NCBI GenBank assembly: GCA_012735575.1
Contig: JAAYGY010000008.1
Location: 1-36,646 of the forward strand
From: Clostridiales bacterium
Lineage (GTDB): Bacteria > Bacillota > Clostridia > Caldicoprobacterales > UBA3941
Reading direction: 5' to 3'
Length of the DNA: 36,646 nucleotides
Shown: positions 1-36,646 of the stretch, piece by piece
Numbering within the stretch: the first letter of the stretch is position 1
Layout of the letters: each line of letters starts with the position of its first letter
Made by a program: the position numbers and the translations under genes
Notes under the pieces: generated by a model
The model's database searches: none
Seen by the model: only the letters and a program-made list of their open reading frames with translations
What the model was told of the DNA's origin: nothing

Positions 1-64
1 AGGATACTTAATTTTATATAGAAAGAGGTCAAGTATTTATAGTATGTAGCTGAGGAGGGCTGTC

Positions 65-1408
65 ATGAAGATCATAAAAGCACAAAAAGGGATGGCATTA
101 GGGACAGTCCTCATTGTAGTTTCCATTTTAACTCTACTAGGAATTACCATTTGGCACTATGGTAGTAGGGATGCTATGGGAACTGAGAGGGCTGTTAAGA
201 GAATGCAGGCCTATTATTTAGCTAAATCGGGAGCGAAAGCTGTTGCACAATATATCATTAAAAATCCCGATAATATTGATATGCCTTCATACGTAGAATC
301 ATTAGTAGAAGCACCTGAGTCTATACCTGAAAAACTAGATGAAGACATTCCTGGCAATTTTAAAGTTAAAGTATCAAAAGAGGGTGAAAATATAATTATC
401 ACTTCTTCTGGAACCGTTGATAATATAGAAGAAACAGTTCAGCTAAGATTAAAACAGCAAAAAAATATACCAGATATAGACTCAGCCTTGTTTACAAATG
501 CCAATATAAATATGGGGGAAAAAGGGAGTGCAAAAATAATAGGTGATGTTATAACAAATGCAGAACAACCTGGAAGTATATACTTTCCATGGAGTGCATA
601 TATAAATGGGAACTTAACTATTGGACCTAATGGAGATATTGATAAGGTGATAACAGGAGCTAGATCAGATCCAAAAGAGAATGTACAAGGAGAAATACTC
701 AAGCAAAAGAGTAAGAGAATTTATAAATTGCCTTATTTCCCTGAATTCCCTTCAAACCTACCTGAAAAAGGTTCCTTTGAAGCAGGCTGGAATCCTTCAC
801 CACCCCACCACATCAATGAGAATGGCAGATATACTGATATGATTATCCGTAGTGAATTAATAGTCCACATTGGACAAAAGGATAGAATTATAGTTACAGA
901 CAATCTGACTGTTGAAGGTGATGGTAAAATTACTTTAAAAAAAACAGGAAAGGGGACGCTTTTATTATATGTTAAGAATAATTTTTCTATATTAGATGGT
1001 GGTAGAGTTAACAATGGAGGTCAGCCCAAGGATATTATTCTTTATTATAAGGGTAATGAAACCATAAATCTGGGAGGCGATACAAAATTTGTTGGCTGTG
1101 CCCATCTAGAAAATGCAGATCTAATAATATCAAATAGCGGAGGTATTATTGGACACATCATAACTGGAGGCAATTATGTAGAAATATCTGGAGCAGCCAG
1201 TGTGCACGTGAAAGTTATCTATGCTCCTAATGCTCATGTTAGAATGATAGAAAGCGGCAGTTTAACTGGTGCTTTGATATGCAATTCTTTTGAAGCAGGA
1301 GGTAATAGTACTTTAACCTTTGATAATTCCAATATGGATACTTTTGCAGACATTATTGAAAAGGAAATTGATGGTGGTGTTACATATGAAGAAGGGCTTT
1401 GGCAATAA
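65..1408 (+). CDS. PilX-like pilus assembly protein with long C-terminal beta-rich domain
   Basis: 447 aa. The start follows a strong GAGGAGGG ribosome site. Residues about 10-30 form one hydrophobic helix (MALGTVLIVVSILTLLG), followed by the amphipathic AYYLAKSGAKA segment typical of PilX-type minor pilins, whose helix carries a Tyr-x-A-x-SG motif. From about residue 145 to 430 the chain is Gly/Asn/Ile rich with repeating short strands (GSAKIIGDVI, INGNLTIGPNG, GGRVNNGG), which suggests a solenoid or beta-helix like the polymer-forming (DUF7305-type) domains seen on large Firmicute pilus proteins. It starts the pilus cluster and its last codons overlap the next prepilin. Inference: a large tip or surface-exposed minor pilin. 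The family is recognised from the N-terminus; the role of the C-terminal domain is unknown. Confidence 0.75.
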   Translation: MKIIKAQKGMALGTVLIVVSILTLLGITIWHYGSRDAMGTERAVKRMQAYYLAKSGAKAVAQYIIKNPDNIDMPSYVESLVEAPESIPEKLDEDIPGNFKVKVSKEGENIIITSSGTVDNIEETVQLRLKQQKNIPDIDSALFTNANINMGEKGSAKIIGDVITNAEQPGSIYFPWSAYINGNLTIGPNGDIDKVITGARSDPKENVQGEILKQKSKRIYKLPYFPEFPSNLPEKGSFEAGWNPSPPHHINENGRYTDMIIRSELIVHIGQKDRIIVTDNLTVEGDGKITLKKTGKGTLLLYVKNNFSILDGGRVNNGGQPKDIILYYKGNETINLGGDTKFVGCAHLENADLIISNSGGIIGHIITGGNYVEISGAASVHVKVIYAPNAHVRMIESGSLTGALICNSFEAGGNSTLTFDNSNMDTFADIIEKEIDGGVTYEEGLWQ

Positions 1409-1727
1409 AACAAGGAATAAGGGATTTACACTAGTTGAGGTGCTAATTTCTCTTGCAATATTATTTATAATTGGTTCTGCATTATTAGCCTTGTTTGCAA
1501 ATAGCTATAGAGATATAGAAATAGCAGGTAAAAAAAACCAGGAGCTATATAGAATTCAGGGAAAATTAGAGCAGAACAATTTTTCTGATATAACTTCCAG
1601 AGAAAAGGATCTAATTATTACCTTTCCGGGCGTAGGAGTGCCCGTTAAAGTGTTAGGAAGAATTCAAACTGAAAATATGAAAGTACAGGAAAAAGAATTG
1701 TCTGTCTCAGTATTTATACCTGATTAA
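1386..1727 (+). CDS. Type IV prepilin-like protein (minor pilin)
   Basis: 113 aa with a short basic leader and the prepilin peptidase site NKG|FTLVEVLISLAIL: Gly at -1, Phe at +1, Glu at +5. A single hydrophobic N-terminal helix serves both as membrane anchor and as assembly spine. The remainder is a small soluble head of about 70 residues. I take ATG at 1386, just before the leader, although the reading frame is open further upstream; this start lies inside the end of the preceding gene, so the two are probably translationally coupled. It is presumably cleaved and N-methylated by the PilD encoded at 3697. The identity as a prepilin is secure; which minor-pilin class it belongs to is not. Confidence 0.85.
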   Translation: MKKGFGNKTRNKGFTLVEVLISLAILFIIGSALLALFANSYRDIEIAGKKNQELYRIQGKLEQNNFSDITSREKDLIITFPGVGVPVKVLGRIQTENMKVQEKELSVSVFIPD

Positions 1728-1789
1728 GATATTAAGCTATAAAAGTATTTTAAGTGATATTTAATAACGTTTGGTGGAGATCATATACT

Positions 1790-2332
1790 ATGCAATTTTC
1801 AATCTGTAGACTCAAAAAGGAAAGAAATTTAGGAACCAAAGGATTAACCTTAGTTGAAACTGTTATGGCTTTGGCTCTGCTGGGGATAGTTTTGGTTTCT
1901 GTTTTTACTTTTTATTTTTTTGCTACAAACACATATACAGTTGCTCAGAAAAAGTCTAATGTTCAGCATGATGTTCTATTCGCTGCAGAATTTGTATCTA
2001 ATGAGCTAAGAACTGCAATGGCTATTGATCTATCTATGTATGAGAAAATTAATCAGGGTAATGAGGCCTATAATTGCAGTATTGGCTTAAAAGATGGATA
2101 CATTGAATATCATTACAAGGGCAAAAGTAAGCCTTTAACCAATTCCAATATAATAGAATTTAATTTAGCTTTGAATAAGGACTCCAATCTTTTGGAGTTT
2201 AATATTATTGGGGAGGAAGATGGAAAACAGTATAGTATTTATTCCAGTATCACACTTCTTAACCTAGAAGAGATTCCTACACAATCCAGTTCTGGAATTT
2301 GGGTCCATTATTATAATCCATCTTCAGAATAG
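1790..2332 (+). CDS. Type IV prepilin-like protein (PilW/PilJ-type minor pilin)
   Basis: 180 aa. The leader of about 18 residues ends in TKG|LTLVETVMALALLG, a class III signal with Glu at +5, followed by a hydrophobic helix and a soluble beta-rich domain. The ATG at 1790 is preferred because GGTGGAG lies upstream and the leader then has normal length; an in-frame ATG at 1754 would add an atypical hydrophobic extension. Downstream lies 150 bp containing a promoter for pilC, so this gene ends the first pilin sub-operon. Inference: the second of two small minor pilins that partner the large PilX-like protein at the pilus tip. Confidence 0.83.
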   Translation: MQFSICRLKKERNLGTKGLTLVETVMALALLGIVLVSVFTFYFFATNTYTVAQKKSNVQHDVLFAAEFVSNELRTAMAIDLSMYEKINQGNEAYNCSIGLKDGYIEYHYKGKSKPLTNSNIIEFNLALNKDSNLLEFNIIGEEDGKQYSIYSSITLLNLEEIPTQSSSGIWVHYYNPSSE

Positions 2333-2378
2333 ACATTATCTATCTTATACCAAAAGTGTTGATTTTTTATATTTTATG

Positions 2379-2407
2379 TTGAAATTAGACATTATTTCCT
2401 ATATAAT
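2379..2407 (+). promoter_or_regulatory. Sigma-A promoter for pilC
   Basis: TTGAAA (2379-2384) and TATAAT (2402-2407) are separated by exactly 17 bp in the intergenic gap after the third pilin gene. It would drive pilC, pilD and the second minor-pilin set independently of the first three genes. Confidence 0.7.
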
Positions 2408-2482
2408 GTAAGGTAATATTTATAATATTATAGCACCATTTGCTTTGATATTAGTTTTTGATATTAGGGGGAGTGGTGTAAA

Positions 2483-3682
2483 ATATTCAGGATTAAATAT
2501 AAAGCTATAGATATGGATGGACAAGAAGTCCAAGGGTTTGTTGAGGCTAGTGACAAGGAAGAAGCTATAGCACAACTTAGACAAATACAGTTGTTGCCTA
2601 TAAGTATAAAGAAATATAGGGATATTAATATATCACATGTATTTACAAAGATCACTTCTAAGGATTTATCTATTTTTTGTAAACAATATGCTTCAATGCT
2701 GAAAGCTGGAGTTCCTTCTGTTCAGGGCTTGGATATGATAATTAATCAAACTAGTAATCCTCTATTAAAAAATTTACTGCAAAAGGTTTGTTCTTTGGTT
2801 CAGGAGGGACATTACTTATCCCAGGCTATGCTCAGACAAGAGGGCCATTTTCCTTTAATACTTATCAGGACCATTGAAGCTGGTGAGTGGAGTGGTACCT
2901 TAGATACATCATTTGATAGAATGGCAGAATATTTTGAAAAGCAATATAAAATTAAGAAGAAGATTAGTAAAGCTTTAGCATATCCCATTTTTCTATCTTT
3001 AACATCAATATTGATTGTTTATTTTCTGATGCGCGTGGTAGTGCCACAGTTTATAACACTTTTTGAAAATGCACAGATAGAATTACCCAAATGTACGCAA
3101 ATACTTTTAGGAATAAAATTTTTCTTTGAAAATAATTCAATTTATCTTATTTTATCACTACTTATTATATTTTTACTAAGTAGGCTAGCCTTATGCTATG
3201 AGAAAAGCCGAAATTTTTTACATAGCTTGATATTAAATACACCATATTTTGGTAGTTTAATTAAGAAAGTTGTGTCTGCTCGTTTTAATCGTACAGTAGC
3301 AATGCTCATATCGTCTGGCGTATCTATTACACACACTTTAGTCATATCATCCAAAGTGACCAGGAACGAGTTTATTAGCAAAAAACTAGCTAATACAATT
3401 AATATGGTACAACAGGGGCAAGGTATAGCTAAGGCTTTAGACTCACTTAGTATTTTTTCATCAGAAATAATAAATTTTATAGCTATAGGTGAAGAAAGCG
3501 GGCAAATTGAAGAAATGATGAATAAAGTAGCAGACATATGCGAAATAGAAGCTGAAACAGCCATAGATAGTTTCATCGCTTTGCTAGAACCTTTGTCTGT
3601 CCTGTTTCTAGGGGGTATAATAGCATTTATTGTTATATCAGTAGCTTTGCCTATGTTTGAAATGTATGTATTTATAGGCTGA
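2483..3682 (+). CDS. pilC: Type IV pilus inner-membrane platform protein PilC (GspF family), non-canonical start
   Basis: About 399 aa if read from 2483. This is the polytopic platform protein that couples the PilB/PilT ATPases to pilin insertion or extraction. Two GspF domains are visible: one from about residue 70 (FCKQYASMLKAGVPSVQGL) and a second from about 275 (FNRTVAMLISSGVSITHTL), each with the conserved E-x-G motif (EAGEWSG, GEESGQI), plus three hydrophobic segments near residues 175, 230 and 380. The conserved N-terminal stretch FRIKYKAIDMDGQEVQG is in frame, but its first codon is ATA; no ATG, GTG or TTG precedes it before an in-frame TAG at 2465. An AGGGGGAG site sits 9 bp before that ATA. 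The first ordinary start is ATG 2513, which would cut ten conserved residues and has no good ribosome site. Confidence 0.88.
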   Translation: MFRIKYKAIDMDGQEVQGFVEASDKEEAIAQLRQIQLLPISIKKYRDINISHVFTKITSKDLSIFCKQYASMLKAGVPSVQGLDMIINQTSNPLLKNLLQKVCSLVQEGHYLSQAMLRQEGHFPLILIRTIEAGEWSGTLDTSFDRMAEYFEKQYKIKKKISKALAYPIFLSLTSILIVYFLMRVVVPQFITLFENAQIELPKCTQILLGIKFFFENNSIYLILSLLIIFLLSRLALCYEKSRNFLHSLILNTPYFGSLIKKVVSARFNRTVAMLISSGVSITHTLVISSKVTRNEFISKKLANTINMVQQGQGIAKALDSLSIFSSEIINFIAIGEESGQIEEMMNKVADICEIEAETAIDSFIALLEPLSVLFLGGIIAFIVISVALPMFEMYVFIG

Positions 3683-3696
3683 AGGGAGACATAACC

Positions 3697-4458
3697 ATGG
3701 TTATAGTATTAATTTTTATATTCTCAATTTTAGTAGCAAGTTTTTATAATGTATGTATTCATCGAATGATCATCAATCAATCCGTTGTTTTTCCTTCCTC
3801 CTATTGCCCTAGCTGTCATCATCCTTTAAAACCTTTGGACTTAATACCAATATTTAGTTATATTTTTCTATTGGGTAGATGCAGGTATTGTAAAGGTAGA
3901 ATTTCTCTTAGATATTTTATGGTCGAGATAATAACGCCTATATTAGCAATTTTTTTGTATGGTATATATGGTGTTTCTTGGCAATTCATTGGTTATTTTG
4001 TATTAGCTAGTCTTCTAATAATTACTTCTTTTATTGATATAGAACAACAGATTATACCAAATAAGATAATTGGGTATGGTTTAATACTTGGCATCCTATT
4101 TAGTCTAACTGGTATAACAGTTGGGCTGTTTGATGCTGTTTTAGGCTTCTTAGTTGGTGCAGGAAGCTTATTTCTTATTGCTCTGATCTCATTACAGATT
4201 TTAGGGAAAGAAGGTATGGGGGGAGGTGATATTAAGCTACTAGGTGTTATTGGACTGTTTTTGGGATGGAAAATGACCCTACTTACACTTTTACTATCTA
4301 TATACATAGGAGGTATTTTTTCCATCTTGGTATTATTGTTTAAAATAAAAAAAAGAGGAGATTATATACCTTTTGGACCTTTCATTTCACTGGCAAGTAT
4401 AATTACAATTCTATGGGGAAAAGACATTGTAGCCTGGTACATAACTAGTTTTCTATAG
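3697..4458 (+). CDS. pilD: Prepilin peptidase / N-methyltransferase (type IV leader peptidase)
   Basis: 253 aa polytopic membrane protein, family A24 aspartic protease. Near the N-terminus two Cys pairs (CPSCHHPLKPLD ... CRYCKGRIS) form the zinc-binding cytosolic loop. The catalytic aspartates are in SFIDIEQQIIPN and in GMGGGDIKLLG, the second being the hallmark GxGD motif. It removes the basic leader from the prepilins of this cluster at G|F, G|L, G|V and G|I sites and methylates the new N-terminus. The start follows GAAGGGAG and lies 14 bp after pilC, so the two genes are co-transcribed. The size is normal for the full bifunctional enzyme. Function is very likely. Confidence 0.95.
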   Translation: MVIVLIFIFSILVASFYNVCIHRMIINQSVVFPSSYCPSCHHPLKPLDLIPIFSYIFLLGRCRYCKGRISLRYFMVEIITPILAIFLYGIYGVSWQFIGYFVLASLLIITSFIDIEQQIIPNKIIGYGLILGILFSLTGITVGLFDAVLGFLVGAGSLFLIALISLQILGKEGMGGGDIKLLGVIGLFLGWKMTLLTLLLSIYIGGIFSILVLLFKIKKRGDYIPFGPFISLASIITILWGKDIVAWYITSFL

Positions 4459-4470
4459 TGGTGAGATATT

Positions 4471-4926
4471 ATGAGTAAAGAAAAAGGATTTACCCTAGTT
4501 GAGTTAATTTGTACTATTGCCATAATAGGTATTTTATTAACTATTGCTATTCCAAACATTATAGATGCTGTAGATAAATGGGTTTTGGAAACCACCGCCA
4601 GAGAAATTGTAGAAGATATTCGATGGACACAGTATTTAGCTATAACAAAAGGAATAACCCATAACTTCGATCTTAATATTTCAGATAGAACTTATAGAAT
4701 AAGAAGTGCGGCAGTTTTTGAACCAACTATAAAGACTGTAAAATTTAACGCTGCTATTTCAAATATAAGTAGTACTTTTAAAAACCACGGATCATACAAA
4801 AGACTTTCTTTTGCAACCACAGGTAATCCATCGCAAACTGGTAGTATTATATTAAAAACAAAAAAGGATAGAGAGTTAACCATAACAGTAGCCGTTGGAA
4901 CAGGAAGGGTGACAATTAAGCCTTGA
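4471..4926 (+). CDS. GspH/FimT-type minor prepilin
   Basis: 151 aa. A very short leader (MSKEKG) is followed by the cleavage site G|FTLVELICTIAIIGILLTIAIPN, then by AREIVEDIRWTQYLAITKG, which matches the conserved second part of the GspH/FimT N-terminal helix. The C-terminal half is predicted beta-rich (SIILKTKKDRELTITVAVGTGRVTI), like the GspH fold. It lies 12 bp after pilD and its stop overlaps the TTG start of the next prepilin. In known systems FimT/GspH initiates the tip complex and can bind DNA; no such role can be read from the sequence here. Confidence 0.85.
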   Translation: MSKEKGFTLVELICTIAIIGILLTIAIPNIIDAVDKWVLETTAREIVEDIRWTQYLAITKGITHNFDLNISDRTYRIRSAAVFEPTIKTVKFNAAISNISSTFKNHGSYKRLSFATTGNPSQTGSIILKTKKDRELTITVAVGTGRVTIKP

Positions 4927-5654
4927 AGGAAAACAAAGGTGTATCATTGGTTGAGATACTTGTCTCAATTTTTATATTGGCTATCATTATAGGCCCTTTT
5001 GCAGGAATATTTGTTCAATCTACATCGGTCCGAGATTCTACATCTTTTCAGCTTAAAGCAATATATACAGTACGCAATGAAATGGAGGTCTTAATGTCTA
5101 AAGAGGTCACAGAGGCATATGCAAGTAAAGGAATTAGAAAGGTAAATGATTATTATATCCGGACGTCAATAGAACCTTACTCTGTAGGATATGGTTCTAA
5201 TTGCTTTTACTTTGTTATCAGAAAAACAGATAATTTAAATGAAGAAATTTTGATTTTTACTCCAGATGAACATAGATCTTTTTTGTTGGAAAATGATGGA
5301 GGTATTATAAATTTAGAAGTTGATACTATATATAATTCTTATTACTTATCTTTTGGTGATCAAACTATATCAGGCAATCTTTTTTCTTCTGGTAAAAGCA
5401 TTATTTATATCAATCTAATTGAAAAACAGTCTAGCCATAAAATTAATTTTCATATAACCGGAGATGCACACACGACAGTATATCCAGGAGATGATTCTAA
5501 CTGGGCTTTATCAACTGCGAACTCTTTTACAGTTGTTGACAAATGTTATTACAGGGATTATTCAATTTTTACCGCTAGGATAGAGGCATTTGAGGATGAA
5601 GATCTAAAGTGCCCAATATTTGAAATTCAGAACATAATTAAATTAAAAAATTAA
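4923..5654 (+). CDS. Type IV minor prepilin (PilV/GspI-like)
   Basis: 243 aa starting at TTG, which overlaps the stop of the preceding gene by 4 bp (translational coupling). The leader MKENKG is cut before VSLVEILVSIFILAIIIGPFAGIF: Gly -1, Val +1, Glu +5. The long soluble head contains several aromatic strands and the sequence DAHTTVYPGDDSNW. The gene order FimT, this protein, a PilW-like protein and a PilX-like protein mirrors the four-subunit minor-pilin priming complexes of other type IV pili, and on that order it would occupy the PilV (GspI) place. That assignment is by position and size, not by a diagnostic motif. Confidence 0.8.
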   Translation: MKENKGVSLVEILVSIFILAIIIGPFAGIFVQSTSVRDSTSFQLKAIYTVRNEMEVLMSKEVTEAYASKGIRKVNDYYIRTSIEPYSVGYGSNCFYFVIRKTDNLNEEILIFTPDEHRSFLLENDGGIINLEVDTIYNSYYLSFGDQTISGNLFSSGKSIIYINLIEKQSSHKINFHITGDAHTTVYPGDDSNWALSTANSFTVVDKCYYRDYSIFTARIEAFEDEDLKCPIFEIQNIIKLKN

Positions 5655-5699
5655 GAAGATATGGGATAATAATACCTATTCACGGAAGGATGATATAGT

Positions 5700-6167
5700 T
5701 TGAAAGTAAACATCGTATATAAATGTAATAAGTTACTTCTACTTAATAGATCCCTAAAATCAAATAAAGGTATTACTTTAGCGGAACTTATTATTTTTAC
5801 TTGTCTCATTTTTGTCATACTTACTTTGGCCTATTCTATCTACTTGTTCGGAATTCAAGGATATATAAATAATGTTTCTTCTATAGAAAATCAGTCTAAT
5901 TTACGAATAGCCATGGAACATATAACCTATCATATACGAAGATCTAAAAAAGTAAGTGTGAGGGAACATAGTTTACTAATAGGTGATGAAAGTTATAGTT
6001 TATCAAATAATATATTGATGAACAAGAATAATCAACTAGCCATGGGTATATCAGAGTTCTTCTATGATAAGGTTAGCCCTTCATTAATATATGTTAGGAT
6101 TTCAAGCATTCCCGATGAAAAGCAACAAAAATTTTCACTAGAAGCTTATTTTTATATAAAGAACTGA
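5700..6167 (+). CDS. Type IV minor prepilin (PilW/GspJ-like)
   Basis: 155 aa from a TTG start behind GGAAGGA. The leader is unusually long (about 24 residues, basic) and ends SNKG|ITLAELIIFTCLIFVIL, with Glu at +5. The motif NQSNLRIAMEHITYHIRRSKKV after the anchor is characteristic of PilW/GspJ-type pilins, which often carry an (L/M)R-x-A-(M/L)-(E/D)-x-(I/L) helix. It sits 45 bp after the previous pilin and 62 bp before the PilX-like gene. It is probably the third subunit of the minor-pilin priming complex. Confidence 0.8.
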   Translation: MKVNIVYKCNKLLLLNRSLKSNKGITLAELIIFTCLIFVILTLAYSIYLFGIQGYINNVSSIENQSNLRIAMEHITYHIRRSKKVSVREHSLLIGDESYSLSNNILMNKNNQLAMGISEFFYDKVSPSLIYVRISSIPDEKQQKFSLEAYFYIKN

Positions 6168-6229
6168 TTATCAATTTTCAATTAATGCTGATATTACACT
6201 GAAGTTATAGATAACAAGGAGAAGGTTTT

Positions 6230-6736
6230 ATGTGGATAGGATCAAAAGGTTCTGCTATTATTATAGTTCTCTTAGTACTACTAGTTTTATGTGTATTAGG
6301 TATAACTTTACTAAGCATGGATCAGGTCCATTTAAAAATACTGGCTTCAGATAAGTTACATCAAGCAGCTTATTATTTTGCAGAAGCAGGACTAACACAG
6401 CAAATGGAAGTGTTTCGCAATAATATGGAAAGCTTATATAAAGACCCCAAAGTCAAAAGCAGACAATCATTTCTTGCTAATTTATTGGCAACTCCAATAA
6501 AACCTCCTGAATTTAATGATTATCTAAACCATAAGGTGAAAATCAATATAACCAGTAAAATAAATAGCAATGTTTTGGGTAAAGATGAATTAATATTAGT
6601 ATCTACCTGTAGTATTGGTAACATAAAGCGATCAATCAAGGCAGTCATACATGTTCAATGGAGAGATCCTAATGATCCAGATTTCAAACTAGATCATTCT
6701 TGTTTTTATATAACAGAATGGGTTGAAGTTAGATAA
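6230..6736 (+). CDS. PilX/GspK-like minor pilus protein
   Basis: 168 aa. An N-terminal hydrophobic helix (SAIIIVLLVLLVLCVLGITLLSM) is followed by HQAAYYFAEAGLTQQMEVFRN, the alanine/tyrosine amphipathic helix typical of PilX N-terminal domains. There is no Glu at +5, as often seen in GspK/PilX subunits, which cap the tip. The start follows AAGGAGAAGG. It is the last pilin gene before the pilM-N-O assembly genes. It is the short counterpart of the 447-residue PilX-like protein at the left edge, so the cluster holds two different PilX-type tips. Confidence 0.78.
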   Translation: MWIGSKGSAIIIVLLVLLVLCVLGITLLSMDQVHLKILASDKLHQAAYYFAEAGLTQQMEVFRNNMESLYKDPKVKSRQSFLANLLATPIKPPEFNDYLNHKVKINITSKINSNVLGKDELILVSTCSIGNIKRSIKAVIHVQWRDPNDPDFKLDHSCFYITEWVEVR

Positions 6737-6755
6737 AAATATGGGGGTGGCTGAT

Positions 6756-7694
6756 ATGGTTTTAAAAACAAAAGTATCAATGGGATTAGATATTGATTCC
6801 AATGAGATTAGAATCATTAATGCGGATAGAAACTCCATTTGTAAAAGATGGGTTATAGAATCTATACCAGACAGCTCATCAATAAGAGGAAGAATTATAT
6901 CTGAAAATCTACTAGGACAATATATAAAAGAAATAATGAATCTACACAAGATTAGTGGGAAGAGATGTGCCTTATGCTTACCTGCACATCATGTAACAAC
7001 AAGAATGGTTACCCTTCCTAAGATGAGTAAAGAACTAATAAAAGGCAATATTTATTATGATATCAGAGAATATTTGCCTTTTGATATAGAAAACTATATG
7101 GTAGACTACAGGATTATAAATACATTAACAGTAAATGAAAGAGAGTATTGGAACATCTTAATTGTAGCTGTATTAAGAGAAACGGTTTTATCATATGTCA
7201 CTGTATTAAAAAAGGCTGGACTTAAGCCAATGTATTTAGATGTTCCTGTAAATTGTCTACAAAAACTACTTGTAAAATATTCCGATGGTGATAGACAAAA
7301 TTTTTTAAGAGAAGGGAACCTATGTTTAATTGATTTAGGTCTTTTTTATAATGAGATAATTATTCTACAAAAAGGTCTATATTTTGTAAACAAGATCATA
7401 ATAAATAACGATGATGAGATAGATTTACATCAAATGAAGACGGAGATTTTAGGAGTTATAAAATATTTCATAAGTCAAATATCTGAAGACAACAAATTGG
7501 ATCAGATTATTATATTTGGTAAAGAGAAAGTTAGTACAACTTTGCAAAAATTATTAATACAAGCTTGGAGTAATAACGTAAGTTTATGGACCGATTGGAT
7601 TAATTATAATTATTTGTTTTCTGATTATATGATCAGTGAAGAAGTAATGTCTCTGGGGAAAGCTATTGGTTCTACCATTAGGAGGATTTCATGA
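6756..7694 (+). CDS. pilM: Type IV pilus assembly protein PilM
   Basis: 312 aa, actin-like ATPase fold (FtsA/MreB superfamily). The N-terminal phosphate-1 loop VSMGLDIDSNEIRIINA and the segment MVTLPKMSKELIKGNIYYDIREYLPFD are typical of PilM. A second nucleotide-binding loop is near CLIDLGLFYNEIIIL. PilM is cytoplasmic and binds the N-terminal peptide of PilN, linking the platform to the motor. I choose ATG 6756 because GGGGGTGG lies just upstream; in-frame upstream codons overlap the preceding gene. The stop codon overlaps the start of pilN, so the two are coupled. Sequence conservation is modest but the context is decisive. Confidence 0.85.
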   Translation: MVLKTKVSMGLDIDSNEIRIINADRNSICKRWVIESIPDSSSIRGRIISENLLGQYIKEIMNLHKISGKRCALCLPAHHVTTRMVTLPKMSKELIKGNIYYDIREYLPFDIENYMVDYRIINTLTVNEREYWNILIVAVLRETVLSYVTVLKKAGLKPMYLDVPVNCLQKLLVKYSDGDRQNFLREGNLCLIDLGLFYNEIIILQKGLYFVNKIIINNDDEIDLHQMKTEILGVIKYFISQISEDNKLDQIIIFGKEKVSTTLQKLLIQAWSNNVSLWTDWINYNYLFSDYMISEEVMSLGKAIGSTIRRIS

Positions 7695-8272
7695 TGAAAT
7701 TAGATATAAACTTAATAACTCAGCCAAAGCTAAAAGAGATCCCAAAAATATTAATATTTTTCATTATAATAACTGTAATAATACTATTTTTTGTCTTTAT
7801 ATTACCTATCATATATAAAAATAGCCTTATAGTGGAGGCTGAAAAAATGAATCAGGAGATAGCTAGTATTAATAGAGTAAATTCTGAGTATATAAATTTA
7901 GAAAAGCAACTGACAAATTTATTAAAATGGAAAGAAATAAATAATGAGTTAGAGATTAGAAATAGAGATTTCTATAAAATTTTGGAGATAATTGATGATT
8001 CTATGTCTTCAGATATAGAGCTCACTCATATAAGTATTTCTGGAAATATTTTAAATCTACAAGGTTCAGCCCCTAACGATAAAATAATTGCAAAATGTAT
8101 TATAAGATTGCAAGAGAATCAAGAGATATTATCAGTCAACATTCAAGAAATCTATCTTAACAAAGATAGGTTAAATCGCAATTTCAATATAAGCTGCTTG
8201 ACTCGATTGACAGCTCCTAATATATATTATGATTCTATTGAGGAGGGAGATATTATTGAAGATTACAACTAG
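7691..8272 (+). CDS. pilN: Type IV pilus assembly protein PilN
   Basis: 192 or 193 aa (two adjacent ATG codons at 7691 and 7694; GGAGG at 7681 permits both). The N-terminus KLDINLITQP matches the conserved PilN peptide (consensus roughly xxINLLP) that docks into PilM. One transmembrane helix lies at residues about 20-42 (ILIFFIIITVIILFFVFIL), then a coiled-coil-like segment and a small ferredoxin-like extracytoplasmic domain. It overlaps pilM by 4 bp and the ribosome site of pilO lies inside its 3' end. PilN and PilO form the alignment complex of the pilus machine. Confidence 0.88.
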   Translation: MMKLDINLITQPKLKEIPKILIFFIIITVIILFFVFILPIIYKNSLIVEAEKMNQEIASINRVNSEYINLEKQLTNLLKWKEINNELEIRNRDFYKILEIIDDSMSSDIELTHISISGNILNLQGSAPNDKIIAKCIIRLQENQEILSVNIQEIYLNKDRLNRNFNISCLTRLTAPNIYYDSIEEGDIIEDYN

Positions 8273-8801
8273 AGAAAAGATACTTGTATCATTGACTCTA
8301 GCACTTATTTTTATAGTATTGTACTTTAATTTTTTCTACAAAAATATATTCTATGAGATAAATACTTTGAAAGATCAAATCAATAGAAATAAGAATGATT
8401 TTGAAGATATTGTTTATTCTCAGTCTCAAATAGAAAAACTAAAAAAGAATATATCAGACCTGCAAGATCAACCTGAACAAATCTTTCAAACTACAGATAT
8501 TGAAGAAGTAAATGCTCAGATAATTGTGTTTATAGAGGATTCAATCGATAGGCTGGGGTTGGGTACTAAAATAAAATTCCATGATTCAGAACAAACGGAT
8601 GAATATAATGTCATTACTATTACTCTTAATTTTGAAGCTGGCTATGATAATATCAAAAGAATAATTTCCAATATAGAAAAAGCACCTTGGCCACTTATTA
8701 TGGATCATATAAAAATAAATAGAAAGCAATCAGATTTTGGTAATTCGCCTTTTGACTGGGATGTTGAAGTAGTATTACATTTCTTAATCCATTCTTCATA
8801 G
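8256..8801 (+). CDS. pilO: Type IV pilus assembly protein PilO
   Basis: 181 aa from a TTG start placed 8 bp after GGAGGGAG; an upstream in-frame ATG at 8229 would swallow that ribosome site. Topology is that of PilO: a short cytoplasmic tail (MKITTREKIL), one transmembrane helix at about residues 10-28, a coiled-coil stretch (INTLKDQINRNKNDFEDI) and a C-terminal ferredoxin-like domain with a conserved aromatic end. It overlaps pilN by 17 bp. No pilP or pilQ follows, as expected for a monoderm without an outer-membrane secretin. It is the last pilus gene in the window. Confidence 0.82.
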   Translation: MKITTREKILVSLTLALIFIVLYFNFFYKNIFYEINTLKDQINRNKNDFEDIVYSQSQIEKLKKNISDLQDQPEQIFQTTDIEEVNAQIIVFIEDSIDRLGLGTKIKFHDSEQTDEYNVITITLNFEAGYDNIKRIISNIEKAPWPLIMDHIKINRKQSDFGNSPFDWDVEVVLHFLIHSS

Positions 8802-8843
8802 TTCTCATTTGTAGATTTGATACTATGATTTTTCGGGTTTAAA

Positions 8844-8852
8844 TGTTATAAT
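8844..8852 (+). promoter_or_regulatory. Extended -10 promoter before aroK
   Basis: TGTTATAAT at 8844-8852 gives an extended -10 element about 70 bp before aroK. No convincing -35 hexamer is placed 17 bp upstream. It marks the likely start of the aroK transcript after the pilus operon. Confidence 0.45.
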
Positions 8853-8920
8853 CATAGAAAAAGAATATTTAGGTGAAGTATGCAAGTAGCTAAGGTATTT
8901 AGGCTGGGTGATGTTATAAA

Positions 8921-9451
8921 ATGGATAATATAATTTTAATAGGATTTATGGGTGTAGGCAAATCAACTATAGGTAGCGAATTAGCTAAAAAGCTTTCATA
9001 TATTTTTATAGATTCTGATCAAAAAATTGAAGAAGCGGCTGGTATGAGCATTCCGGATATTTTCCGTATCTATGGAGAAAAATATTTTAGAAGATTGGAA
9101 TATAAAATAATAAAGGATTTAGTTGATATGCCTCGAATTGTATTGGCCACTGGCGGAGGGGCAGTAATGAATCGTCAACTCTTTGATATATTGATGTCAA
9201 AGGGTACAGTAATTAATTTGGAGGCATCTTTGTCAACTTTGTATGATAGACTTAAAAAATCTGATAATCGACCTATGTTAGATCATAATGATAGGAAAAA
9301 GAGAATAGAAGATCTTTATAGGCTCAGACGGCCTGTATATATGAAAGCGCATTATACCATAGATATAGATGGCAAAGAAGTAAAAGATATTGTTGATGAA
9401 ATTGTAGAAGTAATGTTTGGAAGGGAAGAAGAAAATATTGTGCTTAAATAA
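8921..9451 (+). CDS. aroK: Shikimate kinase
   Basis: 176 aa, the usual size. It phosphorylates shikimate at the 3-hydroxyl in the aromatic amino acid pathway. Visible motifs: Walker A GFMGVGKSTIG at residues 8-18, the shikimate-binding DSD and RIYGEKYFRRLE segment, the GGGAV loop (ATGGGAV), and the lid region with R-P (SDNRPML). The C-terminal RRPVYMKAHYTID stretch is also typical. The 3' end overlaps the reading frame of the endonuclease IV-like gene. The pathway partner aroQ is two genes downstream, so shikimate functions cluster here. Confidence 0.95.
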   Translation: MDNIILIGFMGVGKSTIGSELAKKLSYIFIDSDQKIEEAAGMSIPDIFRIYGEKYFRRLEYKIIKDLVDMPRIVLATGGGAVMNRQLFDILMSKGTVINLEASLSTLYDRLKKSDNRPMLDHNDRKKRIEDLYRLRRPVYMKAHYTIDIDGKEVKDIVDEIVEVMFGREEENIVLK

Positions 9452-10325
9452 TAGAATTCGTTTTGGTCCTTCAGGGAACAGTGATTCATTCTATAAAGAG
9501 GGAAACAAGAGTAGTATAGAAATGCCAAAATGGCTTTACGATATGGGATTAAATGCATATGAGTATTCCCTAACTCGAGGTATTAATATAAAAGAGGAAA
9601 CGGCAAGATTAATTGGACAACAAGCTAGTAAATATGATATAGCAGTAAGTGTACATGCTCCATATTATATAAACCTGGCTTCACCTGAGAAAGAAAAGGC
9701 AGAAAAATCAATACAGTATATATTGGATTCTCTAGAAGTAGCTACATGGCTTGGTGCTAATAGGATAGTTTTTCACCCAGGCTCCTGTGCAAGAATGAGC
9801 AGGCAAAAAGCTAATGAGAATATTATAAATATGTTAAAACAACTTGTAAACCAAGCTAAGGATTATCTTCAAAGTGGTTTGCTCTTGTGTCCAGAAACTA
9901 TGGGTAAAATAAATCAAATTGGTACATTGGATGAAATCCTATATTTTTGTACTCTTCATGAAAATATTATACCAACTTTAGATTTTGGACACATACATGC
10001 AAGGGGTTTAGGTGCTATTAATAGTAAAGATGACTATGTAAAAATCTTAGATAAGGTAGAAAATGCTATTGGTTATGAGAGAACCAGGAACTTTCATTCC
10101 CATTTTAGCCATATTGAATTTACAGAAAGAGGCGAAAAAAAGCACTGGACTTTATCTGATACAGAGTATGGTCCTGAGTTTTCTTTTTTAGCAGAAGTAA
10201 TAATTGAAAGGGATTTGACTCCTATAATTATTTGCGAGTCCAGGGGAGTTATGGCAGAAGATGCACTGAGATTAAAGAATATCTACGAAGAAAAAATTAC
10301 TCTATCCAATAATGTTAATATATGA
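9438..10325 (+). CDS. Endonuclease IV-like TIM-barrel protein (AP endonuclease family 2)
   Basis: About 295 aa, a TIM-barrel with the metal ligands of the Nfo family: VSVHAPYYINLAS, RIVFHPGS, LLCPETMGK, PTLDFGHIHA and the HSHFSHIEFTERGEKKH segment. The N-terminus RIRFGPSGNSDSFY is characteristic of a Clostridia/archaeal deoxyribonuclease IV branch. The family cleaves 5' to abasic sites in DNA repair; whether this branch does so is an inference. The start is uncertain: TTG 9438 gives the family-like N-terminus and lies after AAGGGAAGAAG within aroK's last codons; TTG 9417 is also open. No ATG is available in frame at this point. Co-translation with aroK is likely. Confidence 0.82.
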   Translation: MCLNNRIRFGPSGNSDSFYKEGNKSSIEMPKWLYDMGLNAYEYSLTRGINIKEETARLIGQQASKYDIAVSVHAPYYINLASPEKEKAEKSIQYILDSLEVATWLGANRIVFHPGSCARMSRQKANENIINMLKQLVNQAKDYLQSGLLLCPETMGKINQIGTLDEILYFCTLHENIIPTLDFGHIHARGLGAINSKDDYVKILDKVENAIGYERTRNFHSHFSHIEFTERGEKKHWTLSDTEYGPEFSFLAEVIIERDLTPIIICESRGVMAEDALRLKNIYEEKITLSNNVNI

Positions 10326-10359
10326 TAATATATATATGAATTTTATAAAAGGAGCTATA

Positions 10360-10806
10360 ATGGTAATGAAAATTCTAGTATTAAATGGTCCCAATTTAAA
10401 TCTATTAGGGATTAGAGAGCCTTCTATTTATGGCAAATCTAGCTTGAGTAATTTAATCAGGGAGCTAGAAAGGCGTGCTCAGATTCTAGGGGTGGAAATT
10501 CATCATTTTCAATCCAATAGTGAAGGCGCTTTAATAGACCAGATTCATGAAGCCAGGGAACAATTTCATGGCATAATCTTCAATCCTGGAGCTTTCAGTC
10601 ATTATAGCTATGCACTGAGGGATGCAATATCATCAGTTGAGCTCCCGGTTATTGAAGTACATATTTCAAATATAAGTGCTAGGGAGTCTTTTCGAAACAC
10701 ATCTGTTATAGCCCCAGTATGCATTGGACAAATAAGCGGTTTAGGAATAGATGGATATGGATTTGCCCTAGACTACCTTGTAAAATATTTATCTAATAAA
10801 GATTAA
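10360..10806 (+). CDS. aroQ: 3-dehydroquinate dehydratase, type II
   Basis: 148 aa, the standard length of the dodecameric type II enzyme that dehydrates 3-dehydroquinate to 3-dehydroshikimate. Family motifs in order: LVLNGPNLNLLGIREPSIYG with the catalytic Tyr, HFQSNSEGALIDQIHEA, IIFNPGAFSHYSYALRDA, and EVHISNISARESFR with the catalytic His. The start ATG 10360 is 5 bp after AAAGGAG; ATG 10366 is an alternative, and an upstream in-frame ATG lacks a ribosome site. It follows the endonuclease IV-like gene closely and precedes efp, an arrangement common in Clostridia. Confidence 0.96.
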   Translation: MVMKILVLNGPNLNLLGIREPSIYGKSSLSNLIRELERRAQILGVEIHHFQSNSEGALIDQIHEAREQFHGIIFNPGAFSHYSYALRDAISSVELPVIEVHISNISARESFRNTSVIAPVCIGQISGLGIDGYGFALDYLVKYLSNKD

Positions 10807-10859
10807 AGCAGTGCAGAAATTAATTATTTTATTATTAATTTGGATGGGAGATGAAATTC

Positions 10860-11417
10860 ATGATTTCAGCAGGAGATTTTAGGAAAGGAATTACAATAGA
10901 GATCGATGGTCAAGTTTATACCGTTGTAGATTTTCAACATGTAAAGCCTGGTAAAGGTGCAGCTTTCGTAAGAACCAAGATTAAAAATATAGTAACTGGC
11001 AGTACTATAGAAAAAACCTTTAGCCCTACTGAAAAAGTTCCTAGGGCCCGTGTAGAAACAAAAGAGATGCAATATTTATATAATGATGGAAACTTGTACT
11101 ATTTCATGGATACAGAAACCTACGAGCAAATACCCCTTAATCAAAACCAAGTAGAGGATGCCATTAAGTTTATTAAAGAAAATATGAATGTCACCATCAA
11201 GTTTTTTAAGGGAGAGGCTTTTTCTGTAGAACCCCCTTTCTTTGTTGAGCTTGAAGTTACTCATACAGAACCAGGCTTTAAGGGAGATACAGCTACTGGA
11301 GGCACTAAGCCTGCTACCCTTGAAACAGGTGCCTTAGTCCATGTTCCTCTCTTTATTAATGTAGGTGATGTCATACGCATTGATACCAGAACTGGTGAGT
11401 ATATGGAAAGGGTTTAG
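10860..11417 (+). CDS. efp: Translation elongation factor P
   Basis: 185 aa, full length. EF-P binds between the P and E sites of the ribosome and relieves stalling at polyproline stretches. [20 protein letters not shown] is the conserved N-terminus. The loop [12 protein letters not shown] carries the lysine (KPGKG) that is modified in many species. The C-terminal OB domains end with [17 protein letters not shown], the family signature. ATG 10860 is chosen over ATG 10851 because GGGAG directly abuts the latter and is well spaced from the former. No modification enzyme gene (epmA, ymfI-like) is visible nearby. Confidence 0.97.
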
Positions 11418-11476
11418 GGGGAATTATATAAGTATTGATCTGTTAGTTGTATTTTAAATAGAAAGAGGGGATAAGT

Positions 11477-11881
11477 TTGAATTATTTAATTGAGAGAGTT
11501 GCTTACCTTAAAGGCTTGATGGATGGATTGGGAATTGATGACAGTACAAATGAGGGAAAAATTCTTATCAATATTATTGACGTTTTGGATGATATAGTCG
11601 ATGAAATTGCGGAATTGCATGATTCTCGAGCTGAGCTCGATGAATATGTACAGACTATTGATGAGGATCTCTCAAATATAGAGGATGAACTATATGGACA
11701 AAATAGTCTTGATGAAGATGGTGATTATTCTGGCAAGGCTCAGTATATTGAGGTAGAGTGCCCTCATTGCCATGATATTGTTTACTTTACTGATGATATC
11801 TTTGATATTGAAGATGAATTATTATGCCCTAATTGTAATGAGACAATATATGATGAAGAAGATAACAACGATGCAGATTAG
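11477..11881 (+). CDS. CD1247-type acidic protein with C-terminal zinc ribbon
   Basis: 134 aa from TTG behind AGAGGGG. The N-terminal YLIERVAYLKGLMDGLGID followed by DVLDDIVDEIAELHDSRAELDEYV matches the CD1247 N-terminal domain known from Clostridia. The middle is strongly acidic (DEDLSNIEDEL). The C-terminal third has two Cys pairs, CPHCHDI and CPNCNET, about 32 residues apart, an obvious zinc ribbon. Such a layout suggests a cytosolic protein-protein or nucleic-acid adaptor, but no function is established. It lies between efp and the spoIIIA operon and ends at a strong terminator. Confidence 0.75.
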   Translation: MNYLIERVAYLKGLMDGLGIDDSTNEGKILINIIDVLDDIVDEIAELHDSRAELDEYVQTIDEDLSNIEDELYGQNSLDEDGDYSGKAQYIEVECPHCHDIVYFTDDIFDIEDELLCPNCNETIYDEEDNNDAD

Positions 11882-11913
11882 ATTTACATATTTATATGTT
11901 GACATTATCTATG

Positions 11914-11941
11914 GACCGGTTAAGAGTACCGGTCTTTTTTT
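11914..11941 (+). terminator. Intrinsic terminator after the CD1247-type gene
   Basis: Perfect 7-bp stem GACCGGT/ACCGGTC with a 7-nt loop followed by seven T. It separates the efp-side transcript from spoIIIAA. Confidence 0.9.
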
Positions 11942-11963
11942 ATGTAAAAATAGTTATAAAAAA

Positions 11964-11993
11964 GTATTTATAGTCATAGATATAATATACAAT
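11964..11993 (+). promoter_or_regulatory. Possible sigma-E promoter for the spoIIIA operon
   Basis: TATACAAT (11986-11993) resembles the sigma-E -10 consensus (CATACAnT), with GTATTTA 15 bp upstream as a weak -35. In Bacillus the operon is sigma-E dependent, which motivates the call; the match itself is modest, and a TATAAT at 11981 lacks a -35. Confidence 0.3.
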
Positions 11994-12013
11994 AAAAGAA
12001 AGGACGAGTCTAG

Positions 12014-13006
12014 ATGATACAAAAGATAGAGAAAAAGCCAATAGATGCTTTGAATCCCATATTGGATGCACTGCCAGATAATTTAAAAAAGATTATTCTC
12101 TCAATAACCCCTACAATATTGAAAGACTTAGAAGAAATACGCATTCGTCAAGATCGTCCCCTCATGGTATATAGCCGTGGAAGGGACTATTTTCTATGTA
12201 GGAATGGACGTCTTACTCATCATGCTGACAATGCTTATATTGTATCTCAAGATGATATAAGAAGAACACTGGAGTTAATTTCAAGTTATTCTATTTATGC
12301 TTTTGAGGAAGAGCTACGTAACGGCTATATAACGCTGCAAGGGGGATACCGTGTTGGAATATCGGGAAAGGTTGTGTTAGGAAAAGAAGGAATTATATCT
12401 TTTCGGCATATAACTTCCTTTAATATAAGAATAGCCAGGGAAATCTTAAACGTAGCCAACAAAGTTTTACCCTTCATAATAGAAAATGGTCAAGTATTGC
12501 ATACCTTAATACTATCACCTCCGCAAATGGGGAAAACTACCTTGTTAAGGGATATATGTAGGCAGCTTAGCAATGGCTTTCCAGGTTTTGGTGGGGTCAA
12601 GATAGGAATTGTAGATGAGCGTTCCGAAATTGCAGGATGTTTTCAAGGAATCCCACAAAATGATGTAGGAGTTAGAACAGATATATTGGATGGATGTCCA
12701 AAAGCAATAGGTATTATTATGATGATACGTTCCATGTCACCAAATGTCATAATCACTGATGAAATAGGAAAACCCGAAGATGTTATGGCTATAGAAGATG
12801 CTTTAAATGCTGGTATAAAGATAATAACCTCTGCTCACAGTTCTGGATTAGATGATGCGCGAAGAAGACCAATCCTAAAGTCACTTATTGATAAGAATAT
12901 TTTCCAGAGAATATTGGTGCTGGGTAATAGTTTAGGAACGGGCACCTTAGAAAGGGTTTATGATGGTATTGATTGGAGTATATTATTAGATCATCCAGTT
13001 AGATAG
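12014..13006 (+). CDS. spoIIIAA: Stage III sporulation protein AA (ATPase)
   Basis: 330 aa, a secretion-type ATPase related to type II/IV secretion motors. It is the only ATPase of the SpoIIIA-SpoIIQ channel that links mother cell and forespore after engulfment. Motifs: Walker A SPPQMGKTTLLRD around residue 173, IGIVDERSEIAG, and Walker B VIITDEIGKPED, followed by the His box ITSAHSSG. The N-terminal LEEIRIRQDRPLMVYSRG and LQGGYRVGISGK are typical of SpoIIIAA. It starts the eight-gene operon. The cytosolic location in the mother cell is inferred from the family. Confidence 0.96.
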   Translation: MIQKIEKKPIDALNPILDALPDNLKKIILSITPTILKDLEEIRIRQDRPLMVYSRGRDYFLCRNGRLTHHADNAYIVSQDDIRRTLELISSYSIYAFEEELRNGYITLQGGYRVGISGKVVLGKEGIISFRHITSFNIRIAREILNVANKVLPFIIENGQVLHTLILSPPQMGKTTLLRDICRQLSNGFPGFGGVKIGIVDERSEIAGCFQGIPQNDVGVRTDILDGCPKAIGIIMMIRSMSPNVIITDEIGKPEDVMAIEDALNAGIKIITSAHSSGLDDARRRPILKSLIDKNIFQRILVLGNSLGTGTLERVYDGIDWSILLDHPVR

Positions 13007-13071
13007 TGTACCATTATTCTAGTTTCAAAAGTATAGCCTGATCTGAGGTTTTTATAAGAGGGAGTGATAAT

Positions 13072-13593
13072 GTGTTTCTAAAAATAGTATCTAGCATAAG
13101 CATTGTGGTTTGCTGTACTCTTTTAGGAATACATATGTCTAATAGATATGATCGGAGAATATATAATATAAGAGTTTTACAGAGCATACTAATTAATTTA
13201 GAAACAGAAATAGTATATTACTCCACCCTTTTATCTCAAGCTATAAGAAATTCAACTAGAAATTTAGAAGGAGACTGGAAAAATTTTTTCTTAGAAGTAG
13301 CCGATATTTTGGAATATAAAAAGGACTGCTCTTTTGCTGAAGTATGGAAAGAAACTTTGCAAGGAATAAAAAATTGTCCATACATAGGAAAAGGAGAGCT
13401 GGATATAATGTACCGATTTGGCTTGCAGCTTGGTAATAGCGATAGATTAAGCCAACGGAAATACTTTGAAATCGCGCAACAGCAATTAAAAACAGAAGAA
13501 AAAAATGCTCTACAACTTCACTTTCGTTATGGAAAAATGTATCGTAGCTTGGGATTATTATTAGGTCTAGGTATAGCCATTATATTGCTCTAG
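13072..13593 (+). CDS. spoIIIAB: Stage III sporulation protein AB
   Basis: 173 aa from GTG 13072, preceded by AGAGGGAG. It has a hydrophobic helix at the N-terminus (IVSSISIVVCCTLLGIHMS) and another at the C-terminus (LGLLLGLGIAIILL), with a helical cytoplasmic-type domain between, the GspF-related layout of SpoIIIAB. Typical family segments are LRVLQ-like RVLQSILINLETEIVYYSTLLSQA and GLQLGNSDRLSQRKYF. It would be the platform protein acting with the SpoIIIAA ATPase. A 65-bp gap separates it from spoIIIAA without a terminator. Confidence 0.93.
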   Translation: MFLKIVSSISIVVCCTLLGIHMSNRYDRRIYNIRVLQSILINLETEIVYYSTLLSQAIRNSTRNLEGDWKNFFLEVADILEYKKDCSFAEVWKETLQGIKNCPYIGKGELDIMYRFGLQLGNSDRLSQRKYFEIAQQQLKTEEKNALQLHFRYGKMYRSLGLLLGLGIAIILL

Positions 13594-13615
13594 TTTACGA
13601 ATGGAGGAAGCAAAA

Positions 13616-13813
13616 GTGAACATTGATATTATATTTAAGATAGCTGCGATTGGTATTTTGGTAGCAGTGGTAAATCAAGTTCTCTTAAGGGCAGGCAGAG
13701 AAGAAATAGCTATGTTGACTACCTTAACTGGCGTAATTGTAGTTCTATTAATGGTTGTCAACTTGATTAATGATTTATTCAACAGTGTGAGGAGTATTTT
13801 TCGCTTATACTAG
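13616..13813 (+). CDS. spoIIIAC: Stage III sporulation protein AC
   Basis: 65 aa, standard size. It has two transmembrane helices (IFKIAAIGILVAVVNQVLL and LTTLTGVIVVLLMVVNLI) joined by the conserved RAGREEIAMLT loop. GTG 13616 is preferred: the ATG at 13601 overlaps the GGAGG site at 13603, and starting at GTG gives the family-typical N-terminus. It is a small membrane subunit of the engulfment channel, homologous to part of SpoIIIAD. Confidence 0.93.
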   Translation: MNIDIIFKIAAIGILVAVVNQVLLRAGREEIAMLTTLTGVIVVLLMVVNLINDLFNSVRSIFRLY

Positions 13814-13851
13814 AGCTTATTCTAGAGAACTTAGAAAAAGGTGTTTATTTT

Positions 13852-14238
13852 ATGGATATCATTCAAATTGTTGGAATAGGTATTATTGCTGCTATTCTTT
13901 CTATGATTATAAAACAGCACAAACCAGAAATAGCCTTTCTAATAAGCATTGCTGCAGCTATTTTAATATTTTTTATTATAGCAAACAAGCTACCATATAT
14001 TGTTAATGTTTTTAACGATATCATCAACAAAACTCAAATTGATTCAGTATTTATATCAACACTATTAAAGATTGTTGGTGTGGCATACATCACTGAATTT
14101 GGATCACAGATATGCAAAGATATGGGTGAGAACAGTATAGCATCAAAAATAGAACTGGGCGGAAAAGTAATAATAATGATTTTAGGTTTGCCAATATTGA
14201 CTGCGCTTACTGAAACGATATTGGAAATATTACCATAA
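13852..14238 (+). CDS. spoIIIAD: Stage III sporulation protein AD
   Basis: 128 aa, standard length, four hydrophobic segments. The N-terminal half repeats the SpoIIIAC pattern (QIVGIGIIAAILSMII, HKPEIAFLISIAAAILIFF), and the C-terminal half has the conserved VGVAYITEFGSQICKDMGENSIASKIE stretch, abbreviated here to its start and end: VGVAYITEFG and SIASKIELGGK. It is a membrane subunit of the SpoIIIA channel. It lies 14 bp upstream of spoIIIAE and is intact. Confidence 0.94.
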   Translation: MDIIQIVGIGIIAAILSMIIKQHKPEIAFLISIAAAILIFFIIANKLPYIVNVFNDIINKTQIDSVFISTLLKIVGVAYITEFGSQICKDMGENSIASKIELGGKVIIMILGLPILTALTETILEILP

Positions 14239-14251
14239 GGGGTCTCTACAT

Positions 14252-15451
14252 ATGAGAAAATTAATAGTTATTAGCTTTGTTGTAATATTAACTCTAATTC
14301 CAGTAAACAAGGTAAAAGCATTGAATACAGAGGAAAGTAAAATTGACTTAAGAGAAGAAATAAAAAAAATAGCTGATGAGCTGCTTGATTTATTGAACTT
14401 TAATCAATGGGATCATGTTATTTAAGAGATAGACGATTATCAATTTAACTTATTAGAAAATGCAAATCTTAAAGAATTGATTATTGATCTTGCAACGGGA
14501 AGATTTGAAATAGATTGGAAACAAATATATGAGAATTTATGTAAGACCTTTTTATCAGAAATACGATTAAATTTATTACTTATGGCAAAGATCTTTGCCA
14601 TTGCTGTGGTTATCGGTATATTAGATAACTTTAAGTCAAATTTTAGCCATAGTACAATAGGAGAGTTAGCGTGGATGACATGCTACATGATGATAGTTGT
14701 TTTAATAATTCAGAGTGTGATACTAGTTCTCAATGTTGGTACAAATTCTATCGAACGAATGACTTCTTTTATGCAAATACTTTTTCCCACTCTTTTAGCT
14801 TTTCTTATTGGGATGGGTGGTATTGCTTCCTCTGGTATTATGCAGCCGGCTACAGTATTATTGACTGGGGTTACAGGAGTTTTTTTGAAAAATGTTATGA
14901 TCCCTCTAATACTATTGTCAGCTATACTAGTATTGATCAGTAATATTAATGAGAGTATAAGCTTAAAAAATTTAAGTAAGTTAACCAGGAATATTTGTTC
15001 ATGGATATTGGGAATAGTTTTTACTATTTTTATTGGAGTTCTTAGTGTACAGGGAATACTGGCAGCAACCTTTGATGGCATATCTATCCGTACTACAAAA
15101 TACGCTATAGAAACTTTTGTACCAGTAGTAGGTAAAATGTTTTCTCAAACAGTAGATGTTATTATTAGTTCATCCTTAATGCTAAAAAATGCAGTAGGTG
15201 TGCTGGGATTAATAGTAGCTATATCAGTTTGTCTATATCCCATATTAAAAATTTTTTCATTAATTGCAATTTATAAACTATCTGGTGCTTTGCTAGAGCC
15301 AATAAGCGATAAAAGAATTGTGTCTTGTTTAAATGAAATTGGTAGTGTGTTAGTCATACTCCTTGTGACATTGATTGGAATTGCAATAATGTTTTTTTTA
15401 ACAATAGCATTATTAATGGGAATAGGTAATATAACTGTAATGATGAGATAA
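14252..15451 (+). pseudogene. spoIIIAE: spoIIIAE, interrupted by an in-frame TAA at codon 58
   Basis: Read through, the gene has 400 codons, the normal size of the polytopic SpoIIIAE channel subunit. Codons 1-23 encode a signal peptide (MRKLIVISFVV ... VKA). Codon 58 (14423-14425) is TAA, in the sequence ...FNQWDHVI*EIDDYQFN... The downstream frame is undamaged: 324 residues from TTG 14477 with about seven membrane helices and conserved segments such as LLMAKIFAIAVVIGIL and GGIASSGIMQPATVLL. A single base change from CAA, GAA or AAA would explain it. No ribosome site precedes TTG 14477 and restart would lose the signal peptide. The other seven spoIIIA genes look intact, so this is recent, suppressed, or a sequencing error. 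Confidence 0.85.
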
Positions 15452-15463
15452 AGGTGAGTTTGA

Positions 15464-16063
15464 ATGATAAAACAATGGATTTTAAATATAATTGCAGTAG
15501 TTGTATTAGGAACACTGCTGGATATGGTTATACCCAGTGGAAATATAAAAAAATATACTAAGTTCTTTATTGGTCTTATTTCTATATTGGCAATTTTGCA
15601 ACCTATTATAAAGATGACTGGAAACATACCTCAATTAACAAAAGACATATGGATAAGACAATTAGATGCAGAGCTGGAAACTATGAGTATCGAAAGTAAA
15701 GATTTAGAAAAAAGCCAGGAAAAATACTTACTGGAGCTATATAAAAGCAGATTAGAGGAGGATATAATCAATAGACTTAACCAGTATGTACCTGATTCAG
15801 AGGTTTTAGTAATTGCTACACTGGAGAAGGTTGAAGGGCAAGAAATGTTTTTATTAAGTCGTATTGATATTAACATAGGTCCTTCAAAACAGGTAAATAT
15901 TGAACCAGTAGAGATAATCGTAGGCGATAGATTATCAGAGGGAGGAAGTTTTAATTCTCAAATAAATAACCAAGAGGTTGATAAAAACTTTGAAACAATA
16001 AAGGAGTATATTTCTAATACTTATGAAATTGACAAATCAAGAATATACATAAATAAGAAATAG
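15464..16063 (+). CDS. spoIIIAF: Stage III sporulation protein AF
   Basis: 199 aa. It has two N-terminal transmembrane helices (WILNIIAVVVLGTLLDMVIPSG, abbreviated WILNIIAVVVLGTLLDM, and FFIGLISILAILQPII) with the conserved G-x-x-x-KYTKF linker, then a charged helical region and a C-terminal ring-building-motif-like alpha/beta domain (EVLVIATLEK, INIGPSKQVNI, IKEYISNTYEID). It starts 13 bp after spoIIIAE. It is predicted to form a ring in the mother-cell side of the intermembrane space, by analogy with SpoIIIAG and AH. Confidence 0.93.
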   Translation: MIKQWILNIIAVVVLGTLLDMVIPSGNIKKYTKFFIGLISILAILQPIIKMTGNIPQLTKDIWIRQLDAELETMSIESKDLEKSQEKYLLELYKSRLEEDIINRLNQYVPDSEVLVIATLEKVEGQEMFLLSRIDINIGPSKQVNIEPVEIIVGDRLSEGGSFNSQINNQEVDKNFETIKEYISNTYEIDKSRIYINKK

Positions 16064-16088
16064 AAATACATATGATAAGGAGGCTATT

Positions 16089-16691
16089 ATGGAAGAAAAA
16101 AAAGGTCTAAAAGACTTAATAACTAGATTTAAGCAAATTAAAAATATCGAATTAATACTTGCTATTCTAGTAATCTCCATTGTTATAAGTATCTATATTT
16201 CTACAATAGACAAACCATCTGAAATTGATCAAAATGAGTATGATCAAAACAATGAAACAAGCGATTTACACTGGATAGATAATAATAGTACTAGTGAAAA
16301 TAGGGATGAACAAAGATTAAAAGAAATATTGTCAGCTATAAAAGGTGCAGGAAAAGTAGAAGTTATGATAACTTATAGCTCTGGAAAAGAAATTATACCA
16401 GCTATGAATACAGTTGAATCAACTACCATTACTGAGGAAGAAGATAATAATGGGGGTACAAGAAAGATTAATCAAACAGATAAAAATTTTCAACCATCAA
16501 CTTATAGTGATTCGGAAGGTTCAAAACCTATAATCTTAAAGGAGGTGGAACCAGAAATTAAAGGTGTAATTATTATTGCTCAAGGTGCCGAAGATGTCCG
16601 GGTAAAAATGGAACTTATGCGGGCAGTACAAGTTGCTTTAGGTATAAAGCCTAGTCAAGTTGAAGTTTTTCCAATGGAACAAGGTAATTAG
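16089..16691 (+). CDS. spoIIIAG: Stage III sporulation protein AG
   Basis: 200 aa. It has a cytoplasmic tail, one transmembrane helix at about residues 21-40 (IELILAILVISIVISIYIS) and a ring-building-motif domain. The segments LKEILSAIKGAGKVEVMITYSSG, here recognisable as ILSAIKGAGKVEVMITYSSG, and VKMELMRAVQVALGI are characteristic. SpoIIIAG forms a large ring in the intermembrane space in B. subtilis. Preceded by AAGGAGG. Size and order are normal. Confidence 0.95.
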   Translation: MEEKKGLKDLITRFKQIKNIELILAILVISIVISIYISTIDKPSEIDQNEYDQNNETSDLHWIDNNSTSENRDEQRLKEILSAIKGAGKVEVMITYSSGKEIIPAMNTVESTTITEEEDNNGGTRKINQTDKNFQPSTYSDSEGSKPIILKEVEPEIKGVIIIAQGAEDVRVKMELMRAVQVALGIKPSQVEVFPMEQGN

Positions 16692-16706
16692 GAGGGTTAA
16701 GAAAAT

Positions 16707-17291
16707 ATGCTAACAGTAAAAAGAAAAAATCTAGTTTTGGGCATGTTAGTAGTTCTTCTCGTTATTACAGGGTATTTGAACTTTGTATACAATCAAAATG
16801 CTATTAAAGAACAAGGGAATAAAGAGCTGATAGATGATAATACCAATAAGCCAGCTGTAACTGTTAATGATGTGTTTGAAGCGAAATCTGATAACGAAAA
16901 TTCGAACGCATCCCCAGATGCTGTTAATACATCTAGTAGTGGAGGTTTCTTTGTGGAGTACCGTTTTGAAAGAGAGAATACCAGAAAGAAAGAAATAGAT
17001 TACATAAAGGAAATAGTTGATAATCCCAATTCTGAGGTTGAAATGAAAAATGAAGCACAGCAAAAACTGTTAGAAATCACATCCAATATGGAGAAAGAAT
17101 TAAATATAGAAGGGCTTTTAAAAGCAAAGGGGTTCAATAACTCTATTGTTATATTCAATCAGGATTATGTAAGTGTTATAGTGGATAAGCAAGAACTGGC
17201 ACCTGAAGAAGTGGCACAAATTTTGGATATAGTCAAACAAGAATCTGGTAAAGAGGCGGATAGTATAAAAATAATTCCAACAAGCCAATGA
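16707..17291 (+). CDS. spoIIIAH: Stage III sporulation protein AH
   Basis: 194 aa, bitopic. The TM helix is at residues about 8-26 (LVLGMLVVLLVITGYLNF), followed by a low-complexity Asn/Ser linker and a YscJ/FliF-like C-terminal domain (ENTRKKEIDYIKEIVDNPN; IVIFNQDYVSVIVDKQELAPEE read in two parts: IVIFNQDYVSVIV and ELAPEEVAQILDIV). SpoIIIAH binds SpoIIQ from the forespore across the septum. It is the last gene of the operon and is followed by a probable terminator. Confidence 0.95.
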   Translation: MLTVKRKNLVLGMLVVLLVITGYLNFVYNQNAIKEQGNKELIDDNTNKPAVTVNDVFEAKSDNENSNASPDAVNTSSSGGFFVEYRFERENTRKKEIDYIKEIVDNPNSEVEMKNEAQQKLLEITSNMEKELNIEGLLKAKGFNNSIVIFNQDYVSVIVDKQELAPEEVAQILDIVKQESGKEADSIKIIPTSQ

Positions 17292-17318
17292 AAGATTTAC
17301 TATGTAATATCATAATAT

Positions 17319-17365
17319 GAGGACTATAGATATAGAAGTATTTATAGTTCTCATTTTACTTTTTA
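17319..17365 (+). terminator. Probable terminator of the spoIIIA operon
   Basis: GAGGACTATAG pairs with TTATAGTTCTC (two G-T pairs) around a 12-nt loop, followed by a T-rich run (ATTTTACTTTTTAC). Confidence 0.6.
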
Positions 17366-17493
17366 CATATCACATGCATGGAACCATAGTCGGAATGCGC
17401 ATAAACATATAGAAACATTACTAACAATCATCTAATCAATCAAATAACCACTTTTTCATATGTATTTTACTATGGATCAAGATTTATTTTAGC

Positions 17494-17522
17494 TTGACAT
17501 AGCACTAAAAAAAGGATAAAAT
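17494..17522 (+). promoter_or_regulatory. Sigma-A promoter of rny
   Basis: TTGACA (17494-17499), 17 bp, TAAAAT (17517-17522), in the 420-bp gap between spoIIIAH and rny. The predicted start near 17530 gives an untranslated leader of about 200 nt. Confidence 0.75.
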
Positions 17523-17529
17523 TAATTTA

Positions 17530-17729
17530 ACATTGCTGTTATACATGGATATCATTATCCATGAGATCAACTAAGTATGTTATAGTGTTGATTTTGATTT
17601 CAAACTTGGTTGATTATAACAATAGTGAATTGATTAATAAAGGGATTTAGAAGCCCACTTATCCTACGAGCCGAGTAATATGCCCGGCTTAACTTTTATA
17701 ATCAGAATATGAGGAGGTGTCCCTATCTA
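17530..17729 (+). promoter_or_regulatory. Long structured 5' leader of rny
   Basis: The leader contains a perfect 8-bp hairpin CATGGATA-TCAT-TATCCATG (about 17544-17563) and, close to the ribosome site, AGCCGAG...CCCGGCT (about 17669-17690) followed by TTAACTTTTA, which resembles a weak terminator or attenuator. No known riboswitch core was recognised. It may control rny, possibly through RNase Y itself. Confidence 0.4.
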
Positions 17730-19271
17730 GTGAAGATACTACTACAGGTATTTGTCCTGGTAGTAGTGGCTATTGGGGGAGTGGCGCTCGGATACAATTA
17801 TCGTAAACGGATAGCCGAAGGCAAAATATCCAGTGCAGAAGAAGCTGCCAAGAAAATTGTAGAAGAAGCCAAAAAACAAGCCGAAGCAACGCAAAGAGAA
17901 ACTATACTGGAAGCAAAGGAAGAAATTCACAAACTGCGAAACGAATTTGATAGAGAGGTTAGAGAAAGACGGAATGAAATTCAGCGAGTTGAGCGTAGGA
18001 TTCAACAAAAAGAAGAAAATTTAGATAGAAAGATGGACTCTTTGGAGTCAAAAGAAGATTCTCTTAACAAAAAGAAAAAAGAGATTGAGAAACTTGAAGA
18101 AGAGATTGAATCTTTATATAAAAAACAACTTAGTGAATTAGAAAAAATCTCAGAAATGACAAAAGATCAAGCTCGTCAAACTCTTTTAGAAAGTGTTGAG
18201 AGAGAAATATCTCATGAAGTGGCTGTCAAGATACGTGAGTATGAGAACAGGACAAAAGAAGAAGCTGAAAGAAAAGCACGATCCATCATTGCCCTGGCCA
18301 TACAAAAATCAGCAGCAGATCATGTGGCTGAAGCCACAGTTTCTGTGGTTGAATTACCAAATGATGAAATGAAGGGACGAATTATTGGTCGAGAAGGTCG
18401 TAATATTCGTACACTAGAGACAGCCACAGGAATAGATTTAATTATTGACGATACTCCAGAAGCAGTAATTTTATCGGGTTTTGATCCTATAAGACGGGAG
18501 ATTGCTAGAATTTCATTAGAGAAATTAATACTAGATGGCAGGATTCATCCTACTCGGATTGAAGAAATGGTAGAGAAAGCTAAAAAAGAAGTAGAAACAC
18601 AGATACGTGAAGCTGGAGAACAAGCCGTTTTTGAAGTAGGAATCCATGCAATCCATCCAGAACTGGTAAAATTGCTTGGACGATTGAAATATCGGACCAG
18701 TTATGGACAAAATGTATTGAGGCATTCTATAGAAGTCGCTCATCTTGCTAGTATTATGGCTGCTGAATTAGGTGCAGATGTAAAACTGGCTAAACGAGCC
18801 GGTTTGCTCCATGATATTGGTAAAGCGGTAGACCATGAAATTGAAGGACCTCATATACAGATTGGTGCCGATCTAGCTAAGAAATATAGAGAGAGTCCGG
18901 AAGTGGTGCATGCAATCTTAGCACATCACGGTGATATCGAAGCAACCTCTGTTGAAGCCATTTTGGTTCAAGCCGCTGATGCAATATCAGCAGCAAGGCC
19001 AGGTGCGAGACGTGAAACTTTAGAAGCATATATTAAACGTTTGGAAAAGTTAGAAGAAATAGCAAATTCATTCGCAGGAGTAGAAAAATCCTTTGCAATT
19101 CAGGCGGGACGTGAGTTAAGAATTATAGTAAAGCCTGATAAGGTAAGTGATGATCAGGCAATCCTAATGGCTAGAGATATTGTTAGAGCTGTCGAGAAAG
19201 AATTAGAATATCCAGGACAAATAAAGATAAACGTAATCAGAGAAACTAGAGCTATTGAATACGCAAAATAA
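17730..19271 (+). CDS. rny: Ribonuclease Y
   Basis: 513 aa, full length. It is a membrane-anchored endoribonuclease that starts mRNA decay in Firmicutes. Order of parts: N-terminal TM helix ([18 protein letters not shown]), a long coiled coil to about residue 190, a KH RNA-binding domain ([17 protein letters not shown]), and an HD domain with the catalytic [12 protein letters not shown] and AHHGD motifs. The start GTG 17730 lies 10 bp after GAGGAGGTG; the ATG at 17709 overlaps that site and would add a non-family extension. Its own promoter and terminator make it monocistronic. Confidence 0.97.
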
Positions 19272-19297
19272 GGTGTAGCATTGCTACACCTTTTTTG
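19271..19297 (+). terminator. Intrinsic terminator of rny
   Basis: GGTGTAGCA/TGCTACACC stem with a tight loop and six T, starting at the stop codon. Confidence 0.93.
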
Positions 19298-19316
19298 TAT
19301 AATTTTATTAAAATAT

Positions 19317-19346
19317 TTGACTAATGTATAGAAAATTCTTTATAAT
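19317..19346 (+). promoter_or_regulatory. Sigma-A-like promoter upstream of spoVS
   Basis: TTGACT (19317-19322), 18-bp spacer, TATAAT (19341-19346). It lies upstream of the sigma-H-type element. Confidence 0.55.
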
Positions 19347-19369
19347 ATAAATAGATTAAGTTTTAAAAA

Positions 19370-19398
19370 AGAGGATTTATTGATTCAATGTAGAATAA
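19370..19398 (+). promoter_or_regulatory. Sigma-H-type promoter of spoVS
   Basis: AGAGGATTT, 11 bp, GTAGAATAA fits the published Bacillus sigma-H consensus RnAGGAwww-N11/12-RnnGAATww at every fixed position. Predicted start near 19404, about 28 nt before the spoVS start codon. spoVS is sigma-H dependent in B. subtilis. Confidence 0.75.
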
Positions 19399-19431
19399 TA
19401 TTAATAAATACCGATGATAGGGGGTCAAATC

Positions 19432-19692
19432 GTGGAAGTATTAAAGGTATCAGCAAAATCTAGTCCTAACTCAGTAGCTGGGGCATTGGCTGGAGTGTTA
19501 AGAGAGCATGGTTCAGCCGAACTGCAAGCCATTGGCGCTGGAGCTTTAAATCAAGCAATAAAAGCAGTGGCTATTGCAAGGGGATTTGTTGCTCCCGGAG
19601 GATTGGACTTAGTCTGTATCCCAGCTTTCACTGATATTGTCATTGATGGTGAAGAAAGAACTGCAATGAAACTAATAGTTGAACCCCGTTAA
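19432..19692 (+). CDS. spoVS: Stage V sporulation protein S
   Basis: 86 aa, exactly the family size. It is an Alba-like small protein needed for spore coat and cortex progression and for normal septation in B. subtilis. The sequence MEVLKVSAKSSPNSVAGALAG ... NQAIKAVAIARGFVAPGG is close to invariant in this family. The start GTG 19432 lies 6-7 bp after GGGGG; an in-frame ATG at 19414 would add six residues and bury that site. It is monocistronic, with a sigma-H-type promoter before it and a terminator after it. Confidence 0.96.
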   Translation: MEVLKVSAKSSPNSVAGALAGVLREHGSAELQAIGAGALNQAIKAVAIARGFVAPGGLDLVCIPAFTDIVIDGEERTAMKLIVEPR

Positions 19693-19718
19693 ACCTACCG
19701 ATAAAAGGTAGGTTTTTT
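19692..19718 (+). terminator. Intrinsic terminator of spoVS
   Basis: AACCTACC/GGTAGGTT stem, 7-nt loop, then a T run, directly at the stop codon. Confidence 0.92.
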
Positions 19719-19762
19719 CTAGTTTATATCCTAGGTTTTTAAATCTTTGAAAGAGTGATTAT

Positions 19763-20701
19763 ATGAAAGAATTAAGAATAATAGATGGTCATTGTGACAC
19801 TTTAACAAATTTATTAGATAGGTCTTCCACTATAAATGATTCGGTAAATCACGTGAGTTTAGAAAATTTGATTAAGGGCAGGGTATATATACAATTTTTT
19901 GCTGCATGGATAGGTTCTAGGCAAAAATATGGATCTCCTCTCCAACGAGGACTTAAATTAATAGATAGATATTATAATATGCTAGAGGGCAATTCAAGAT
20001 TAGTACCTATATTGCAATGGGAAGATGTTAATAAGATAGGAAATGATCAAATTGGGGCTTTGTTAACTATAGAGGACGGAAATATATTGGAAGGTGAGTT
20101 AGCAAATCTAAGAATTTTATATAAGTTAGGTGTAAGGTTAATGACTTTAACTTGGAACCATCGTAATGAAATATGTGACGGTATTATGGAAACAAACAGC
20201 CAAAGTGGTTTATCTAATTTTGGCATATCAGTTATTCAAGAAATGAATAAGTTAAATATGATTATTGATATATCTCATATTTCTGTTCCAGCCTTTTGGG
20301 ATGTAATTGAGTATTCTAAGGCACCAATCATTGCATCCCATTCCAATGCAAAGGCTGTATGCCCTCATCCGAGAAATTTAGATGATAAGCAAATACTGGC
20401 TATATCAGAAGTTAATGGTTTGATAGGTATAAATTTTTATCCACTTTTCTTATCTGAAAAAAATTGTGGAATAGAAGATATTGTTAAGCATATTGAGTAT
20501 ATAGCTGGTTTAGTAGGAGTTGACGTAGTAGGGTTTGGTTCTGATTTTGATGGAGTTGACCATCTACCTGATGGTATAAATGGACCACAAGATTTTCCAA
20601 AAATAATTAATAGGTTATTACAGCTTAATTATTTAGAGGATGATATAAAAAAAATATGCTCAGGAAATTATCTGAGGATAATAAAAACTATACTAAAGTA
20701 G
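19763..20701 (+). CDS. Membrane dipeptidase-type metallopeptidase (M19)
   Basis: 312 aa, peptidase family M19 (renal dipeptidase-like, TIM barrel with a binuclear zinc site). Ligands visible: IDGHCDTL (His-x-Asp), TIEDGN (bridging Glu), DISHIS and IASHSN (His ligands), the substrate-binding Arg in HPRNLDD, and FGSDFDGV (Asp). There is no signal peptide, so the enzyme is cytosolic. It hydrolyses dipeptides, probably with broad or D-residue tolerance; the substrate cannot be read from sequence. It is followed closely by the PHP gene. Confidence 0.92.
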   Translation: MKELRIIDGHCDTLTNLLDRSSTINDSVNHVSLENLIKGRVYIQFFAAWIGSRQKYGSPLQRGLKLIDRYYNMLEGNSRLVPILQWEDVNKIGNDQIGALLTIEDGNILEGELANLRILYKLGVRLMTLTWNHRNEICDGIMETNSQSGLSNFGISVIQEMNKLNMIIDISHISVPAFWDVIEYSKAPIIASHSNAKAVCPHPRNLDDKQILAISEVNGLIGINFYPLFLSEKNCGIEDIVKHIEYIAGLVGVDVVGFGSDFDGVDHLPDGINGPQDFPKIINRLLQLNYLEDDIKKICSGNYLRIIKTILK

Positions 20702-20742
20702 AATAATTAAAGGGTAAAAATATTTAGACTAGGGAGATAGGG

Positions 20743-21573
20743 ATGGAATATAGAAAATATGTTGATTTACATAATCATACCACTGCCTCAGATGGAATTT
20801 ATACACCTAAGGAGCTGGTATATTATGCTAGTTTTAGAGATTTATCAGCAATAGGGATTACAGATCATGATACCACAAATGGCATATCTGAGGCCAAAGA
20901 AGCAGGAGCGGATTACGGTATAGAAATAATTCCAGGTGTTGAATTAAATACCCAGGAAGATAATTTTGAGATCCATATTTTAGGTTATTTTATAGATTAT
21001 AAATTGTCCTGGTTTCAGGAAATTCTTACTAAAATAAGGAATACTCGATATTCTAGGGCCAAGAAAATAGTAAACAATTTAAATAGTATCTATGGTATGG
21101 ATTTAGATTTTGATGAGGTAAGACAAAGGGCAGGAAGAAAAGACAACGTTGGAAGACCTCATATTGCAAGGGTAATGATAACTAAGGGAATTGTGAGCAG
21201 TATACCAGAGGCCTTTGAAAAATATTTAGGCGAAAGATGCAAGGCATATGTAAAAAGATATAAACTTACTGTTCCCGAAGGAATCAATATAATAAAAAGA
21301 GCAGGAGGAGTACCGGTTTTAGCTCATCCCGGGCTAATTGGTAATGATTCTATAGTTGAGAGAATAATTTCCTATGGGATACTTGGCATTGAAGCATATC
21401 ATAGTAAGCATACACAGCAACAGCAAGAAAAATATATGCAACTGGCAAAAACTAAAAATTTAATAGTAACAGGTGGTAGTGATTGTCATGGAGATGGGAG
21501 TCCTATGGTAGGAGATGTTACTATAGATTATGAAGTAATTGAAGAGTTAAGAAGGATTGCAAAATTAGCATAG
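20743..21573 (+). CDS. PHP-domain phosphoesterase (RNase AM / nucleoside bisphosphatase type)
   Basis: 276 aa. The PHP fold is shown by VDLHNHTTASDGIYTP (HxH), GITDHDT, PGVELNT, GRPHIARVMI, VLAHPG and GGSDCHGD, giving the nine-ligand trinuclear metal site. The family (YciV/TrpH) hydrolyses 3',5'-nucleoside bisphosphates or trims 5' ends of short RNAs. It lies 41 bp after the dipeptidase with GGGAG upstream, and its last codons form one arm of the terminator. The exact substrate is not established from this sequence. Confidence 0.92.
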   Translation: MEYRKYVDLHNHTTASDGIYTPKELVYYASFRDLSAIGITDHDTTNGISEAKEAGADYGIEIIPGVELNTQEDNFEIHILGYFIDYKLSWFQEILTKIRNTRYSRAKKIVNNLNSIYGMDLDFDEVRQRAGRKDNVGRPHIARVMITKGIVSSIPEAFEKYLGERCKAYVKRYKLTVPEGINIIKRAGGVPVLAHPGLIGNDSIVERIISYGILGIEAYHSKHTQQQQEKYMQLAKTKNLIVTGGSDCHGDGSPMVGDVTIDYEVIEELRRIAKLA

Positions 21574-21589
21574 CAATCCTTCATTTTTA
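21551..21589 (+). terminator. Intrinsic terminator overlapping the PHP gene end
   Basis: GAAGGATTGC/GCAATCCTTC, 10-bp stem, 12-nt loop containing the stop codon, then ATTTTTA. Confidence 0.85.
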
Positions 21590-21592
21590 TCA

Positions 21593-21621
21593 TAGACTAA
21601 TAGTATAAACTATGGTATAAT
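21593..21621 (+). promoter_or_regulatory. Promoter of the aminotransferase gene
   Basis: TAGACT (21593-21598), 17 bp, TATAAT (21616-21621) with TGG just before it (extended -10). Confidence 0.5.
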
Positions 21622-21675
21622 TAGTTGAAAATGATGGCATTAGAATCATATCTTTCATTTTGGGAGGCAAAGGTA

Positions 21676-22869
21676 ATGGAATTATCAAAGAAACATTTAG
21701 ATATTACAGCTTCATTGACATTGGAAATTGATGCAAAGGCAAAGAAAATGAAGGCTCAGGGGATGGATGTAGTAGGCTTTGGTACTGGTGAGCCTGATTT
21801 TGACACTCCTGCATTTATTATAGATGCTGCAAAGGAAGCATTAGATAAAGGATACACTAGATACACACCTTCTTCAGGAATAATGGAGTTAAAGGAAGCT
21901 ATATGTGAAAAACTTAAGAGGGATAACAATCTTAGCTATGAGCCAAATGAAATTCTAGTTTCAAATGGAGCCAAACATTCACTATACAATATTTTCCAAG
22001 CCATATTAAATCCAGGGGATGAGGTAATCATTCCTTCACCTTATTGGGTGAGTTATCCGGAAATGGTAAAGATGGCCGATGGTGTTCCTGTATATGTAAA
22101 TTCTTTGGATCAGCATGGTTTTTCCATAGATCTAGAACATCTAGAAAGAATTATTACTAGTAAAACCAAAGCAATAATTATCAATAGTCCAAATAATCCC
22201 TGTGGATGTGTTTATGACAGAGAACAGTTAGAGACTATAGCAGAACTAGCAATAGAACATGATTTTTTTGTTGTGTCTGATGAAATATATGAGGAATTAT
22301 TATATGATGAAGCTGAACATATAAGTATTGCATCTTTGAGTCCTGAAATAAAGGATCGGACTCTCGTAGTAAATGGAATGTCCAAGGCATATGCAATGAC
22401 TGGATGGCGTATTGGCTATTCTGCAGCTAAACGTGAAATTATCCAGGTAATGTCTAACATCCAAAGTCATTCTACTTCCAATCCGAATTCTATTGCTCAA
22501 TATGCAAGTTTAGCAGCTTTAAAAGGATCTAGGGATATTATTAAGGATATGGTAGCCCAGTTTGATGATAGAAGGAGATTTATGGTAGATAAGATTAACA
22601 GCATTGATCTTATATCATGTAACAGGCCTCAAGGAGCTTTTTATGTGATGTTAAATATTAAAAATGTTATTGGGAAAGCTCATAATGGTAGAGTTATTAA
22701 AGGATCTCTAGACTTTGCAGATGCACTTTTGGAATCTCAAAAGGTTGCTGTTGTACCTGGTATCGCTTTTGGAGCCGATGGATATGTAAGATTATCCTAT
22801 GCTACTTCTAGAGAGAATATAGAAAAAGGCTTAAATCGTATAGAGATATTCATAAAAGAGTTGAATTAA
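21676..22869 (+). CDS. aspC: Pyridoxal-phosphate aminotransferase, class I (aspartate type)
   Basis: 397 aa, fold type I, subfamily I-gamma. Motifs: GTGEPDFDTP near the N-terminus, YTPSSGIMELKEAI, NSPNNPCG, SDEIYEELLYD, and the lysine motif NGMSKAYAMTGWRIGY, where Lys forms the Schiff base with PLP; Arg in VRLSYATS binds the substrate carboxylate. Most members transfer the amino group of aspartate to 2-oxoglutarate, but specificity may differ. ATG 21676 is chosen because of GGGAGG upstream; in-frame ATG 21625 is too early. It has its own promoter and terminator. Confidence 0.93.
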   Translation: MELSKKHLDITASLTLEIDAKAKKMKAQGMDVVGFGTGEPDFDTPAFIIDAAKEALDKGYTRYTPSSGIMELKEAICEKLKRDNNLSYEPNEILVSNGAKHSLYNIFQAILNPGDEVIIPSPYWVSYPEMVKMADGVPVYVNSLDQHGFSIDLEHLERIITSKTKAIIINSPNNPCGCVYDREQLETIAELAIEHDFFVVSDEIYEELLYDEAEHISIASLSPEIKDRTLVVNGMSKAYAMTGWRIGYSAAKREIIQVMSNIQSHSTSNPNSIAQYASLAALKGSRDIIKDMVAQFDDRRRFMVDKINSIDLISCNRPQGAFYVMLNIKNVIGKAHNGRVIKGSLDFADALLESQKVAVVPGIAFGADGYVRLSYATSRENIEKGLNRIEIFIKELN

Positions 22870-22871
22870 TA

Positions 22872-22899
22872 AAGGCTTCGTGAGAAGCCTTGTTTTTTT
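22872..22899 (+). terminator. Intrinsic terminator of aspC
   Basis: AAGGCTTC-GTGA-GAAGCCTT, 8-bp stem and tetraloop, then GTTTTTTT. Confidence 0.93.
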
Positions 22900-22900
22900 A

Positions 22901-22940
22901 TCAAAAATAAACAGAGTGGATAAATTTATATCCACTCTGT
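22901..22940 (-). terminator. Intrinsic terminator of tRNA-Trp (minus strand)
   Basis: Perfect 11-bp inverted repeat ACAGAGTGGAT/ATCCACTCTGT (22911-22921, 22930-22940); on the minus strand it is followed by TTATTTTTG. Confidence 0.8.
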
Positions 22941-22946
22941 TTAATA

Positions 22947-23022
22947 TGGCAGGGGAGACAGGACTCGAACCCGCAACCAATGGTTTTGGAGACCACTACT
23001 CTACCAATTGAGCTACTCCCCT
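22947..23022 (-). tRNA. tRNA-Trp (anticodon CCA)
   Basis: On the minus strand the acceptor stem AGGGGAG pairs with CTCCCCT. The D-arm GCTC...GAG, the anticodon loop CTCCAAA and the T-arm GCGGG-TTCGAGT-CCTGT are all present. Discriminator G and an encoded CCA end are included. It is a solitary tRNA gene, antisense to the flanking protein genes, with its own consensus promoter and terminator. Confidence 0.96.
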
Positions 23023-23050
23023 ATAAAGCCTTTTTTAGCAGGCAACTATT

Positions 23051-23079
23051 ATTATATGATAATTAGACAGATAAGTCAA
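23051..23079 (-). promoter_or_regulatory. Sigma-A promoter of tRNA-Trp
   Basis: On the minus strand TTGACT (23079-23074), 17 bp, TATAAT (23056-23051), about 29 bp before the mature 5' end. Confidence 0.8.
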
Positions 23080-23120
23080 TGGTTTTTAACAAAAAAATAG
23101 AGCATCGTATTGTTGCATGT

Positions 23121-23128
23121 GGTATAAT
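23121..23128 (+). promoter_or_regulatory. Extended -10 promoter of proC
   Basis: TGTGG then TATAAT (23123-23128); a good -35 is not evident. Confidence 0.4.
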
Positions 23129-23164
23129 CATAGTACAAATCAAATAAAATGGAGTTGGTAGGAA

Positions 23165-23980
23165 ATGTTACAGTGTAATTTAGGCGTAATTGGCGCAGGA
23201 AATATGGCAAATGCTATAATAGAGGGTATACTTAAAAAAGAAGTATTATCTGCCAGTGATATACATGTGTATGATATTGATTCTAGCAAGCTTTCTGCTA
23301 TAGCCAATAAAACTGGGATAATTCCTGCAAAAAACAATATAGATTTAGTTAAGAACTGTAAAGTGTTTATTATAGCAGTTAAACCTCATATCTATGACAA
23401 AGTATTGGAAGAAATCGTTGATTATATTTCCCATGATCACTTGTTGATTTCTATTGCAGCTGGGATTTCAACTGATTATATAAAAGCAAAAACATCTAAC
23501 AGATGTAAGGTTGTTAGAGTAATGCCTAATACACCTGTTTTGGTGGGCGAGGGAATGAGTGTAGTATGTATTAATCATGAAATAGATAACAATCAAAGAG
23601 GTATAGTTAATTTACTGTTTTCTTCATTGGGAAGGGTAGAGGAGGTAGAAGAATCTCTAATTAATGCTGTAACAGCCATTAGTGGAAGTAGCCCTGCCTA
23701 CATCTATGTGCTTATTGAGGCCCTTGCAGATGGAGGAGTGCTAATGGGTTTATCTCGTGAACAGTCCTATATAATGGCTGCACAGTCGGTTTTAGGTGCT
23801 GCTAAAATGGTTTTGGAGCTAAATACACACCCAGGTATTCTTAAAGACATGGTATGTTCTCCTGGTGGAACAACCATAGAAGCTATTTATACATTAGAAA
23901 AAAATAATTTCAGGGGCAGTATTATTGATGCAGTGCGAAACTGTGCTTTAAAAGCAGAACAAATGGAAAAATGCAAGTAG
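23165..23980 (+). CDS. proC: Pyrroline-5-carboxylate reductase
   Basis: 271 aa, full length. It catalyses the last step of proline synthesis, NAD(P)H-dependent reduction of 1-pyrroline-5-carboxylate. The Rossmann fold is seen as LGVIGAGNMANAIIEGIL. The segments VKPHIYDKVLEEI, VRVMPNTPVLVGEGM, AISGSSPAYIYVLIEALADGGV (recognisable core GSSPAY) and LKDMVCSPGGTTIEA match the PROSITE-type ProC signature region. GGAGTTGG precedes the ATG by 9 bp. It lies 22 bp upstream of rnhC. Confidence 0.97.
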   Translation: MLQCNLGVIGAGNMANAIIEGILKKEVLSASDIHVYDIDSSKLSAIANKTGIIPAKNNIDLVKNCKVFIIAVKPHIYDKVLEEIVDYISHDHLLISIAAGISTDYIKAKTSNRCKVVRVMPNTPVLVGEGMSVVCINHEIDNNQRGIVNLLFSSLGRVEEVEESLINAVTAISGSSPAYIYVLIEALADGGVLMGLSREQSYIMAAQSVLGAAKMVLELNTHPGILKDMVCSPGGTTIEAIYTLEKNNFRGSIIDAVRNCALKAEQMEKCK

Positions 23981-24002
23981 AACAGTAAGGATGGATTGAT
24001 TA

Positions 24003-24956
24003 ATGAATAAAATGGATAAATATGAATGTTTTGATAATATAAAAAAATTACTGGAATCAAGAGGATGCCAAATAGATAACAAAAAGGAGATAAACTACGG
24101 TATTCAATTTAAAATAACCTGGCAGCAACATAATGGAGTTTATAGAATTTACCAAAGCAAAAAAGGTATACGGCTTGACTCATCACAAATTAAAGATGAT
24201 CAGTTTAGGAATTATATTGACAATATAATAGAAAATGCATTATGTCAATTATCTACAGCACAATACAATGATGAAAAAGAACAGAGTGTAAATTATAGCG
24301 ATAAGAACAACAAGCTAAATGACCCTCAACGAATAATAGGCATAGATGAATCAGGTAAAGGCGATTATTTTGGCCCACTGGTTATTGCAGGAGTTTATAC
24401 TGATGAAAACACTGGAAAAATTTTAATGGAGGCGGGTGTTACTGATAGTAAAAAATTACAAGATAAAAGAATAGGTGAATTAGCTAAAATTATAAAAAAT
24501 ATCTGTCCTTTTGACATAGTAGTTATTTCCAATGAAAAATACAATCAATTATATGATTCAATTAAGAATCTTAATAAATTGTTGGCATGGGGACATGCTA
24601 GGGTAATCGAAAACCTACTGGAGCAGGTAAACTGTAAATATGCTTTATCTGATCAGTTTGGAAGACCTGAATTGATTAAAGAGGCATTAATGTCTAAAGG
24701 CAGAAAAATACAGCTTATGCAAAGGACCAAAGCTGAAGAAAATATTGCAGTAGCAGCAGCCAGTATTTTAGCAAGAAATGCCTTTATTGAAAAAATAAAA
24801 GATTTAGAATCTCAGTATCAGCTTGAATTACCCAAAGGTGCATCAACACAAGTTGTTGCTGCCGCTAATATATTTGCTCAACAATATGGATTAGATGCAA
24901 TTAAGAAAGTAGCCAAGGTACATTTTAAAATTACTAATCAAATCAATTTACCTTAA
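24003..24956 (+). CDS. rnhC: Ribonuclease HIII
   Basis: 317 aa, type 2 RNase H of the HIII branch, which degrades the RNA strand of RNA-DNA hybrids. The N-terminal about 90 residues form the TBP-like substrate-binding domain special to HIII. The catalytic domain begins with IIGIDESGKGDYFGPLVIAG (the HIII form DESGKGD rather than DExG of HII) and continues with VTDSKKLQDKRI, GHARVIENLLEQ and SDQFGRPE. The four acidic catalytic residues appear present. The start ATG 24003 follows AAGGATGG. It is the last plus-strand gene of the main left block. Confidence 0.95.
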   Translation: MNKMDKYECFDNIKKLLESRGCQIDNKKEINYGIQFKITWQQHNGVYRIYQSKKGIRLDSSQIKDDQFRNYIDNIIENALCQLSTAQYNDEKEQSVNYSDKNNKLNDPQRIIGIDESGKGDYFGPLVIAGVYTDENTGKILMEAGVTDSKKLQDKRIGELAKIIKNICPFDIVVISNEKYNQLYDSIKNLNKLLAWGHARVIENLLEQVNCKYALSDQFGRPELIKEALMSKGRKIQLMQRTKAEENIAVAAASILARNAFIEKIKDLESQYQLELPKGASTQVVAAANIFAQQYGLDAIKKVAKVHFKITNQINLP

Positions 24957-25087
24957 TTATTGTGAAATATTTTGATTAAGTAACTTAAGTAAAACGGAGG
25001 AAAAATGGAGAGTATGAAAAATATCAATTTTAGCAGGTAATAGAGTTAAATACAACTATGCGCAAAAGACAAGTTTTAAGCAAAGTA

Positions 25088-25116
25088 TTGCAAAAATTCT
25101 TCGAAAGTGGTATAAT
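25088..25116 (+). promoter_or_regulatory. Sigma-A promoter upstream of xer
   Basis: TTGCAA (25088-25093), 17 bp, TGG+TATAAT (25111-25116). It leaves a leader of about 180 nt before the recombinase gene. Confidence 0.55.
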
Positions 25117-25128
25117 TTTCTTATATTC
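25094..25128. other. Candidate dif-like Xer recombination site
   Basis: TTCTTCGAAA (25097-25106), a short centre, then TATAATTTTCTT (25111-25122). From memory this resembles the streptococcal/lactococcal difSL element, which shares TATAATTTTCTT and a CGAAA-containing left arm and also lies just upstream of its recombinase gene. The left arm is imperfect (centre seems one base longer) and the sequence also reads as a promoter, so confidence is low. Confidence 0.3.
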
Positions 25129-25300
25129 AGTTAACCCTTACTTATTTCCTATTTCCGTGCTATTAAAGAATTAGTGTATAATTATTTTTTCTAGCTTTCT
25201 TTATTCTTTTATTTTATATGTTTAATTATTTGTTTATTAATTTGAACAAAGCACTGATTTTTTAGATTTGACTTATTAATTAAAAAAAGGATGTGTTGGC

Positions 25301-26359
25301 GTGTCTAATAATTCTTATTTCATTAAGGAGCAGCAACGTAATACAAAGAGGTTACGTAATCTAATAGCTGATCTTCCCAGCTTTTGTGAGGAATATTTTC
25401 GTGGAATTGAACATACAACCTCTATCCTAACCAGGATTAACTATGCTTATGATTTAAGGATATTTTTCGATTTCTTGACTAAAGAGATTGATGTTTTTCA
25501 AGACCTCTCCCCTTTTAGTTTTACTTTAGAGCACTTAGATCAAGTTCAAGTACTGCATATTGAAAAGTATTTAGAATATACTACCTATTACACTAACCCT
25601 AATAATGAAGAGCAAGATCGTCAAAATAGTGAAATGGGCAAAGCTAGGAAACTTGCATCTGTACGTTCCCTGCTATCATATTTCTTTAAAAAAGAAAAGA
25701 TTAATAGAAATGTAGCCCAATTAGTTGATACACCTAAACTAACAGAAAAACCTATTATAAGATTAGAGGTTGATGAGGTTGCAAAATTGTTAGATGCTGT
25801 AGAATCTGGTGAAAAACTTACTGCTAATCAGCGGCGGTATCATAAATATACTAAATCTAGAGACTTGGCAATTTTAACCCTTTTACTAGGCACTGGAATC
25901 CGCATAAGTGAATGTGTGGGATTGAACATTACAGATTTCGATTTTAATAACAATAGTTTTAAAGTAACAAGAAAGGGTGGCGATCAGGAAATATTATACT
26001 ATGGAGATGAAGTAAAAGATGCAATACTTAATTATTTAGAGGAAAGAAAAAAAATACAAACTCTACCTGGCCATGAAGACGCTCTTTTTCTTTCTATACA
26101 AAAAAAGCGAATTAGTCATAGGGCGCTACAAAATTTAGTAAAAAAATATGCAAAAATAGTATCACCACTTAAAAGAATTACACCTCATAAGCTACGAAGT
26201 ACATATGGAACTACCTTATATCAAGAAACTGGTGATATTTATTTGGTGGCTGATGTTCTAGGACACAAGGATGTTAACACTACAAGAAAACATTATGCAG
26301 CTATTAGTGAAGAAAAACGTCGATTGGCTGCAAGAGTAATAAAACTAAGGGAGGACTGA
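25301..26359 (+). CDS. XerS-like tyrosine recombinase
   Basis: 352 aa from GTG behind AAAGGATG. The tyrosine recombinase catalytic set is complete: Arg201 (GTGIRISE), Lys225 (TRKGG), His296 and Arg299 (TPHKLRS), His322 (LGHKD), Tyr332 (KHYAAI). An N-terminal SAM-like core-binding domain spans about residues 25-140. It is longer than XerC/XerD (about 300 aa) and has an insertion (EKLTANQRRYHKYTKSRDLAI) just before the catalytic domain as in single-recombinase XerS proteins. Context (lexA neighbourhood, no phage genes, strand switch) favours a chromosome dimer resolution role over a mobile integrase. Function inferred, family certain. Confidence 0.88.
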   Translation: MSNNSYFIKEQQRNTKRLRNLIADLPSFCEEYFRGIEHTTSILTRINYAYDLRIFFDFLTKEIDVFQDLSPFSFTLEHLDQVQVLHIEKYLEYTTYYTNPNNEEQDRQNSEMGKARKLASVRSLLSYFFKKEKINRNVAQLVDTPKLTEKPIIRLEVDEVAKLLDAVESGEKLTANQRRYHKYTKSRDLAILTLLLGTGIRISECVGLNITDFDFNNNSFKVTRKGGDQEILYYGDEVKDAILNYLEERKKIQTLPGHEDALFLSIQKKRISHRALQNLVKKYAKIVSPLKRITPHKLRSTYGTTLYQETGDIYLVADVLGHKDVNTTRKHYAAISEEKRRLAARVIKLRED

Positions 26360-26370
26360 CCTCCCTTTTT
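26349..26370 (+). terminator. Intrinsic terminator of xer
   Basis: GGGAGG-ACTGA-CCTCCC followed by TTTTT; the stop codon TGA lies in the loop. Confidence 0.88.
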
Positions 26371-26385
26371 ATATTATATATGTAG

Positions 26386-26709
26386 TTATGGCTGTGTTGC
26401 GACTGGAACGAATAAATAATCACCTTCCCTGATAAGAGAAGAATCCAATTTATTGACTTTTTTGATGCTATGAATGAAATCCCTGATATCAGTTTTTGAT
26501 GGCAAATATGATTGTGCTATGCTCCAAAGAGTGTCACCAGGTTCTATATAGACTTTTACATAAGTTTTCTGTACCTGGTCTGAGGGCTTTCCTACAGCAA
26601 ACATTATAGCTGGATATAAAATGATTAACAGTAGGGCTATAAACAATATAAGACGTGCTTTATTAATGACCCTGATTTTTTTCTTATATTTTTTATTAAC
26701 GTGACTCAT
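26386..26709 (-). CDS. LysM-domain membrane protein under SOS control (YneA-like cell-division inhibitor candidate)
   Basis: 107 aa from the ATG that follows GGAGGAG; an in-frame upstream ATG lies inside a LexA box. A basic tail (MSHVNKKYKKK) is followed by one TM helix (LILFIALLLIILYPAIMFAVG) and then a single extracytoplasmic LysM domain (VYIEPGDTLWSIAQSYLPS ... VNKLDSSLIREGDYLFVPV). This is the layout of B. subtilis YneA, which delays division during DNA damage and is likewise divergent from lexA. Here one LexA box lies between -35 and -10 and a second between -10 and the start codon. The role is inferred from architecture, synteny and operators. Confidence 0.82.
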   Translation of the reverse strand: MSHVNKKYKKKIRVINKARLILFIALLLIILYPAIMFAVGKPSDQVQKTYVKVYIEPGDTLWSIAQSYLPSKTDIRDFIHSIKKVNKLDSSLIREGDYLFVPVATQP

Positions 26710-26721
26710 ATTACTCCTCCT

Positions 26722-26735
26722 AGAACGTATGTTCA
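26722..26735. promoter_or_regulatory. LexA box 1 (SOS operator)
   Basis: AGAACGTATGTTCA: a perfect GAAC-N4-GTTC palindrome between the -10 and the ribosome site of the LysM gene. Confidence 0.9.
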
Positions 26736-26747
26736 AGTGTTAACTAG

Positions 26748-26776
26748 ATTATAATCAAACATATGTTCTTTGTCAA
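26748..26776 (-). promoter_or_regulatory. Sigma-A promoter of the LysM gene
   Basis: On the minus strand TTGACA, 17 bp, TATAAT: a full consensus promoter, kept silent by the LexA boxes. Confidence 0.9.
26756..26769. promoter_or_regulatory. LexA box 2 (SOS operator)
   Basis: CAAACATATGTTCT (minus strand AGAACATATGTTTG), occupying the spacer of the LysM promoter. Confidence 0.85.
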
Positions 26777-26804
26777 GTCAAAAAACAAAAAAACAGAGAA
26801 AATC

Positions 26805-26818
26805 CGAACATTTGTTTG
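26805..26818. promoter_or_regulatory. LexA box 3 (SOS operator of lexA)
   Basis: CGAACATTTGTTTG fits the Firmicute consensus CGAACrnryGTTyG closely and overlaps the -35 of lexA, giving autoregulation. Confidence 0.88.
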
Positions 26819-26844
26819 AAGCTTAAGAAATCTTATGCTATAAT
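26816..26844 (+). promoter_or_regulatory. Sigma-A promoter of lexA
   Basis: TTGAAG (26816-26821), 17 bp, TATAAT (26839-26844) preceded by TGC (extended -10). Confidence 0.8.
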
Positions 26845-26879
26845 ATAATTAAATTAATATGTAAATGAGGTGTCCACGG

Positions 26880-27494
26880 ATGCATAATAATATAAATGAT
26901 AGTCAAAAGACTATATTAAATTTTATAAAACAGATGGTTGCTGAAAAGGGTTATCCTCCCTCTGTAAGAGAAATTTGTCAAGGAGTAGGGATAAGATCTA
27001 CCTCCACTGTCCATAGTCATTTAACAAAACTAGAGAAAGCCGGATTAATTCGTAAAGATCCAACTAAGCCTCGAGCTATAGAAATACTTGATCAGGAAAC
27101 ATCTTTTGCAAAAAAAGAGATAGTAGACGTTCCTATAGTGGGAAAAGTAACTGCTGGTAGACCTATATTAGCTGTAGAAAATATTGAGGATACTTTCCCT
27201 TTACCCGCTGAATATTTACACAATGACAATGTCTTTATGTTAATCGTTAGAGGAGAAAGTATGATAGAAGCAGGAATATTAGATGGAGATTATGTCATCG
27301 TTAAACAACAATCCTATGCAGAAAACGGTGATATAGTAGTTGCTTTAATTGAAGACGAGGCAACAGTTAAAACTTTTTATAAAGAGTCTGATTATATTAG
27401 ACTACAACCACAAAATCCCTATATGGATCCTATTATTGTTCAGGATGTACATATATTGGGAAAAGTTATTGGGGTAATCCGATTATTTAGATAA
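26880..27494 (+). CDS. lexA: SOS repressor LexA
   Basis: 204 aa. The N-terminal winged helix-turn-helix ([24 protein letters not shown], core [16 protein letters not shown]) binds SOS boxes. The C-terminal S24 domain carries the Ala-Gly cleavage site (VTAGRPI), catalytic Ser in [10 protein letters not shown] and Lys in EATVKTFYK. RecA-ssDNA stimulates self-cleavage. ATG 26880 is chosen because AGGTG precedes it and MHNNINDSQ is a normal N-terminus; an in-frame ATG at 26865 is too close to the promoter. It is divergent from the LysM gene and convergent with the minus-strand repair block. Confidence 0.97.
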
Positions 27495-27502
27495 GTAAAA
27501 AG

Positions 27503-27553
27503 AGCCCGCTAAGTTCGTCTCTCTTATTTCTGAGAGAATTGAACCTGCGGGCT
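27503..27553. terminator. Bidirectional terminator between lexA and the methionine gamma-lyase-like gene
   Basis: AGCCCGC/GCGGGCT outer stem (27503-27509, 27547-27553) extended by an imperfect inner stem (TCTCTC...GAGAGA). T-rich on the plus side and TCTTTTTAC on the minus side, so it can serve both convergent genes. Confidence 0.8.
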
Positions 27554-27643
27554 GATTTATTTGTTTTCTTTATTTACTAATTAAATTTTATTATTTTTGA
27601 TTAGTACGATACTAGTTTGATTAAGATCCATAAGATTTATATA

Positions 27644-28906
27644 TTATAAAGTTATAAAACCTTTTTCGTATAGGCTGTATATAGCAGATGTTAAAGCGAA
27701 TTTAACATGAGCATAGGTTAAGCCACCCTGTAAATATGCGGTATATGGTGCTTTAATTGGTGCATCAGCACTCAATTCAATAGATGCACCCTGTATAAAG
27801 GTTCCAGCAGCCATGATAACCTGATGGCTATATCCAGGCATATCCCATGGATAAGGTGTAACGTGACTATCAACAGGAGAGGCACTTTGAATAGCCTGAC
27901 AGAAAGTTATTAACTCTTCACCGCTATTAAATCGGATACATTGAATAATATCTGATCTATCTTCCTTCCAGTTAGGTAATACTTTAAAACCAATGGATTC
28001 AAACACCTTGGCTACTAATATTGCGCCTTTTAATGCTTGTCCTACAATATGAGGCGCCATAAATAAACCTTGATAAAAAGGAAGATATGAGGCAGCATAT
28101 GAGCCTACTTCCCTTCCAACAGCAGGCGATGTCAATCTGTAAGACATCAATTCGATAGCCTTCTTAGTGCCCACTGCATATCCACCTGTTGGTGCCAGGC
28201 CTCCTCCTGGATTTTTTATAAGGGAACCTACAGTTAAATCTGCACCTATGTGACTAGGTTCTATTCTTTGTGTAAACTCCCCATAACAATTATCTACAAT
28301 AATGAAAATTTCAGGATACTTTTGCTTTATTTCCTTAATAGGTTCTTTCATATCCTCAACGGATATGGAAGGTCTCCATTCATAACCTCTTGAACGCTGT
28401 ATTAATATTGCCTTAGTATTGGGTTTGTTAGCTAATTCTTTAAGAATTTGATTGGTATCAATTTGACCACTTCTATTCAGGTCTACCTGGCTATAAGTAA
28501 TATTCCAATCCCTAAGGGATCCATTGTCTAATCTTTCTTGCTTGAAACCAATGGTATCTTCTAGAGTATCATATGGCTTACCAGTTATAGACATAAGATT
28601 ATCACCGGGACGTAGAACAGCATATAGCGCATCACTGATTACGTGGGTACCCGAGCCCCATTGTGGTCTTACTAAAGCATCCTCACATCCAAACACGAGT
28701 GCATATAACTCCTCTAGTCGATCGCGGCCTTCATCGCCATATCCATAACCAGTAGAGGGAATAAAATGCCTTTCACTAATGTTACATTCCTTCATGTGTT
28801 CAATTATTCGAATTTGATTATATTCAGCTAATTGATCTATCTTTGCAAACTCTTCAGAAAGCTCTTGCTGTGCATTATTTATAAGATTCAGAATTTTATT
28901 TTTCAT
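27644..28906 (-). CDS. Methionine gamma-lyase-family PLP protein (formerly aluminium resistance protein, YnbB-like)
   Basis: 420 aa, fold type I PLP enzyme. Signatures: GYGYGDEGRDRLEELYA, VRPQWGSGTHVI, a Schiff-base lysine in GSLIKNPGGGLAPTGGY, and HVTPYPWDMPGYSHQVIMA with cluster residues near the C-terminus. This family is annotated as methionine gamma-lyase-like or aluminium resistance protein; no member's physiological reaction is certain to me. It sits after hfq-miaA as in many Clostridia. AAGGAGCG precedes the start. A lyase acting on a sulfur amino acid is a family-level inference only. Confidence 0.88.
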   Translation of the reverse strand: MKNKILNLINNAQQELSEEFAKIDQLAEYNQIRIIEHMKECNISERHFIPSTGYGYGDEGRDRLEELYALVFGCEDALVRPQWGSGTHVISDALYAVLRPGDNLMSITGKPYDTLEDTIGFKQERLDNGSLRDWNITYSQVDLNRSGQIDTNQILKELANKPNTKAILIQRSRGYEWRPSISVEDMKEPIKEIKQKYPEIFIIVDNCYGEFTQRIEPSHIGADLTVGSLIKNPGGGLAPTGGYAVGTKKAIELMSYRLTSPAVGREVGSYAASYLPFYQGLFMAPHIVGQALKGAILVAKVFESIGFKVLPNWKEDRSDIIQCIRFNSGEELITFCQAIQSASPVDSHVTPYPWDMPGYSHQVIMAAGTFIQGASIELSADAPIKAPYTAYLQGGLTYAHVKFALTSAIYSLYEKGFITL

Positions 28907-28942
28907 AGTATATTCATTCGCTCCTTATAATATAAATATATC

Positions 28943-28981
28943 AAAAAAAGAACATTGAAAAGGAACCTTAAATGGTTCCTT
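28943..28981 (-). terminator. Intrinsic terminator of hfq (minus strand)
   Basis: Minus-strand AAGGAACC/GGTTCCTT 8-bp stem with 6-nt loop, followed by TTTTC and a second T run (TTTTTTTG). Confidence 0.7.
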
Positions 28982-29012
28982 GCACTTAAATAAACTATAC
29001 AAATAATTATTG

Positions 29013-29252
29013 TCAATCACCATTATTATCACTGGTTAAAGGTACTGGTCTTGAAGGGGTTATAGTGGAAACAGCTTGTTTATATAGCATCATCTGCTTA
29101 CCTTCACTTTCTACAATTAATACATAGTTATCAAAACCTTTTATCATTCCCCTAATTTGAAATCCGTTTATCAGATGGATTGTAACAGGAACATGATCTT
29201 TTCGGACTTGATTTAAGAATATATCCTGAAAAACAATTGTTCCCTTGTTCAT
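29013..29252 (-). CDS. hfq: RNA chaperone Hfq with Gln in place of the conserved His
   Basis: 79 aa Sm-like protein. Sm1 is visible as QDIFLNQVRKDHVPVTIHLINGF and Sm2 as KQMMLYKQAVSTITPSRPV (shortened: FLNQVRKDHVPVTIHL and MLYKQAVSTITPSRPV). The usual Sm2 signature is YKHAIST; here the His is Gln, one base change away. That His lines the uridine pocket of the proximal face. The start ATG follows GGGTGG; an in-frame GTG four codons earlier overlaps that site. An AT-rich gap with TATAAT (minus strand, 29305-29310) separates it from miaA, so hfq may have a promoter of its own as well. Confidence 0.94.
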   Translation of the reverse strand: MNKGTIVFQDIFLNQVRKDHVPVTIHLINGFQIRGMIKGFDNYVLIVESEGKQMMLYKQAVSTITPSRPVPLTSDNNGD

Positions 29253-29344
29253 TTTCAAAGCCACCCTTCTTATTTACTTATTTTAACATTCATGTCTTAG
29301 TTCTATTATATACCATAATTTATAGTAATAAAAGCAAATTTTTC

Positions 29345-30295
29345 TTATAAATGCTCTCTAATTTTTTCCAAAATTGCATCACATATGTTTTTTACTAAAA
29401 TATCTTTGTTATCGTATCGGTCAACTTCTAACCATGTGACATTTGTTATTCGTCTAAACCAGGTAAGCTGTCGTTTAGCAAAATGACGAGTATCCCTTTT
29501 AAGTATGTAGATGGATTCTTCCAAAGTACGTTGCCCAATCAAATATTCTACGATTTCCTTATAACCAAGTCCTTGCATTGAATTAAGATGTTTGCCATAG
29601 CCTTTTTCCATAAGCCATTTAACCTCACCCACTAAGCCCTTTTCTAGCATTAAGTCTACTCGTTTATTTATTCTATCATAAAGACTCTTTCTATCCATAG
29701 TTAGCCCTATTAGCGCTAAGTTGTACTGATCATCTTTTTTAAATCTATGCTTATAGTATTCAGACATAGGCTTTCCGGTTATATGATGCACCTCTAGGGC
29801 TCTTATAATACGTCTAACGTCGTTTGGATGAAGCCGCTTAGCAGATTGAGGATCTACTAGTTTTAATTCATTATATAGCCATTCCTTTCCCTGTTTCTTC
29901 ATTTCCATAATTAATTCTTCACGAAATTGCTTATCTTCATGCGCTTCAGTAAAATCTAAAGGATAGATCAGTGAATTAATATATAACCCAGTTCCTCCAG
30001 CTACTATAGGTAGCTTGCCTCTACTATAGACTTCTTGAATAGTTTTTGCAGCTACTTTTTTGTACAAAGATACGTTAAAATATTCGTCTGGATAAACAAT
30101 ATCTAATAAATGATGGGGAATCCCTTGTCTTTCGTCTAAACTAGGCTTAGCAGTTCCAATATCCATGTATTTATAAATCTGCATAGAATCAGCTGAAATA
30201 ATTTCCCCATTCATTTGTTTAGCAATTTTAATAGAAATATCTGTTTTACCTACAGCTGTAGGTCCTAAAATGATAACTAAAGGTATCTTGTTCAT
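29345..30295 (-). CDS. miaA: tRNA dimethylallyltransferase
   Basis: 316 aa, full length. It transfers a dimethylallyl group to A37 of tRNAs that read UNN codons. Motifs: P-loop ILGPTAVGKTDIS, ISADSMQIYKYMDIGTAKP with the catalytic Asp, HHLLDIVYPDEYFNV, VAGGTGLYINSL, NDVRRIIRALEV, and the C-terminal RQLTWFRR. The product is the substrate of MiaB, encoded three genes upstream in the same block, so both steps of ms2i6A synthesis are co-located. AGGGAG precedes the start, and 23 bp separate it from mutL. Confidence 0.97.
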   Translation of the reverse strand: MNKIPLVIILGPTAVGKTDISIKIAKQMNGEIISADSMQIYKYMDIGTAKPSLDERQGIPHHLLDIVYPDEYFNVSLYKKVAAKTIQEVYSRGKLPIVAGGTGLYINSLIYPLDFTEAHEDKQFREELIMEMKKQGKEWLYNELKLVDPQSAKRLHPNDVRRIIRALEVHHITGKPMSEYYKHRFKKDDQYNLALIGLTMDRKSLYDRINKRVDLMLEKGLVGEVKWLMEKGYGKHLNSMQGLGYKEIVEYLIGQRTLEESIYILKRDTRHFAKRQLTWFRRITNVTWLEVDRYDNKDILVKNICDAILEKIREHL

Positions 30296-30318
30296 AGAAA
30301 TACTCCCTAGATAAAGAT

Positions 30319-32196
30319 TTATTGTATTCGTTTAAACATCTTTTCCAATTGATTTTTGGTTAATGATATCATAATAGGCCTTCCATGAGGACAAGTCAAG
30401 GGTATATTTTTGTCTATAAGGTCCTTAAGTAGGGCCAAAATCTCTCTTTCTGATAATTTATCTCCTGCTTTTACCGCCGCTTTGCAGGACATTCGAATTA
30501 TATCATCAATTTTAAGCATGTAGCTATCACCCGGTTTGTATACTTCTATATTATCCAGTAATTCTCGGAAGAATTCCTTGACATTGCTACTCCCCAAAAC
30601 CATAGGCACACCTCTGATTGCATAGGATCTGCCACCGAAGACTTCTATTTCAAACCCTAAGGATTCAAACAGATCCATAGATTCATTGATGATAATTTGC
30701 TCTTCATGGGTAACCTCAATAATTACGGGAGGAAGTAACTGCTGTGTCATAACAGCTTGCTCTGATAACAATTTTTTATATTTTTCAAATAACAGGCGTT
30801 CATGAGCAGCATGCTGATCGACTAAAAAGCATTCCTCTTTACTTTCGACGACTATATATGTTGAAAATATTTTTCCTACAATTTTAAAAGGAATAGTAAT
30901 GCTACTAGTGATATTATTATCCTGATGTTCATGATTAATACTAGCTATATCAGTATTATTCTTATCATGATTTTTTTGTTTTTCAAAATCCTTAGATGAT
31001 AAAGTCGATTTATTTGGATCAAGAATATAAACATTTTTTAAAGGCTCCTCAAATGAGAATCTATAAGTATCAGTGGCATAAGTAGATGAAAAGACTTCTA
31101 GTTGTTCGCTATTCTGTCCCTCATCTATATCTATGCTCATACTTGAATTATTCCTAACTACTAAAGTATCAATGGCGCCTTCATTCAATTCTGGTATATA
31201 GGGATTTTCTCGTAAGATTTTGGATATTTGCTGGTAGATAAACTGTCTAACCTGCTCCTCCTCCCTAAACCGCACTTCAATTTTTGCAGGATGAACATTT
31301 ACATCTATGGTGCTAGGATTTATTTCTATGTGAAGAATTATCCAGGGAAATAAGTTTACCGTAAGATAAGGTTTATAAGCTGCTTCAATGGTTTCTGCCA
31401 ACAAACTACTTTTAATATATCGACCATTAATAAAAAAAGATTGATAATTGCGATTTTTGCGTGCCAGAGAAGGTTTACCTAAATACCCCCATAGTTTTAT
31501 ATTAAAGGTAGTATCAGTCGGTTTTATAGGTATAATTTGATCAACTACATCCTTGCCATATATACTTAAAATAGCATTTTGCAGTTTGCCATCTCCCGTC
31601 GAATAGTAGATGGTCCTTCCGTTATTAATATATCTAAAGGATATTTCAGGATGGGCAAGTATTAACTTACCTATCAAATCACTTATGTATGCAGTTTCTG
31701 TTCTAGAGGATTTTAGAAACTTAAGCCTGGCAGGGGTGTTAAAGAAAAGATTTCTAGTAATAATGGTTGTTCCTTCTGGGCATCCTATTTCTTTTTCTGA
31801 GATAATCTTTCCTCCATGATTAACAATGTGTATGCCAGAAAGGCTATCTCTTTCTCGAGTAATCATTTCCATCTGAGTAACAGCTGCAATACTAGCTAAA
31901 GCTTCACCTCTAAATCCCAGAGTATCTATATTTTGCAAATCATCGACTGAACTAATCTTACTAGTGGCATGTCTTTCAAAAGACATGCGAGCATCCTGAA
32001 AACTCATACCTCTGCCATTGTCGGCAACCCTTATATAGGATTTGCCTCCTTCCCTGATTTCAATAGTGATAGCAGTGCTGTCTGCATCTATAGAATTTTC
32101 TATCAATTCTTTTATTATGGAGGCAGGCCTTTCCACTACTTCTCCAGCAGCGATCTTATTAATGGTACTTTCATCTAAAATATGAATATGATTCAT
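30319..32196 (-). CDS. mutL: DNA mismatch repair protein MutL
   Basis: 625 aa. The GHKL ATPase domain shows NKIAAGEVVERPASIIKEL, ENSIDADS, DNGRGM and GFRGEALASI. The C-terminal domain carries DQHAAHERLLFE, the DQHA-x2-E-x4-E endonuclease motif of MutL from organisms without MutH, and CPHGRP near the end. The linker (about residues 330-440) is variable and Ser/Asn rich. The ATG is 1 bp after the mutS stop, and its AAGGAG site lies in mutS's last codons, so mutL translation probably depends on ribosomes finishing mutS. It is intact. Confidence 0.97.
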   Translation of the reverse strand: MNHIHILDESTINKIAAGEVVERPASIIKELIENSIDADSTAITIEIREGGKSYIRVADNGRGMSFQDARMSFERHATSKISSVDDLQNIDTLGFRGEALASIAAVTQMEMITRERDSLSGIHIVNHGGKIISEKEIGCPEGTTIITRNLFFNTPARLKFLKSSRTETAYISDLIGKLILAHPEISFRYINNGRTIYYSTGDGKLQNAILSIYGKDVVDQIIPIKPTDTTFNIKLWGYLGKPSLARKNRNYQSFFINGRYIKSSLLAETIEAAYKPYLTVNLFPWIILHIEINPSTIDVNVHPAKIEVRFREEEQVRQFIYQQISKILRENPYIPELNEGAIDTLVVRNNSSMSIDIDEGQNSEQLEVFSSTYATDTYRFSFEEPLKNVYILDPNKSTLSSKDFEKQKNHDKNNTDIASINHEHQDNNITSSITIPFKIVGKIFSTYIVVESKEECFLVDQHAAHERLLFEKYKKLLSEQAVMTQQLLPPVIIEVTHEEQIIINESMDLFESLGFEIEVFGGRSYAIRGVPMVLGSSNVKEFFRELLDNIEVYKPGDSYMLKIDDIIRMSCKAAVKAGDKLSEREILALLKDLIDKNIPLTCPHGRPIMISLTKNQLEKMFKRIQ

Positions 32197-32197
32197 T

Positions 32198-34813
32198 TTA
32201 CAGCTCCTTGCTATCTTTAGATTTTTCAACCAGTCGATGCAATATATTCATAGCTTCAATAGGGGTTAAATTGAGTATATCAATATTTCTAAGCTCCTCT
32301 TCAATTTCTGAGGGTTTAGGTTGGAAAAAAGATAATTGTATATTATTCTCTTCTAACCCTACAACTTTTTTATCTCTCTGCATATCAACTTCTTCCAACT
32401 TCTCTAAAATGCTAGTAGCTCTATTGATTACTTTATAGGGTAGTCCAGCTAATCTTGCAATTTGAATCCCAAGACTTTTTTCAGCTCCTCCTCTTACTAT
32501 TTTCCTTAGAAATATAATATCATTACCCTGTTCTTTTACAGTAATATAATAATTTTTTACACCATCTAGTTTGCCTTCTAATTCAGTTAGTTCATGATAA
32601 TGGGTAGCAAACAAGGTTTTGCATCCTAAATTTTTTTCCTTGCAAATATACTCTATAACCGCCCATGCAATACTAAGTCCATCGTAAGTACTGGTTCCTC
32701 TACCGATCTCATCTAAAATAAGTATACTTTTTGGAGTTGCATTGTGAAGGATATTGGCTAATTCGCTCATTTCAACCATGAAGGTGCTTTGACCAGCAGA
32801 TAGATCATCTGAGGCACCTACTCTTGTAAAGATTCTATCTACAATCCCGATATGTGCCTTGCTGGCAGGCACGAAGCTTCCAATTTGTGCCATGAGTACA
32901 ATTAAAGCCACTTGCCGCATGTATGTGCTCTTTCCAGCCATATTAGGACCAGTTATAATTGCTATTCGATTTTCTCTATTATCTAGATAGGTATGATTTG
33001 GCACAAAAAGTTCATTAGGCAATGTCTTCTCTACAACTGGATGGCGGCCATCTCGTATATCAATTACGTCTCCATCATCAATAGATGGTCTAACATAATT
33101 ATTTTCTTGTGCTACACGGGCTAAGGACCATAAAACATCTAATTTAGAGATTACTTGAGCAGTTTTTTGAATTCGCTTTACTTGGCTAGCAATCTTCTCA
33201 CGAATATCAACAAAAAGCTTATATTCTAAATCTATACTTTTTTCTTCAGCACCTAAAATAGTTTCTTCTACTTCTTTTAATTCTGAGGTTATATATCTTT
33301 CCGAATTAGCTAGAGTTTGTTTTCTTATATAATCATCTGGAACAAGATCATAATAAGATTTTGTAACATCAATATAATAACCAAAAACTTTATTAAAACC
33401 AATTTTTAAATTTTTTATTCCAGTTCGTTCTCTCTCTTTTTTCTCTAGTTCAGCTAGCCAGTCCTTACCTTTAGTCATAGCTAGACGATATTTGTCCAAT
33501 TCTTCGTTATAGCCATCTTTTATTATGGAACCTTCCCTTAAGGTTATAGGTGGATCCTCATCAATAGAAACTTCTATTAATTGAAAAATATCTTCAAGGA
33601 TGTCCAATTCATTGTAAAAACTACCGAGAATAATGGATTTAAATTGGCCTAACACTTGTTTTATGCCAGGGAGCATAGCAAGGGATTGCTTAAGGGATAT
33701 AAGATCTCTTGCATTGGCATTTCCGTAAGAAATTCTGCCTATTAGCCGCTCCAAATCATAAATATTTCTTAAATTAAGTCTAAGCTCCTCCATAGCTATA
33801 GGATTGTTATATAACTCCTCTACTCCATCTAGCCTCTCAATAATAAGAGATGAATTCGTAAGAGGTTGTTGTATCCATTGCCTTAAAATACGCCCTCCCA
33901 TTGCGGTATTGGTCTTATCAAGTAACCAAAGCAATGATCCCTTTTTATTTTTGTTTCGCATGGTTTCCGTTAACTCTAAATTGCGGCGAGTTGCTACATC
34001 CAATAGCATCGTTGATTGAGTATGGTAAGGTTTAATGGCGGTAATATGTTTCAGGGAGCTTTTTTGAGTATCGCTTAGATAGCTTAATAGTGCACCTGCT
34101 GCACTGATTCCAATGGACATATCCTGGAATCCAAAGCCTTCTAAAGAATATATTTTAAAATGATCAACAATTTTTTGATAAGCAATATTATATTCAAAAG
34201 CCCAGGGATCATAAGGTGTAATAGTTGCATTAATTTTATTATTCTTAATAAGCTCAATATCAGATTCAGCCTCTTTTTGGATAATTACCTCACTCGGTAT
34301 AATACCTGATATTATATCTACTACTTTTTCTGCGGCTTTCTCCTCTTCTAGAATTTCACAAACATAAAATTCACCTGTTGATATATCTGCCCACGATAAA
34401 CCGAAGTTTTCCCCGTTTTTTATGATGGACAAAATATAATTATTGGTTTTTTCATCTAACATGGAGGATTCTAGCAAGGTTCCAGGTGTGATTACCCTAA
34501 CCACATCCCGTTCAACAATTCCCTTGGCTTCAGAAGGATCCTGGACTTGCTCACAAATAGCTACTTTATATCCTTTTTCAATAAGTTTTGCTATATAGCC
34601 TTCTGCAGAATGATATGGAACTCCACACATAGGAGCCCTTTCAGGTAAACCACAATCTCTGCCAGTAAGAGTAATTTCAAGTTCTTTAGAGGCTATTTTG
34701 GCATCTTAAAAGAACATTTCATAAAAATCGCCTAATCTAAAAAAAAGAAGAGCATCCTTATATTGCTCTTTGATTTGCATATATTGTTGCATCATTGGCG
34801 TCAATTTAGACAT
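32198..34813 (-). pseudogene. mutS: mutS, interrupted by an in-frame TAA at codon 36
   Basis: Read through, 872 codons with all MutS domains: [20 protein letters not shown] at the start, the lesion-sensing GDFYEMFF motif, CGVPYHSAEGY, connector, lever, clamp, and the ATPase domain with Walker A ITGPNMAGKST, DEIGRGTSTYDG and ATHYHELTEL. Codon 36 (34708-34706) is TAA exactly where the family has Glu in FFEDAK, one base from GAA. The frame is otherwise open. Restart is possible at ATG 34630 (810 aa from MCGVPYHSAEGY), but that product would lack the Phe-x-Glu that wedges into mismatches and has no good ribosome site. Lost mismatch recognition is the plain reading; sequencing error or suppression remain possible. 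Confidence 0.9.
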
Positions 34814-34847
34814 AAATATCCTCCTGATAGTATACTATCCGTCTTAA

Positions 34848-36254
34848 TTATACCATGATTCCCTCAAGGGTCCAAGTTTTTGACTGAGTAATTTTCACTT
34901 CTACTATCTTTCCTGTTACATCATGCTCTGCCATAAAGTTTACTAGTTTGTTCTGTCGGTTTCTGCCGGTATACATGTCATCCCTATTTTTACTTAATCC
35001 TTCCACCAATACATCTACAGTGCTGCCCATAAATTTTTCGTTAATTTCTTTGCTTATTTGACCTTGCAACTCCATGAGCATTTGAAGTCTTTCTTTTTTT
35101 ATTTTTTGGTCTATCTGCTCATCCATTTTCGCAGCAGGAGTCCCAGTTCTTATAGAATACATAAAGGTAAATGCAGAGTCGTATCTGACCTTTTTCACAA
35201 TATCTAAAGTATCAGCAAAATCCTCTTCAGTCTCACCGGGGAATCCAACAATTATATCAGTGGTAATAGCAATATGGGGTATCTCACGTCTAATGTCATT
35301 TACTAATTCTAGATAATCTTCCCTAGTATAACGTCTATTCATTAGCTTCAAAATTCTGTTGCTACCTGATTGGATGGGAAGATGTAAGTGTTCACACACT
35401 TTTTCTGATTCAGCCATAGCCATGATTAAATCCTTAGTTAAATCCTTGGGGTGGGATGTCATAAACCTAATTCGCTCTATACCGTCTATTTTGTTTACAT
35501 CTCTTAAAAGATTTGGGAAATAGTAATCAATATCCAAATCTTTCCCGTATGAGTTTACGTTTTGGCCTAGTAAGGTAAGTTCTTTGTAGCCTTCATCAGC
35601 TAACCTTCTTATCTCATCCAAAATATCTGAAGGTTTTCTGCTTCTTTCTCTTCCTCTAACGTATGGAACTATGCAATAAGTACAATAATTATTACAACCA
35701 TACATTATAGTTGTCCATGCAGACACTCCCAAATCCCTTTTAATTGGTACATCCTCCACTATACGCCCCTGCTCATCTAATATTTCTACTACTGTCTGTT
35801 GGGCATCCATGGCTTGCAATAAGAGTTTCGGGAAATGATGCAAATTGTGTGTACCAAAGATTAAATCTACAAAAGGAAACTTCTTGGTTATAACAGTTGC
35901 TACTTCATCCTGCTGCATCATACATCCGCATATACCGATTATAAGATTAGGATTTCGTTGTTTATATGGATATAATGCTCCAACATTGCCGTATACTCTA
36001 AGCTCTGCATTTTCCCTTACACAACAGGTATTAAAGAGAATTAAATCAGCATCAGACTGCTCAGTAGTCTCGGTATATCCCATGGTTTCCAACATACCCG
36101 CTAATTTCTCTGAATCATGGACATTCATTTGGCAGCCATAAGTTACAATATGATATTTGAGATTTTTATCTTTTATAAGTTTATTTATTTCATTTATATA
36201 TTTATCTTGTTCTTTGATTTCTTCTATAGCTATATCTAACATCTTTCTGCTCAA
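34848..36254 (-). CDS. miaB: tRNA-2-methylthio-N6-dimethylallyladenosine synthase
   Basis: 468 aa radical SAM methylthiotransferase acting on i6A37 made by MiaA. The N-terminal UPF0004 domain provides three cluster cysteines (TYGCQMN, NTCCVRE, GICGCMMQ). The radical SAM motif is CNNYCTYCIVPYVRGRE. A C-terminal TRAM domain ends the protein (GSTVDVLVEGLSK). The start is TTG 36254, six bases after GGTGGAG; ATG 36242 is a near alternative. A longer in-frame extension to 36398 would cross the promoter and overlap the divergent small gene, so it is rejected. It opens the minus-strand repair/tRNA block. Confidence 0.96.
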   Translation of the reverse strand: MSRKMLDIAIEEIKEQDKYINEINKLIKDKNLKYHIVTYGCQMNVHDSEKLAGMLETMGYTETTEQSDADLILFNTCCVRENAELRVYGNVGALYPYKQRNPNLIIGICGCMMQQDEVATVITKKFPFVDLIFGTHNLHHFPKLLLQAMDAQQTVVEILDEQGRIVEDVPIKRDLGVSAWTTIMYGCNNYCTYCIVPYVRGRERSRKPSDILDEIRRLADEGYKELTLLGQNVNSYGKDLDIDYYFPNLLRDVNKIDGIERIRFMTSHPKDLTKDLIMAMAESEKVCEHLHLPIQSGSNRILKLMNRRYTREDYLELVNDIRREIPHIAITTDIIVGFPGETEEDFADTLDIVKKVRYDSAFTFMYSIRTGTPAAKMDEQIDQKIKKERLQMLMELQGQISKEINEKFMGSTVDVLVEGLSKNRDDMYTGRNRQNKLVNFMAEHDVTGKIVEVKITQSKTWTLEGIMV

Positions 36255-36303
36255 GATTTTCTCCACCTTTAAGATTAATATTTTTAATATTTTGATACAC
36301 AAT

Positions 36304-36332
36304 ATTATAGTAGCAAGTCTATCATTTGTCCA
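36304..36332 (-). promoter_or_regulatory. Sigma-A promoter of miaB
   Basis: On the minus strand TGGACA, 17 bp, TATAAT, about 50 bp upstream of the miaB start. Confidence 0.7.
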
Positions 36333-36388
36333 ATGTTTTGGATTAAAGAAATAATATGTGTGAAATTTATATACGAAAGGGAGATAAG

Positions 36389-36604
36389 ATGTTTTCACAA
36401 ACTACTCCAATGGATTATATAAGAACCATAGCTACAAACTATACTGCTGCCCTCTTAATTTTCTGTAGCATAGCCCTGTTTCTTTTCTACAATACAAAAA
36501 CATATCAAAAAGAAATCCCCAAAGAAGCAACATTAGCCAAATTTGGGGGCATTTTATATGCTGCAATAGGGATTGGATTACTTATAGCAAAATTATTTCT
36601 TTAA
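36389..36604 (+). CDS. Small two-helix membrane protein of unknown function
   Basis: 71 aa, start ATG 36389 after AAAGGGAG. Two hydrophobic helices (AALLIFCSIALFLFY and GGILYAAIGIGLLIAKLFL) flank a charged loop NTKTYQKEIPKEATLAKF. It resembles the small clostridial CLC_0170-type membrane proteins in size and in the short K-E-A-x-x-A-K-x-G-G-I-L linker, but I am recalling that family and cannot check it. It is divergent from miaB. No function is known. Confidence 0.6.
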   Translation: MFSQTTPMDYIRTIATNYTAALLIFCSIALFLFYNTKTYQKEIPKEATLAKFGGILYAAIGIGLLIAKLFL

Positions 36605-36646
36605 GTATATAGTAGGCTAAAAAAATTAGGGCTCAATGGTCCCTAT

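Follow-up and report, generated by a model that had tools for sequence, protein, structure and literature searches.

Null mutants of spoIIIAE have been described in Bacillus subtilis and Bacillus anthracis, and in both of them the forespore is not maintained and sporulation is blocked (PMC2703783, PMC12700454). When SpoIIIAE is cut 5-10-fold in B. subtilis, sporulation is near-normal (PMC2703783). It is also known that under relaxed selection sporulation is easily lost through mutation (PMC5748526, PMC12890906), and for such a loss in B. subtilis populations these two papers cite Maughan et al. (2007). Non-sporogenous firmicutes retain Spo0A and many other sporulation genes, and a single mutated gene may decide the phenotype (PMC3533761).

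The stretch of DNA analysed here (the window) is contig 44 of the draft genome of a Clostridia-type bacterium, 36,646 bases out of a total of 2.59 Mb in 105 contigs, and it holds a spoIIIA operon in which the spoIIIAE gene is cut by an in-frame TAA. The stop of this nonsense allele is most likely either a plain loss-of-function mutation or an error of the draft assembly, and not a case of special decoding.

The spoIIIA operon and its interrupted gene

The operon spans positions 12014-17291 and consists of eight genes on the plus strand, the fifth of which is spoIIIAE, between AD and AF. The sequence-only reading took the other seven to be intact, and all seven are indeed open: spoIIIAA (12014-13006, TIGR02858), spoIIIAB (13072-13593, TIGR02833, below the curated cut-off), spoIIIAC (13601-13813, TIGR02848), spoIIIAD (13852-14238, TIGR02849), spoIIIAF (15464-16063, TIGR02896), spoIIIAG (16089-16691, TIGR02830, below the curated cut-off) and spoIIIAH (16707-17291). 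The first six match NCBIfam models; spoIIIAH, for which there was no NCBIfam match at 0.001, was assigned by its position and by 71-83% identity to the gene in the same place in relatives. Elsewhere in the draft, two Spo0A genes, SpoIVA, SpoVAD and SigK are intact as well.

The spoIIIAE gene (14252-15451, plus strand) is open apart from a TAA at 14423-14425, which is codon 58 in frame with the ATG at 14252. The 57 codons that precede it (14252-14422) encode an N-terminus that resembles a signal peptide (MRKLIVISFVVILTLIPVNKVKA...), followed by the initial part of the N-terminal region, and could be aligned to 29 relatives. The remainder (14426-15451) encodes the membrane domain and ends in a normal terminator, TAA, at 15449-15451; it had been counted as 342 codons, of which 341 (14426-15448) are sense codons. 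That the frame is continuous with a normal SpoIIIAE is borne out by the read-through protein, which scores 317 bits against TIGR02829 (curated cut-off 247.45), covers model positions 1-379 of 381 and matches Pfam Spore_III_AE, and the part after the stop gives 306.9 bits by itself. The TAA is a real interruption of the coding frame, since a dicodon scan finds coding score on either side of it and relatives that have no stop can be aligned along the frame of 399 codons; the single uninterrupted frame of a SpoIIIAE of the TIGR02829 type is not found here. No second copy of spoIIIAE was found in the draft genome, in which the gene is single-copy. The longest open reading frame with a start codon 3' of the stop (14477-15451) begins with TTG and would encode 324 amino acids without a signal peptide, and neither inspection nor the dicodon scan revealed a clear ribosome-binding site before that TTG.

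Comparison with relatives and selection

The sequence-only reading had posed the question of whether relatives carry Q, E or K at the position of the stop. In the alignment with 29 relatives, the residue is mostly lysine or arginine, and the column contains K (12), R (7), E (4), N (2), D (2), Q (1) and G (1). The single congener compared has AAA (Lys), and among four further members of the family three have lysine (AAA) and one asparagine (AAT). With residues that vary and are charged or polar, this is not a site of special function. The lesion is a nonsense difference of one base in a gene that has a single copy. A frameshift or an insertion was ruled out, as the frame aligns one-to-one with that of the congener.

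Within the order, 30 genomes were searched and 29 matched, 28 of the 29 being free of stops, and no relative had a stop within its spoIIIAE match; there was also none among 51 matching genomes of a wider set. The gene therefore carries a disabling lesion that is absent from the orthologues of its relatives, as is expected of a pseudogene or null allele. As a separate observation, three order-level relatives (G020:C6, G021:C93 and G028:C32) have spoIIIAE matches that are split in two with altered spacing. These are probably frameshifted, interrupted or insertion-bearing genes, so that lesions of spoIIIAE appear to occur in other drafts too.

The part of spoIIIAE that follows the stop has a dN/dS of about 0.09 relative to the congener (dN 0.109, dS 1.17), which resembles that of the neighbouring spoIIIAA, spoIIIAG and spoIIIAH, and the window-specific changes in the gene (12 vs 6) are not distinguishable from those in other genes (35 vs 31). 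Apart from the TAA at codon 58 there is no further lesion in spoIIIAE. An old pseudogene was rejected on the neighbour-like dN/dS together with the lack of further lesions. Given that the remaining spoIIIA genes and the tested sporulation genes are intact, and that spoIIIAE is still under purifying selection, we infer that the lesion, if real, is a loss of function of recent origin.

In-gene stops in the window and across the draft genome

The TAA had been described as a lone one, which holds for spoIIIAE and does not hold for the window, where a second in-frame TAA interrupts mutS (32198-34813, minus strand). NF003810/TIGR01070 matches the downstream part of this gene, and the read-through protein contains all the MutS Pfam domains. 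The stop is codon 36 (34708-34706 on the minus strand), three codons past the FYE motif, at a position that is E, D or Q in relatives. A start downstream of it would lose this mismatch-contact motif, and for that reason the mutS stop, if real, predicts a mutator.

In-gene stops were surveyed by dicodon score over 2.09 of the 2.59 Mb (about 81% of the draft), and candidates were checked with Pfam or NCBIfam on the read-through frames; the scan is not exhaustive, given that it missed the mutS stop. About 20 in-gene stops were found, roughly 10 TAA, 6 TAG and 4 TGA, shares that are close to the TAA:TAG:TGA ratio of 42:34:25 expected from uniform random substitution on the codon usage of this genome. 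Many other hits proved to be normal ends of genes, genes lying downstream or shadows on the antisense strand and were discarded, as were L078/L150, which are duplicates. A control scan of 198 kb of relatives returned four candidates, none of which resembled an in-gene stop on inspection; about two would have been expected, so this control is weak.

The interrupted genes are diverse. In mutS2 (L045, G000:C10, 2113, minus strand), which is intact in 12 of 12 relatives searched, a TAA lies within the MutS_V ATPase domain and the domain match spans it. A gene for an EAL-domain signalling protein (L054, G000:C19, 6034 and 5800, minus strand) has two in-frame stops, TAG and TAA, confirmed by the domain, and is the strongest pseudogene candidate of the survey. 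Two EF-G-like GTPase paralogues of the ribosomal-protection type, on different contigs (L071, G000:C32, 977, and L130, G000:C54, 4588, both minus strand), have a single stop each, one TAA and one TGA, with the GTPase domain spanning it. The domain also confirms a TAG in ksgA (L207, G000:C34, about 27286, plus strand) and another in one of two mnmA copies (L201, G000:C30, about 63745, minus strand), the second copy being intact. Domains likewise extend across a TAA in a LacI regulator, a DUF4417 protein and a nickel-pincer-cofactor isomerase-like protein, across a TGA in a DUF3626 protein and across a TAG in a sensor histidine kinase, and a flagellin has a TAG between its two conserved ends. 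The second spore-related gene with a stop, beside spoIIIAE, encodes a SleB-like spore cortex hydrolase (L143, G000:C67, 16156, plus strand), with an in-frame TGA past the signal peptide that is spanned by a model match below the cut-off. Four stops are less certain, because they precede the modelled domain or were seen in the scan only: those of a GH127 enzyme (TAG), a GGDEF protein (TAA), a sugar-transporter permease (TAA) and CooS, the catalytic subunit of the anaerobic CO dehydrogenase (L187, G000:C15, about 52529, minus strand), in which the TGA is codon 67 of the open stretch and precedes the region covered by TIGR01702.

Frameshifts are few, about three being convincing in a scan that is less sensitive than that for stops. 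The likely ones, named from sequence only, affect an HtrA-like protease (L205, 7342), a methylenetetrahydrofolate-reductase-like protein (L158, 6798) and the membrane subunit of a decarboxylase (L155, 4624), all on the minus strand.

Null allele, draft error or special decoding

The alternatives offered from the sequence alone were an asporogenous strain or a stop that is read through; the first, in the sense of a loss of function, is reasonable in view of the null mutants already cited, and the second finds no support. Programmed readthrough of the spoIIIAE TAA is very unlikely and recoding is ruled out, because stops of all three kinds interrupt genes, TAA is the main terminator, and neither a suppressor tRNA, nor an RNA structure, nor conservation of the stop was found. 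The 39 tRNA places of the genome, all of them within the sequence analysed, include none with anticodon UUA, CUA or UCA, folding of the RNA that surrounds the stop is no stronger than that of its shuffles (z +1.19), TAA ends 633 of 1062 long open reading frames, spoIIIAE itself included, and a literature search found no report of stop readthrough in sporulation. A real stop past which enough SpoIIIAE is still made for sporulation, by readthrough or from a downstream start, could draw on the near-normal sporulation of B. subtilis with 5-10-fold less of the protein, on the tolerance of position 58 to many residues and on the fact that the frame from the TTG at 14477 includes the entire membrane domain. 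However, the use of TAA as the commonest terminator, the missing tRNA and structure, the downstream start that lacks a signal peptide and a clear ribosome-binding site, and the relatives without a stop at codon 58 make such a rescue very improbable. A changed genetic code, or a general suppression in which TAA is read as an amino acid, deserves hardly any credence: the two TAA stops in the window and the ten or so TAA among the in-gene stops are what it would produce, but TAG and TGA interrupt genes in their expected share, most long open reading frames end in TAA, and about twenty genes are affected and no more.

There remain a mutation and an error. A draft error was not among the explanations listed in the sequence-only reading, although it asked for verification at the level of reads. 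The TAA may be a base error, or the base of a minority strain, in the consensus of a draft of metagenome type and hence not be in the organism, in which case the mutS stop would share this origin with many further in-gene stops; we give this somewhat less than an even chance. The genome is a draft in 105 contigs, and the named relatives closest to it are metagenome bins that carry the label Clostridiales or Firmicutes. About twenty stops in unrelated genes, among them the conserved mutS, mutS2, ksgA and cooS, with few frameshifts, tell against a null allele, as wrong bases in a consensus of thin coverage would also produce them. In fact, the shares of the three stops and the scarcity of frameshifts fit random substitutions of either kind, consensus errors or young mutations in dispensable genes. 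Since 95% of random substitutions in coding sequence create no stop (computed from the codon usage of the genome), some twenty nonsense errors would correspond to a total of about 430 errors in coding sequence, or around 2 per 10 kb, which would be plausible at low coverage. Against an error, none of the roughly twenty genes interrupted in the 2.09 Mb is one whose loss is expected to be lethal, where about three would be expected if about 15% of the coding sequence is essential (a rough estimate); this is the pattern of true mutations and weakly favours them, as do, also weakly, the two stops in one EAL-domain gene, as in a real pseudogene. Moreover, the contig of 36.6 kb contains long uninterrupted genes, no further fault is visible in it, and the completeness and contamination of the draft are 96.3% and 0.14%.

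Taken together, these observations place a real, ordinary single-base nonsense null allele, without special decoding, just on the favourable side of even, with the intact remainder of spoIIIA and the intact Spo0A, SpoIVA, SpoVAD and SigK genes in its support. If the TAA is present in the cells, translation would end after an exported stub of 57 residues and the membrane part of SpoIIIAE would not be produced in useful amounts, while translation of the remaining spoIIIA genes should proceed from their own start sites. The SpoIIIA-SpoIIQ channel, which links the mother cell to the forespore, would then be left incomplete, the activity of the forespore would collapse after engulfment, and sporulation would fail without yielding spores. 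By analogy with the known null mutants, a real stop would thus probably block the completion of the spore.

Mismatch repair and sporulation

If the stops are real, it is possible, though in our judgement unlikely, that the lineage recently lost mismatch repair (mutS, mutS2) and late sporulation and germination functions (spoIIIAE, the SleB-like hydrolase) together. The loss of mismatch repair is expected to produce mostly transitions, and under a strong transition bias (kappa 10-20) 60-75% of new stops are computed to be transitions. In an informal count by eye against the family consensus, transitions account for only about two of the dozen stops that could be assigned, too few for a mutator origin of the stops, which is not favoured. 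Were the joint loss true, the mostly non-transition stops would predate the mutator state or be independent of it, and the lineage would be a wild counterpart of the laboratory loss of sporulation.

Comparison with known systems

If the spoIIIAE stop is in the cells, the organism would be a non-spore-former with a nearly whole set of sporulation genes, which predictions based on gene presence would miss; if it is a draft error, it is a caution against giving biological meaning to stops of a single base in such drafts before reads have been consulted. The mutS stop poses the same question for the mutation rate.

With the standard SpoIIIAE (TIGR02829) the gene of the window shares a read-through protein that spans the whole model and the fifth place in an eight-gene spoIIIA operon, and it differs in the TAA that interrupts it at codon 58, before the conserved membrane domain begins. 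The gene content also resembles that of non-sporogenous firmicutes (PMC3533761) in that Spo0A, SpoIVA, SpoVAD, SigK and most of spoIIIA are present. The likeness to the B. subtilis populations of Maughan et al. (2007, as cited in PMC5748526 and PMC12890906) would be that of a single lesion in a core gene of sporulation, the other parts of the pathway being intact; those populations were followed in culture, whereas the gene described here is known from a draft genome.
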